Source: Prostheceraeus crozeri
Taxonomy: Eukaryota > Platyhelminthes > Polycladida > Euryleptidae
Direction: 5' to 3'
Assembly (NCBI GenBank): GCA_907163375.1
Contig: CAJQUW010008702.1
Coordinates: 117,087-181,086, forward strand
Length of the DNA stretch: 64,000 bases
The translations under genes and the position numbers were made by a program. Of the stretch, positions 1 to 64,000 are shown one piece after another. The stretch's first letter is position 1; every line of letters starts with the position of its first letter. Below the pieces are notes generated by a model that was given only the letters and a program-made list of their open reading frames with translations, ran no database searches and was not told where the DNA came from.

Positions 1-72
1 ACAATGACATCAAAAAGCTCTCCATACCATTGAAAGAATTAATAATGCTTTTGTAATTCTAATTCTATAATG

Positions 73-399
73 CTAACATGCTAATTGTAATTCTAATAAA
101 ATGCTTTTGTTATTCCGAATGTGGTTGACAACATTCCAAGAATCCTTGCCTGTTTTGGTGTCACGTTTTACCCAAGACTCTTTCGCTTTTGCTATCTCCT
201 CGTGTATTTTTACTTTTAGATGTTGAAAAGAAGACCAGTCTTTCCTACGAAAAGCATCCCATCGTTTTGTGATCAATGGTTTCAAAAGCGGGGTGACCCA
301 TGGCTTGTCTCTGCACGACATTGTGACACTCTCGCATGGGATGTGTGATAATGCGTTGTAGTACATGCCATAAAACTGTAAGCACATGTCTATACACAT
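73..399 (-). pseudogene. LINE ORF2 fragment (linker between endonuclease and RT)
   Basis: A 108-codon open stretch with the signature of the segment between the APE endonuclease and the reverse transcriptase of CR1/L2-like non-LTR retrotransposons: DKPWVTPLLKPLITKRW, followed by a basic, helical KVKIHEEIAKAKESW stretch. It lacks endonuclease and RT motifs, so it is only a piece of ORF2. A matching endonuclease piece in the same orientation lies at 2466-2631, on the other side of the piggyBac copy, so the two may be halves of one LINE split by that insertion. Family assignment rests on motif recognition only. Confidence 0.6.
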
Positions 400-470
400 A
401 CCTTACTCTTACATTTGTAGTTGAGAAAATATGATTTTAGATTAGAAATAATATAAGGGAAAAAGGTAGG

Positions 471-537
471 TCGACTTAGAACTCGACCCTGTGTCATGCT
501 ATTTCATGGTCTGTGGCTCTAACCACTATGCCATGGA
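471..537 (-). repeat. tRNA-derived SINE fragment
   Basis: On the minus strand an A-box-like TGGCATAGTGGTTAGAGC (about 515-533) is followed by a B-box-like GGGTCGAGTTC (479-489), the internal RNA polymerase III promoter of tRNA-derived SINEs. No complete cloverleaf can be folded and the acceptor arms do not pair, so a functional tRNA gene is unlikely. Confidence 0.45.
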
Positions 538-646
538 ATCTTATCATAGAGTCGCAGCAATTTATTGTCTATATCTAACTTGTCTGCATTTTTCATTTCT
601 CCTGTACATTTGATTAAAATTACATGCTAGTTCTTTTGTTTTTCAG

Positions 647-2145
647 GATGCTACACGTCAAGTACTGGAGAGAAAAGTTACGGAGTTGAAGAAGCATTAG
701 AAAGACTGTTACAGCAGATCTCATCAGATGACGACTACGAAGACGACGAAACTCTGGATAGTGATGTTGATGACATAGTCATCGATAAGCCAACAACAAT
801 AGTATCTGATCATTCTGACGAAGATTGTGTAGACGACACTGATAGGATAATTGAATCCATGGTGGCTGAAATCCATGAAGATTACAATACGATGAAATCT
901 CGCAGTGGCTCTGAGAAGTGGTACCGCAAACCACTACAACAAGGAGGAAGGGCAAGAATTCATAATATCATTCGAAATCAAAGTGGTCCTACTAAGCATG
1001 CTCAAAGACACTGTGGTTCATCACCTGAGGAAGCCTTCAAATTATTCATTTCTCCCAGTCTTGTTCAAAAGATAGCAGAATGCACCAATAGGGAAGCTAG
1101 CGAACGTACACATACTTGGAAAGAAACAAATGTAGAGGAACTATATACTTTTTTCGGTCTGTTGCTTCTTGCTGGCGCTTTGCATGAGAGCAAAACACGA
1201 CTGGCTGACCTCTGGAGTGTGGGCGAGGGAAGGCCAATATTCAATGATTCATTGGCCAGAGATCGATTCACTCAACTTCTACGTTATCTCCGATTTGATA
1301 ATTTGATTTTCTCTCCTCTGGAGTGAAAGAAATTCTCAAGACAAATTTGCACCTTTGCGCCGTATTTTCGAAGAAATTGTGACTAAATTTCGAGCTAACT
1401 ATTCACCTGGATCTGAATTGACTGTAGACGAACAGCATGTCAGTTTCCGAGGGCGCTGTCCTTCTAAAATGTTCATCCCTTCAAAGCCAGGCCGCTATGG
1501 AATAAAGTTATGTGCTTTATTTGATTCAGATAATAAAACGTAATAAACCCGAATTACCTTCGGAAATGATACCGGATTCAACTAGGCAACAATTTACCAG
1601 TGTATTCAGATTTCAAGACAAAGCAAAACAATTGTTTCCTACGTCCCGAAGAAAAATAAAGCAGTCATTCTTCTGTCGTCCAACCATCACGACAGCGACA
1701 TTTGAAGTGATGAGTCAAGAAAACCTCAGATCGTTCTTGATTGCAATAAAGGAAAGTGCGGTGTGGACATACTAGACCAACTGGTGCGAAATTATAATTG
1801 CATTCAAAAAAGCAATCGTTCATGAATTTGACTTTGTTCATGAATTTGCTGAACATCTGCTCGTACAACGCACTGGTTTTATTCCTCTACATGCATCCAG
1901 AATATGAACAAAGAAGTGGACAAGTTCGAAAACGCTTTCTACTTCAACTGTCAAATTCTCTTATTGGTTGCTGAGAGGGCAACGCACTTGAGCCGGCAAG
2001 GTCGCCAATGAGGCCTATCATCCAACCGGTACCGAAACAAAGGCGATGCGATCATTGTCCAAGAGAACGTGAGAGAAAATTTAAAAAAAGATGTGTTTTT
2101 TTGTCAAACGACCGTGTGTGCTGAACACGCTATCATAAAACGTCC
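647..2145 (+). pseudogene. piggyBac transposase, decayed
   Basis: Cut-and-paste transposase of the piggyBac family (DDE_Tnp_1_7). The reading frame opens just after a splice-acceptor-like tttttcag ending at 646. It runs through an acidic N-terminus (EEALERLLQQ, then a D/E-rich tract) into a transposase body ending near LLRYLRFDN at about 1300. A frameshift follows, then a block with TVDEQHVSFRGRC (about 1421-1460), which holds the first catalytic Asp. Further broken pieces include NKPELPSEM and, in another frame, GVDILDQLV (about 1755-1785). Near 2046-2090 is the cysteine-rich C-terminal domain start RRCDHCPRERERK. Several frameshifts and a missing segment between about 1545 and 1560 make it non-functional. 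Confidence 0.85.
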
Positions 2146-2469
2146 ACGTTGTTGACTGTAGAAAATTGAATACACCAATTGCTTTTTAGGATCATTCAGA
2201 AAACAATCATAAACCTCCATTGTTGTTCGTTACCAAAAATATTTTTGGGGTGTGATACACCCCATGGTAAACAACGCTACATTTTTTCAAAAACATTTTC
2301 ACCGCGAAATGACTTCATACTTCAAAAAGTTTATTACTGTAACTTTTTAGTGATATTCACCTCAAGGATTAACTGGGAGGGCATCATCAGACTTTATCCA
2401 GTTAAAGAAATACACAAAAAATGCGACGTCTTGGGGTGTGTAGACACCCAATGGCAAAGTAAGGGTTAA
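647..2469 (+). mobile_element. piggyBac element remnant with 3' terminal repeat and TTAA
   Basis: The 3' end is recognisable. A GGGTGTGTAGACACCC palindrome (about 2434-2449) and atggcaaagtaaggg abut ttaa at 2466-2469, which matches piggyBac ends read as TTAA-CCCTTACTTTGCCAT. A related subterminal palindrome, GGGGTGTGATACACCCC, lies near 2248-2264. No matching 5' terminus with TTAA was found upstream of the transposase, so that end is lost or outside recognition. Confidence 0.75.
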
Positions 2470-2631
2470 TAACGTATCCAGTTCAGATGACACAAAATCG
2501 GATATATTAGTATGATCAGACACAAGAAGACCGGGTGGGATGTAAATCAATGAACAGATAATATCAGTCTTTGGCAGATATATCGTTAAAAATTCGATGT
2601 ATTTTGGTTTAACAAACCCTGGGATTACCAA
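2466..2631 (-). pseudogene. LINE endonuclease fragment
   Basis: Minus-strand reading gives KPKYIEFLTIYLP, DIICSLIYIPP and FVSSELDTLL, the pattern of the central APE-type endonuclease region of CR1/L2-like LINEs (the VVYRPP-type strand followed by a helix ending in LDxLL). The piece stops at the TTAA of the adjacent piggyBac end. It is probably the upstream part of the LINE whose later segment lies at 73-399. It is short and highly diverged. Confidence 0.45.
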
Positions 2632-2639
2632 CTCTGGCG

Positions 2640-5600
2640 ACAGTAAAATAAAACCAGTAAAACCGAATAAGTAAAAAAGACAGTAATAAAACCGAACCTT
2701 GAAGCTGTCTGCACAGGATTAGACTTTGATATTCGCTGAACAGTATATTTACTTGCATCATTATAAGGGACTAATTAAGATAAGCAAATATTCCTGCTGT
2801 CAAACAAGTAGAATGGCTTCTTCAGCTGTCATTTTATGAGTTTTTGGTGATGTGGCTTCAGCCATGCAATTTCAGCCATAGGCTTATTTACTCGATGCTG
2901 AAGTCGCTTTATCAAGTAAGCTTTGCTATAAACTGCATTTTTAAAAAATGCTTTCAAAACAAGCCATGCATTTATAATACCTAAATGGATCCCAGTTGTT
3001 GATGAATATGATTCAGGCTTGTTGTCAATAGTCGCCTGAAATTTCATTCAGTGCGATAGCAGGTTTGATGCATAATTCTGCTGTCTGACACGGATTTTCA
3101 GAGGGATGCATGTGAAAGTTTGCAATGCTACCCAATTTAGGTTGATGCCGACAAATGTAGACATTATCATGAGTACGGATGGAGCGTGAAGAGAGTCAAC
3201 TCAGAAAGCAATTGAGTATGTAGTGAATACTGCAATTGGTTCAGTTTTTACGAACATATTATGTTTCTGAGGTATAGAGCAATATTTGATCAATATTTAA
3301 AAATGGAAATTGTTGCGAATTATTCCTGTGCTAAGCAATAATGTTCCGTTAATGCTACTGATTGCGGTAAGTTATGACAAGAATCTTTAAGCGTTTAGTT
3401 AAAAGGAAATCAATGATGACTACATTTTATTCCAGACCTTCATACGGGAAATTGAAACTTATCCTGCTTCTTGGTTCAACTTTCGAGTTCAACAAATTTG
3501 GCTTATACATTTAGCTCATTTTTTTCCAAATGGCTATATAGATCTGTGACGTGTGAGTTGCTTGTTGAAATTGTTATCTAACAGACTGTGTCCCATAGTC
3601 AATAAAATTGATCATGTAGAATTGAGGTATAAAAGGCTACAATAACTTGCTCTATTGAGCCATGTATGGTTAGATTCAACGGAACTACGGTTAATAGTAA
3701 CTACGATTGATTCCATTATGTAATTATGTGTAGTGATATAAAAGTATAAAAGTATGTAGTTATGATTTAAAATATTCCTGATCAATATCTAAGTTCTGTA
3801 ATTTATCTGAATGATATTGTGACCCATTTATTTTTTATTTTATTATTTACTAAAAATAATGACGTTGAACTCTTTCTTCGCATGACGTAGTTTGTGATAA
3901 CACTGACAGATACAAAAAATAGGAAAATCCATCAAAGCTGCTGAAAAGTATTACTTCTTAGCGTTATCACTTACCATTGACTCGATCGAGGGATCAGTTT
4001 ATCATTCATTCTTCTGCTTTGCTTTCATGATTGCCAATTCCTTGGTAAATTCTCCAAAAACAGTAACAATGATCTCCAAAGCAGAGGGCCTTCTTGTGGG
4101 CATCATCTGCAGCGACATACAGTTTCACTTAGTTCTGTCGACGATTGTGCGATTGATTCCAGAGTTGTCTCTGAATAGGCTCAAAGAAGAGGTGTATTGA
4201 ATCGGAGATTCCAATTTGTGCCCTGTGCTTCGAGAGCACTGGAGCCATGACGGAGACAGACGAAGGCAACGGACCGAAGTCGCTATACTGTGGCTCTTTC
4301 TGAGACGTCGTTGCCAACGTCCATATGAGTGTTACCGCCTTCACGGGTGCCGCTTCTTTATGATTCTTATATGATCAATAATTGCCTACAGCATTCCCAA
4401 GCGATATTTGTTCGCAATAAATGCAATTGACTGAAACGCTATTTATGAATCTTTTCACCATCTGTTTTAACATTCCCAGGTATCAAAGGAAAATTTTGCA
4501 GAAATTCAGAATGCGATTAGAATTAGATATCTGTGGAATTATACAGCTCTCTTGGTGGACGTACAGACCTATATTAAAGCTTATATAAGGTCAAGAAGTA
4601 TCCGATAATACAAGATGATCATGATATGACGAAGTTGATGAAGATCATATGGCTGAGCAAAGTTGTCATAGTGGATTATCTGAGGAAGAAGCAGTATCTT
4701 GGGACAAGGAATAAGTAGGCCTAATTCGCTTTCTAAATGCCTTGATGAAAATACTTGTAGGCAATAACTTCATTCAGATTATTCCTCTATCGGAATACAG
4801 GTGACTTTATGTAATGTTATGATAAATATTTGCTAGATTGTTACAAAGTATTCAATGCTATGATGTAGTTAAGATAATCAACCAAGTTGCTGATGACGTG
4901 TGCTATGATGCCGGCCATCAGATTTAAGGTTGCAATTAACCATCTTCATGCGAGTATATGGCAGTCAATTTCCAATCTGTAATTTTAGGATGATGCGTGC
5001 CACAGCGATGCATTTGAGACGACTGTATACTGCCTCCATATCCCACACGCGGTTCATGCACTTCTATAGTCAGAAGACTCAATTGGGTGTGTAGTAATCA
5101 TAATCGCATAACTTAACTCACTGTTTTATGCAATTTTTGGCTGAATAAAGGCAAATATACCATCTTCGGTTGAATTCCCTTAAAATTTCGCATGTAGGTG
5201 CTGATATAGCAACCGGCTCCAGGATGACCGGTAGGCCCCTACAGGAGGGCACGATCGGGTAGGCCGGCACGAAATTCATTTTCCAGCACAAGGCGGGGTG
5301 CGGGAAGATATGTAGATGACATCATGAATGAGTTGGTGCGACGATAAGCCGGCCTACATGTGGGAAGACCTATTTCTGAATTTTTGCAAGTCGAGCTCCT
5401 TGATTGCCTGCAGTATTTCTCATAGAATCAAGCTCTATGAATTTTTGATTTCATCATTTCAGATAAGGACATTACAAGGGTTCAAGAAATTAATTAGAAA
5501 TTATATCACACACATATAGGTACGATTTGAAATTGTACAGACTTTCTCCAATATTGAAAGTTTATTCCATAGAACATGAATGAAAATCACAATTTATGCA

Positions 5601-5735
5601 TTCACCATGCTAAATAATCCTGAAAAGTGCAATTTTGTTGAAAATCTATCAATTTCTGAGATTTTGCTTGGTGGCTGTGAAATATGATCTGATAGCACTT
5701 TACAATTTCATTATGTTGACATGCACACGTTTCCC
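2640..5735. other. No gene recognised
   Basis: About 3 kb of AT-rich DNA with only short, random-looking open frames. I see no protein family, RNA gene or clear repeat boundary. A short GC-richer patch near 5210-5300 is unexplained. Confidence 0.5.
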
Positions 5736-5739
5736 GAAT

Positions 5740-6000
5740 AACCAAAATCTATGGCACTCCTATAGGAAACGTCCTACGGAATTATTGTAATTTTCCTATA
5801 GCGGGTAGTGCTATTGCTATGGAACTCTATTCTATGGCACTGTTAGAATGTTTTGTCCCATTGAATTTTGGGGAACTTTGATCCTATTGCCTGTGGGACT
5901 TATTTGTCCCATAGACTTGTAGGAAATCCTGCCCTATCGAATTTCGGGAAATCTTGTTCTATCGAACTTCTGTCCCATAGAATTTTGGGAAATTCAGTTT
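5740..6000. repeat. Degenerate minisatellite of 'cccatagaattttgggaaa' type units
   Basis: Irregular repeats of phrases such as tctatggcact, tgtcccatagaattttggg and ctatcgaacttctgtccc. Units of roughly 30-35 bp are diverged from each other. A related phrase set (tatggcac, gtgccattgaat, accatagag) recurs near 8125-8250. The open frame across 5868-6065 is a by-product of the repeats. Confidence 0.55.
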
Positions 6001-8560
6001 TCATGGCAGCTCCTAATGCTACAGCGTGTCTAAACCTTTCCGCGACATACTCACGCTTTATGTGATCATGATTGTAAAGAATAATTAGTTTAGTTTAGCA
6101 ATTGTGATAATGTCAATTTAAAGACAACATGCATGAGGTATTTGCACTTTCCACTTTCGATCCCCTTGACATGTCGGTGAAAGTCCGGCCCAGATTTAAA
6201 AAAAAATAGTTTGAGAATCAATCACACTATGGAGCATTATTTTTTAGCTAATTTCATGATCATCACAAAACGCCATTAAATTCAAAAAACAGCCAATGAT
6301 TTTTAATATCTTCTCTTTTTAGCCGTTTGAACACTTGCTTCGATGAAAAGTTTCTCAGAAATCATTCACCTTATTTCTTTCTCTTCCATTGGGAAATGTA
6401 GTAGGAGTTGATCTGCAACAAACAGGAAATACATTATAAATATGCGATAAATGATAAGTTGATGATGGAACATAGACGTTCTGCATATAGGCAGATAAAC
6501 TTCATTTAGATGAAAAATAATGCAAAATATTGCAATTGAAGAGTATTTGATAATTGCTATGTTTCTTGTATTGGAGATTTATATTATTAATATAGGATTG
6601 TAACATAATAATGCAAATGCACCCCGCTGTCATCTTGCGGATGAAAAATATCGCCAGAAGTTTCATTTTACTTGTTTATTGTCAAAACTGCGTTTCGTCT
6701 GCTCTCAGTAGTTGTGACACGCAGAATGAATCAAACTGATTGAAACATGATTCCTGCTAGAATATCGATCAGACAATGATCCTTTCTTTTTATTCAAGTT
6801 GTCGATGCACTTCTTTTCCTATTAGTAATTTTTCTGCGTATGTACTTTTTTTATTTTTTTAAATATTAAATTTTATATTATCATATTAATTATTGCAGGT
6901 GCAGTAACTTAGGCAATTTGCCAGCATCAGTGTGTTTAAAGTGATATTTTATGAATGCCCGTCGAAATTTCACTAACTTGCTATTTGGAAATCTTAGAAT
7001 CTTTAGAATTAACAGTGGAGTCAACCTGATAGAATACATATCGAAGGTTTTGAAAGTGAAATTAAATAACGATTTTCTAAATGATAGCTAAAAGACCAAA
7101 AATAACTGGACTATAATTCTTTCAGATAGTAGTGTATAAATTGTTAGAACACCGGGGACTTGATAACTTACTTCATGGCTTAAAACACCGATTCGAGGAT
7201 TTCACCAAACATGGATTTCTCAGAAGACGCAGCAGACTCGTTGAAAGAACCCGATCAACCCTAACTGAAATTTAAAAACATAATCAAAATTGTTTACTTA
7301 AAAACTTTGCGTATAGCATTGGGTGATATTTGCACGACTGTTTGAAGATAACTGTTGACCCCTAGATAACTTACGATGATATGCTTGGGCCAGTGAGAAA
7401 GCTATGAAACAAGCGGAATCAAAAGATATACCCGTTATCTAAAACAAGAGAAATTCTGTTATAATTTCAATGTAACTAACTGCTGCATCATTTAAGTGAT
7501 TACAGCGTATCTTCAAGACTTATAGCATAAATGTATGCGTAGGTCTTCGTTTAGAAAGTTCTACGATTTTTTAATTAATATCCTGAATAATTAAATCTAA
7601 ATAAAATATTCAAATTTGCAATAATTTTTGTGCTGTGATAGCACACATGGCATAGCACTTGAACGTATTGTTGAACTGTCTACTTTATACATACGACAAT
7701 AGAACAAGGAATAGATAAGACTGTCTACATAAATCTTATAATACAGTAGTTCTAGTTCCTACCTCAAAAATCTAAATAATTGCATAATTTAATAAAACAG
7801 TGCGCGAATGAATTGCTGTAACAATGAGGACTTGATGATTTGACTGATGGACTATACAAATAATAAATTCGTTTCAATTGAACTTACTCCATTGGTGTGA
7901 TGATTGAGACAAACCGGATAAGATGATTGATTCAGCAAACGACGGATTTTCATAAAAATACGAGACACTGAGACACGACCAAAGGATGTGATTAACAATG
8001 ACTGTTGCACATGCCAAAAGCATCTGAAATTATACTGAACATGCAAATGTTGCAATATCATTGGACAAAGTCAGATTACGGAGTCAAAACTGTCGCTGCG
8101 CGTTTGCTTCTTTTGGATAGCTTCTATGGCACTCATATTTTCCCACTTCCAGTGCAATTGGATCCAACAGAGTTCGATTGAACGTCAAGGTGTGCTATGG
8201 CATTCCCATTGCGTGTCATAGAATACCATAGAGTGCCATTGAATTTGGTTAATCGGGTGTGCAGCCCAATGACAGAAATTTCATTAAAACCATAGAGTAA
8301 GTACTTGCTCTATATGATTAAAACCGGATGAATATGCAAAATTTAGCACTTTACATTTTACACTAGATGTGAACTCGACAGAGTTATCTTCTAGGGGTTA
8401 ATTTTTTCCTTTGTCCAAGTTATCTATGTAGCAGCGCGATTTGATGCTGGAAAAATGTATTTTCACATAATTCGGTGAATGACTAGAATTTTGAGATTTT
8501 TATCCTTTTGTAAAATACAACAGTTATCGCAAACTTTGAAATTGAAAAGGAGTTCAATTC
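6001..8560. other. No gene recognised
   Basis: AT-rich sequence with no supportable coding region. Near 8125-8250 there are short repeated phrases built on 'atagaataccatagagtgcc' like those at 5740-6000. Nothing else is distinctive. Confidence 0.5.
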
Positions 8561-8564
8561 CTTT

Positions 8565-8815
8565 AGTTCAGGTTAACTCTACAACGGGAGTTTGCTCCGG
8601 GGTTAACTCTAAAGTTTACTCCTGTGTAACTGTGTACTCCACTTGAGTTCATATTCGGTGTTAGGGTTATATTTACACTTACACCGGAGTTAGTGTTTGC
8701 TCCGGAGTTAACCCGGGTGTAAGCGTTAACTGAACCCGAGTTCATGTCTGGTGTTGCGCTTACACTTACCCCGGAGTTAACTTCGGAGTAACACTTTCAC
8801 TTACTGAATGTGAAC
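8565..8815. repeat. Minisatellite built on CCGGAGTTAAC
   Basis: Tandem, degenerate units of about 20-24 bp. They share ccggagttaac (and its relatives ggggttaactc and gtttactcctg) alternating with gttcatattcggtgtt and gtgtaagc-type phrases. Translating the minus strand gives a repetitive N/S/G/V-rich peptide that simply mirrors the DNA repeat, so I do not call it a gene. Confidence 0.7.
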
Positions 8816-9497
8816 CCACAAATTGGCGGTGTTTTTTGAACCCTATCAATATGTCTGCTGCATTTCGAATCATTTTAATTATAATTTCTTCTTCTTGAAC
8901 CGGCGCTGCTTCCGGGAGACCTTGGTCGCGTCAAACCGAAGAATTTTAAAATAGGCACACTCTGCATTCTTGCTAAACTCAGCACAAAAAGAATGAGAGT
9001 GGGATAAATAACAACTCGGCCACATGGAAAGACTCCCAATGTGCCCCCGATGTGCTTCCGATAAACAAGGTTCATTCATTTTATTTTTGAACAAAGAATT
9101 TGATGAAGTGGATACTTTTGGAAACCCTATGCTCTACCCGCATAATATGTTGCACTCCAGAAATTAGCAATAAATAAATCATGTTTTCCGTTCTTCTTAG
9201 CAAATGTACGTACCTTATCGCTAGCCCAGCATTATGTTAGGTAGAGTGGTAACTCCGCATTTATTAAATCCCCAATGTGTATACACTTTCGATTTTATTA
9301 AATGAACTCAAGGGAGATGCAGTCGGAATTGTTTCAAAATGTGAGATATGCACATTTATGCAGTTTTGAAGAAATTACAACGGAATTGACTGATCATGAC
9401 AGGAATGCAGAAGGAATGATGTTATTTCACAGATTCTCAGATGGCATAACAGCCTTGGAGATTTAATATTTGTTAAAGTAGTAATTCGATATGCTCC

Positions 9498-10325
9498 TAT
9501 CACTTTCATCCTCAACCTTAAGAGTATTTTCTTAAGCGTGATCATGTCACAGGCAACCTGCCACTGGCAGAACAAAATCACATAATCAAAGACAATGATT
9601 TCAATTAACCTTGAAAGTTTAAATGGGTCCACATCACTATTCAGATTCAAGAAGTGAAACATGAATTTAGTGAATCATGAAATCATACCGGTGAAAATTG
9701 AATTAATATCTTGAAATTTCAGCCAAGAAAGCACGATAATATCGCGACTTTTTCATGAAGACATTCATTATAATACGGATCATGAAATTCCCTTGATAAT
9801 CAGCTAAATTTCCGCTTAGTTAGGATGCTTAATAGCAAATATTCATTCCTTTTGATATCCAACTTGTTTCATACTACTTATATAGGAGAGTCATCTCGGT
9901 AGTATATAAATTGGCAAATTTTGACTTTTCTCAAAAGTGCTCAAATAATTTTTTGGACCACGGGAACGTAATCTCCGCAAAAAACTGAATCTTTTGATAT
10001 AAAAAATTTTCACTATATACAGATACTTTTTTGAGTCGACACTCTACCTACGTGTATATATCTCTACTCCATGGTCGCGATCAAAGACAGTGGATATCTG
10101 CGGTCGCGATATTGCTTTCTTGGCTGAAATTTCAAGTTATTAATTCAATTTTCACCGGTATGATTTTATATTTCACGGCATCTGAATAGTGATGTGGACC
10201 CATTCACATCTTTCAAAATTGAATAAAGTCATTGTCTTTGATTATGTGATTTTGCTGTGCCAGTGGCAGGTTGTCTGTGATATGATCACGCTTAAGAATA
10301 TGCCCTTGAGGTTGAAATGTGCTCT
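9498..10325. repeat. Large imperfect inverted repeat (foldback)
   Basis: The left arm, about 9498-9757, is matched in reverse complement by about 10096-10325. Shared blocks include ttcttaagcgtgatcat, caacctgccactggca, aaatcacataatcaaagac, tgggtccacatcactattc and ataccggtgaaaattgaa. The loop is about 340 bp. Arms differ by scattered substitutions and small indels. It may be a foldback or MITE-like element; no clean target duplication was found. Confidence 0.8.
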
Positions 10326-10329
10326 ATGA

Positions 10330-13060
10330 TTTGATGTGTATCCCATAATTGAAATAGGCTAAGTTTGCATGCAAAATTTTTCTTTATTTGCCATTACCAT
10401 GTGTATCTACTATCGTGTCCACTTGAAATAATATTTGAATAAATCGCATTGTAGCTTGAGCAAGTGCCCGCATGACATGCATCACACGTCATCAAGTCCT
10501 AAGACTAAAATGATGACAAAATGGTGGAATAAAATGGTTTTAAGTCTGTTGGAGAATGACAAAGATTGATTACTGTAAGGTTGCAAAGTATAATAAATTT
10601 GGCGATTTTTCACACCCGAAATACAGGCGTTGCTGCAGTTTCTGCATTGCTTGTTGCTTCAATTAATGCATTCAACGATATTCAGAATGAAATGAGCATT
10701 CGTTGACAAAAAGTAATCACTAGTATATATCCAAGTTCGCTCTTTATAGTCGCAGATAAGTGAGTTCTTTGATGCGCCATGGAATAAGGTCTTTGTGAAA
10801 CGTATTCATCTCTTCTATTTTACTTGAAAGAGTATTCAAACTTTCACGTACGATCTCATTATATGCAAGTGAAGTGCACTATCAAACTCGTTTGACTGCT
10901 GCCATTGATAAAAACTCAAAATGCATCATGATTTGCGTGCTGGCACGCAATATTTTAACTACAGATGTTAAATACACAGATTTCACATTTTTTTCTGTTT
11001 TAAAACCATTATCATACAAGTTCAAGTTAGCCGCAATATGATGTTCCTCATTTGCGCTTCAACGACATTATTTGCAATCATGTTAATATGAAGCTCAATA
11101 TTTACAATTTAAGCATTTCGCAATATTGTCTATTGTAAAGAATGAATACATGTAGATAAACTACAACACCCTTGCTTCTATTACACATATTACATTTGCA
11201 AATAGAGACAGTAAACGAATCCATTTCACAGGGAAGCTACAGATAGAGAAAGCCCAATTGGCTTTTTCATATGAAACTTAGAACTGAGCTGCTATCTTGA
11301 CAATAAAGTTCATTATCACAATCATATTGTATTCATAACTATCATTCATGTAGCCTATAATTGTTCATACCCCAAGCCATTGACAGTGAATGATAAGGAA
11401 CTCGGCAGACGTGCAGATTCGTAACAGTCAGAGGGTGTACATAATTCTATGAAACTTTCATTCTCGGTTTCTCTCCATGCAGAAGCGTTCGGCGGCCGGG
11501 CTATCCTAGACGGAAAGTTGTCAGCACTCGCTATAGCAATATACATTAGAATGATAAACGTATTGTTTGACTATATTATAATACGGTTCCTTGTCAAGAC
11601 ACCTGTCCGGTTGGAACCGTTCCTTGGCGATTGCAATCGCAGTTCAATGCTTTGGCTCAGATTTCTGTTCTCAAGGCGTGTTGGCAAGGGATGCATCACT
11701 GCAGTTTTGAGCTAAAACTTATCTAAAGAATGAAAGCTCATTGAACAATCACTGACGTTATTAATGCTACATTGAAGCCCCATGAATACATTGTGGATGA
11801 ATTCCATGATAATTTCTGTGCAAGCATACCCTTGCCAAAGGCTGTCTTGGCAGACAAATATAATTATTTAGCCTATATATTTAGCTTTTCTAACAGAAGG
11901 GAAGGGAGCTGCTTTCTGGTCCTCAATGGTCGAAAGTAAGTGCAAGCAACCACTCGCCGCCATGAACTATTGAAAAAATGCTAGCATGCACACGTTCGTT
12001 TATTTTGAAGAAGTGATTGAATCCTAAACATGCCGTTGATGTATGCACTGTCACAAGAACCCAAAAGTTTGTTTCTATACAAAAATTGCAAGAACGAGCA
12101 ATCAAAAAAACCAGCTGATTCAGCAAGAATATCAAGGACACGGTATTTAGAAGAATATGCGAACAGCGTAAGAAACGGATCGGATTTTTCGGCAAAAATT
12201 GAGAACAAGCATGACAATGGAGATTTATAGTCGTCTGTATCTTCTTTCTTATTGTTGTCCATCAATTGAGCTAAATCATGTTGCGTGTAGAAGTTCAGTG
12301 GCCTTGTGTTTGCGGACACAGTTACAAATAAATTGTTGATGTTTTCTGGATCTGACGTTTCTATTTAAATGACTACTGAGTCTCTGAAATGGTCACTAAT
12401 GACATGAAAATTGTCATATATTTCTTCATGAATTTTGGCATCCTACTGTGATCTTGATTGTATGTTTCGCATCGAATATGAAATCGACAATTTTCACTGT
12501 CAAGGCCTTACTTTAAACACCGAAGAAATCCAATTTATCTTCTCCTATATCTGTGGTTTGAAATTCTTTCAGAATATTTACTAACGGATTACTACTGAAT
12601 TGCGAATAAACATTATCGAGATAACATAAGCTTATTCAGACATTTAAAGAATTATCAAACTGGTTCAATGACGGACATACACAATTATAAATTTTCTGAG
12701 GCAAACTATTTCAAAGGCGCATGAATTCCACATCGGAATAATATGGTACGTGATACAATTAAAGTAAAATGTGTTTTAGTGGATCAACTATTTGATCCAA
12801 ACATGTGGTCCGAAGACGCAGTCCGTTCATGTAGTTAGTTAGTCAGGAGGTCATGCTTCACATTCTCAGATTGATGTCCATTGATAGAGGGCCTGGAACA
12901 CGAAACTTTGGCACATCTAAGATGCGCGCTTTAATTGCAGACTGCGTACATTAATTAATCATTACATTGGAATTTACTCTGGGAAGAGACTGTCAATCTC
13001 CTCTTCATAATGAACATGCACCGACGGCGATCAAATCCGTCAATTATTCACTTTCTAATG
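10330..13060. other. No gene recognised
   Basis: Open frames near 11449-11715 and 11923-12319 overlap on opposite strands. They show no recognisable family, signal peptide or composition bias, so I treat them as chance. No RNA gene was recognised. Confidence 0.45.
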
Positions 13061-13068
13061 GTCTATTC

Positions 13069-13645
13069 CAGGGATCGGCAGCCATAACCAGCCCGCGTAC
13101 CACTTGATCAAATCTAACCTACTCGCAGATCGCATCCCCAGCAGAAGCTTTATCATTCGAAAATAAATATTTATTTCGACGTTTGAAAACAAATCACAGA
13201 ACAAAGAATGTATGGGAATGAGACGTCGGCCGCGAAAGACTATCCTATCATGCAGATAGAAGGAACAGAAAAGACATTGTTGAAACGAAATTGTGATGTT
13301 TGACCAATCGATGGACACAGGAATGAAGACCTTAGGAAGAAAATGAATCTAGAAGGCATTTCGTTGTTCTATGATGAAGAAAACTGCTGTGGTATAGCCA
13401 CATTATGAGAAAAAAAGATGAATGGACGAAGTAATCTTTTCAAGCTTGAAGACGAAGGTGGCAGACTGAGAAAAATGCGAGCAAAACATGGTCGCAAGTT
13501 GTCTCCGATGACCTCTGAGCCCTGGACCTAAATCAATCGCCTGACCCGTTCAACGTGGAAAAGGCCGAAAGTAGGTTATCAATTTTACAAAATCAATTGT
13601 AGACGACGTGTGTTGGGTTCGCGGGCCGTGGGTGGCTGACCCCTG
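13069..13645. mobile_element. hAT-type MITE, 577 bp, with 8-bp target duplication
   Basis: The element begins cagggatcggcagcc and ends ggtggctgacccctg, short inverted termini of the CAGGG type seen in hAT transposons. Identical 8-bp copies of gtctattc flank it at 13061-13068 and 13646-13653, the hAT duplication size. It has no transposase and is non-autonomous. Subterminal cccgcg and cgcggg blocks extend the inverted match. Confidence 0.88.
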
Positions 13646-13653
13646 GTCTATTC

Positions 13654-15530
13654 AATACAATTGCAGTCACAACAATGGAAATAACAAGCAATTAAAAAAA
13701 GTTATGTTAAATGACCATCAAAGGTCGCCATTGAATATGTTTTCTAATTAGCGCCACGACTGCTCAAAGCCTCAATCCAACCACTGTTCAGCATTCCTGC
13801 ATAGAATGGGAAATGTCCTTTCCATTCATTTGAATAAGTTTACTCAACTTCGATGACAGGACATTGCAAGATATAATATTGAACAATCTGAAAATATGTG
13901 TTATCTTTTACTTTTGCATCAGTATAACGAGATGTTTATTGAGAATATGAATCAAAATTATAATCAAACAATCTCATAGTTCAAAGTCACAGGACACATG
14001 ACTATGTGACATCTATTGTGACATCCTCACAATTCCTTTTAACAGACTTCATGTTTCCTAAAATATAGTTTTAAAATAACTTGGTTTAACGCAAGCTACC
14101 GAGTAAACAATTAGGAAATCTTTCAAAATTACCGGACAATTTTTATTTTTATTTTTACTTTTTGTTTTTCTTGTCATCTGCATTATTCATCGTCGTGAAA
14201 CTTATTTCATGCGCGTACTGAACAGACGTACTTTTTTGTAATCAATATTTTTCGGTAATTTTTATTGCCTTTTTATAAACCATTAAAAACATATTAAAAA
14301 ATGCCAAATCCGGCAACTACTGAGAAAAAATGCAACGTTATTTGCGATGAGGTAGTAAACGACATCAAATGTCGGTTTCCTGTTAATGCTGAATAAATAG
14401 TAGTTCACCTGTTACATCAGTGCAGAATGAGATTATAGGCTTCATCAATCAGCTGTAGTGATCCGAAGATATTCGATTAGCATCATCATGATCGATTGGT
14501 TTAAGTTCAATGCAATTTACTGTCATACAGATTCTCTCACAGACAGTTCTTAAATATACCTCATTGGAAAATTTATCTCTGAAGATGATTCTGGACAAAC
14601 TATCACATCTTCGCAGGGATCAGAAACCTGCTCCAGCAATGCACAACTATTCAATCAAACTAACGCCATGAAAGAATACTTTGCAGTGCCATGCACAAGA
14701 TTATGTATGAAGACAGCAGAAATATAGATCCATCTTTCCGCTGCAGTGTTTGAAGTGTGGTGAATTACTGGTAATTTAGAGGTAAGATTGAAATAAATTA
14801 CTGGTAAATTGCCGACACACAATTGATCATTTTGCGGGGCTTCCTCACTACATTTTCCTATGAAAAAATTTCCAATGCACTCACTTTTAAGACGTTATAC
14901 GCAAACCAATAGGTCAAAATACATGCAGATAAGGTTAAGAAGATTACTCCGTGTAAAGTATATCCCCTAGGCAATATAATGTAATCAATACATTATTGTA
15001 TTATCAGGGGAAGTTACTGAGCCTACTGAAAATACGCTAAGAAATTCAAATTAGCAAGTCGCAAATCACGATGTACAAAAAATTATTAAGCTTACTCAGC
15101 GAGTGAATTCCGTCCAACTGAAGCTGTCAGAATTGTCGCTTCAATTTATCCCAGTATTTAGCGTCATCCTAACGCTGGTGCATCTGGTTCTCCTTACTAA
15201 TGGATAAAGGCGATCAGGTCTGTTATTATTCATGCCGCATCAACTTGTCAAAATAACGAGAGATTCCAGACGTGACACATTTAATTGATCCCAAATGAAA
15301 TGAACTGCCCTTTAATTTGCACATCGACAGCCTGAGATTAACCCACGATTGATCCATATGAAACTTCGTTTGATATTCACATAGCTAGGTGGCTTTGAAT
15401 TGAAGGCCACATACATGTATATATAGGCCAACTTAAATTAAAGAAACGTTATAGTCCTATCGATGTGTGTGTTCGTGAAGGTAGCGGGTTGACCTACATA
15501 TGAAAAATGAATGGTTTGGCGTCAGTACTC
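13654..15530. other. No gene recognised
   Basis: AT-rich DNA with short chance open frames only. No repeat with clear edges was found. Confidence 0.5.
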
Positions 15531-15635
15531 CCCCTTACTGGGGACTTGGACGGTGCTGACATAGTCATACTTTAATCTGGAGAGGTATGGCACTTCAAGC
15601 TCATGATGCCCATCCTGATGACTTCTAATGACACT

Positions 15636-15705
15636 TTAGGGGCTCAACCACTGGACCGAAAGATCTCTGGACCAAGCACTCAACCTCTGTGCCACGGATG
15701 CCTAC
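15636..15705 (-). repeat. tRNA-derived SINE-like fragment
   Basis: The minus strand carries GTGGCACAGAGGTTGAG (15680-15696), close to a polymerase III A box, and about 40 bp later GGTTGAGCCCC (15639-15649), a weak B box. Spacing fits a tRNA-derived promoter, but the B box is diverged and no cloverleaf forms. It is probably an old SINE head. Confidence 0.35.
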
Positions 15706-15724
15706 ATGTACATAGTATGTATTG

Positions 15725-17080
15725 CTTTTATCGTTATGAATAAAGCAAATGTTCAATTCCTTTCAAATGTTAAAGACAAATTTTTAATGACAAATCAATT
15801 TTTCTAACGATTGCAGCAAAAACAGCAGAAAATGTTAAAATAACGTTCAATTGCGATTTCAACATAAATAAAGGTATGACTTCTAATCTCAAACCCTATT
15901 GATAAAAGCTAAGGAAAAACTATCAAAAAACTATGAAAAATTATGTAAAAACTACATAAGCGCGTCATCCACCATACAAAACCGTATACTTTCTTTAACA
16001 AGTTGTGAAGAACGAGTTGCTCTTTCTATGTTTTTCTATACTTTCAAAGGCATTTTAAAATACTTGGTAAGATTTTTTAGAATTATTTTGCTTTAATTTC
16101 GAAAAAAAATAATGATAGGCTCACTTCATGTCATGAACAACACCTAAACTGCGATGCGTTGCACAAATTCATTCAGTAGACCCAGTAGGGCTACAGGACT
16201 AGTAGCCTACGCAAGCCTAGGACCATATTTCTAAGAGAAGGTATATAGGCTACAAGTTATGTTGCACAAACACAGGAAATGTTCATTTAAGGCTTGTTGA
16301 AAAATGTTCATTTCGACACAGTACTTTCCTTGATAGATGTAGATAATCAGCTTCAGAGTATTGATCGATCACTAATTTTATCTAATGGTAGGTAACGACA
16401 TGGAAAAGTTACTAGCTTCATTTTTTGGTTAACCTTAGTCAATTATAGAAAAAATGAACAAAATAGCTCTAGCCATCCATGACATTGCTTGAAACATTAT
16501 TGTCTCCATTCATCTAAATTTGCTACATAGCATGTGCATTCCTTCACATTGACAGTTAGTTTGGATTGTGTTTATAGGTTATAAAGATTTGCAGTGCATA
16601 ATGCACAAAATATTGAATTTCATAAATTTGCGTATTTTGAAACACAATTTCATGTTGAGCTAATTTCATTTGAAATTTGAAATTTTCGAAAAGCTTTATT
16701 TAGTAAATTGAGTTTGATTAGATGCCAAATTATCATATCATTCGTAAATTAACTATCGAATATCTTATGACTTTTTCAAACAAACAGCTAGTTGGATAAT
16801 ATCACTTGTGATTGCTCATTTAGGCTGCTATTCTGTAGTACTTTTGCTTTTCTTCCATCAATATCTTACCATTCAAATCTTGAACTTAATTTAAGACAAT
16901 TAAGATCAAAACAAATTATCAAGACTGAATTAGGATACCATGTGATAGACCGTCCAGTAGCTTTTAGCTAGAACAATGCCTATATGCCGCTAAACTTTTG
17001 ATTATCCAATCTATTTGGATGAAAGATTAACAGACTTCTTAAAAATGTCAATTATTTAATTCTTAATCGCAATTTGCGTG
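15725..17080. other. No gene recognised
   Basis: AT-rich flank of the SINE array. The open frame at 15899-16096 is Lys/Tyr-rich from base composition and has no recognisable domain. Confidence 0.5.
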
Positions 17081-17092
17081 ACAAAGAATCAT

Positions 17093-17416
17093 ACAACAAA
17101 GGTCTGTCGTAGTTCATTGAATATCGAAAGAGAATGACAGCTATTAAGTGAATGCAAGACACCGACACCCTTGATTCCTCGACAGCACTCGCCTGACCTA
17201 GGAATCGAACCGAAGTCCGCGGTGGAGACGAGCTCGAACCTTCTTCACTAGGCCACGCTGACGGTTCAAAAGGAATGCGAGCGAAGGCAGAAGTCATCTC
17301 TAAGTGATATCGACAGCATATTGTCCTATTATTATTATTGACAGAACGCTAACAACGTTTACATTGTACGAGACAGCATATCAGCATGTCATACGACTAC
17401 GTCACAGTGTAGTTTG
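17093..17416 (-). repeat. tRNA-derived SINE, copy A
   Basis: Reading the minus strand, an A-box-like TGGCCTAGTGAAGAAGG is followed about 45 bp later by a perfect B box, GGTTCGATTCC. The body continues into a tail ending attcaatgaactacgacagacc. Copies B and C share the same order of blocks. Confidence 0.7.
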
Positions 17417-17548
17417 ACAACAAAGGTCTGTCGTAGTTCATTGAATATCGAAAGAGAATGACAGCTATTAAGTGGATACAAGACACCAACACCCTTGATT
17501 CCTCGACCGCACTCGCCTGACCTAGGAATCGAACCGAATTCCGCGGTG

Positions 17549-17554
17549 GAGACG
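17549..17554. repeat. Polinton target-site duplication, left (gagacg)
   Basis: The hexamer gagacg sits directly before the left inverted repeat and is repeated at 36683-36688 directly after the right one. Joining the flanks across one copy restores the SINE sequence seen in copies A and C. This proves the insertion point. Six bases is the usual Polinton duplication. Confidence 0.93.
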
Positions 17555-18016
17555 AGTAGTATATAGTGTGACATCCGGCGCGTCGCTTCGCTTCGCTTGC
17601 ACCGGATGTCACACTTTTGCGGGTATTTTCAAAAATTTACGTAGTCTATAAAGTTCAAAAATTTAGGTAGACTCCAAATTTCACGTGGGCGAAAATTTAG
17701 GTAGCGACAAATTTTCAAAAAATCAAAATTTCAAAAATTTAGGTAGTCTCCAAATTTCGAAAATTTAGGCGGTCTCAAAATATCACGTTATCTAAAAAAT
17801 ATCACGTAATCTAAAAAATATCACTTGGTCGAAAATTTAGGTACTCTAAGAATTTCACGTAGACTCAATATACCAGAAGATTGTATTCAAAATATTTATT
17901 CAAATATTTCTTTAAAAATGAATGAAACAAAAGTGGAAGAAACCGCAAAAATACATCCTTCGTTATCATATGAAATGAACAAAGAAAAGCACAAAGATAG
18001 AGTTAGGTATATGAAA
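17555..18016 (+). repeat. Polinton left terminal inverted repeat (~460 bp)
   Basis: It matches the reverse complement of about 36046-36682. The outermost part holds a hairpin, GTGTGACATCCGG (17566-17578) pairing with CCGGATGTCACAC (17602-17614), around a cttcgcttcgc loop. Inside are iterated aaatttaggtag and atatcacgtaatc units. The left copy has fewer iterated units than the right. The inner end reaches into the first codons of the gene at the right end. Confidence 0.9.
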
Positions 18017-18043
18017 AGAAATAATGTTATGAACAAGCGATGA
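17918..18043 (+). pseudogene. Truncated duplicate of the right-end gene start, inside the left TIR
   Basis: The ATG at 17918 is preceded by tttaaaa and opens a 41-residue frame. Its first ~30 residues (ETKVEET, IHPSLSYEMNKEKHKDRV) copy the N-terminus of the minus-strand gene at 35505-36181. Homology stops at the TIR edge and the frame ends soon after. It is a by-product of TIR duplication rather than an independent gene. Confidence 0.75.
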
Positions 18044-18085
18044 AGGATGTTCACTAGTACTAACTAATAACATTAACACCTTCAC

Positions 18086-18496
18086 TTAATGTTGTTGCGC
18101 TGCTTGCTGTTGTGCTGCTTGCTGTTGCGCTGCTCACCGTTGTGCTGCTTGTTCTTCGTTAATTTGATTTATAACTTGTTCATAAGTTGGCCGCCCTGTT
18201 GTACCGACGTTGTTCGATGATGTTGTTGATTGTTCAATAATTTGTTCGTCCCGTTCTTGTGATAAGTTTCTATTTAAAGAAAATATTACTTTCTGCCGTT
18301 GTTCAATTAAGTTTAATATTTTCTTATCAATTGTATAATTTATGTGCGAGTCTTCGATCCATTCAAAAATGCTTCCCATATCCAAGTGTAAGAAGATTTT
18401 ACTTCGTGCTTGCAGATGTATGATTTCCTTTGTTAACTCCTGAATTCTTCTCCGCTTTGTCTCCAATTGAACAGATCTTTCAGTAGATCCAACCAT
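18086..18496 (-). pseudogene. Polinton small coiled-coil protein with QAAQQ tail, in-frame stop
   Basis: The first 120 codons give a charged, helical protein (ETKRRRIQELTKEIIHLQ; then a Q/E/S-rich region) of unknown function. An in-frame TGA at 18134-18136 interrupts a run of Ala/Gln repeats that continues in the same frame to a TAA at 18086. The full frame therefore covered about 136 codons. The Gln/Ala tail is encoded by a small DNA minisatellite (gctgcttgctgttg units). The start lacks the TTAAAAATG context of other genes here. I do not recognise the family. Confidence 0.5.
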
Positions 18497-18659
18497 TGTG
18501 ACGATGAAATTTAAACTAAGATTGTAATGTGTTTTTGTGAATTGTGTGTGTGTTTAAATAGTAAGTGAAAATTATTAATGGTGATCTAAGCAAAGCGGCA
18601 TTGTAGGTGAATGAAGTTTGCTTGACAACATACGGGTATGACATGACGGGTATGATTAA

Positions 18660-18812
18660 ATGTACTTGAATGTCAATGGGGAAATTGCACCGCATTGTAA
18701 ATCATTTCATCGACCAAAACGCAAACCACATCCAGAACCGGAACCAGAAAAGTTTTGGTTTTGGCTTGACAATCGGTCTCGACTGTCGATACTGCGATAT
18801 TGTATTGAATGA
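18660..18812 (+). CDS. Possible 50-codon ORF, unknown
   Basis: A short frame beginning ATG at 18660 right after a TAA. It encodes a basic, proline-rich middle (HRPKRKPHPEPEPEKF) followed by WFWLDNRSRL. The biased composition suggests it could be a genuine small protein or a remnant of one. No homologue is recognised and an overlapping frame at 18670-18852 is equally open. Low certainty. Confidence 0.2.
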   Translation: MYLNVNGEIAPHCKSFHRPKRKPHPEPEPEKFWFWLDNRSRLSILRYCIE

Positions 18813-19058
18813 TTGCTATAACAACAGAATATTCCCTCAAAGCAGAGAATGAATTAATAGATTGCTTTTATGTCATTAACGCTATGTTATGAATGTACAA
18901 CCCGGGTATGATCGCCTAAAACAATCATGCGGTTTGAGAAATGTGGTAACAGATGTTGCTATTGTCTTAATACAGATAAAACAAGCAATATCCTCTTAAT
19001 GGGAGTTCATAAAAATAAAATGGAACATTGTTAAACAATACATTTTATTCCATTTAAA

Positions 19059-19484
19059 ATGAGCAACATAAATGATTTCTTAAAACAATACGTCAAACAA
19101 ACCACGACAAATTTCGATTTAAAAAAGATCGCAAATCAATTGGGAATAAAGAATTTTCATATCCTAATGAGAGATGAATTACAACTCCTAAAAAATAAGC
19201 CATCTATAAATTTCATAACAAATCTTCACACATCAGAGCAAAAAGGGGTACATTGGTCTGCGGGGAGAAAGAATACTAGTGTAGAAAACTATCGGTTCGA
19301 CTCTTATGGACTTCCCCCTACAAATGAAGTCAAAGAATTGCTTGGAAATGGAACATACAATGCGTTTCATATTCAAAAACCAGGAACTACTTATTGTGAT
19401 CAATTATGTCTTTATGTTTTATTTAAATTACAGGAAGGAGTACCATTTCTTGATATTATGTTAGAATTAAATAAGGGAATTTAA
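19059..19484 (+). CDS. Adenain-like cysteine protease (Polinton PRO)
   Basis: Maturation protease of the adenovirus protease/Ulp1 clan, expected to process capsid proteins. At 141 residues it is short but continuous. The catalytic layout is visible: His65 in GVHWSAG, Asp81 in RFDSYGLPP, Gln106 in FHIQKPG and Cys113 in TTYCDQLCLYVLF. The FDSYGLPP and C..LCLY.LF blocks are typical of Polinton proteases. The Gly that usually follows the catalytic Cys is Asp here. The start is the ATG after catttaaa. It is the only main Polinton gene on the plus strand and converges on the integrase. It appears intact. Confidence 0.85.
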   Translation: MSNINDFLKQYVKQTTTNFDLKKIANQLGIKNFHILMRDELQLLKNKPSINFITNLHTSEQKGVHWSAGRKNTSVENYRFDSYGLPPTNEVKELLGNGTYNAFHIQKPGTTYCDQLCLYVLFKLQEGVPFLDIMLELNKGI

Positions 19485-19571
19485 TTCCCGAAAAACGTTA
19501 GTTCCAATGGCTAGCTAAAGGATACTTGTAATTAAAGTTCAAACGAAGCAAGCTAAAGCGCCACCTAAAGG

Positions 19572-20846
19572 TTAAAGCTCGAATATTTGCAATTCGTTTT
19601 GATAAAATCTGCCAGTGATTTCCTGATCATCTAAATCTTTGATTTCGTAAGTAATCGGATAAGTTTGATTTATTTTACAAACTTCAAATATTTCTTTAGT
19701 CTAATAACCAACAAAGCCTTTTTCAAATATATTCTTATACTTAAATATTCGTACCCTATCTCCAATTTTAAATTTCGGCTTATGTTTCTGTAAATTCGGA
19801 TTACTCTCATTCGAATAATTATTTTCGAATATTTTCTTTCGTATTAAATCAGGATCGTCAGAAGCATTCTTTGGAGTTTCTTCAATACCTGAATGAACTT
19901 TATTATTGTACTGATCTACAATTCCTGGTAGTATCTTCAACCATTTCTGATTTCCTTGTTCTGTAAATTTCTTGAATAATTTATTTTTTAACGTCCGATT
20001 TAATCGCTATATTACTACAGCCTTTCCAGCATTTTCTGTGGAATAAACAGTTTCAAATAGTGGCCTAACATTTCTGTTATAAAACTCAGACCCTTTGTCA
20101 ACAAACAATTTCTCTGGCTTTCTATTAGTTTCTTTAAAGATTTCTTCAAACGCATATTTAACCGACAGACCACTTTTGTTTTTTAAAGGCTTTACCCAAG
20201 CGTATCCTGGATATAAATCTATAACGGTCAATGCGTATTTACAATCAGAATCATTCGGCATATGAATAAGATCAGCGCTCCGAATATCATCTTTATTAAA
20301 TACTTTTACTTTCAATAGATATTTAGGCCTTCTATATTCTTTATGAATTTCAGACGCGTAGGTTTCAGAGTTATGAGTTTTGTCTAAACCCTGTCCGAAT
20401 AATATTTTAGCTTGTAAAGCTTTCTCAACAAACATTCTTTCAATTCTTTCTCTAAATGTAGGATTTTGAATACTATCTAATTCTTGAATCATCTTCTTAT
20501 CAGCTACATGTCTAGAAGTCATATCATCATATTCTCTGTATGCTAAATCATGTCTGTAAGCTGCTGCATCTACTCTGTTTATTGGTTCTTCACCTGGTTT
20601 TGGATTATTATTCTCATCTAGTCTTATATCTAATCGAGTTCCTGGGCCGGTATATGAATGACCAGGAAGATGTTTTTCTTTCGAATATTTACTCCAAATA
20701 AATCCAGGAAAGTTTTCTAATGTTTTTTGTATGTCACCTCCGCTATGCTGACAATTTGAGGTTTTATGTACTTTTAAGAGGTAATTCAATAAATCTAAAT
20801 TAGAAATTTTTAATTTAATTAAATTTTCGGAATTTGTAGAATACAT
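19572..20846 (-). pseudogene. PLA2-like domain fused to DDE integrase, two amber stops
   Basis: One continuous frame of about 425 codons. Residues ~45-150 form a parvovirus-type phospholipase A2-like domain: PGHSYTGPGTRLD (calcium loop), PINRVDAAAYRHDLAY (catalytic His-Asp) and a following AD.KM helix. Residues ~170 onward are a retroviral-type integrase (rve): RSADLIHM with the first Asp, VIDLYPGYAWVKP, then VDKGSEFYN with the second Asp. At 20007-20009 a TAG falls exactly where the family has the catalytic Glu. The frame then continues (RLNRTLKNK, HSGIEETP, a KIGDRVRI chromodomain-like part) to a second TAG at 19701-19703 and ends at TAA 19572-19574. Start context ctctttaaaaATG. The integrase is inactive as it stands. 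The fusion could also be two genes joined by loss of a stop. Confidence 0.85.
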
Positions 20847-20878
20847 TTTTAAAGAGAAAATAAAATAAATGTTTTAAT

Positions 20879-20987
20879 CGAACTTTGTTCAGAGGCTTTA
20901 GCCGATCGGACCAAAGGTCCTCAGGTTACTAACCTATCGAACGTTGTTCAGAGGCTTTAGCCGATCGGACCAAAGATCCTGAGGTTA
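20879..20987. repeat. Tandem 60-bp intergenic repeat with GGACC-AAA-GGTCC hairpin
   Basis: Two copies, starting at 20879 and 20939, share gttcagaggctttagccgat, cggaccaaaggtcctcagg and ggttatta-type blocks. A hairpin GGACC-aaa-GGTCC sits at 20908-20920 (the second copy has one mismatch). Partial copies of gttcagaggctttagccgat recur at 24915-24935 and, inverted, at 26919-26938, always between Polinton genes. Confidence 0.75.
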
Positions 20988-21175
20988 TTACCGAATCAAA
21001 CTAGGACTTAGATATATTCCAGAACCATCATTAGTTTCTTTAATTTCAATTAAATCATCAACATTGTGGACAATATTTTTAGGAACTCGTTTTCCTTCAT
21101 CAACTAAGTTTAATTTATTAATAAAATTATCTACTACTCCTTGTCCTCTAGCAACTTTCTCTAGCTCTCTGTTAT

Positions 21176-23799
21176 TGCTTGGAATTGCTTACTTATTGGT
21201 ATTGATTTACTTACTCTCTTGCAAAAAATGCGGGTTACAGTATGTAGGTCAGACTACTCAGGCTCTACACTGCAGATTAAATGGACATCGTAATAGCATT
21301 AGTAAAGGCACTAAGAATACATTTCTAATTAATCATTTCCGTGAAGTAGGACATACTTGTAATGACATTTCTGTTCAAATTATAGATGTTATTAATGACA
21401 GTAAAGATAAAAATGATGTTGTTCGAAAACTTAATAAAAGCGAAGATTTTTATATACGCACGTTAAATACTTTGCATCCCTTAGGACTTAATGATAGAGT
21501 TTCTGGAGGTGGTTGCGTGTCAAAAGGCACTGTTGATTATGGTAGCTATTTCAACAGTCCTATCCCCAGACGCAAACGTAGTCATGGCGTTTGAAATAGG
21601 AAAAAGGTCAATAAGACCAATAATATTGATGACTCGATAGCATATTTGAAAAACTGCTTTAACGGCAGCAATCTTGCTAAGTTTTATCAAAGTCTTAGGT
21701 CTTTGAGTTACAGTACTTTGCATATTATTAACAAGAAACTCAATCATGAGTCTAGTAACTTTGCGTATTTAGTTTCTGCATATTATTACAATACAATATG
21801 TAATTCAGAGTCCAAGCAGTCTAGCAATGTAAAAACAAATATAACTTTTGAGTTCAAAAACAAAATTATGGACAAAGTTGATATCAGTAGTATTCTGCAT
21901 GACAGAAGTATTAATCGACTTGTTCCAGAACAGGTACAGGATTGTTATCCTCCGAAAACTTATTTTACATTGAATAGCCCTGTCTCTTTGAAAATCTGCA
22001 ACTATAACAAATTTTTGAAAACGCTAGATAAGTCTGATTTGCATGATATCTTAAATTCTAAGTGTAAATGTAATGATCACCCTTCTTTTGTTAATGATTA
22101 TCACAAACGCGTTTTCACAGGTGATTTGAATTTTATTAATGAACCTGAGTTTAAAGAATTGCTTGCTCTAGGAACGAAGCATCGTTTACCCAGGAAGTGT
22201 AATCATAAAAATATTATAGACAGTATCACAGTTTCGCTCGATAAGCACATAGCTAAGATGTGTAGGAAGCACAAAAGAATTTTAAGAGCTGATTATTCGG
22301 ATTGGAGAAATAAGATTTTAAAATTAGTGCGAGATAAACTATATAATAATAAGCTCAAGAACCAAAACAGTAACAATAGCAAGAATACAATGAGTAATAG
22401 TAACATTAATTCTCTTAGCAAGATTAGCAAGTTACTGCATTATTATCATGATAACTTCATTATTACTGCGGTAGATAAGGCTAATAGCAATTATGCGTTC
22501 ATTTGCAAGAAATTCTATGTTCTGGTTTTATTACAGGAACTTGGATTTGAATTGAAGACATTAACTCCTATAGGTAATAGTACATACATACCTGTTAACA
22601 TAGAGATCAATAGTTTAGTTGTAAATCATAAAGAGATCATTAGTAATTTCTTTCATACCATTTGTAATAAAGATAATCTTAAACTACCTCGATTGTATTG
22701 GATACCTAAATTGCATAAAAACCCTTACAAATTTCGCTTCATAGCAGGTGCTAAACAGTGCACTACTAAACAACTTTCGACTAAGATTAATAAAGGCCTA
22801 ACCGTTATAAGAAATTACTTTAAGGAATATTGTAACGCTATCTATAAAAATAGCGGAATTAACTGTTTTTGGAGTATAGTATCTTCGATCGAATTCCTAA
22901 ATAAGATTCAAAACATCAATATACATAACGTGCAAGTTTTTGACTTCTCCACATTGTACACTAACTTGAATCATGACGATGTTATTCATCACATTTCTGA
23001 CTTGCTAGATTTGGTGTTTAATGATTCGAATAGGAAATACTTATGCATCGGTTATGAAAAATGTTTTTTAGCTAGTAAAAAGTATCAAGGCTATAGTGTT
23101 TTTACTAAAGATAACTTTAAGGATGCTATTAAATTCATTATTCATGAAGTTTACGTCACTTTTGGTGGACTGGTTTTTCGACAGATAAAAGGTATACCGA
23201 TGGGAGGTAATTGTAGCCCTTTGCTAGCAGACCTTTTTCTTTTACACTGCGAATATATTTTCATGTCTAATCTTATGAAAAGTAAAAAGTATGGTCTAGC
23301 TAAACTTCTATCGAATACCTCTAGATATATAGACGATCTGTGTATTATTAATTATAAACATTTCGCTTCTTTAATTCCTAAAATTTATCCACCAAGTCTG
23401 GAGGCAAGTAGAAGTGGAGATAATGATAACAACATTGAATATTTAGACATTAAAATGCAAATCACTAATACAGAAGCGGTTACCTCTGTATTTCATAAGG
23501 TTGATAACTTCAATTTTCCTGTTACGCTCTTAACATTTCCTCAAAACACTATGCCTTACAAAATAGGTATCAAAGTTTTCACGGGACAGGTTTTGAGATA
23601 TATTGGCATCTGTACACATGAGAGCGATTTTATTGAAAAAATAAATCGTACCTCCACCACCCTCATTGCGAGAGGTTATAATCGCTTTGATCTTAAGCGC
23701 AGTGCTGAAAAGCAGTTAAACAGACACAGAGAGACTTTATTGAAATACGGTTATTTCTCCGCTAAGCAACTTTTGGACAACTGCCCGAACTTTATTTAA
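21176..23799 (+). CDS. Naiad endonuclease-reverse transcriptase, one in-frame TGA
   Basis: The frame runs from the truncated start through a GIY-YIG nuclease: IYLLSCKKCGLQYVGQT near 21200-21250, with the CCHH-type CKKC plus two His residues (NGHR, INHF). It then meets a single TGA at 21592-21594 and continues in the same frame for 735 more codons. The linker contains KCKCNDHP (CxC motif, near 22057-22080). RT motifs in order are AVDKANSNYAF, LYWIPKLHKNP, VFDFSTLYTNL (catalytic Asp), IKGIPMGGNCSPLLADL, RYIDDLCIIN (catalytic Asp pair) and IEYLDIKM, then a thumb with RGYNRFDLK. RT and linker have no frameshift, so it is much younger than its Polinton host. The TGA could be a nonsense mutation (likely from CGA) or, less likely, a selenocysteine codon. 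Confidence 0.85.
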
Positions 23800-24468
23800 G
23801 TTCCTTTTCCATATTTCCAGTTTAGTCAGTTCGAATCATCTCGTTGGCGTAGTCAATGTATCTGACTACATGTCCGAGATTTTTCTTTCGAGGCTGCTTT
23901 CTTTAAAGCAGGGCCCCGCTTGAGCGAGTTTGAACGTACAGGAATTAAGGGGCCGAAACGTGAATCTTGCTCAAGTTCCTGCTGATGACCTCTATTGCTT
24001 TTGTCCTCATCAACTTTATCACAGCATATATCAATTATCTGTTTTTAGTTGCACTTCATGTAACCTGTGGGAAAGCCAGATCGGTCCTTTGGAGGGATCA
24101 AATTCTTTACTTTTCATTATCTTCAGCTTCATCTTCTCACTTCGATTGAAGCATTTGTGTAACACCACACGTGGTTGACCAGTTATCCGCATTAGAAATG
24201 ACAGGTCTGTTTGTAATTGTATTTGACTGATAGCAGATTGGGATTTAGATAAGTTACAAAGTTTGAAGTATATAAGCAGACACACAAGTGTCATGTCTAT
24301 AATCACTCCTTTTTAGACGCTAATTTCATAAGTAAGTTGTTAGATTTATAATTTTGTTTAAAACGCAGTAATAAGTTATATTTTTTTTCTTCTTTCATTT
24401 TTTAGTTAGGCCTATAGTATTATTATTTTTCTTTATGATCTACCGGAGGTTAGCCTCAACCAATTTAA
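23800..24468 (+). other. Naiad 3' untranslated region
   Basis: Non-coding tail between the RT stop and the target duplication. It contains a small hairpin around cgaggctgctttctttaaagcag and the phrase ggggccgaaacgtg. A hammerhead ribozyme core could not be assembled. Short open frames here are by-products. Confidence 0.6.
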
Positions 24469-24951
24469 TTATGACGTTTTTGTTCTTCTAACGCTGCCTT
24501 CTCTGATTTATTTTTATTTACTGCTTGGACAATACCAGCTGTCCCACCTGCAACACTTCCTGCAGCTGCTATACCTCCTATTATTAGTGGAGTTAATGGG
24601 AGAATTCCACCATTCTTTTCTTCTTGTAATTGAATATTCTCTGTCATTGGTTTACTTATGTAATATTTCTTTTTGTCAATCGTAATAATTTTAGGTGTAT
24701 TTTTGTCAACAATGTTACGTAGTTTTAATTCAACAGTTTTATTATTTTTATTATTACTTTTCGCTTGCGACATTTTTAATAAAAAAATTTTAAGTTACGA
24801 AAAATTTTAATCTATTATAGTTATAAAAAAATTTTAAGTTATCAAAAATTTTAAGTTACTAAAAAATTTTAATTAACCTATCGACGAAGTCTTGGGTTCA
24901 ACCAATAGAACTTTGTTCAGAGGCTTTAGCCGATCACTTTTGTTCAGGTTA

Positions 24952-26281
24952 CTAACCAATCCTAGCCATCTTTCCAAGAATTTCAATAGAATATTTTACA
25001 TCTACTAGCAATAAACCATAAGTCATCAATGAAGTTGTGGAATCTTTCTTTTCAATATTAATTGTTACATCACAACCAGTTTTGATAATATCTTCAGATT
25101 GTGCACTTAAATCGAAACAGAAAACAGGATATAAATGTCTCCAATCTCCAGGAGTTAATTGTGGTTCAACTCCAAATTCTATACAAAGATTTCGATAAAC
25201 ATCATATCCTTCCATACATTGATTATTGGTATCATCGAATCTTAATGGATCAATTGGATAACGGGTTTGATTTAGTGAAACTTGTAAACTTCGAATTATA
25301 TTAATATGAAAAAGATTGTTGCTCTTATCAAAACTTGGAGAATCATTTCTTTGAAATGTTAGTAATAAATATCTTGGAGTATTCGAAGTTCTAGTAAAAT
25401 GCCAGTTAAATCTTTGTTCAGTAAAAGTTACAGAACTAGCAGTTCGCTTTAGAAAATTTACTGGAATTGGTTTGTTAGTATTTAATCTTTTTGCAATAGC
25501 TAATTCGACCTCTAAACTAGGAGTAATATGCTAAATCCATCATTCAAGTCTATCAATTTTTAAATATGCTTTTTTCCAGTCTTACCAAAAAAGATTAATT
25601 CATTATTTGCTGTCCGATGAATTATTAATTTAAATTCTAATTGATATGATATTTTGCCATAATCTAAATATCTGAATAATGGAGACAATGACCAATTTAC
25701 TGTCTGTTTACTTTTCTTGTTAAATTCACGTCTTTCTTTATATGCACTATTGTTTGTTTTATTTAAATGATTTGCAATATTTTCTACATCTTTCGCAATT
25801 CCTGCGGCATCTGTTCCAGCGTGAGTTAAATCATCAACAATTATACCATCATTAGTATCAGGAAACCAACCTTCGATTTCATGCTTTTTATTATTTTCAC
25901 CAATTGTTACAAATCTAAGCATTGTATCAATTACACCTGGAGAGTCACTTATTGTTTCTATATTTTGAGTTGCAACATCTAAACGCATTTGTGTAAAAAA
26001 TCTTGGAAAAAATTATTCTCTAATGCAATATTATCGGTATCTGGTAATGGTGTTGTAAAATTGGCATCACTATATAAAGAATAGTCACAGTGTAAAACGG
26101 AATCAGGTAAATATATATAACTTTGCTGATTATCAACTTCAAAAATTAAATCTCCTCCAGTATTTACTCTACTAGAAGATCCGGGATTCATAGTAATTCT
26201 TATATAGTCATTCTTTTTTTGATTGTAGCAGACGAACGGAGGATCGTCTAATCTAAATTTGCTTTCGATAAGAGAAGACAT
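24952..26281 (-). pseudogene. Polinton major capsid protein (double jelly-roll), broken
   Basis: Major capsid protein of the PY type, expected to form trimeric capsomers. The start at 26281 (tttttttaaaaATG) gives SSLIESKFRLDDPPFVCYN. A first frameshift lies in a T-rich run near 25985-26015, after LENNFFQDF. The second block (25560-25988) carries IDTMLRFVTIGENN and VNWSLSPLFRYLDY. After it come a frame change and two stops near 25530-25560, then a last block open down to 24952 with HLYPVFCFDLSAQSEDI and VTINIEKK. This ending is characteristic of Polinton capsid proteins. Total length of about 440 codons is normal for the family. The homopolymer position of the first shift leaves sequencing error possible; the stop pair does not. 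Confidence 0.8.
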
Positions 26282-26363
26282 TTTTAAAAAAATAATTTGA
26301 CTTTTTTGTTTTTTCTCAGACACAGAAAAAATTTTTCTAAAAAATTTTATAAAATATAATTTT

Positions 26364-26860
26364 AGAATTTTGCTAAACCAGCTCCGCTGTTCACACTATT
26401 ACCTCTTATTTCTTCAATTGAACGAACCGGTTCTATAACTACGCCTTTTTTCATTATGTTTACTATCAGACCCTGCAGCTATGTTAGCAATTTTGTTTTT
26501 TGTTTCCTCTGAAAGTTTTTTTAATTTTTTTAGTTCTTCAGAATCATTCTTAAGTTTACGAATAGTTTCTAGTTGTTTTAATTCGTTTTGTGACTTAACA
26601 GCATTTGATATGGCACTAGCTGTACTACCTATAGCAGCTGCTCGTTTGGCAGCAGATGTAATCAAATCTTTATTATTTTTAAATAAGTTAACGATACTTC
26701 CTATGCCAGAAAATATGTCAGCTCCGCTGTTTACACTATCTCCTTCTTTTTGAACTGTTTCTACATTGTTATAATGGTAAACAGATTTCATAGATGGTTC
26801 ATGTGCTATTTTTTGATTTGAAGCAAAATGTTTAAGATTGTGTTTATAAATTATAGGCAT
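26364..26860 (-). pseudogene. Polinton small virion-type protein, frameshifted near the end
   Basis: The start at 26860 (cctaaaaaATG) gives 148 codons. A central amphipathic/hydrophobic region (IFSGIGSIVNLF, ITSAAKRAAAIGSTASAI) is followed by a Lys-rich coiled coil (ELKQLETIRKLKNDSEELKK). Near 26446, in a run of six A, the frame can shift to an alternative C-terminus containing GVVIEPVRSIEEI and ending at TAA 26364. That ending looks more constrained than the RRSYRTGSFN end of the uninterrupted frame. It resembles small capsid-associated proteins in layout, but the family is not recognised. Confidence 0.5.
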
Positions 26861-27110
26861 TTTTTAGGAATAAATTTGTCTTTTGGAAAAAATATTTACA
26901 TTAAGATTTACGTGCGTCATCGGCTAAAGCCTCTGAACAAGGTTCCATCAAGATTTACGTGTGTGAATGGACAACAACTTCGTGATAACTTTATAAAATT
27001 TTGTGTTGCACTTTATCTATTGCGTCAAGCAGCGTGTGATGTATTTTAATTTCTTTTCTATTAACTTGCATTTTCTGCTGATTAATCTTCAACGCCGTTT
27101 TAAGAGCATT
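26861..27110. other. Intergenic with inverted copy of the gttcagaggctttagccgat repeat
   Basis: Non-coding gap between two minus-strand Polinton genes. The repeat block appears inverted at 26919-26938. The plus-strand frame here is a by-product. Confidence 0.5.
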
Positions 27111-27836
27111 CTATTGAACTTTAAGAACATCTAACTGATTTTTAACAGCATCTAACTGTTCTTTATTTCCTTTAGAGTTTTCTTGTAAATTTTTCTTTAA
27201 TTCATTTTCTATACTGATTCTAAGAGTTTTCAATTTATCAACTTTTTGATTAAGTGGGTTTACTTCATTTATTATTCTTTTCATCTTTTTCATTTGTTGA
27301 GTAATTTTATAACTTAATTCATCAACACTGTTTTTGAATGTATATTGTAACTTATTTAAATTCTTGAAAATTTTTTTAGGAAGTTTTTCTATTTCATCTT
27401 CTAATTGTTCTTTCAATAATTTTATCTGATGTTTATTTTTCATGACGGCAGATTTTAACTTTATAGAAAGTAATATTAAAATTTTTGATTGTTCTGAAAT
27501 CTTTTTAAAAAGTTTTGCTATATCTGCTTCTAGCTCTCTATCCTTTTTATCAAGTTTCAATAAAGTTTCGTTTAATGATTTGTCATTAAGTTTAAGCAAC
27601 TTTAATTCATTCATCAGTGGAACCAAAATATCGTTTATATATTTTTCCTTTAAGTCATTGATTTGTGTATCAACATATTGTTTATTTGTTAACTCTGTAT
27701 TTTGTTGCGGATGAATAGAAAGATGCAATGGACCGGGTAAAACGTCTCCAGTTTTCATGACATAATTTTCTATTTCTATTTCTGATTCACGATTATTCGG
27801 GATATATGCACCTCCACCAACATTTGGTAACATCAT
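27111..27836 (-). CDS. Fibre-like coiled-coil protein (Polinton)
   Basis: 241 residues, uninterrupted. The N-terminus carries GDVLPGPLHLSIHP followed by TELTNKQYVDTQI. This follows the pattern of viral and phage tail-fibre proteins, in which an MxGxLxL strand is followed by ATNKxYVD and then a shaft. The rest is a long coiled coil (LKLNDKSLNETLLKLDKKD, MKKMKRIINEVNPLNQKVDKL) without a recognisable receptor-binding head. It may be a virion spike or fibre anchor. It lies directly downstream of the polymerase gene. The start could be either Met of the MM pair; context ttaaataATG. The functional call is by pattern only. Confidence 0.5.
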   Translation of the reverse strand: MMLPNVGGGAYIPNNRESEIEIENYVMKTGDVLPGPLHLSIHPQQNTELTNKQYVDTQINDLKEKYINDILVPLMNELKLLKLNDKSLNETLLKLDKKDRELEADIAKLFKKISEQSKILILLSIKLKSAVMKNKHQIKLLKEQLEDEIEKLPKKIFKNLNKLQYTFKNSVDELSYKITQQMKKMKRIINEVNPLNQKVDKLKTLRISIENELKKNLQENSKGNKEQLDAVKNQLDVLKVQ

Positions 27837-28426
27837 TATTTAACAATAAAACATACATATGTCATGAAAATAAATTTTTTAGATATAAATTTTTAGATGT
27901 AATAAAATTTTTAGATGTAATAAAAAAATTATTATTCCCACGCGTCATCATCATCACTTAAATTACTCTCACAGACGATTGTTTGAAATATTTCAGCTTG
28001 AATATCTTCTGCGTTATAAGTTAACATAATTTCATTTTCATCAGGTGCTTGACGTTTAAGAATATTTATTTGACCAGAAAATTTTTTTTCTTCAGTATTA
28101 TTATTTTTATCAGGAATACTAATTCCAGTTTCTAAAGATCTTTTCCATGGTTTATTAACTGTAGTCGATAATGTTTTCCCCGAATATAATAATAGAAAAT
28201 CTTCCACTTTTACTTTATCTTGTGAATATCCTTTGAATGTTTTTTTTTCACTAAGTCTCCCTTGTTCATCTACAGTAATACAATATTTTATTTTAGGAGC
28301 AATAAACATTGCAAAAATAATTCCACCATTTCCATAATGATTTTTTCCTTGACACAATGCTCCCCCAACATATCCAGCAGCATCTAATTTATTGAAGAGT
28401 TCATTAGAAATGTATATTGAATCAGT

Positions 28427-29477
28427 GTTTTTTACAATTAATTGAAAACCACAATTAAATGCGCCATCTTCTGTTTCAATGTCATAAACATATTGTGGTT
28501 TATTATTTAAATATCTTACAGTGGTGACATCTTCGGTAATATTATTTTTAACTTGACACGCACTAAAGCATAATGGTTTATCTTTTCTTTCGCTTACTAG
28601 CAAATTAATACCTACAGATGAAGCCAAATTGTATAAACCACTAAAGGTTTCTTTATTTTTCTGTGTAAAACGAATAGTTGCATATTTCCTTGTAAAAAAA
28701 GATTTCTTGTCCCCATCTGCTGCATAAAATCCAACAAAGAACCAATATCTAATATTATATTCAGCATTTAGAACATACCATGGAACACGTTTTTCTCTAA
28801 ACTGATTATAATAATTTTCAGTAAAGTATATGGCATAATTGTTTTGGATTTTGAAAATTAAGTTTGTATACACTAGATGATCTCATTGTATTATATATTT
28901 TACAATCATTGTTATAGACTTCATCAATATATGTTTTTAATTTAATTAAGATGTTAAGATCTTGGTTATTTAAAGTACAACAATATCTGACTCCTGATTC
29001 ATAATAATAGATTCCAGCAGAGCCATCTCCTAAAAAGAACCCTTCTATAAATGCTTGCTTACATCTTAAATTAGGCGGATCATTAACATAAATATCACTT
29101 ACAATTTGTTTAAATGTGATTGTATTGTCGTGTAGAAATAATTTATTATGCAGTAAATTTGTTCCTATATTTAATTCTTGTGGCTTTATTTCATTACCTA
29201 TTTCATCTAACAATGAATGATCTTCAGTAACATCTACTATTCCCATTTTAGTTCTTATTCGATAAATACTTTTATTTGTGTAATGTCTAATAATTTTTTT
29301 TACTTTACTCCATCCATTATGAGTATAAATTTCTAAATTATCAACAAATGAAATTTCTTTCATATCACCATTAATTTCAAACGGATTAATTTTATAGTTG
29401 TTTACAATACTATCTATTCTAGAAATAAATAATAAATTATTCTTTCTCAATATTACAGGCGTGTCAGCTGTTACTGA
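28427..29477 (-). other. Intein in PolB motif C, with LAGLIDADG endonuclease
   Basis: Protein-splicing element of about 350 residues between the Asp and Thr of the polymerase YTDTDS motif. Block A is SVTADTPVIL (Ser1 at 29477). Block B is VTEDHSLL (29208-29231) with the TxxH-type His. Two dodecapeptide endonuclease motifs follow, FIEGFFLGDG (29022-29051) and FFVGFYAADG (28712-28741). The terminal block is YVYDIETEDG...LIVKN (28427-28492). The last residue is Asn and the +1 extein residue is Thr. The usual penultimate His is Lys. One frameshift near 28825 lies between the two endonuclease motifs. The insertion site is the same as that of PolB inteins in archaea and large DNA viruses. Confidence 0.88.
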
Positions 29478-30380
29478 ATCTGTATAATGAATGTATTTTT
29501 CGTTGAAACCATTAATTTCTAAAATAAAGTTATTCATGATTCTTCTAGAGTGAGAAAGAATAAAAGAACCTAAGTGTGATGGCATGAATGACGTCTTCCA
29601 ATCTTTTACAATATTAGCTTTAAGAAATTCATCATCTTCCATTTCTACTTTCGCTAAATATTGTTCATCATTTAATTTTTCATAATCTTTTACTTCTTGA
29701 GAGAAATTTTCTCAATGTATTCTCATTCCATAAATGATATTTAGTGGTTATATCTTTTTGCACAGTTTTGCCATATAGCGAATTCATCAATAATTTAATT
29801 AACTCATCGCCTACAGTATTTCCTTCTGTTTTATATCTTTTTCTCAAATGGAAAAGTTTTTCAATATATTTTCGAAATGGTGACACTTGATATATTTTTT
29901 CATAAATTATACCATCAGTAATATGTAAGATTTTTCCACCACATCTAACAATTTCTTGTATGTCTACAGAAGTTAATACATCATAACATATACCATTTCT
30001 AAACCTGATTACTTTTACATGAGAATTATTATTTTGATTTTTAACTTTATCTTTAATGGGAACTGCTAGAAAAAACATATCATTCGGATATTGAAACACA
30101 GAAACACAACAGAGAATATTCCAGTTTTAGGTCTAAATGTTTGAGTATTAAATTTATATACTATTTCTCGTTCTTCTTCTTGACGAAATTTTCTAGCTGA
30201 TTCAGCTGTAGGGTATTCTGAATTTTCATCATACATAGCTGATGGATATAAAGATGTTGCATCAAAAGCCATTAGAAATTCATTTTTTTGTTCAAGTAGT
30301 TGATTTGAAATTTTCTTACAAATTTCAGTTTTATTTCCTAAATCTCGATACTTTTTCATTAAATCTATTAAATTACTTGC

Positions 30381-30411
30381 AGGGGACAAAGTCCCCCCAG
30401 CGTAGCGACCA
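30381..30411. repeat. GC-rich hairpin embedded in PolB
   Basis: GGGGAC (30382-30387), loop aaa, GTCCCC (30391-30396), then cagcgtagcgacc. It is translated in frame as PGRYAGGTLSPA, which stands out in composition from the AT-rich gene around it. Related hairpins are at 20908-20920 and 32905-32931. Confidence 0.6.
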
Positions 30412-32513
30412 GGTAAATACTGTTTTATTATTGATAACAAGATGTTACAAAATGGCGATATGTACTTTCTTATATTTGCTGAAACTCTTCCACCTTTAAC
30501 AGATTTTCTAATATAATTTCTAGCCCATAAATCTATATGAGAATGAATATTTATACTGTGATTTTGTACGCTTTTCATCCAACCGTTAAATGTTAAAGCA
30601 GAGGATGTCAAATTAGTAGTCATATCTTCACCAACTAAATCTTGCATAACATTATTATATTTGTAGATACAAAAAGCTAAAGAAAGAATATCGTTAACTA
30701 AATATGGTCTCCATTCATTTTCTTTTTCTTTATAATTTTCATGTGTTATGTCTCCAATTTCATAATTTAATTTACACACATTTGTCGGAATTTTAAAATT
30801 CTCACACCATTTAGAAAGACTTGTTTTTGCATGTTGATAACTACATTTCATCATAATAGTTTGAAGTGCTAATTTACCTGAAGGTGAATTTTTTTCATAT
30901 TGTTTTTAAATCTAAAAGATTTTTGAATATATCTACTAACACATTCAGTTGTATAAGGATTTTTTAATGAAGCAGTTAATATTCCTCTTGAAGTTTTAAG
31001 AGGTGGTTTGGATAATTTGAAATTAGCTTTTATCGGAAAATAGGAATCAAAACCTGATGAATTGTGAGCTATTAAAGTTACTTTCGAATAATTAAATTTT
31101 CCAAGAGTTTTAAAAAATTGATGGATCGGACATGCGTCCTCTGGGTTTCCCCCGATTGGACATTCATCATCCTCAGTTCTCGTAAATATTTTCACACAAT
31201 TTTGAAGTTTATTAAATTCTAATTCAGTTAAATTATTATACTCATTAATTTGTTTTTTAAGTTTTTTAATTTCATCTTCATCTTTTGATCGTTTAATTTT
31301 AATCATATCACTTAACAAACGTGTTTCTAATTCTTTCAATCTTTGTTTCGGTAAGAAACATAAAAATTTATTAAAATTAATAGCTCCTACAGCATAAGGA
31401 ATAGGATGAGCTGTTGAACAGTTAGGATCAGGAAAAGTTTCGAGATCCCAAATGTATGTTGAACTATATTCAATTTTTTTCTTTGTTATGATTTTATATG
31501 GACGCGTTGTTAGATTTTCATCAGTAACTGTTTTATATATGGGTTTAAAATTATTTTCAATTTCTCTAATAGCTTTTAATTTTTTTGAGATTTATTAATT
31601 AAACAATAGTGTCCAATTGTTGAAGCTTCGTGAAAATAATTGTAATAAACATAATTATGAAACATTTCAATTCCTCTAGGATTTAAATGACGATTGGCAG
31701 GACTATAATATTGAACACATTCACCGAAATATTTATTGAATTGAGAAATTTTGCAGTTTGACATTACTCCTGTTCTAGATGTGGCTTTCTCTTTATATAA
31801 AAATTATTAAACATTTCTTTCATCATTTCTCCTTGTTCTTCATTAAAACCTCGTAAAACATTATAACATTTAATAAAACAAAAATCTTCAGAAGGAATAT
31901 AACAATATATTCACCGAAATATTCTTTGATTCTATATTTCATATTAATACCTGCACCTCTATGCGATCTTTGTACTATCTTCATTCCAAAATCTTCATAT
32001 CTAACATTACCTGTAAAAATCCATTCGTTAGCGTTAGATTTCTCTTGCAGATTAGAAAACCATGTTTCAAATGAATTTTTATTATAGAACGTTACGCAAA
32101 AATTTTGAATTATATTTTCCTGGTCCTTAACAACTTTTCCAAGTAAATTAATAATTTTACCATTTGCTAAAATTTTCCGCATATCATTTACTATATTAAT
32201 AAAAGATACATTTTCATATTTAATTTCATTTGGATTAAATAAATTACATAAATCATCACCAAGTTCATCCTTAATTCTATCACCAAAAAAGATATCAGTA
32301 ATAGGAGTTTCTAATATTTCTTTTGTTCCACGTTTCTGTTTTTTAATACTACGTTTAATATTACGTTTCTGTTTTTTAATACGCCTACTACGTTTACTAT
32401 GTTTAATTTGTGCATCAAACTCAGCAATTTGTTTCTTGATCAATTCATCAATCCTAGACGTTTGTCCGAGAGACATTTCACGATTCATATTTTTTAAAAG
32501 AAAAAATGTATTT

Positions 32514-32819
32514 TTACATATACACAGGAATATGTAATTGATGTAATGTTTCTAATTCATGTGTTGTTAAATGTTCTTTCTTAACCAACCACCATAAATT
32601 ATTATACGCTAAAAATACTCTGAAACTTCGTAGACAAATTGGAAAGTCTTTCGTTTTAACACATGGTCTAATACCATGTTTTGTTTTATAATCTGTAACG
32701 AGCGCTACGTATTTATGATGATAATAAAATCTAACTTCTTTCTTCGAATTGACAGGGTTTGTAGGATGACGATAATCTTTTAAAACTGGTACATGTTCTA
32801 TCTTGTAAGCATTCAACAT
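32514..32819 (-). CDS. Polinton small basic protein, unknown function
   Basis: 101 residues, rich in His, Lys and aromatic residues (KKEVRFYYHHKYVALVTDY, YNNLWWLVKKEHL). It has no signal peptide or membrane segment. It lies between the polymerase and ATPase genes in the same orientation, with an AT-rich run (aaaaaaaatATG) before its start. It is uninterrupted, unlike its neighbours. No family recognised. Confidence 0.55.
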   Translation of the reverse strand: MLNAYKIEHVPVLKDYRHPTNPVNSKKEVRFYYHHKYVALVTDYKTKHGIRPCVKTKDFPICLRSFRVFLAYNNLWWLVKKEHLTTHELETLHQLHIPVYM

Positions 32820-32904
32820 ATTTTTTTTATTTTTATTAATAAAAAATTTATAAGAAAAAATTATTCGATCACTCCGCGAAAATATTTTCTATCGACTTTC
32901 AGTC

Positions 32905-32931
32905 GGGGCGAAGCCCCTCGAGGCGAAGCCT
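32905..32931. repeat. Two adjacent GCGAAGC mini-hairpins
   Basis: GGGGC-gaa-GCCCC (32905-32917) is followed by AGGC-gaa-GCCT (32921-32931). Both contain the GCGAAGC heptamer, known as an unusually stable DNA mini-hairpin. They sit at the stop end of the ATPase gene and before the next minus-strand gene, in otherwise AT-rich DNA. Confidence 0.7.
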
Positions 32932-33694
32932 AGTCAGAGAACAATTGTTCGATAACTCTGTCATGAATTTTTTTATCAATATTAATTGTAATGAAGCCAT
33001 AATCTTTTGACCAAGCATTGTTACACGATTGTTTAAATTCATCTTTATTTCTTACGCATAAATCTCTTAACAAATCACTTAAGTTTCTTGCATTTATTCA
33101 AATAGTATAAATATATTTGCATTCTTTCTAATAACACTTCCATCTAATGAATACATACTTTGTGTTAAATAAAAAACACTACAGTTGTTATGTCTACCTC
33201 TTGTGAAATAATTTCTCTGAACTGACTGATTTCTATCATTAACACAATCATCAAACACAACACAATGTTTCATTGTTTTATCTAGTTTACTAGGATCTTG
33301 CATATTACCACTATCATCTATTAATTGTATCTTTACATGGTTATTTATATTGAATTCCACTAACTGATTATTTTTTTCTGCTTCTTCACACCACGAACTT
33401 ATTTCTTCTTCATCTTCAGATTTTTCATATTCTTTGAATAATGAAGCAATTGCTGTTTTTTTAAGATTATTTTCAAATCCATATTTTAAAAATTGATAGA
33501 CGGGTTGTTCTGCTGTTGTTGTATAAATTATAGATTGTTATAATCCAAAAAATTTGGGGTCGTGAGAATTTTAAATAATAAATATGTTTTTCTACATCCT
33601 GATCTTCCAAAAATAACTGACAAAACTTTATTAGATGAATTTGGATGATGATTAAATTTAAGTTTTTTTTATTTAATGGGGGTAGTTCACTCAT
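32930..33694 (-). pseudogene. Packaging ATPase (FtsK/HerA-type), frameshifted
   Basis: Genome-packaging ATPase of the A32/FtsK-HerA class. The start at 33694 (tattaaaaATG) gives SELPPLNKKN. After an early frame change, a Walker A-like GRSGCRKT lies at 33585-33608. Walker B VVFDD is at 33247-33261, and QRNYFTRGRHNNCSVFYLTQS is the sensor/arginine-finger region typical of Polinton ATPases. A further shift near 33095 leads to the C-terminal NARNLSDLL...IEQLFSD block ending at TAG 32930-32932. The Walker A Gly before Lys is Arg, which should abolish nucleotide binding. Length of about 250 codons is normal. At least three lesions. Confidence 0.85.
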
Positions 33695-33746
33695 TTTTAA
33701 TAAAAAAATTTTATTTTTATTTTATTTTTGAAGAAGAAGAAGAAAA

Positions 33747-34535
33747 TTAAACTTCTCTAACCAAAAGATCTATCATAATCTCTTCACCTCCAAAATTTAT
33801 TTCTTGTCCTTTCTCATCAGTGATTCTAATGTTAATGTTGTTAATAGTTTTTCTTGTAATAGGAAAATATATTAATGTTTGTGGAAATACATTTAATCTA
33901 TAACCAATGGGTACAGTAAAAGCTGGAAAACTGAATATTAAATTTGACAATTTACCATTTATATATTCTCCTCCAATAATGTCACAATGTACAACAATTG
34001 AATTTATTTCAGTTATTTTTGGAATTTTCTCACCTAAATGATAACCTTGACTATAGGTTTGTTTATTAGATCCTAATAGCTTTGACAATGATCTATCATG
34101 ATTAAAATCAACTTGATGATTTTCGTCTAAAGTAAGAGAAAATTTATTAACTGCCGGTTCAACTGCAGAATGTAGTTGTTTCTTATCTTCAAATGGTATA
34201 CCTAAATGTCTCTTAATTTCATTTGATATTGATTCAACTTCGTAAGAACCAGGAAGAAAAGTTAGTATTTTCCATGTTTTGCCTTTATCAGTAGAATATC
34301 TGGATTGATCATTCACATCTTTGATAACGTTTTGAATAGTGTTAAATGTGGAGAAACTAGTCAATGCAATTTGATAATTTTTATTTTGTTCCAAATGTAG
34401 AATGGGTTCTAAATTACAAGTGTGTGATGAAGTAGTTGTTATAATTTTTAACGTCGTACTAAATTTTGATGAACCCAAAATCTCTGTTAGATTTTCTAAA
34501 TGATTATTAATTTTGTCTAAATCTGCTGAACACAT
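33747..34535 (-). CDS. Probable minor capsid (penton-type) protein of the Polinton
   Basis: 262 residues, uninterrupted, start context ctaaaaaATG. The N-terminus is followed by a beta-rich protein with LTSFSTFNTI, YSTDKGKTWKILTFLPGSYE, YSQGYHLGEKIP, VHCDIIGGEYING and PQTLIYFPITRKTINNI. It ends with NFGGEEIMIDLLV. This matches the conserved Polinton protein proposed to be a single jelly-roll minor capsid (PX/penton-like) protein. It lies next to the ATPase gene and in the same orientation as the major capsid gene, consistent with a virion role. It is the best-preserved structural gene here. Confidence 0.68.
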   Translation of the reverse strand: MCSADLDKINNHLENLTEILGSSKFSTTLKIITTTSSHTCNLEPILHLEQNKNYQIALTSFSTFNTIQNVIKDVNDQSRYSTDKGKTWKILTFLPGSYEVESISNEIKRHLGIPFEDKKQLHSAVEPAVNKFSLTLDENHQVDFNHDRSLSKLLGSNKQTYSQGYHLGEKIPKITEINSIVVHCDIIGGEYINGKLSNLIFSFPAFTVPIGYRLNVFPQTLIYFPITRKTINNINIRITDEKGQEINFGGEEIMIDLLVREV

Positions 34536-34576
34536 TTTTTAGTTAAAATTTTAAGTCAATATTTTTTTATAAAAAA

Positions 34577-35398
34577 TTAAAAACAACAACATATTTCAGC
34601 TATACTTTTATAATCCTCTTCATTTAGAATCTTCTTTTCTAACAGTCTTTTCAATATAGCATGAATTTCATTGAAACTAGAATTATGTCCTTCCTTTACT
34701 GCAGATATTGAAATATTTAATCTATTTAGTATTTCTTGTGGATCATCTGGTAAAAATACAATTTTATTCTGTTTTAAAACCTTTTTCTACTTTTTCTCCC
34801 GTTGATAATAAATTTTGTAATTTTTGATAGCGTCTAAGAGATTTTACTGCACCAACTCTATCTAACATAGCTTTATATTTTATGAGATCTTCTACAGCAT
34901 AATTTTTTAAATCTGCTCCTCTTAAAAGATCAACAAAATTTCTATCTAAACGAAAAGGAGATTTATCTGGTGAAAAAATTAAACCTCGAAAAGGTTGTGG
35001 AAATATTTCTTTTTGTCCGAGATAAAATTTAGGTATTGTTTTTCCATCTATAAATGAAATCGAATGTTCAAATTGCATAGATTTTGGTAAAATTTCTTAT
35101 TAAAGTTTGATTCTAGTAATCCATAGTCATCTAATATGTTTTGTGAGCTGGATCTGTTATATTAATTTGTTTATCATTATTTGTAAGCTCTTTTTCAAGA
35201 GTTTTAAATGGTTCCATAGTTTTTTCAAAATCAGTTTTTTATTTGCTCGGTTTGCTCCATTTTTTCAAACATATCAGATTGAATACCAGCTTTTATCATT
35301 CTATGTTGAAGATGATTTTCTTTCATAATATTTCTTTGTTTTATTAACTCTTCTAATTGTTTAATTCTTTTTTGATTATCAGCTTTAATTTGATCCAT
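34577..35398 (-). pseudogene. Polinton conserved protein (coiled coil plus LPDDP domain), broken
   Basis: The start at 35398 (tattttaaaaATG) gives MDQIKADNQKRIKQLEELIK, a coiled coil. The frame breaks near 35230 and again around 35080, before EHSISFIDGKTIPKFYLGQ and LLRGADLKNYAVEDLIKYK. A further shift near 34765 leads to FLPDDPQEILNRL and LEKKILNEEDYKSIAE, ending at TAA 34577-34579. The tail resembles a recurring Polinton domain (LxxDPxxLxxRL ... LLEYKCI type). Function is unknown; it is presumably a virion or core protein. Three or so frame changes make it non-functional as read. Confidence 0.6.
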
Positions 35399-35504
35399 TT
35401 TTAAAATATAATATCTGAATTTTGTGCTAACATTGGAATACAACAAAAACATTTTACTGAACAAATTATTTTTTTATTGCTTTGTTGTTTGACATCTTTT
35501 CGTT

Positions 35505-36181
35505 TTAAGTTTTGTTTAATAAAGTTTTGTTTAATAAAGTTTTTAGTTCTTCTAAAAAAATTTTATCATTTTCTTCATTAGAAATTTTACCACCACTAAA
35601 AGTTTTACCATCACTAGAATTTTTATCATCAATTTTTTCGGTCTTTAAATGAAATGATATTTTATTAGCTTCATTAGCTATTTGATCAAATTTTTCAATC
35701 TCATCTAACGTAATAACATTATCATCACAGACTCTTTGAAAATAATAATGTAGTTTATCATAGACTTCTTTAATATGTGAATGTTTAGTTTTTAATGATT
35801 TTCGTTTCTTAGTAATTAAAGATTTGTCTAACATTGTAACAAGTGAAGTTGTAAAAACACCCTACCTGTTAAAGCAGTAGCAACTACTGGAATTACTAAA
35901 ACACCTGAAGATATAACAATTGTTAAAGCACCTAAACTTGTTGTTAAGAATATGCCAATTCCTTGTGTTACATTCTTAACTTTAGACCATCTCTTTCTTA
36001 ATTTTTTATAATGTTCTAATCTTAATAATAATTGAGATTCTTTATCTTTCATATACATAACTCTATCTTTGTGCTTTTCTTTGCTCATTTCATATGATAA
36101 CGAAGGATATATTTTTGAGGTTTCTTCCATTTTCGTCGTCGCCGTTGCCGTTGAGGTTTCTTCCACTTTTGTTTCATCCAT
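35505..36181 (-). pseudogene. Polinton membrane/coiled-coil protein at the right end, frameshifted
   Basis: The start at 36181 (tctttaaaaATG) lies inside the right inverted repeat. The N-terminal part is Glu/Thr-rich with an imperfect internal duplication (KVEETST and KMEETSK). Then comes HYKKLRKRWSKVKNVTQGIG, followed by two hydrophobic stretches (IGIFLTTSLGALTIV, VLVIPVVATAL). A single-base shift near 35860, in a T5 run, joins it to a second block with LHYYFQRVCDDNVITLDEIE, ending at 35505 with a repeated LLNKT. A membrane-associated virion protein is plausible. The N-terminus is duplicated in the left TIR. Confidence 0.6.
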
Positions 36182-36682
36182 TTTTAAAGAAATATTTTGA
36201 ATAAATATTTTGAATACAATCTTCTGGTATATTGAGTCTACGTGAAATTCTTAGAGTACCTAAATTTTCGACCACGTGATATTTTTTAGATTACGTGATA
36301 TTTTTTAGATTACGTGATATTTTGTGACAACTTAAATTTTCGTCCACGTGATATTTTTCGACTGCCTAAATTTTCGATTACGTGATATTTTGAGACAACT
36401 TAAATTTTCGATTACGTGATATTTTGAGACAACTTAAATTTTCGATTATGTGATATCTTGAGACCGCCTAAATTTTCGAAATTTGGAGACTACCTAAATT
36501 TTTGAAATTTTGATTTTTTGAAAATTTGTCACTACCTAAGTTTTCGCCCACGTGAAATTTGGAGTCTACCTAAATTTTTGAACTTTATAGACTACGTAAA
36601 TTTTTGAAAAAACCCGCAAAAGTGTGACATCCGGTGCAAGCGAAGCGAAGCGACGCGCCGGATGTCACACTATATAACTACT
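36046..36682 (-). repeat. Polinton right terminal inverted repeat (~640 bp)
   Basis: Counterpart of 17555-18016, with the same terminal hairpin (36622-36634 with 36658-36670). It has an expanded array of atatcacgtaatcgaaaat and ttaagttgtctcaaa units, which explains its extra length of roughly 170 bp. It extends into the 5' end of the 35505-36181 gene. Confidence 0.88.
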
Positions 36683-36904
36683 GAGACGAGCTCGAACCTT
36701 CTTCACTGGGCCACGCTGACGGTTCAAAAGGAATGCGAGTGAAGGCAGAAGTCATCTCTAAGTGATATCGACAGCATATTGTCCTATCATTATTATTGAC
36801 AGAACGCTAACAACGTTCATATTGTAGCGAGACAGTAAATCAGCATGTCATACGACTACGTCACAGTGTAGTTTGACAACAAAGATCTGTCGTAGTTCAT
36901 TGAA

Positions 36905-37144
36905 TACACTGTTAGCGTTCTGTCAATAATAATAATGGGACAATAGGCTGTCAATATCACTTAGAGATGACTTCTGCCTTCACTCGCATTCCTTTCGAAC
37001 CGTCAGCGTGGCCTAGTGAAGAAGGTTCGAGCTCGTCTCCACCGCGGACTTCGGTTCGATTCCTAGGTCAGGCGAGTGCTGTCGAGGAATCAAGGGTTTT
37101 GGTGTTTTGTATTCACTTAATAGCTGTCATTCTCTTTCGATATT
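36905..37144 (+). repeat. tRNA-derived SINE, copy C (inverted)
   Basis: Same unit as copies A and B but on the plus strand: A box region near 37009-37026 (tggcctagtgaagaagg) and B box ggttcgattcc near 37052-37063. Its junction with copy B's remnant (36888-36904) is head to head. A foldback is formed around acagaacgctaac and gttagcgttctgt. The open frame here is a by-product. Confidence 0.7.
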
Positions 37145-37584
37145 CAAAGAATCATACGTTGAGCAAAATTCAAGCAAAATTCAAGCCAAATGTGCATCTT
37201 GTTAAAGTCAGAGCATATTGGTGCGTTATATTTGAAGTTATGTGGACATGAATATAAATTACCAGTAATTTTCAAACACTATTCGGTTGTTATGCCCTAT
37301 TAGCAACAAACAAGTGTTTTAAGCAGAAACACCAGGAAATAGGATTGTGTCTTGCAACTTTGCCTTCTGTCCTTTGTTATTCGTGTTGCCGATTGATTAT
37401 ATATCTACGGTAGATACTCCAGAATGGAAGTGTCATACCTATAGATACGTCAAACTGTAGTGCACTGCGTCAGTGGTTTATGCTGTGTCAGTGGTTGCTA
37501 ATACATCAATTCGGCCGTGTGCTGTGAATTTGCCTGCATTTTTGCCATCTTTCGTCGTGCGAATATTAATTACCAGAAGACATA

Positions 37585-38970
37585 CTATCCGTAACAAAAG
37601 TTTAAGACCAAAGCTTGCATTTCATTGCTTTGACATCTTGATTGCCGTTTCATTCAAATATTGTGCAGGAACGAATATCTATGATCCATAGCAATCTTAA
37701 ATCATTTCAAATGACTAATAATTTCAATTTGAACATCAACATCGTCTGAATTTAGAATGACATAGTTGTTTAATGAACACTTGCTTCTTTCGACATGGGT
37801 CGGTGCAAATTACTGTCAATTGCAGAGCGTGCTCAAATATTTGCTTCTTTTAATTGCAACAAGATTCAGAGAGAAATTGCCGACATCATGGGATGCTCAA
37901 AAACCGCCGTCCACAACGCATTGACGAAATTTCGCTCGACTGGGCGTTTTCAGGATGCGCCTCGAGCAGGATGCGCCTAACCGCTTGATTCGACGGATGG
38001 CCGTGAAGAATCCTGAATGCACCAACAGTGAAATTGTACAAGAACTGTGTTCCAGAGGTGTTGGGGGTAAGCAGGATGCTAATCACTCGACGACTTTCCA
38101 ATGAATTCAAGCTCAAGTCTTACCGTCCATCCAAGAAGCCTCTTCTGACCAAGACTATGAGGATGAGCGTCTCCACTTTGCTCGCCAACACGCACACTGG
38201 ACCCCAGAAATGTGGAGTCAAGTCCTTTGGTCAGATGAATCTGCTATCTACCAGTTTGGTTCCCGAGTCCTTCGCATTCGACGTACTCCTGGTCAACGCC
38301 AAAATCCACGCTACAGCATCCCAACAGTGAAACACCCGCCATCAGTGATGATTTGGGGTTGCTTTTCCGCCCGAGTTCAAAGTGCATTGTCGTTTTTACC
38401 AAAAGGTACAACCACGAATGATGAAAGATACCTGAGCATCCTCAGAGAAAAGCTTCTCACTCACTTAGTATCGTAGTATCGGAGTGTTCTATTTTCATGC
38501 AGGATGGCGCTCCATGCCATCGGAGCCGCCTCGTTACGTCATGGTTGAGAAGCAGCGGCATAACCGTTCTTGATTGGCCGGGAAACAGTCCAGACCTGAA
38601 TCCCTTGGAGAATGCATGGAGCATATTAAAGAACAAAGTGGCTGCTCATAGCCCCTCCAATTTAGACGATCTTAGGTCTGTCATTCGTGAAGTTTGGTGC
38701 AAAGAAATATCCCCGGAACTTTGTCAGCGGTTGGTTCATTCAATGCCTCAGAGATTATAAGAGGTTATTCATAATCAAGGTGGGCCAACTCATTATTAAG
38801 GGACTTAAAAACATTTTGCTAAATCAAAAGGCTAGTTGGAATGATTTTTACATTAGAAATTGTGATTGTAACACAATAGAAACAATTAATGTATTGCTGA
38901 ATTGTTTGTTTTATCTTTGCAAAAATCTAGTGAAAAAAATGGGGTGGTCTTAAACTTTTGTTACAGATAG
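37585..38970 (+). mobile_element. Tc1/mariner element, 1,386 bp, TA duplication
   Basis: Inverted termini of about 27 bp: ctatccgtaacaaaagttta begins at 37585 and its complement, with one mismatch, ends at 38970. The element is flanked by ta at 37583-37584 and 38971-38972. Size and duplication fit Tc1. Confidence 0.9.
37795..38760 (+). pseudogene. Tc1 transposase (DD34E), frameshifted
   Basis: The ATG at 37795 opens a helix-turn-helix N-terminus (LSIAERAQIFASFNCNKIQ, IMGCSKTAVHNALTKF). The frame changes near 37965, 38065 and 38150 and again around 38475. Catalytic pieces are recognisable in order: QVLWSDES (first Asp, ~38220), IWGCFSA, MQDGAPCHRS (second Asp, ~38497) and WPGNSPDLNPLENAW (Glu). 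There are 34 residues between the second Asp and the Glu, the Tc1 spacing. An 11-bp duplication (caggatgcgcc / caggatgcgcc) accompanies the first shift. Inactive. Confidence 0.88.
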
Positions 38971-38999
38971 TACATTTGACCAATTATACAATCAAGCGC

Positions 39000-39560
39000 T
39001 AGACACTGCACCGTCGCGTGCACGCGAATCTCTGTAAAAGTTCATTTGAAGCACAACAGCACGAACGTAATAACACATCAAAGCATCGACTCATTTCAGG
39101 TTTATTAAATAACTTAGTCAAATAAAATGCTATACAGCATGCAGGTAATGTAACATCAAACAGAGTGCTTATATCGACTGATTGCATCGTTGATTGAAAG
39201 GTGTCCTCAGACTTGAACAATTTAAGCACAAAATCATTGGCTGCTTCAGACTCTGTATTTTGTCCTAGAAGGGTTCTTCAGTACCACTTCGAGTGGCCGC
39301 ATGAAAACATCCTTATATTCTATGTCCATGGAAAGCTGGCACTCACCAATCTGAATGATAGTCTGCCTGATAATAAATATACAGTGCAATTGTGCGCCCA
39401 CAGCCTCTTCAGCTGTTCTACATGTAATTTTAGCTATTTTGGACCTCATCGAGCCGTGATAACCAGCCCTTGTTCATAGTGAGTCTGCGGATGTCAAGGA
39501 AAGGTTGGCTTGCATCTTCATGCCTTAGGACATCTTCATATTCTATGCAATTCTTGTGAA
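39000..39560 (-). pseudogene. Possible decayed coding region, unknown
   Basis: The minus strand holds several open stretches that look less random than the surroundings. They are HKNCIEYEDVLRH and LDIRRLTMNKGWLSRL (about 39470-39560), ECQLSMDIEYKDVFMRPLEVV (39246-39449) and LKLFKSEDTFQSTM (39000-39229). The phrase EYxDVxxxxLEV-like appears twice, hinting at a duplicated unit. No family is recognised and frames change repeatedly. It could be a transposon remnant. Confidence 0.22.
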
Positions 39561-42500
39561 AGCCAGAACTGTATGTTGAATGTTCAGGATTTTTTCATGT
39601 CACATTGTTTCATTTGTCCACAGTAAAAATGTCTTTGTAATTGTGGATTACTTTTAGCTGTTTAGACTTCCATCCTGATACTTTATTCTACTGATTTTGA
39701 TTTGACAGTAAATTCAATGTCAAACAATTTCACCGAAAGTAAAAAGCAAATTCGACAATTGTTTGATGTGGTTTGCTAGAATTTTAAAAATCGTTTAGAG
39801 CCCATCCAGAAAGGGCGACCGCAGAGTGGGAGGAGAGGTTTGGCAGATGCGGACATTTCCGGATGTAACATGTACATCTGGGGAAGGGTCAAGGAAAGCG
39901 TGGACACGTCTGCAAGCTTAAGCACTCACATCCTGGATAAATAAATTTAACAAATACAGAGTCAGCAAGATTGGTAGGCAAAAATGCACTGCTTGAATGA
40001 AGCAACTGTGTCAATGAGCTGAACACGAAGGTGTTCTACATTTTATACATTCATTGTTGTCCTTCATTCTCCTTATTCAGACGAGAATCGATCAGATCAG
40101 TAGCTGTGCATTATGCATGTGCGGTAAAATTATGCACCAATAAATTTATTTGTTGTATGAATTACACACATGGAGTTAATCGACAAGTAGTAATTTTCAC
40201 GCATAAAAACGGGTGAAGAATGAAAACATACCATTGATTTGAGAATTCTAGAAAAATTTTAATTCCTATTGCTCGACGGTTAATTGAAGGCCGAACCGGA
40301 ACCGCGGTTTATCAAAAAAGCGAAACCGACCGAAATTATGCTCATTCTGCTTTTTACAGCTGTTTGAATTTCATCTGCACCAAGGAGAGATATGAATATC
40401 AAAAAATAAATCGTTTTGAAAAATGATCACAATAGAATGGAGTCTGAAGTGGAAATTACTTAAGTTTCCATTTCGGCAGGTTGAAAATGTCCTAACCAAT
40501 TTATTGTGCACCTACATGTACCTGTCATAAAAAATCATGCTGTGCTTGCTCCTCTTTTTCATCACAATACAGATGCTGTCCGCTGCGGGAAATTCAATTT
40601 TAAAATTCAATCTATTTATGAATTTTTAATTCTTTCTACTGTCGCACCCTCACACTGTGCACAGTGTGTAGTCCAGCCGCTTTTGACTTCGATATTTTCT
40701 TAACAAATTAGCCGCTGCTAGTTTTATTTTCAATGCGAATGATCTGTTTGTCCTCAATTACTGACATAGATGAATGTAACATGTGTTGAAACAAAATTTA
40801 AACGCAATTTGTGGGCTTTGAGACATTGTATGAGGCTGGCAGCGGGAACAACAGTTCCATACTGATCTTTCTTTTGGATGCAATATTTGCCGTTTTAGGG
40901 TTGAAGTTGCTATTCTGAAATTTTTGATTCGAGATGTTCCTTTAAACGAAAAGCTTAAAGAACTACGAGTAATAAAACAGTGTAGACTAAATGTGCTCAT
41001 GTAAATACTGGGAGACTGGGAATAGTGTGGTGCTTGAAGACAAGGATTGTGATCAATGCGACTAGTTCTTTATACCACTATAAAATAGCACACTGTAAAT
41101 CGTACGCTGCCAAACCGATGAAAAAATTACGAACAAATGCTTTATTTCATATTTTCTAGTAGCGCTATTTACTTTTTAGAAGCAAAGCTACCAAACCTGT
41201 ATAGTATCTACCAGATGATTCTTTTTCTTCTGAGCTCTTAAACGTGTCAAAGTTGCATGCTACATTTTTTCTGCGTCTGAATTCGAATCTGTTGCACGCA
41301 AGTCAAATTTTTTATATGATAACAAGTACACGGAAGTAAAAGATATGTATTAAGTAATTTTGAAATTTAGAATACAACAAGTCCGATATTATAATGCATT
41401 TCAATTTCATAAAGAAATATTGATTTATGTTTAATGTATTACACTTGTATAAAGGCTTACAGAGTAATTTACCTGCAATTGTAATGATCTCAGTCAGTTC
41501 GGTGCTATGACTGCACGTGATCGGGTTGGAAAGTTTGGGTAGAGGTGACTTAGATATCACCTGACTTAGAAATATATGCACTTTAGGCCTACATGTAAAA
41601 TAAGTTAAAGAATGCTGCACGCAAGTACAGTATTTAGTCAATCTAATGTAAATCAATTCCTAAATAACGCAATTCGACAGTGACACTCGCCACAAGAAAT
41701 ACAGTGACACTTGAAATATTTAAACTAGTGATCCAGCCTTTATTTATTTACCACAAAGCTAATGCCATTCAACGTATAGAATAACTAAGTATTGAGTTGC
41801 ATTTTTGTTGAAAAATGGGAACAGATCTGAAAACTGCCATCTTATTCAATATCAGGAGTCATCAACAGGCCTAGCTCAGATCTCTAATCATCAGCACAGG
41901 TCCGCACTCAAACGTACGTGGTAAATTGTATTTATCAGCGCATTAATATGAATCGAAAATTGTTTGAAAACATATGCTTATAAAAAAGGGATCTCAATTA
42001 TAATTGAAAATCATATTTGAAACCATCTTCAAAGACGTTGCTTGAAAAGCATGCTTGATTCTACGGTCACAAACAACATTGCATAATTGAAAGCACGGCT
42101 TAAGCATACTGTAAAGACAAGGTTTCACACCCATGTTTATAGCGGAGTATTTTCAAAAGCGTGGCTTCAAAACTATCATTGAAAACATTTACATTTTTTC
42201 AACAATGTTCAAAGTGCGGCTATGAGATCATAGTTGTCTAGAAAATTGTTTTAAATACAGGCACTGTGAAAACTATCACTTATGTCACTTTGAGAATGTA
42301 GTTATTCAATCAGAAATGATCTTACTTATCAAATACAGCATGCGTTCATCGTCACTTGCGCTAAATGTGTATAATAAGTATTGAGCTACTGAGTATTATT
42401 GCATGGAATTGTACAATTAATACGTATCAAACCCATTTAAACACCAGGAAAAGGCAAGTTCAGAATATGTTGGTATAAAGCTAATGTCCATTAGCTTGCA

Positions 42501-43220
42501 CAAGTGAATCTTCTGTCGGATGTCATTATTTGGAAATTTCTAAAGCATAAAAAGCATGTTAAAATACACCATGCTCTATTTGAATATCGACAATGGATAT
42601 GCGTGGTTTCGTTCACTGAACGTACATTTTATTACTTGATTAAAATATGATTGTGATTTGACGATGACTTTAATTGATAATGACTTTAATGAAATAAAAT
42701 ATACAGAGCAGGGCTTTTAAAACAGATAGCTTCGTTCTTGCAAAGCAGATCCGGGTTTTCAATTCAATATTTTCACTAAATAACATAAGTAATGTTTACA
42801 ACATTATTAAATAAATTTATCAAAATGATTTGAGAAAATTTATCAGAGGGTTCAGATGACTAAAGCCAGAAGAATTAATGATTTCTGTGAAAATCTGTTT
42901 TTCAAATTCACTGAATAATTACAGTTCATTATCTTAGTGTAAAGCACAATTGATCTCACCGAACCGGTTTACCTCAATCTATTTTTAGTAATGCGTGAGT
43001 AAAATATACGGTATTTCAGTGGCTGCTATCATTTAGTTTACATTTAGAAAGTCTTGCTGTAATTTATCGTAATAGCATTTCCTTTATGAATATTCTCACG
43101 GTGCTGCAAGCTCAGTAACTCTTCCGTTTATGAAATAGTTTGATCATGACTCACTTTCGGAATTGCACGAGGGTAACATGTAAGTATCCTGATTTTGTGT
43201 GTCTGCTTCTATTTCTTCTG
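39561..43220. other. No gene recognised
   Basis: AT-rich DNA with scattered diverged repeats only. The stretch 41750-41950 resembles 48850-49050 in word order (gggaaca, tcatcaacaggcc versus tgatcagcagcc, then a cagatct/cacatct phrase), suggesting an old dispersed repeat. The open frames present have no recognisable domains. Confidence 0.45.
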
Positions 43221-43420
43221 GTTGCGCCAATCTACTAGTACTAGGGATTGCGATTCCGGGATCCCGGATATAGCTCTTTGCAAATTCCGAAATCGCGGGA
43301 TTTTACTCACGGGATTCCGCGATTAATTCAAGTTATTAGATTAGTTTGATCTAGTAGATATTCTGAATGATATTTCAATATTTTCTAGTAGATATTGCAA
43401 CATTTTCACAGAAAAATAAT

Positions 43421-43555
43421 TTAGAAATTAACTTCAACTACTAAAATAACTACTAAATCTAAAAAATCTAGATTAGAAGCTCTAGACTAGAAAATCTATC
43501 TAGATTTTTAGATTTAGTAGTTATTTTAGTAGTTGAAATTAATTTTTAAATTAAG
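43421..43555. repeat. Near-perfect palindrome, arms ~47 bp
   Basis: Blocks aattaacttcaactactaaa, ataactactaaatc and taaaaaatctaga (about 43426-43475) are mirrored by tctagatttttagatttagt, agttattttagt and agttgaaattaatt (about 43498-43545), with a short centre containing agaagctctagac. It can form a long hairpin. Just upstream (43243-43325) is a GC-richer patch of gggattccgcgatt-type repeats. Confidence 0.8.
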
Positions 43556-44625
43556 TTTTAAATTATTTTTTTATGAAAATTGAATGCATCATCGAATAAA
43601 TGTTGCTCAATTTTTGAAATTTGGTTTATTGAATTTCGTGGCTTTACACTGCAATACATATGACTGGCAATGTCTTATATGTAAACTTATTCTTACCTTG
43701 CGGTAGATGTTAGAAATAATCACAGAAATGTTGAAGTATTAATCAATCTTGCATAACTATCTCCAATGAGGTCTTTAAGTTCGATTCTTCCGAACATGAG
43801 GAACACTTAGTGGCCGAATCAAGAAACAGTGTCATCGAGTTTGCTAATTAGGTCTACTAGTGTGTGGTGTTAGCTGAATCTATGAAGCCATGAGTCAGCC
43901 AGCTATTTCATCTATGGACCACTAATTGGCTCTTCTGCGCATGATGAATGTAAACTTACATGTTCAATTTTATATACTGTACATTTTACATGTAGACCGA
44001 GTCTTAGTTTGATTTTTGCCAATTGTTTGATTTGCGTGTTGTATGGATATAATGTATGGACAAAAATAATGGACCTGTAAGCACAAAAACTATTTCATAT
44101 ATTCTGCTCTCAAAAGTATTCATGCTTTTTTGTGGAAATCTGTACCGCATAGAAGATAGCAATTCATAATTCTCCGATAACAAAAAATGTGTAGAGAAGT
44201 AGACGTGAATTTAAGAAGTATTTATGATGTATGCATATTATACGAGCAAGCATCAAATTATGCAGCGTTACTCATGCTGCCTATATTACACGTAGCCTAA
44301 TTCATCAGATTATGTGAAGTAGAAAATTCTTCTGCTCACCATTATAATTCAATTTTCTTCCTCTAGCACAAAGTGAAGATATCTGTCTCGTAATTCTTGT
44401 AAAAGCACCCGAGATTGCAATCCATAGCTGGTACCGCATCTTTTTTATTTTGAAGGTTGCATCATGTTTTAGTAACATGAAAAATGTAATGCAGCCAAAA
44501 ATTCAAACTACGCATATTGCTTACAGTGTATGCGAGCGGGAGAACCTAGTCGAAGCTAGGCGACAATATTTTATCTTCAGCTGAGCCAAGCCGAAGCCGC
44601 GGAAAATTTTCTTTCTAGTTTTGAC

Positions 44626-44875
44626 ATGTGGCTTCACAGCTTTTTTCAGGAACATTCGAATATTGTGCGAATTGAAAACCTAAGTGTTCCTTATTCCGTA
44701 ACATCGGACGTTTTTGAGGGCCTCGGACTCTGTCCTTACCTTTTTGTGTTTACACTAATTACCTTGTTCCTAGAAACGTCGGTACTCATGTTGTCAAAAT
44801 ATGCAGATGACATTTACCTCGTCGTCACTCGTGGTGCCACTAGCTGGTGCAACAAATATGTAGGGAAAGATCAGC
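44626..44875 (+). pseudogene. LINE reverse transcriptase fragment
   Basis: The reading frame contains SVTSDVFEGLGLCPYLFVFTL, a worn version of the GVPQGSVLGPxLF motif. It then has LSKYADDIYLVV with the YADD catalytic box of non-LTR retrotransposons. The rest of the frame loses similarity. A very short, old LINE fragment. Confidence 0.6.
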
Positions 44876-45935
44876 ACCATTTTCGAATGGAAATGTGGGT
44901 CCTGTATGTAGTGATACTTTGGTCAAGAGCATTCTTTCTCTATTGTTTCTCTCATATTTCTCTTTTGTTTTTTCTGCAAAAGCGACGAAATGAAGATTTA
45001 GGTCTAACTGCTGTGAAGTTTGAGGCAAGAAGAACAGCTCCATTATCATGCCATTGAGTTGCTGAAATACCATCGTAATTGATAAATTCTGGACTACCTC
45101 GTGGCATTTTCTCGAATTCTTGTTCAGATGTCAGAACACCGTCTCCTTGCTTTAGTCGGTTGCGCTTAATAGTGCCGCAGCAGGAATCAGTTTCTCTGAC
45201 AGCGTTTTTAGAGGAAGGAGGAAGTGATGTGAAAAATGATCCATATATAGGTGAAATCACAAGCACGAGTTCCCGAGTTCGAAGCCGTACAGAGTAATAT
45301 TTTTCATGTTCTTCAATTAATTTTGCTGTTATTATGACAAAACACATCCTTATCTTATTAACTTATAAACTATGAGTTGTTTAGACCAACTTAAAATGAG
45401 TATTTTACAATGAAATAAGGAATGTCTCGATTGAAAACTTTGATAACTTACCAGTTTGTTGTATAGTAGGGCCTACTATTGCATTAATGCATCAGCAGGA
45501 TTTTCTATCCTGGAAGCTCTAATTTGTCTACAGATTTTTTGCAAATTTATATTTAGGTAGCATCTATAGAGTATAATTGAAATACTGTAAGTATCTGGAT
45601 GATTATTTTATCTCTGTATCAAATAACAAGAAAAATACTTTCCTTTTCTTCTGCGAGGTGGCCATTTCCGAAAATTGATAAATCAAATAGATTTGCGCAC
45701 GTTCAAGAGTGAAATTTCAAGCAAGTTTTTCAATACCTGCTTAAAGAAGGTTATTTTGCAATGCATCCATGGAGTAAAACTGTTTTGAATTGCGTCATTG
45801 CTTTTATAGAGTCCAAATGTTCAGGCGCTTCATTAATGCATCAATGGGCTAAATTGAAATCATAGTTTTTACAATGCAGTGCAGACCAATGTTTGTGCAT
45901 TGGATATCTGTAATTCCCATAGTGTATAGATCACA

Positions 45936-46076
45936 TGAAAATCCTTGGCGTCACAATTGATAAAAGAGTTTGGAGTACGCACAAAACAGTGAATTGATCA
46001 TATCAAAATCTGCTTCCTGAAGATCCATTCCGACCGGAGCTTCAAAGCTGCGTTTTGTACATTCTTACAAGGATGG
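45936..46076 (+). pseudogene. LINE ORF2 C-terminal fragment
   Basis: The plus strand reads KILGVTIDKRVWSTH, the post-RT block (LGVxIDxxLxWxxH) of CR1/L2-like ORF2, then a short degraded tail ending at the hAT insertion site. It is probably from the same LINE as 44626-44875, with about 1 kb of unrelated or decayed sequence between. Confidence 0.5.
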
Positions 46077-46084
46077 CTTTAAAC

Positions 46085-48435
46085 CAGGGCTGTGGAGCCG
46101 GAGCCGAGCCGGAGCCTTAAGGAGCCGATGGTTTTAGTCGGAGCCGGAGCCGATTTATCACAAAGGCTCCGACTCCGGCTCCGGCTCCGATAGTTTGAGC
46201 TTTGATATAAATCTAGAATTTTGAAAGTTATTAATTGGCATCATAAAAAAATTAAATCATTTGAAATCTAAAGATATGTCTTTTAAGTATACCAATGATC
46301 TGTCCTCCACGATATCTTTCTTTGCAGTTGCCGCCTTCTTTTGTATTATATTTATTATATATTTACACACATGTGTAATATTTTTTTATTGCATATGTTT
46401 CGTAAGACTAATTTCCATATTGACAACGTATTCTCCAAAATCCATTAATTTGAAGACTTGTGATATGCATGCTAACTAGATGATTGTAGATTCCTAGAGA
46501 CAAGTCGCCAGTCATTTATGTACACATTTCCAGTTCAGTCAGCAAAGATAATATAGCTACATTTCTTGCGCAATGTCTTAAATCTAATACGGTTACTATG
46601 TAGGCTATCATCTATCGGTATGGCTGCTGGCAGAAGCTACTGGCATCTGTGACAATGCCAATTTCCTTAGATTGTATTGTAGGCTCTTGTGCAGTCCCCC
46701 CACCTACATTTTTCAAAATAATCGATTATTCAATTTGATCAATTTTGATTGGAGGGATAACTCTTCACACTCACACGAATGACCTGACTACAAGTCCTCA
46801 CATGGCTATAGCAATAAGCGACCCAGCCACTTCTAGTAGCGCCCTATTATTTTAAAGGTATCTCATTCACAATGAATTTCCTTTGACTTCAAAATTCAAA
46901 GGGTATATTTCAATGCGAAAAACCCGAAGGCAAATTACAATGTTGACTTGCTGACGAAGTTTGCGACCATGACATCGCAATTACCCACGTAGATTTTTAC
47001 AACAGCACGAAATGCTTCACCCAAACTGGTGATGCTGAAACGGACATCCAATGGTGCTGCATCTTTTGACCAGAGAAAAGATTGGGGGGGAGGACTGCAC
47101 AAGAGCCGTATCGTGTAATAATATTTCCCCAAATGTCATAGACCTGTGGATTTCAAGAATTTTCATTATTATTTTTTCCGTCTGTCAACACTTTATGCTG
47201 ATATCATGCTGACTTATATGTAAACAATAAACAAAGACTGAGACGCTCTCAATAAAGGCGCCTTTTGACCTCCCTTTTCTATTGTCTGTGACATTAAACC
47301 GCACGCGCATTCGAAAGCTAGCAAAGTAGATGGGATTTCTGCTCGGTGCTCGCAGTCAAATTTTTATTATGCGCATAGCACCCTGCAACATGCTGTGTGA
47401 TACTCCGAGTTCAGTTTCATCAGCCTAACCATCATCAGAGGAATAGTGGTAATGTGTTATACATAAATTGAATATAATAATACACATGAATCATTGATGA
47501 ATTATTTAGTGCAGCTCAACGCCATAATGAAAAATACGAAATTAATATAATGTAAGTTAAGCCTTAACTTATCAAGTATGCTGCATAGAATTACAAAACT
47601 TGTCCTAAATTAGATATTTTTAATTTTTTTAAGTATAATTTTCAATTGTACATTTATAGCCTACACTGCAATGAGGCTATCTAAATTTCAATTTCTACAG
47701 ATGATGAGTCGTGGGCTACCCACCGATCATTTTATTCATGGACCAACGGAGTATTGAATAAAGGCAATAACAAATAACAATAACAACCTAAGCTCTATAT
47801 ACACTTTAATATTCAATAAAGCAATTGATATCTTTATTGATACGGTATATTTGGCTATATAGCCGATAACCTTTCCATGTTCGAGTAGATACAGGCCCTA
47901 TAAGCTATTTAGAGGCATACGCTATCCAGTTTCATATTCAAGCTTTGTTAAAAAGCTTATACTACTATTCGGCCCCTGTGACGGCTAATTAGGTATATCA
48001 TTATCACTCATGTGGTCTTTTTTAATGTAGCCTCGTAGTAGACTGGTTGCAGGCTAGGCCAATTTATATTTAGCCAGTGCGGGAGATCTTTATCTAATTT
48101 AACCAATCCTGGCTATAACTTTATTTTATCTTTCAGAGATAGTCAATTCATGCAAAAATATATGACAAGTATGTTATTTGTCATTATATTAGGCTATTAT
48201 CATTTTTATTATTAACTTAAGTCGTTGCTTGTTAATGAAAACTAATTTGATGATTGTAGCAAGCCTCTAAAGGCCACACCGTTATCCAAAAAACCCGTTC
48301 AACGGATCCAGGATAACCAGCATAGATAGAACCTGAATTTGAAGCCGGAGCCGGAGCCGAGCCGGAGCCTTTCACATCAGTGTCGTGGAGCCGGAGCCGG
48401 AGCCGATGAGATAACGCATCGGCTCCACAGCCCTG
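46085..48435. mobile_element. Non-autonomous hAT element, 2,351 bp, with GGAGCC-rich ends
   Basis: It starts cagggctgtggagccggagcc and ends ggctccacagccctg, the well-known CAGGGCTGTGGAG type of hAT terminus. Perfect 8-bp copies of ctttaaac flank it at 46077-46084 and 48436-48443. Both ends carry arrays of ggagcc, and the left end has a second, inverted array (ccggctccggctccg). I found no transposase motif inside, only chance frames (for example 46935-47132). Confidence 0.92.
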
Positions 48436-48443
48436 CTTTAAAC

Positions 48444-49950
48444 CAGCATAGTAAGTTATATATACTGACATACATGTATATGCGTGGTTGTACTCCAAAA
48501 CTATGATTTTTAAATCATGCTTTCAAGAATATTTCATAAGACAGATATTTTAAACATGATTTTTAAGAAGTGTATCAAAGCATGATTTCAAAAAGTTGTT
48601 TTTCTTAACTATAACAGGGATCCCTGTAATTGTGGACTAGCTGGTTGGTATAAACTGCTTGATAAGCACTTTGATACATTATTCAAAAACACAACTTTGC
48701 CCACTGTGTGTCATCACAACTTTGTTCCGGCATTTGAATAGTAGCTATTCTTTGAACACCCATGCTTATTGGAGATACGCAACCGGCATATTAAGCTCAC
48801 TACTAAAGGTATTCCTCAAGAACTACTTTTGACACACAACTGACATGTCGTCTAAATAAATGTTCCTGCACTAAAATTAAACAGAATGACGAAATATTGA
48901 TTTCAATCCTCAGCTGAATAGTGGGAACATACCTGAATAACTGTCATTTCATCCATTATCAGAAATGATCAGCAGCCCTACTTCACATCTCCCAACATCA
49001 ACACAACTCCATATTTAAACATGCAGCCTTTCCAGGAACAAATGTGATATGCGCTACAAGCACATTAGGTTGATTTTGCGGGTATTTATCAAGTACTATC
49101 AATCAAATGTTGACCCTCGCCCCACTGGGGGTGTTTTTCGCTTCCCAATTGCGAACTTTTTTTGAATATCTTTTAAACCAACTATATCTACCAGATTTCT
49201 AATTAACTTACTTTCTACGTATTGTGCAACTCTTGAATGAAAGAAACTGAATTTGGCAGTATACTTTTGACGTAAGATCTACTATAAAATTTGAATGTAT
49301 GGATTTTCTGGCTAATTTTGGTATATTCACTTCTAATGTAGGGCCTACATGTTTATTGCGGTATCAATTCTTGATGAAATAAGTTGAGATTATATAAAAG
49401 TATTCTTCCTATCAATATAAAGATGCTCAGAAATCAATGATTCTGAATTTGAAATGATCTGTTTATTATGCATACAAATTTGAAATTCAAATTTTAAGTA
49501 TGATTCTTTCATATTTTTGTACTTTTTAGTTCTGCATCTAATGTCCATGTATTGAAGATCTTTTAACAAATGAAATATGGGAAAATCATTATGTGCATTT
49601 GTATGGGACATCTAAGCGCATTTCAGAATTCTAGTGCAATTTGAGTTGAACTAAAAGTTTGAACTAACTATCAGATAAAGAGTTGCATCGATGTGAGATT
49701 TGAAGGCCATCTAGGCCTGCCGATGTCTCCCGATGTTGGATGAAATTGTAACTCTTCAGGCCTGTTCCCATTATTCAATTCTATATTTTATTATTCTGTG
49801 TTCTTGCTTATTGCAAAGAAGTTTGAACTGCAAGTGCTACCTGACAGTGGGAAGTAAAATTTCGTTCGTTATGTATATCCAAAGAAGTGTTCCTAGAAGA
49901 GCGATAAATAAATTCAAAGTAAAGACTTCTGACTTCCATTGAAAGACATG
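48444..49950. other. No gene recognised
   Basis: AT-rich DNA. Near 48500-48610 the phrase catgatttcaa/catgctttcaa repeats several times. 48850-49050 is a diverged relative of 41750-41950. Confidence 0.45.
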
Positions 49951-49956
49951 TATAAA

Positions 49957-49962
49957 TTTATT
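49957..49962 (-). promoter_or_regulatory. Polyadenylation signal candidate
   Basis: AATAAA on the minus strand, about 125 bp downstream of the stop codon of the 50084-50584 gene. A suitable position for 3' end formation. Confidence 0.45.
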
Positions 49963-50083
49963 GTAAGTACAATTACATAGAAAATACAAAATCTTAGATC
50001 CCTTTTGCAGATGAATTCTGCATCAGTTGATCTTGAACATGGTAAGCTTGAGTCAATAAAACTCGTCTTCAGTGTCAAGGAGG

Positions 50084-50584
50084 CTATGTGTGACCTTCGC
50101 CCACTAAACGGCAGTCATACGGCAAATTAATGACTACTGATTTGGTCTGCACATGCCTTTGGCTACATTTTGTCATGGTCACTGCTACAGGTCGTTTCGC
50201 CGTTTCACATATCAAATTAAGGCTTGGAAAATCGACTGTTGATAAGTTATGACGTAAAAACTGTTTGAGAATCGGGCGATCCACGTAAGGGCACCAACGG
50301 ATAAGATGAACGGGAGGCTCCAAACTTGTGTTTAGATACAATCCATACTTACTGACACACGGTCTTCTCCAAGATTCACTACTAAGTTCCACGTAATAGG
50401 GTTCCAAACCTGAAGCATTTTCAACGTGCCATTGAGGAATCTTCTCTCCAGTTAGCAAGGCAAACTGGCGAATCATTGCAGCAGCTATGCTTGGAGTATT
50501 TGCTGGACAATGATCCAGAGAATTGGACAATTGAATAAACAACGGCAAAATTACAAGAATGAGAAAACTCATTTGATTTTCCAT
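50084..50584 (-). CDS. Secreted cysteine protein, IL-17-like cystine-knot possible
   Basis: 166 residues in one exon. Residues 1-22 form a clear signal peptide (FLILVILPLFIQLS core). The mature part has six cysteines (26, 76, 98, 126, 140, 158) and three N-glycosylation sequons (Asn56, Asn85, Asn113). The order RRPC...NTSLEPPVHLIRWC, then ICETAKRPVAVTMTKC, then VVINLPYDC echoes the spacing of IL-17-type cytokines (CPW...N...P...C, then C..PV....L..C, then V.VGC). Key residues such as the terminal CxC are missing, so this is tentative. A TATATAA box 50-60 bp upstream and AATAAA downstream support a real, intronless gene. It is the strongest host-gene candidate in the window. Confidence 0.65.
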   Translation of the reverse strand: MENQMSFLILVILPLFIQLSNSLDHCPANTPSIAAAMIRQFALLTGEKIPQWHVENASGLEPYYVELSSESWRRPCVSKYGLYLNTSLEPPVHLIRWCPYVDRPILKQFLRHNLSTVDFPSLNLICETAKRPVAVTMTKCSQRHVQTKSVVINLPYDCRLVGEGHT

Positions 50585-50634
50585 TTTATGTTGAGCAGAA
50601 ATTTGTAAGTGAGATAATTTCTTGACTGAAACTC

Positions 50635-50643
50635 ATTATATAC
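50635..50643 (-). promoter_or_regulatory. TATA box of the secreted-protein gene
   Basis: The minus strand reads gtatataatg here, about 55 bp before the ATG at 50584. This would place transcription start near 50610 and give a short 5' leader. Confidence 0.5.
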
Positions 50644-50867
50644 ATCTGCTGTCAAGGTTTAGCACCGGATGAATCTAGAGGACGATGGCCGTGAGCCAAT
50701 CAGAATGTGTCAGAAATCACAGAAGATGACTAACACTTTGATCTTAAGGTTATTATGGTCGAATCGGAAGTTACTGCTATTGCTTGAGAATGAAAAAGCA
50801 TTTGAATCTTAACCCTTATCAGGCCAAGGTTTTCGGATTCGTTGTTGGCCAAGTGTGTTTACATTGT

Positions 50868-51552
50868 AATTTTTTGAAATAAGTGAAATAAAATTGTTTT
50901 TCAGTCTTTTAGTCTTTCTACGCACAAAAATTAATTAGTAAATTGTATCAAAATATATTTCGCCGGTCTGGCCTTATCAATTGAAATAGAAAGAAATCCT
51001 AAGCAAACATTTTTAGAAATCAAATGCTGAATCATTTGAAATCTGAGGGAAAAGAAGGATACATCAAGTTAATGGAGACATTGCAAAGAACATCATGACA
51101 ACATAGAACAAGAATTTTCAATAAATATAACAAGTGTGCATCATAATAACGCAATGGAACGTCAAATAACGGAATCAGTCAACATCAAAAACGGTATACA
51201 ACAAAAAAGGATCGTCATCAACAACAGAGCAGAGTGGAACCAACCAAACATGCTGAACTAGAGAGATATACCATGAACTATTGTGAACTATGAGACTATT
51301 GAATACTGAACTATGCTGTATGTGGATATTTGCTGGATATCGATAATGACATTGACAGTTAGTAATTTTTGTAAAGAGATTTCAAATGATTTAGAATTTG
51401 ATTTCCAAAAATGTTTGCTTAGGATTTCTTTCTATTTCAATTGATAAGGCCAGACCAGCGAATTATATTTTGATACAATTTACTAATCAATTTTTGTGCG
51501 TAGAAAAACTAAAAGACTGAAAAACAATTTTATTTCACTACTTTCAAAAAAA
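50868..51552. repeat. Foldback/MITE-like element with ~170-bp inverted repeats
   Basis: The left arm, about 50870-51047, matches the reverse complement of about 51374-51552. Shared blocks include agtgaaataaaattgttttt, cagtcttttagt, ctacgcacaaaaatt, ggccttatcaattgaaatag and aaatcctaagcaaacatttt. The centre of about 330 bp is unrelated and non-coding. Arm divergence is only a few percent. The target duplication is not clear. Confidence 0.85.
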
Positions 51553-51783
51553 ATGATATCAAAGTCTTTACAAGATCTATTGAAATTATTAAAAATTGTT
51601 TACATTTTGTCAACAAACTATTTTTTCAGAAATTGACCATAAATTTAATTTCTTAATCAACTATTGCTTATGTGAAAGATAATTATTACAAATGCTGATA
51701 TGCAATGATTGAATATGTATAATATATTGTACACAGTAGGCCTGACGTACAGTTTTATGTGTAGGCCTACTATAAATAATTTG

Positions 51784-52910
51784 TTACAATTTCGATGCTA
51801 GTGAAGCGAAGGTGCGAGTAATTTTGTCTGCAATTGGCTGTATTTTGTTCAGTTCATGCAAAACTTGCTTTCCTATCATTGAGGCTTGGATGTTCAAGTT
51901 GACGGCAATGTCAATCATCAAATTTAGCAAAAGTGGTAGTAGCCCTATACAAGCATTTTGCTCCAAGAAGCATTCATTGGCAACTTTGTAAAATTATTTT
52001 ATCTTGACGTCGGTGATGGGAACAGATTGTTATTTTACATGCATCATTGCACATGCACCCACAAAAAGCGTAGATGATCGGCATGTTGAGCATCTTCAGA
52101 CTTCAGGTCGGTTTGTAGATAATCAGCAACATCGGATTGCATGCCTCTTTGCAATGGCACTTGAGTCTTGTAGAAGTTGCTTGAATATGCAAGGACATGA
52201 TCTTCTTCTTATTATAGCATATAGTCGCTCTATGAAAGCATGAGTGGCCTTGTAAACTGTCACTATATCTCTTGGAAATTGTACAGGCAATACGGCAACT
52301 GCAGCTTCGATCATATTGTGATTGTTATGTCCATTGACCAACTTACAGCAAACTGAATATTGTTGTAATCCAAAATGATCAATGGTTTCTTCACTGTTAC
52401 GCTTATATGAAAGAGGATATGAATTACTCCACATAGATTGTTTCCGTTGCGCTTTGGTGTCTACATCGCACAAAAGAGCAAAATAACTTTGTTGTCATCA
52501 CAAAAAGATAAGCAACCGTTGAATGTCCTGATAGTATTATCATGGCACACAACGCGCTACATATGGAGGATTTGCAAGAAGAAATTCTAGAAGAATTTAT
52601 TATCGGATTATGCGACTTCTTCCGCATATAAGACCAGCTTGCATACTCTACCCTTGTATTCCACAAATTGTTCATTTGACAGTAGGTGGCTCTTCTGGGG
52701 GAAGATGCGTCGATGTCTTGAGTTGAACGACTCCAACAACCTTCCGATAGGTACGTCATTCGACGACGGCCGAAGCGTTGCACACCAATCAATGACAACA
52801 GACAAATAAGAGCCACGAAAATATCTAACAATGCCTAATTTGTCGCTTTTGACAAAATGTAATTGGCCTGAATAAGCAAAGAGTAGTACGTCCATCCCAA
52901 AAGGAAGCAC
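51784..52910 (-). pseudogene. Possible decayed coding region, unknown
   Basis: Minus-strand open stretches of more protein-like composition follow one another in different frames. They are SDKLGIVRYFRGSYLSVVIDW (52608-52910), a segment with NHNMIEAAVAVLPVQFPRDI (52123-52473), GMQSDVADYLQTDLKSEDAQ (about 52060-52150) and ECFLEQNACIGLLPLLLNLM down to a stop at 51784. I recognise no family. It could be exons of a host gene or a dead transposon gene. Confidence 0.25.
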
Positions 52911-53084
52911 AAAATGTGCAACGATGAGTTATCATGCTGACTCAGCCCGTGACCTCGCGTGACCTTAGGTGAAATCCCGTCCCAAAATCAAGTCCGAAAT
53001 GAGGAGATATGAGTCATCATGCTGACTCAGCTTTCTCCCCTCTGTAAGGAAGTCGCCAAGGATGTGCTTGGAGGAATGGGTCCG

Positions 53085-53560
53085 AGAGGAGGAAGCTGGT
53101 CCCCCCCGACGGCGACTCAACCGACCAAGTTGGTCATCCCATCGTGTTCCTCATCGAAAATGGAGTGTTTGACATTTTCATGAAAAATCGCTCCCCCCGA
53201 CTCACCCGACCAAGTTAGTTGAAAAGACCAAAGTTGTTCAGAATCATGTGAAACAAACTTCAATCAAGGTTTCAGGTTGAAATTCGCACAAAAAAATTTT
53301 TCGAAAATTTTCGTCACCTTGGGCCTCGACACTTGGGATTTTTCGTGAAAAAAACAGTTCAAAATGTTAGAATTGAGCTCCGAGACCCATCCCATCGTGT
53401 TTGTCGTCAAAAGTTGGGTCGGTGAAGTGTCGGTGAAAAATCGCCCCCCCCCCCCAACGACTCAACCGACCAAGTTGGTCGAAAACACCAAAATTGCTCA
53501 GAAAGGTCTGAAATGGACTTTGGTGAGGTTTTCAGTGGTCGAAAATACTTAGGATTTTTC
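53085..53560. repeat. GC-rich ~252-bp tandem repeat
   Basis: Two units share catcccatcgtgtt (53134 and about 53386), a gtgaaaaatcgcccccc block and actcaaccgaccaagttggt. Immediately upstream (52920-53040) atcatgctgactcagc is also repeated at about 90-bp distance. Poly-C tracts are part of the unit. Open frames here are by-products. Confidence 0.7.
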
Positions 53561-54717
53561 AAGTCCAAATGTGAAATGTCGCTTTTTTTTAGCCAAATTG
53601 ACAATTTCTCACTCAGGAATGGAAGTTAATAAAGAGCTCGGGTTTCTTTTAGGGGTACGACTGCACGTTGTTTTCTAGGCTCCTTCATTTTGAGACGTAT
53701 GGCAGGCTCCATTTCCAAATGAGAGCATGTTTAAAATCGAGTTTTTGCGCATTTTCCAAGATTTTGGAACTTTTTGAAGAATTGGGCGTGTGTTTTAACT
53801 CGACTTCTGCTTATCAGAGAAAATTGAAGGATGGCTTCCATGAAACCTTAGTGTGAGAAGACCACCCCATCAAAATTTGAAGTCAATCGGAGCACTAGAA
53901 CCGGAGATAGACGTAATAAAAGTTTTTGGATGATGGATCTTACGTCATCAGCTGATCGCCACAAACTATATAAGTGGAATCTCTGCTTGTGGAAATCAGT
54001 TCTCCTCCCGACTGGGTTGGGGTAGGTGAACTCCGGAGCTCTGATGATAGCATCGGACATTCCAAATTTCGGGTTTCTGTAAGACACCGACTTAGAAAAT
54101 TTCAATGCTGATATCAGCTGAGGCGTCAGACTTAGAGGTTCGCCAGGAGATGGCCTTCGTATCCAGGCCATAAAAGACTCCAAAACTTTAATGGCTTGTA
54201 ACTTTGCTTCTACAAGTCCGTTTGACTTGATTCAAAAAAGAGTCGATCGCTATTGATCAGACCTACATTGACAGACTTCTTATAAAATTTCATAAGTAGT
54301 GCTAAAAAGTTGAAAATTTTAAATTCACTATTTTTTGGAGGTTTTCTGGGGTTTTCGACCCTGCTGAAGTCAACTAAAGGATTTGTCATGATGTCTGAGC
54401 CACATATGAACCAAGCGGCTTTTCACTGAAAGCGAGCAAGACACGGAGAGTTTTGCTGTAATATTCCACTGACAGGGTGTTCCTTCGGGACGGCGGATGA
54501 TGCCGTAGTGATAAGTGTGGCAAGGGAGTGTGTCATATTTCAGACCGAAACCGCTGGGGCGACTCATGTTGGGCATTTGACACAGTTCTCAACGTAGCAC
54601 TTTGAAGGCCAATCGGTTGAGTCTTAGCTATATTGTCATGGGTGGCATCCAAACATCTCCATTGCAAAACGCTTGTACATCACGGCTTGCTATCAAGCTG
54701 ATCAAAGTCTACCAACC
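53561..54717. other. No gene recognised
   Basis: Less AT-rich than the flanks, with short frames but no recognised domain. A TATA-like ctatataagtgg lies near 53968. It may be part of an unrecognised retroelement flank; I cannot define its edges. Confidence 0.35.
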
Positions 54718-54721
54718 TCTT

Positions 54722-55131
54722 CACGGTGGTTTAGAATGACGTTTAATTGAAAAAAATTAGAACTCGCATAAATCATACACCATTCGAAAACTCCTTGGTT
54801 GGCGAATATTTTTGGCACAATTTAGAAATTTTTTGTCGATATCTTTATGAGTAGTATAGAAAAATGTATTTTTGTACTTAGAACGACAAAATTCACGTGG
54901 GTTCTAAAGTTTAATGGTCGTTAGACGACATTTAACGTGTACAATTCAGGCTAATAATAATTACTTTATCATTTTAGATACAAATAACATAAAAATAAAT
55001 GGCCAAATATGTTCACGGCGACGTTAGTAAGTAGTATGAGTCATATATAGAGTTCTTTATCTTTTTAAGAAAATAAATAAATTCTTATTACATCTATATG
55101 ACTGACACGGGTCAATTCGAGGACGCTGAGG
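54722..55131 (+). repeat. Left TIR of the CAC-ended transposon
   Basis: 410 bp, ending at the shared gaggacgctgagg. It matches 57931-58340 in reverse complement with few substitutions. Confidence 0.88.
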
Positions 55132-55279
55132 CTAAAACTGATTTCAATTTCTCCAATTATGGCATCTTACATGAAAACATATTATTCCAATATGCATGTA
55201 CATGTATTGAATTTCAATAGTACAAAATAATAAAGTATGAATTCAATTCATAATGCGTTCATAGCTCATAGGCAGTTGA

Positions 55280-57315
55280 TTAAAAATGATTTCCGTTATA
55301 CTCCTGTACGGACCGCAGAAAACGATCAGCAAATCTTTCATGTGTTGTCGGCACTTTGTATTTTTGCCACACATGTGTAAAGTCTGCATGAACCGATTCA
55401 AAAGCTTGTTCTGACCACATGCCGAGTCCGGTTTCTTTACGATCACAGAAGTCAATCACGTGGAACAGTATGGCATGAATCTTCGGAGTCACTTGTAGAC
55501 CCAAAGCTTGAAAACAATGATTGAAGACATCAATCTTACCCTTACAGTCATTTTGCAATATTTTCCCAAAGCAACTCAATACTACATCATTCAAGGCGCG
55601 AAATGCCCAAACATAGTCTCTCAGCTCAATTGGAGCAAGTTCTTGCAATAGATCCACATTCTTCAGGAGTTTTCGGCATGCGTTGCCCGCGAAAGCACCG
55701 CCATGAATTGCCTCTCTCTGAACATTCAAAGATGAGGCCCATCGCAAAACTTTACAAATACCAAGTTTATATATAACAAGTATATATAACAAATATGCAA
55801 GTTTACAAATAACAAGTTTACCGCGCCCAACATCAAGTGTAGCTCCGGTGGTGGAATTATATCGATTACCTCAGTGGTATCTGGGCCTTTGAAGATGGGT
55901 GAGTGAGTGCAATTACCGAAATGTTTGGCATTCTTTGTGTCCTTCTCCGAGTCAACAAACGACCAGTACTGACGACGTACACTTCCCAAAGTTCTCAGTT
56001 CACCACGAGAATCCAATTTTTCTTTCGATGAATTGCACCACGTGCATGGATGAGAACATGCGTGTGCCATCAAACCGATTGTTGTGTTTGCTAACTTTAA
56101 ATCCATACAACAAGTAAAGGGATGTAATGTTTGAGGAGACGCAAATTTTAATAAATTCCACAGTAACAATACATTCCGATATGTCTCCTTTGCGTCTGGA
56201 ACGATAGCAATGACAAATAACTTGCGCACACTTGTATCTTTCAGATTTCTCTCAGCAACGCCATCGGATAGTTTGCTTCTCACCACAGTTGTGCTTTCAG
56301 ATGATGGATCAGGAGGTAATCGAAATCATACACAGATTTTGAGGAAACCTCCACCTCTGTACAGACCAATAACTGAATCTACTTCGACGCCACCCTGAGG
56401 ATGTCTGTGGGCGACAACACGATCTTTCAATGCTTCAATGTCTGTACAATACACAACTGGGAGCGATGAAGATGCCTTACTCGCCGAAGAGTCAAATTGG
56501 TGAACTTCATAAGTAAATATGTCACCGACTTGATGAGATACAAGCTGCAATTTCTCTCGCAAGTACGGCTCAGTTGAATTTCTGGATCCGAAAGCAGAAC
56601 GAATGTGTTTTCCAAGAGCCTTTGTCTGGTTGGTCGATAACCTTTAATCTGAACGAATTCTCTGCATGTCGTCAGCTGTTACCTTTTCAGGCTGCGGGCT
56701 CTTGGAAACATCGACCCTCAAGGGTTGGCTTCTGATCGAGGAAAGCTTGAACGAAGTGTCATCGGACTCACGAACTTTCTGTCTTTTAATCGCAGATGCC
56801 AATTGTTCTTCTGAACGTCGTGGTGCACTTGAATTAGGCGAATCCGCAGCGAAGGATAATAGATTCTCATGTCGCCAAGCTTGAGTACATGTATGCGGTT
56901 TTCCTTTGCCAATCGCAGTAAGACAGTATGAACAGAGATTCACTACATTCGGTGTTTTTAGTGGAACATTTGCCACATATGTTGGTCCTGGTTGGCGCTT
57001 GTGTATAACAGAATTTGACAGTCCAAAATTTGACGTTGTTGATGCTCGTGCAATATCGCTAACAAGACACATGCACTTCAGGTTACTCCTCGTTAAAGGA
57101 CGCAGGTTTCCAAGTTGAGAATAATCGAAAATTTGTATTTCTCGTTTGAAGTTGCTCCTCTTATATTCATACACAATTATATGACAGTTACTACACAGCG
57201 ACGCAGGAAATCTGATGTCATCGAAGTCACTAATATCCACAATTAATTTTCGAATCACTTCGCGGGCAGCATCAGAAATGTTTTGCATAACTTTGGTCTT
57301 GGAGAAGCATACCAT
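55280..57315 (-). pseudogene. Transposase of the CAC-ended element, two stops and an AT-repeat insertion
   Basis: One frame from 57315 to about 55825, interrupted by TAA at 56644-56646 and TGA at 56326-56328, continuing in a second frame to 55280. The N-terminal ~220 residues hold zinc-binding-like pairs (LCSNC, KCMC, LCSYC...HTC). The catalytic part has IGLYRGGGFLK, KLFVIAIVPDAKETY, then CCMDLKLANTTIGL (candidate catalytic Asp) with AHACSHPCTWC. Later come IDIIPPPELHLMLGAVN, AIHGGAFAGNACRKLLK and GLGMWSEQAFESVH (candidate catalytic Glu). The frame break near 55765-55825 coincides with tandem tatataacaag units that look like a small expansion. D, HxC/CxxC and late E fit the RNase H-like transposases of the CMC/Transib/hAT group. 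Confidence 0.7.
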
Positions 57316-57649
57316 ACAAACTCATGCTCTGCATTCTTCGTGTGTCTTACAGTGCGTAGTCATGTTCGATGAAAGTTGAAATGAAAATGGTGAAGATCAG
57401 CAGATCTGCCAATTTCATTTCAAATTTAGAAAGGTTACCAATTTTGAAATCTGCACATTCTATGTCAATCTGCTACAAACTGCGTGAGAATAAGGTGGAC
57501 GAATAAGCAACTAATTAGATGTCTATGCTCAATTCCAATGCACCTTCACATTTGAAAATTGTGTTTACAATTGAAAGCTTAACATAGACATCTCATCAGC
57601 TTAATCATCTAACGGTATGCTAGTGCCTTCACGCTAGTCCCTTCACAAT

Positions 57650-57785
57650 TAAAAGGGATGCAATGTATGAGGAGACGTAAGTTTCAATAAATTCCACAGT
57701 AACAATACATTGCGATATGTCTCCTTTGTGCCTGGAACGATAGCAATGACAAATAACTTGGGCACACTTGTATCTTTCATAATTC
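57650..57785 (-). repeat. Partial duplicate of the transposase catalytic segment
   Basis: It copies about 56120-56250 (the KLFVIAIVPDAKETYRNVLL-coding part) with roughly 10% differences, placed upstream of the transposase start inside the same element. The resulting short frame (57649-57834) is not a separate gene. Confidence 0.75.
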
Positions 57786-57930
57786 CCTCTGCCTTCAGTG
57801 TACATGAATAATGATCTCGATCAAGCTTTGACAAATTGATTTCATTGAACTTAATTTTAGGTTATCAAAGGTTATTTGATATCGTAAATTAGTCTACTAT
57901 GGTACATCTATGAAAATACATTAGATGTAT

Positions 57931-58340
57931 CCTCAGCGTCCTCGAATTGACCCGTGTCATTCATATAGATGTAATAAGAATTAATTTATTTTCTTAAAAA
58001 GATAAAGAACTCTATATATGACTCATACTACTAACTAACGTCGCCGTGAACATATTTGGCCATTTATTTTTATGTTATTTGTATCTAAAATGATAAAGTA
58101 ATTATTATTAGCCTGAATTGTACACGTTAAATGTCGTCTAACGACCATTAAACTTTAGAACCCACGTGAATTTTGTCGTTCTAAGTACAAAAATACATTT
58201 TTCTATACTACTCATAAAGATATCGACAAAAAATTTCTAAATTGTGCCAAAAATATTCGCCAACCAAGGGGTTTTCGAATGGTGTATGATTTATGCGAGT
58301 TCTAACTTTTTCCAATTAAACGTCATTCTGGACCACCGTG
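57931..58340 (-). repeat. Right TIR of the CAC-ended transposon
   Basis: 410-bp counterpart of 54722-55131. The outermost bases read inwards as cacggtggtccagaatgacg. Confidence 0.88.
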
Positions 58341-58786
58341 TCTTGTAAATAACTCCACCGGTTTTCATGTCTGGCTATCAAGTCATTGACGGTGTAAGTT
58401 ACGGAGATTTTCGGTGTCATACTTCCTTCTTACTTCCCGGCGTTCTTTCGAGACAGCGGTGAAGTCCGTAACGATGAGTACTGCACGGGACGTTGGCAAT
58501 GGTAATCCTTGTGAAACCTCTCTGCGTCATGTTTCCAAGTGGTTGCCTTTCGTCTCAACGTTGTACTCTGACCGCCAGGGCGACGTTTAGCTATCTGCCA
58601 CAGGTTACCTCATAAAATCTCCATTGGACTTGTCTGCCGATAGTTGACCATACATGCGAGAATGAACCATGAGTTCTGCTTATCTCTATCACGGAGACGA
58701 TATGATGAATGGAATGAAATGGGAGGGCATTCATGCGCCACACGCAACCACACGCTAATTTGTCTCTTCGCTAGTGAACAAGCTCT

Positions 58787-59205
58787 TGTGAGTGTAGTCA
58801 GAAACTTTATCATGTTGTACAAAAGTTTTACTGCAACACAGGTTGATGTATAGTTAGAAAGTTTGATCATGACGCCTCATGAAACACAAATGTCATAAAA
58901 TGTAAGCGCAAGTGTAGTCAAATAGTTTTACCGTGACACACGTTTGTGAAAGTAAAGTTTGACCATCTAAGTTTTATTCGTGAGTGTCGTCAGAAAGTGT
59001 ATCAGGGTTTGCAAAAGAAAAGTGTGGTGTATCCAAATAGTTTTACCGCGACGCACGTTTGTGAAAGTAAAGTTTGGTCATCGAAGTTTTATTCGTGAGT
59101 GTCATCAGAAAGTGTATCATGCTTTGCAAAAGCAACGTCTAGTGTAGTCAAATAGTTTTACCGCGACGCACGTTTGTGAAAGTAAAGTTTGATCATTGAA
59201 GTTTT
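58787..59205. repeat. 115-bp tandem repeat
   Basis: Units starting near 58912, 59027 and 59142 share gtagtcaaatagttttacc, gcacgtttgtgaaagtaaag and aagttttattcgtgagtgtc. A more diverged unit precedes them at 58787-58880. Shorter tagaaagtttta phrases continue to about 59520. Confidence 0.8.
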
Positions 59206-60814
59206 ATGACTGACCGAACTCATCACAGCATTAGAAAGTTTTATCGAAAAGGTTTTACTGCACAGAGTAGATTGTCTTGTAACTTACCTTCACAGTGTTA
59301 GAAAGTTTTATTGGAGACAGTTGCCAAATGTTCCCCTATTAGAAAATTCAAATTCCATGACTGTTAGATTGCTGAATACTTCATCAGGTTTACTAAAAGC
59401 AGTTTTCTACTGCAGTCAGACTGAGAGTTTTGAATGGTATATGAAAACAGTGTTCACCACAGCGCTAGAAAGTTTTACTGCACTGTGTAGATTGTTTCAC
59501 AGCGTTAAAAGGTCTTATAGTAAGTACTACAGTGTTCAATGTTTTATAAAACCAGGTAAAGTCTTGTCACAAACGTTGAGTGTGTGAGAGCTAGTTCCAT
59601 GACATTGAATTGCATGGGTTCTGAAGTCCTAAAGTCCATAATCCAAGGGTAGGCTCCTCTACGGTTGGGTTTAGGGTTTTATATCACATGCGTTAACCGT
59701 TCGTGTAGAATGCGTGAAGTACATATTCGCTTAAAGACTAAACGCAAATGTTGAAATAAGTTTTGGAAGAAGTCTTTGACATGCTGTTGTGAAACTTAGC
59801 GAACGTTGAAAAAGTTTTATAAAATGTTTCTGCAGTCACACTCGTTAGCGTACCAGCTTTACCAAATGTGCTGTTTGCCTTTATCAAATTGAATGCGTGT
59901 GTAGACTGTTTTGTGAATAAAGACATTGTTAAACGTTTTTGCACTCTGCATTGACAGCATGCAAGTATACACATAACAACCTGTAACGTTGTAAGTCGAA
60001 TGCATATGAGTTAGGAAACACTCAAAACATGTGTGAGATAAAAATCAACCTGCTAGATTAAGTGAAACACAAAAGTGTCACAACTATTTTACGGGAAACT
60101 TGTAAAGGAGAACTGTGTAGCGAGAACGCTTACACTCATCATAGACAGATGAACATATATTCTAACTTCAACTTTCTGACATTAAAATGAAATTCGTGAG
60201 CATGAGCCGTGGTGTAAAAAACTTTATGACAACAACTTTATGTTGGTAAAACTTTCATAGATTGCAGTCGCGTTTAAAGTTGACATAAAAACCTGTAGAA
60301 ACGCATAAGTCTTAGATGCAGTTCAACGACTCGACCATTGAACTAACAAAATGAACAAGTCTGTGTAGAGGACCATAACACGCTCATCAGTAGGAAACAG
60401 CAAAGCATGCAATGTCATTGAATGATCATAACTGAGTGATAAGTCTGTGTCAGTGGAATTATTTCATGGGTATGAAACAGCGAACATTACATTAGGACTG
60501 TCCATGAGCATTAAAGGCTAGAATTAAAGTTTGCTTTTCATGTTCTTGACAAATGAATGCGTGTCTCATTTCTAAACGAATCGTGCATTGCTGTATGATA
60601 ATAGAATCAACATTGAAACCTGCATCAAGTGATTTTCTGTGCAAATGCAGACGATGTGAAAATGACACACGGATTGACATTTAACATTGCTTGCAATATT
60701 CAACACGCTGCCATTCAAAAGCAGCTAAGACGTTTATCATAAAACCTATCAGTGAAACAGATGTCATATAACCCTCCTGTGCACACAAAGAATCACGAGT
60801 GCACTCTGTCGCCT

Positions 60815-60970
60815 GTTTGTCGCGCTGCCCCCTCAGCAGATAGAGTAGAACACAAAGATGAATGACAGGGCAACCGGTTGGCAACCGTCTGTCACGCTGC
60901 CCCCCTCAGCAGATAGAGTAGAACACAAAGATGAATGATAACGCTCTCTCTGGCACCCGTCTGTCACATT
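60815..60970. repeat. 73-74-bp tandem duplication
   Basis: Two units contain ctcagcagatagagtagaac followed by acaaagatgaatgac/ataac, then gtctgtcac-type phrases. The units are nearly identical over about 50 bp. Confidence 0.8.
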
Positions 60971-61273
60971 AAACACATTGAATTTTCTATCGCATCTGTC
61001 CAACGAGCAAGGATGCAGGAACTTATCGTCATCTCAGACCTCCCACCTAGCTGATTCCCACACAGCTCATTGCTATCGCACCGGAAGGGAGATTCACGCG
61101 ATAAATGCATCTAAGTTTGTTGAGTGGTTGAGGATGGCAGTCAATGAAAATATGTCTTCCCTTTTCTTCCTCCAATCATAAGTTAAGAGCAATATGATTG
61201 CGCGAACCAGACATTTGAAAAGCTGTATCATTCTCATATAAAGCAGAGTCTCTTGCATTTCACTATCATAGTC

Positions 61274-61609
61274 ATGTCCGATAAGCCGAGAGCGTGCGTT
61301 ATGCCATTTCGCATCGTACACCGTGGAGAAGAATTCCACAGTGATATCTACGGTGAGGATATCACTGTGGAGTTTATGAAGTATTATTCATACTTCACCT
61401 TGAATGAGGATATGAGCCGTCGACTACGGCAAGAGAAGGAGACGGCGGAAAGTGAGGTCGACACGGTGGCGAGTGAGGCCGAGACGGTGACGAGTGAGGC
61501 CGAGACGGTGATGAGTGAGGCCGAGACGGTGGCGAGTGAGGAGATGATGTGGAGTGAGGATTCGGAAGGTGAGGAAGTGGAAGCGAGTGAAGATGTCGTT
61601 GTGATATGA
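61274..61609 (+). CDS. Acidic repeat protein, possible host gene
   Basis: From the ATG at 61274 the frame gives 111 residues. The N-terminal half is globular-looking (MPFRIVHRGEEF, DITVEFMKYYSYFTLNEDM). It is followed by a tail of 8-residue repeats, SEAETVAS and variants, encoded by 24-bp DNA repeats (61446-61545), and a Glu/Asp-rich end. A catataaag TATA-like box lies at 61234-61242, which would leave a very short leader. Codon composition is richer in G/C than the flanks. No family is recognised. It could also be one exon of a longer gene. Confidence 0.4.
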   Translation: MSDKPRACVMPFRIVHRGEEFHSDIYGEDITVEFMKYYSYFTLNEDMSRRLRQEKETAESEVDTVASEAETVTSEAETVMSEAETVASEEMMWSEDSEGEEVEASEDVVVI

Positions 61610-62849
61610 GATGATGAAGTAAGAGTTTTACACATGCATACGAATGGCTGTCATCTCAACTCGTTCATGTTTTCTTTCAGTGATGGAGTGAGTGATGGGC
61701 GTTCTTTAGTTCATAAAATCATCATGCACACATGCAGCACATTGTCTCACCACATTTCCTCGTGAATGTATCATGAGTTCTTATAAGAACTTCCTTCTAA
61801 TGCAGCTAAAGCGGTCCCAAGCCCGCCACATATCTTCGGATATAGAATGCAGAGGGGAAGGTTAAATGATGAAACGGAGTAAAAGGAAGCCAAACTTCAA
61901 CCACATGCAGCCACAAACACATTTCTATCTTCATTAAGATGACATTCAATCACTTGATTTCTAATGTGACCATCACATCCTTAGATCTCAGTACAGTCAA
62001 CTCTCTAACGCGCTTGTTAAACCTATTATCTCTAACTTTACAAACACTGAAAGGATTCTAACATGATTTCAAACTTTACAAACATCAACTTTATTTTTAA
62101 CTTTGCAAACAGTGAAATGCTTGTGACTATATTTTATACTTTACCTACCTTACAAACACTGCAATGCTTGTCACTTTATTTATACTTTACCTATAAATTT
62201 TTAAAGTCCATCATCTAACGGGTAGGATTACCTACCGTTGGATTTAGGGATTTAGGGTTTTATATAACACAAATTAACGATCTCTTTTAGTGTAGAATAC
62301 ATGCAACACATAATGCATATGTTCGCTTCATAAAATGACTTTGAATGTAAGACTTAATTTCATGGTGAAAAGACAGGTTTCATATCATTGATAAGGGATA
62401 GTTACATACTCATGATGTTATGCACTTTAAATTTGATGCGGTCAGCTGAAAGGTGATTGATGCATGTTCAATAGAAGAGTTGTATGTATCCTACTGATTG
62501 GAATAATAAGTGTGTAAAGAGTTGATTAGGAAAATATGTAATAGTCAGTGCATGGAAGTTTCTTGCTATCCAAGCTAGGAATATATGAACATCATTCATC
62601 AGTCAGTGTTGCATTTTAAAAGTCATATGCTGACAGAGACATAAGTTTACTAATTTATACAGCAAAACTCCTAAATCACTAAAACCATAGAATAGGTATC
62701 CCTGCGTTAAGATTTAGGGATTTAGCGTTTTAGAAGTGCAAGTTACATTGATAAATCACTAAGTCCATAGCACAGTCAACCCTATAACAAGACTTAACGC
62801 TTTATATGATCCATGTTAGCAATATCTGTTCGTGTAGAATGTGACTCAA

Positions 62850-64000
62850 TGAGTTTAGTCAGATAATGTATCATCAACTTTATTCACTTAGTTATATGAT
62901 AGAGAAAATGTGAGATAGAAGTGAAAGTGATCTCAAAAAGTTTAGAACACATAGTAGTAGCATTGTAGGAATAAGTAAAGTGAAAAGTCATGTCGCATGA
63001 AATGAGTGATGCAAGATTAGCTAGCATTAAAATGAATGGGTAGTGTAACAAACAAGCTATGTGGAATTCAGCATATGTTTGAAGACAAGCGCTGTTACAA
63101 GGTTTTGAGATGATATGAATTTTATCACGTCATGTTCATGGATGTAACAGAGTGAATGTCTCTACTGGTTGAGTGTATAAGATAGAGCACATCATAGTTG
63201 TTGCATGTAAACTGGAGGTTCATATTCGACGAAAGCAAAGATTGAGATTGCAAAATTTAATGAATAGGTAGTGTACTAAACTGTTTGAATCAGTGACATA
63301 GTTAGAATAAACAACAGTACCATTTCGAGATATAATCACACAGCATTAGGACTGTTGGTTTATGAACGAAGTTCATGTAAAAGTTATATAGAAGTGACTT
63401 GTTGATGGACACAAGGCACTATGTGTGCGAAAGTAGGAATAGCATGTAATGACTGGAGTATGGGTTGTGCCAACTGTACATGAAAAGCTATTTTCCAAAA
63501 GCAACTAAGTGACACGAATATATGAACAGTTAAGTAAATGCAAGCCTTTCATATTGATGAGTATGTGATAGAAGAATAACTGATGACATGAATGTGGGAA
63601 TCAGGACAAGTTTTAAGTCAGCTACTGCTAAAGGTTTTATGATAGTATTTGTTATCGAAGATTTAATGTGATGCATCATGTCTACAGATTCAATGTGTAA
63701 TAGAATAAATGTCGTTGCAGGTTTTGAGTGTATAGGATAGAACACACGAAATAGTTGTTATATGTAAGTGCAAGTTAAAGTATCACAGTTAATTTACATC
63801 TGAAAGCTTATGTAAGTACGACTTGATCATTGATAGACTTCACATTGTATGTTATGTTGAATGAATAGTTGAATTGATATTCATAAATGGAAGGTTGATA
63901 TATCGAGAAATAGTGTTAAGTCTCGGTGTATATAGTACCATGGTTAGTAAGGTAGCAGCTCCTTGCGTACAAATTCCGTGTGTGTGTGAGTATGTGTATG
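62850..64000. repeat. Diverged repeat array, no gene recognised
   Basis: A block with gagtgtataagatagagcac, atagttgttgcatgtaa (near 63172-63215) recurs as gagtgtataggatagaacac, atagttgttatatgtaa near 63727-63770, about 555 bp apart. Upstream phrases also align. The window ends in a gtgtgtgtgagtatgtgtatg microsatellite. Confidence 0.5.

Follow-up and report, generated by a model that had tools for sequence, protein, structure and literature searches.

The 64,000 nucleotides of Prostheceraeus crozeri DNA analysed here (hereafter, the window) contain a Polinton of about 20.0 kb, bounded by approximate terminal inverted repeats at 17113..18016 on the plus strand and 36047..37151 on the minus strand (longest arms 93–97% complementary). 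Polinton/Maverick elements are characterised by long terminal inverted repeats and a length of about 15–20 kb or more; the window copy also holds a nested insertion. Its family B DNA polymerase (PolB) gene lies on the minus strand, with the upstream part (29680..32488) distributed over pieces in differing frames (29680–30099, 30066–30854, 30869–31339, and 31823–32488) that agree in order and content with the open frame of another genomic copy, L069. Two of these pieces match the PF03175 profile (organellar and viral type B polymerases; 59.6 and 50.5 bits), and the polymerase of an unbroken copy reaches 101.3 bits with the same profile. Based on membership of this family, the Polinton PolB is probably protein-primed. 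An integrase-like ORF was found at 20007..20846 on the minus strand (rve: 24.2 bits, below the cut-off of 32.6), and its N-terminal part carries a phospholipase-A2-like domain (PF08398: 45 bits, above the cut-off). Among the other window ORFs scanned, there was no convincing profile match to capsid, ATPase, or protease genes; the copy is decayed. Inside the Polinton but on the opposite strand, the region 20983–23799 (plus) comprises a GIY-YIG ORF (25.7 bits; cut-off 22.6) followed by a 717-aa ORF with no Pfam match, an arrangement that, as we read it, resembles a nested Penelope-like retroelement. A small ORF at 24465–24773 (minus) weakly resembles adenovirus core protein X (15.7 bits; cut-off 25, not reached), and transposon-like ORFs were recognised by eye in the window.

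The catalytic motif C of the polymerase is split on the minus strand by an insert at 28427..29477. The sequence runs from HYTD into SVTADTPVILRKN at the start of the insert, and from YVYDIETEDGAFNCGFQLIVKN at its end into TDSIYIS; in short form, the interruption reads HYTD, SVTADTPVIL to FQLIVKN, TDSIY. The end of the N-extein, up to YTD, occupies 29478..29642, and the C-extein, starting with TDSIYIS, occupies 27932..28426 (both minus strand). Within the 1051-nt insert, Ser1 starts at 29477 and the final Asn codon stops at 28427. A frameshift in the endonuclease half divides it into two pieces (29477–28836 and 28852–28427), and unbroken homologues are present elsewhere in the genome. The N-terminal piece (P0001; 28836..29477, minus) contains the splicing half and the first endonuclease motif. 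Its features are the segment we take to be block A (SVTADTPVILRKN; 29439..29477, minus) with the nucleophile Ser1 (45 of 45 open 350-aa copies), the presumed block B (VDVTEDHSLL; 29208..29237, minus) with its T-x-x-H (Thr84 in 44 and His87 in 45 of the 45 open copies), and LAGLIDADG motif 1 (AFIEGFFLGDG; 29022..29054, minus; Asp151 in 45/45). The C-terminal piece (P0002; 28427..28852, minus) contains LAGLIDADG motif 2 (WFFVGFYAADG; 28712..28744, minus; Asp254 in 43/45) and the C-terminal splicing blocks (YVYDIETEDGAFNCGFQLIVKN; 28427..28492, minus), of which the last residue is Asn (Asn350 in 42/45). With its intein frameshifted and the surrounding PolB in several frames, the copy in the window is dead. 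A preliminary description of the window had placed an intein at 28427..29477, and these coordinates are right, on the minus strand, which it left unstated. All the motifs that it named (YTD before, TDS after, SVTADTPVIL, VTEDHSLL, two LAGLIDADG-type motifs, and a terminal Asn before Thr) were read directly. Its insert of about 350 residues agrees with the unbroken copies (350–352 residues), and it overlooked the brokenness of the window copy as well as the high copy number and polymorphism in the genome.

Profile searches found TIGR01445 (intein_Nterm) at 34.1 bits on the window's own N piece, with a further score of 33.8 (cut-off 24.5), whereas Intein_splicing reached 19.2 bits, below its cut-off. 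On the C piece, LAGLIDADG_3 (21.7 bits; cut-off 22.5) and Hom_end (17.7 bits; cut-off 21.1) both remained below threshold. With an unbroken intein, LAGLIDADG_3 scored 35.8 bits over two stretches (cut-off 22.5) and Hom_end was at its cut-off (21.1 bits). The profile check that had been proposed was therefore positive for TIGR01445 and LAGLIDADG_3 but not for Intein_splicing, which stayed under its cut-off even on the unbroken copy (29.9 bits; cut-off 35.8). The AlphaFold model of the unbroken L002 intein has a pLDDT of 91.6 and a pTM of 0.91, and its top PDB fold is the TliVMA intein (E 4.4e-17), with PhoVMA, PI-PkoII, PI-PfuI, PI-SceI, and then I-DmoI also matched. Taken with the intein_Nterm and LAGLIDADG_3 scores, the model and its PDB folds bear out the original idea that motif C of a Polinton-type PolB holds an intein with a LAGLIDADG endonuclease, and the predicted architecture, an intein splicing domain with a nested two-motif LAGLIDADG homing endonuclease, is well supported. 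The insert has the features of a class 1 intein (block A nucleophile, block B T-x-x-H, C-terminal Asn with Thr+1, and a predicted Hint fold), and its insertion between YTD and TDS of a family B polymerase identifies it as a pol-c allele. The penultimate residue is Lys in most copies, not His. A penultimate His is usual in inteins but not universal, and among 136 intein relatives this residue was Lys in 106 and His in 14.

Overall, we estimate a probability of about 90% that the window contains a broken, full-length, class-1-type LAGLIDADG intein in motif C of a high-copy, protein-primed Polinton PolB, with splicing and homing predicted. It is extremely improbable that the insert is another kind of domain, such as a Hedgehog-type Hint domain, a free endonuclease fusion, or an unrelated insertion, although PMC11071308 reports polinton PolBs that have acquired endonuclease domains by insertion. 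The exact boundaries (Ser1 to Asn, followed by Thr+1), the intein_Nterm score above the cut-off, the nested endonuclease, and an exact empty allele, described below, rule out a Hedgehog-type or unrelated insertion.

Copies of the intein were searched for in the 2.05-Gb genome (14165 contigs). Using the window N piece as a query, all 150 scored copies (959 candidates) matched, with 89–95% identity excluding the window's own. From these best 150 of 959 candidates, 68 copies were examined, comprising eight loci that include the window's own and 60 more. Of the 68, 42 encode a full-length intein in an open frame, together with Ser1, the C-terminal Asn, and Thr+1 (40 of 350 residues, the others of 351 and 352), a proportion that describes the best matches to the window and is no estimate for the whole genome. 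The remaining 26 were open with an altered splice residue (5 copies), frameshifted (13), or interrupted by stops (8). A single open frame of 1513–1558 aa surrounds the match in seven of the 150 scored copies, and in the three of these that were read (L069, L070, and L071) PolB and intein stand together in one frame. Two copies, L005 and L008, carry a short tandem-repeat insertion in the N-extein, upstream of the intein (translated as RRSVAAQTVG in one frame of the strand shown). Frameshifts such as those of the window copy might be expected from an assembly artefact, contamination, or a free virus mistaken for chromosomal copies. This explanation is very improbable, however, because the copies differ in sequence and are spread over many contigs (as long as 1.47 Mb in the fetched set), and the window copy sits within a contig of 181 kb, flanked by long inverted repeats. 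Contamination was likewise rejected.

Intein-free polymerases surround the family. A protein search with the N-extein returned 102 relatives (nearest named: the limpet Lottia gigantea and the flatworm Macrostomum lignano), among which 74 had an uninterrupted motif, 28 had no recognisable motif, and none had the intein. Together with the size of the genome and the transposon-like ORFs of the window, the named relatives are indirect signs of an animal host. One of the 102, the metagenome protein P0219 (1168 residues), is intein-free with an uninterrupted YTDTDS, and it shares 96.9% N-extein and 97.6% C-extein identity with the window family. When a 189-residue stretch of P0219 was compared to the same genome, all 150 scored copies (4301 candidates) were intein-free, 149 at 100% identity and one at 99%. 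Hence, the intein-free alleles that the preliminary description suggested looking for exist, with the motif uninterrupted, in P0219 and in the same genome. These intein-free Polinton copies constitute a very large, near-identical family, apparently the product of a recent burst, and dozens of them have open polymerase frames of about 1200 aa. Counting junctions in the genomic DNA with up to 2 mismatches in 26 bases, by which older copies of both types may be missed, we found 1449 empty sites (753 + 696) versus 584 intein-bearing sites (282 + 302), and a reversed control pattern gave 0 matches for either type. The commonest intein-bearing type on the N side of the junction (44 of 67 copies) is identical to the empty copies read for 24 bp, and the commonest type on the C side (25 of 67 copies) is identical to them for 14 bp. 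Given this shared DNA beside the junction, the empty copies appear to be open targets. An endonuclease at work in the germ line would, however, be expected to have filled many of the 1449 empty sites or to have cut them with lethal effect, and the existence of so many such sites counts against its activity.

To compare the histories of intein and exteins, we used trees and divergence tables. The extein trees contain 64–65 intein-bearing copies (L012 was skipped in the extein sets; misaligned rows were removed, namely L013, L040, and L067 for the N-extein trees and L041 and L068 for the C-extein trees) and 24 empty copies (10 near-identical ones and 14 of the 16 exact matches listed first, the misaligned L143 and L146 being left out). 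The divergence tables omit L012, L013, L040, L067, L041, and L068, which leaves 57 main copies. Four intein-bearing copies of a divergent subfamily (L020, L027, L030, and L035) differ from these main copies by 12.8–13.5% in the N-extein and 13.8–14.6% in the C-extein but by only 3.7–4.8% in the intein; the corresponding values within the main set are 3.2, 3.3, and 3.8%. Third-position divergence between the four subfamily copies and the main copies was 0.199 in the N-extein, 0.052 in the intein, and 0.157 in the C-extein, compared to 0.048, 0.041, and 0.046 among the main copies. On the N side, the third-position values increased from 0.116 in the 150 nt beside the junction to 0.242 at 450–900 nt. 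The C-side third-position profile is flat (0.158, 0.139, 0.173), although all positions combined do rise, and single 75-nt windows are irregular. Because the intein is less diverged than the flanking PolB in this subfamily and evolves at a similar rate elsewhere, the pattern is consistent with homing accompanied by co-conversion, or with recombination focused on the insert. Since the four copies are related to one another, a single event may lie behind the mosaic pattern. In L064, the intein is 8.4% and the exteins are 13–17% off the main copies, which reflects either an older exchange or co-inheritance.

These mosaic copies might have arisen without any endonuclease, by ordinary recombination among the Polinton copies or by switching of templates, with a real intein that is no longer mobile. 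High-copy, virus-like elements do recombine, the flat C-side profile is in keeping with such a process, and two empty copies point the same way: L130 looks mosaic, with DNA of the intein-bearing type on the C side of the junction, and L132 groups with the other empty copies only in the N-extein tree, the C-extein tree placing it apart from them. We nevertheless regard this explanation as rather unlikely, given that the low-divergence tract coincides with the intein, that N-side divergence grows with distance, and that the acidic LAGLIDADG residues are kept in 45 and 43 of the 45 open copies. As a tentative alternative, with a chance somewhat below even, the intein would be mobile in this animal genome now, or would have been until recently, with the endonuclease converting empty PolB genes, probably during element replication, and the empty copies amplifying again.

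A further question is whether the empty copies were never invaded or are recent, precise intein losses, overwritten by an intein-free template and then amplified. There are 7 changes between empty and filled on the N-extein tree and 3 on the C-extein tree, and on each tree at least 2 of them are made unavoidable by starred branches; with the misaligned L143 and L146 included, the numbers are 10 and 3, of which 3 (N-extein) and 2 (C-extein) are forced. In both trees, the empty copy L140 has L064, which carries the intein, as its sister (97 and 100, both starred), their N-exteins being 0.4% apart, and L140 sits in the divergent subfamily, in which the other sampled members all have the intein. 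Recent loss gains from these forced changes, from the nesting of empty copies in the sampled intein-bearing diversity (a 20-row clade holds 10 intein-bearing copies; 96, starred), and from the small N-extein difference (0.6%) among the 10 near-identical empty copies. Conversely, homologues lacking the intein are found all around the family (74 of 102 uninterrupted and 0 of 102 with the intein), which implies that the older state was empty, and empty copies of early origin may have escaped sampling. On balance, precise loss followed by amplification has only slightly less than an even chance of being correct.

Constraint on the intein was compared to that on its host. Among 45 open copies, dN/dS was 0.61 in the intein, compared to 0.21–0.24 in the nearby exteins (35 and 36 copies; 50 and 80 codons). 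Variants common to at least three copies were 20 synonymous versus 44 nonsynonymous in the intein, and 12 versus 4 and 3 versus 0 in the exteins. The dN/dS of 0.61 and the 20:44 ratio of shared variants indicate that recent constraint on the intein is weak, and this weakens the claim that selection currently keeps it intact. In this family, constraint on the intein is thus looser than on the polymerase, as would be compatible with a selfish insert.

With respect to other inteins, the closest relatives in long proteins, among the best 120 of 1275, reside in the PF03175 polymerases P0099 (54–55% identity), P0100 (46–49%), and P0102 (46%). In this set, PF00136 is present in all except P0099, P0100, P0102, and P0139, and the PF00136 polymerases, one of which belongs to Mimiviridae sp. 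ChoanoV1, are intermixed with and below the PF03175 ones. Among shorter proteins, P0005–P0007 are the top relatives (44–45%). Where both intein ends were recognisable (n = 136), TDS follows the intein in 123 relatives and YGD precedes it in 111. A set of PF00136 proteins (P0101, P0103, P0105–P0107, P0110, P0113, P0119, P0129, and P0138) has 659–1211 residues from the first intein start to the last end; in this set the span starts after residue N, not YGD, as if there were two inteins at two polymerase sites. An IMG/VR alignment added 51 distant loci (24–47% identity over the best segment, many over the splicing half only), and IMG/VR scans with single inteins or PolBs gave no confirmed relatives.

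Midpoint-rooted trees were built from relatives of 325–385 residues (105 in a first quick tree and 47 in a second). In the 47-row tree, in which the bootstrap was not quite settled, eight inteins of protein-primed PolBs form one group (100/100) apart from the giant-virus-type inteins, and the window's intein family pairs with P0099 (100/98). The 105-row quick tree agrees, with support of 99 for the protein-primed group and 97 for the window's family with P0099. P0139, which has no PF03175 match, was placed in the protein-primed group by the similarity of its extein to that of P0100, and the fragments P0005–P0007 were placed there by their flanks. The P0099 polymerase, which we assume resembles the common animal Polinton polymerase, has an intein 55% identical over 346 residues, yet its N-extein aligns locally with that of the window family over just 122 residues (score 57). 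For P0100 versus the window family, the N-extein local score was only 69, whereas P0100, P0102, and P0139 score 783–988 among themselves with an intein identity of 47–50%. Such close inteins in barely alignable polymerases suggest that the intein lineage probably crossed between divergent protein-primed polymerases. Placement in a tree, as the preliminary description had advised, thus puts the window's intein inside the protein-primed PolB group; the proposed link to the PolB inteins found in large DNA viruses holds insofar as 116 of the best 120 of 1275 relatives, ChoanoV1 included, are PF00136 polymerases, but the Polinton-type inteins form a group of their own. The clusters P0005, P0006, and P0102 contain 41, 55, and 136 member sequences, respectively, with longest contigs of 72–657 kb, and are perhaps other high-copy, intein-bearing polinton families in eukaryote genomes.

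Among known systems, the Mimivirus PolB intein of 351 residues is inserted at pol-c, between YGD and TDS (available text of PMC549080). The Polinton intein is similar in its position between YxD and TDS, its Ser1, C-terminal Asn, and Thr+1, its LAGLIDADG endonuclease, and its length (350 versus 351 residues), but the Mimivirus host is a delta-like PolB, whereas the Polinton intein resides in a protein-primed PF03175 PolB at high copy in a 2-Gb genome. Inteins of PF00136 PolBs, for example ChoanoV1 P0126 (41%), occupy the same junction in most rows with ends read; they show 28–44% identity among the rows listed and fall outside the Polinton-type group (100/100). The archaeal PI-PkoII, PI-PfuI, and TliVMA and the yeast VMA1 intein PI-SceI resemble the Polinton intein in fold and layout but share 10–19% identity with it and belong to other hosts or host genes. 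Another known case is that of the polinton pPolBs of PMC11071308, which, in the part of that paper available (citing Jeong et al. 2023), contain diverse homing endonuclease domains, suggested there to represent intein invasions. Such insertions are shared with the window family, whereas splicing blocks and empty sites within one genome are not described in that part. The accessible text of PMC12220804, PMC3671162, and PMC5718144 mentions no inteins within Polinton PolB, and in the literature searched, made up mostly of papers outside subscription, no nuclear Polinton family was described as having a polymorphic intein.

As predicted, a precursor polymerase from an unbroken copy would undergo an acyl shift at Ser1, transfer to Thr+1, and cyclisation of Asn350, so that the intein would be removed and YTDTDS left; in an unspliced polymerase, the catalytic motif would stay interrupted. 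The endonuclease would cut an intein-free polymerase gene at the same motif, and repair would then copy the intein in. We infer splicing and cleavage, and also that the intein was moved by homing rather than by another kind of recombination.

For an animal genome, the family would be a large, partly unbroken exception to the absence of inteins from metazoan genomes stated in the accessible part of a 2018 survey (PMC5784728). The approximately 2000 closely related loci, with and without the intein, provide a built-in control, by which intein gain, loss, and homing become measurable within one genome. They also raise the question of how an endonuclease can be tolerated in a genome that contains its predicted target about 1449 times. 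If the intein is indeed mobile, these chromosomal copies would represent a natural balance of drive and loss, and the intein would be a member of a Polinton-specific lineage that jumped between deeply divergent protein-primed polymerases. More broadly, the results suggest that a separate intein lineage, related to the one in giant viruses, belongs to the protein-primed polymerases of virus-like elements.
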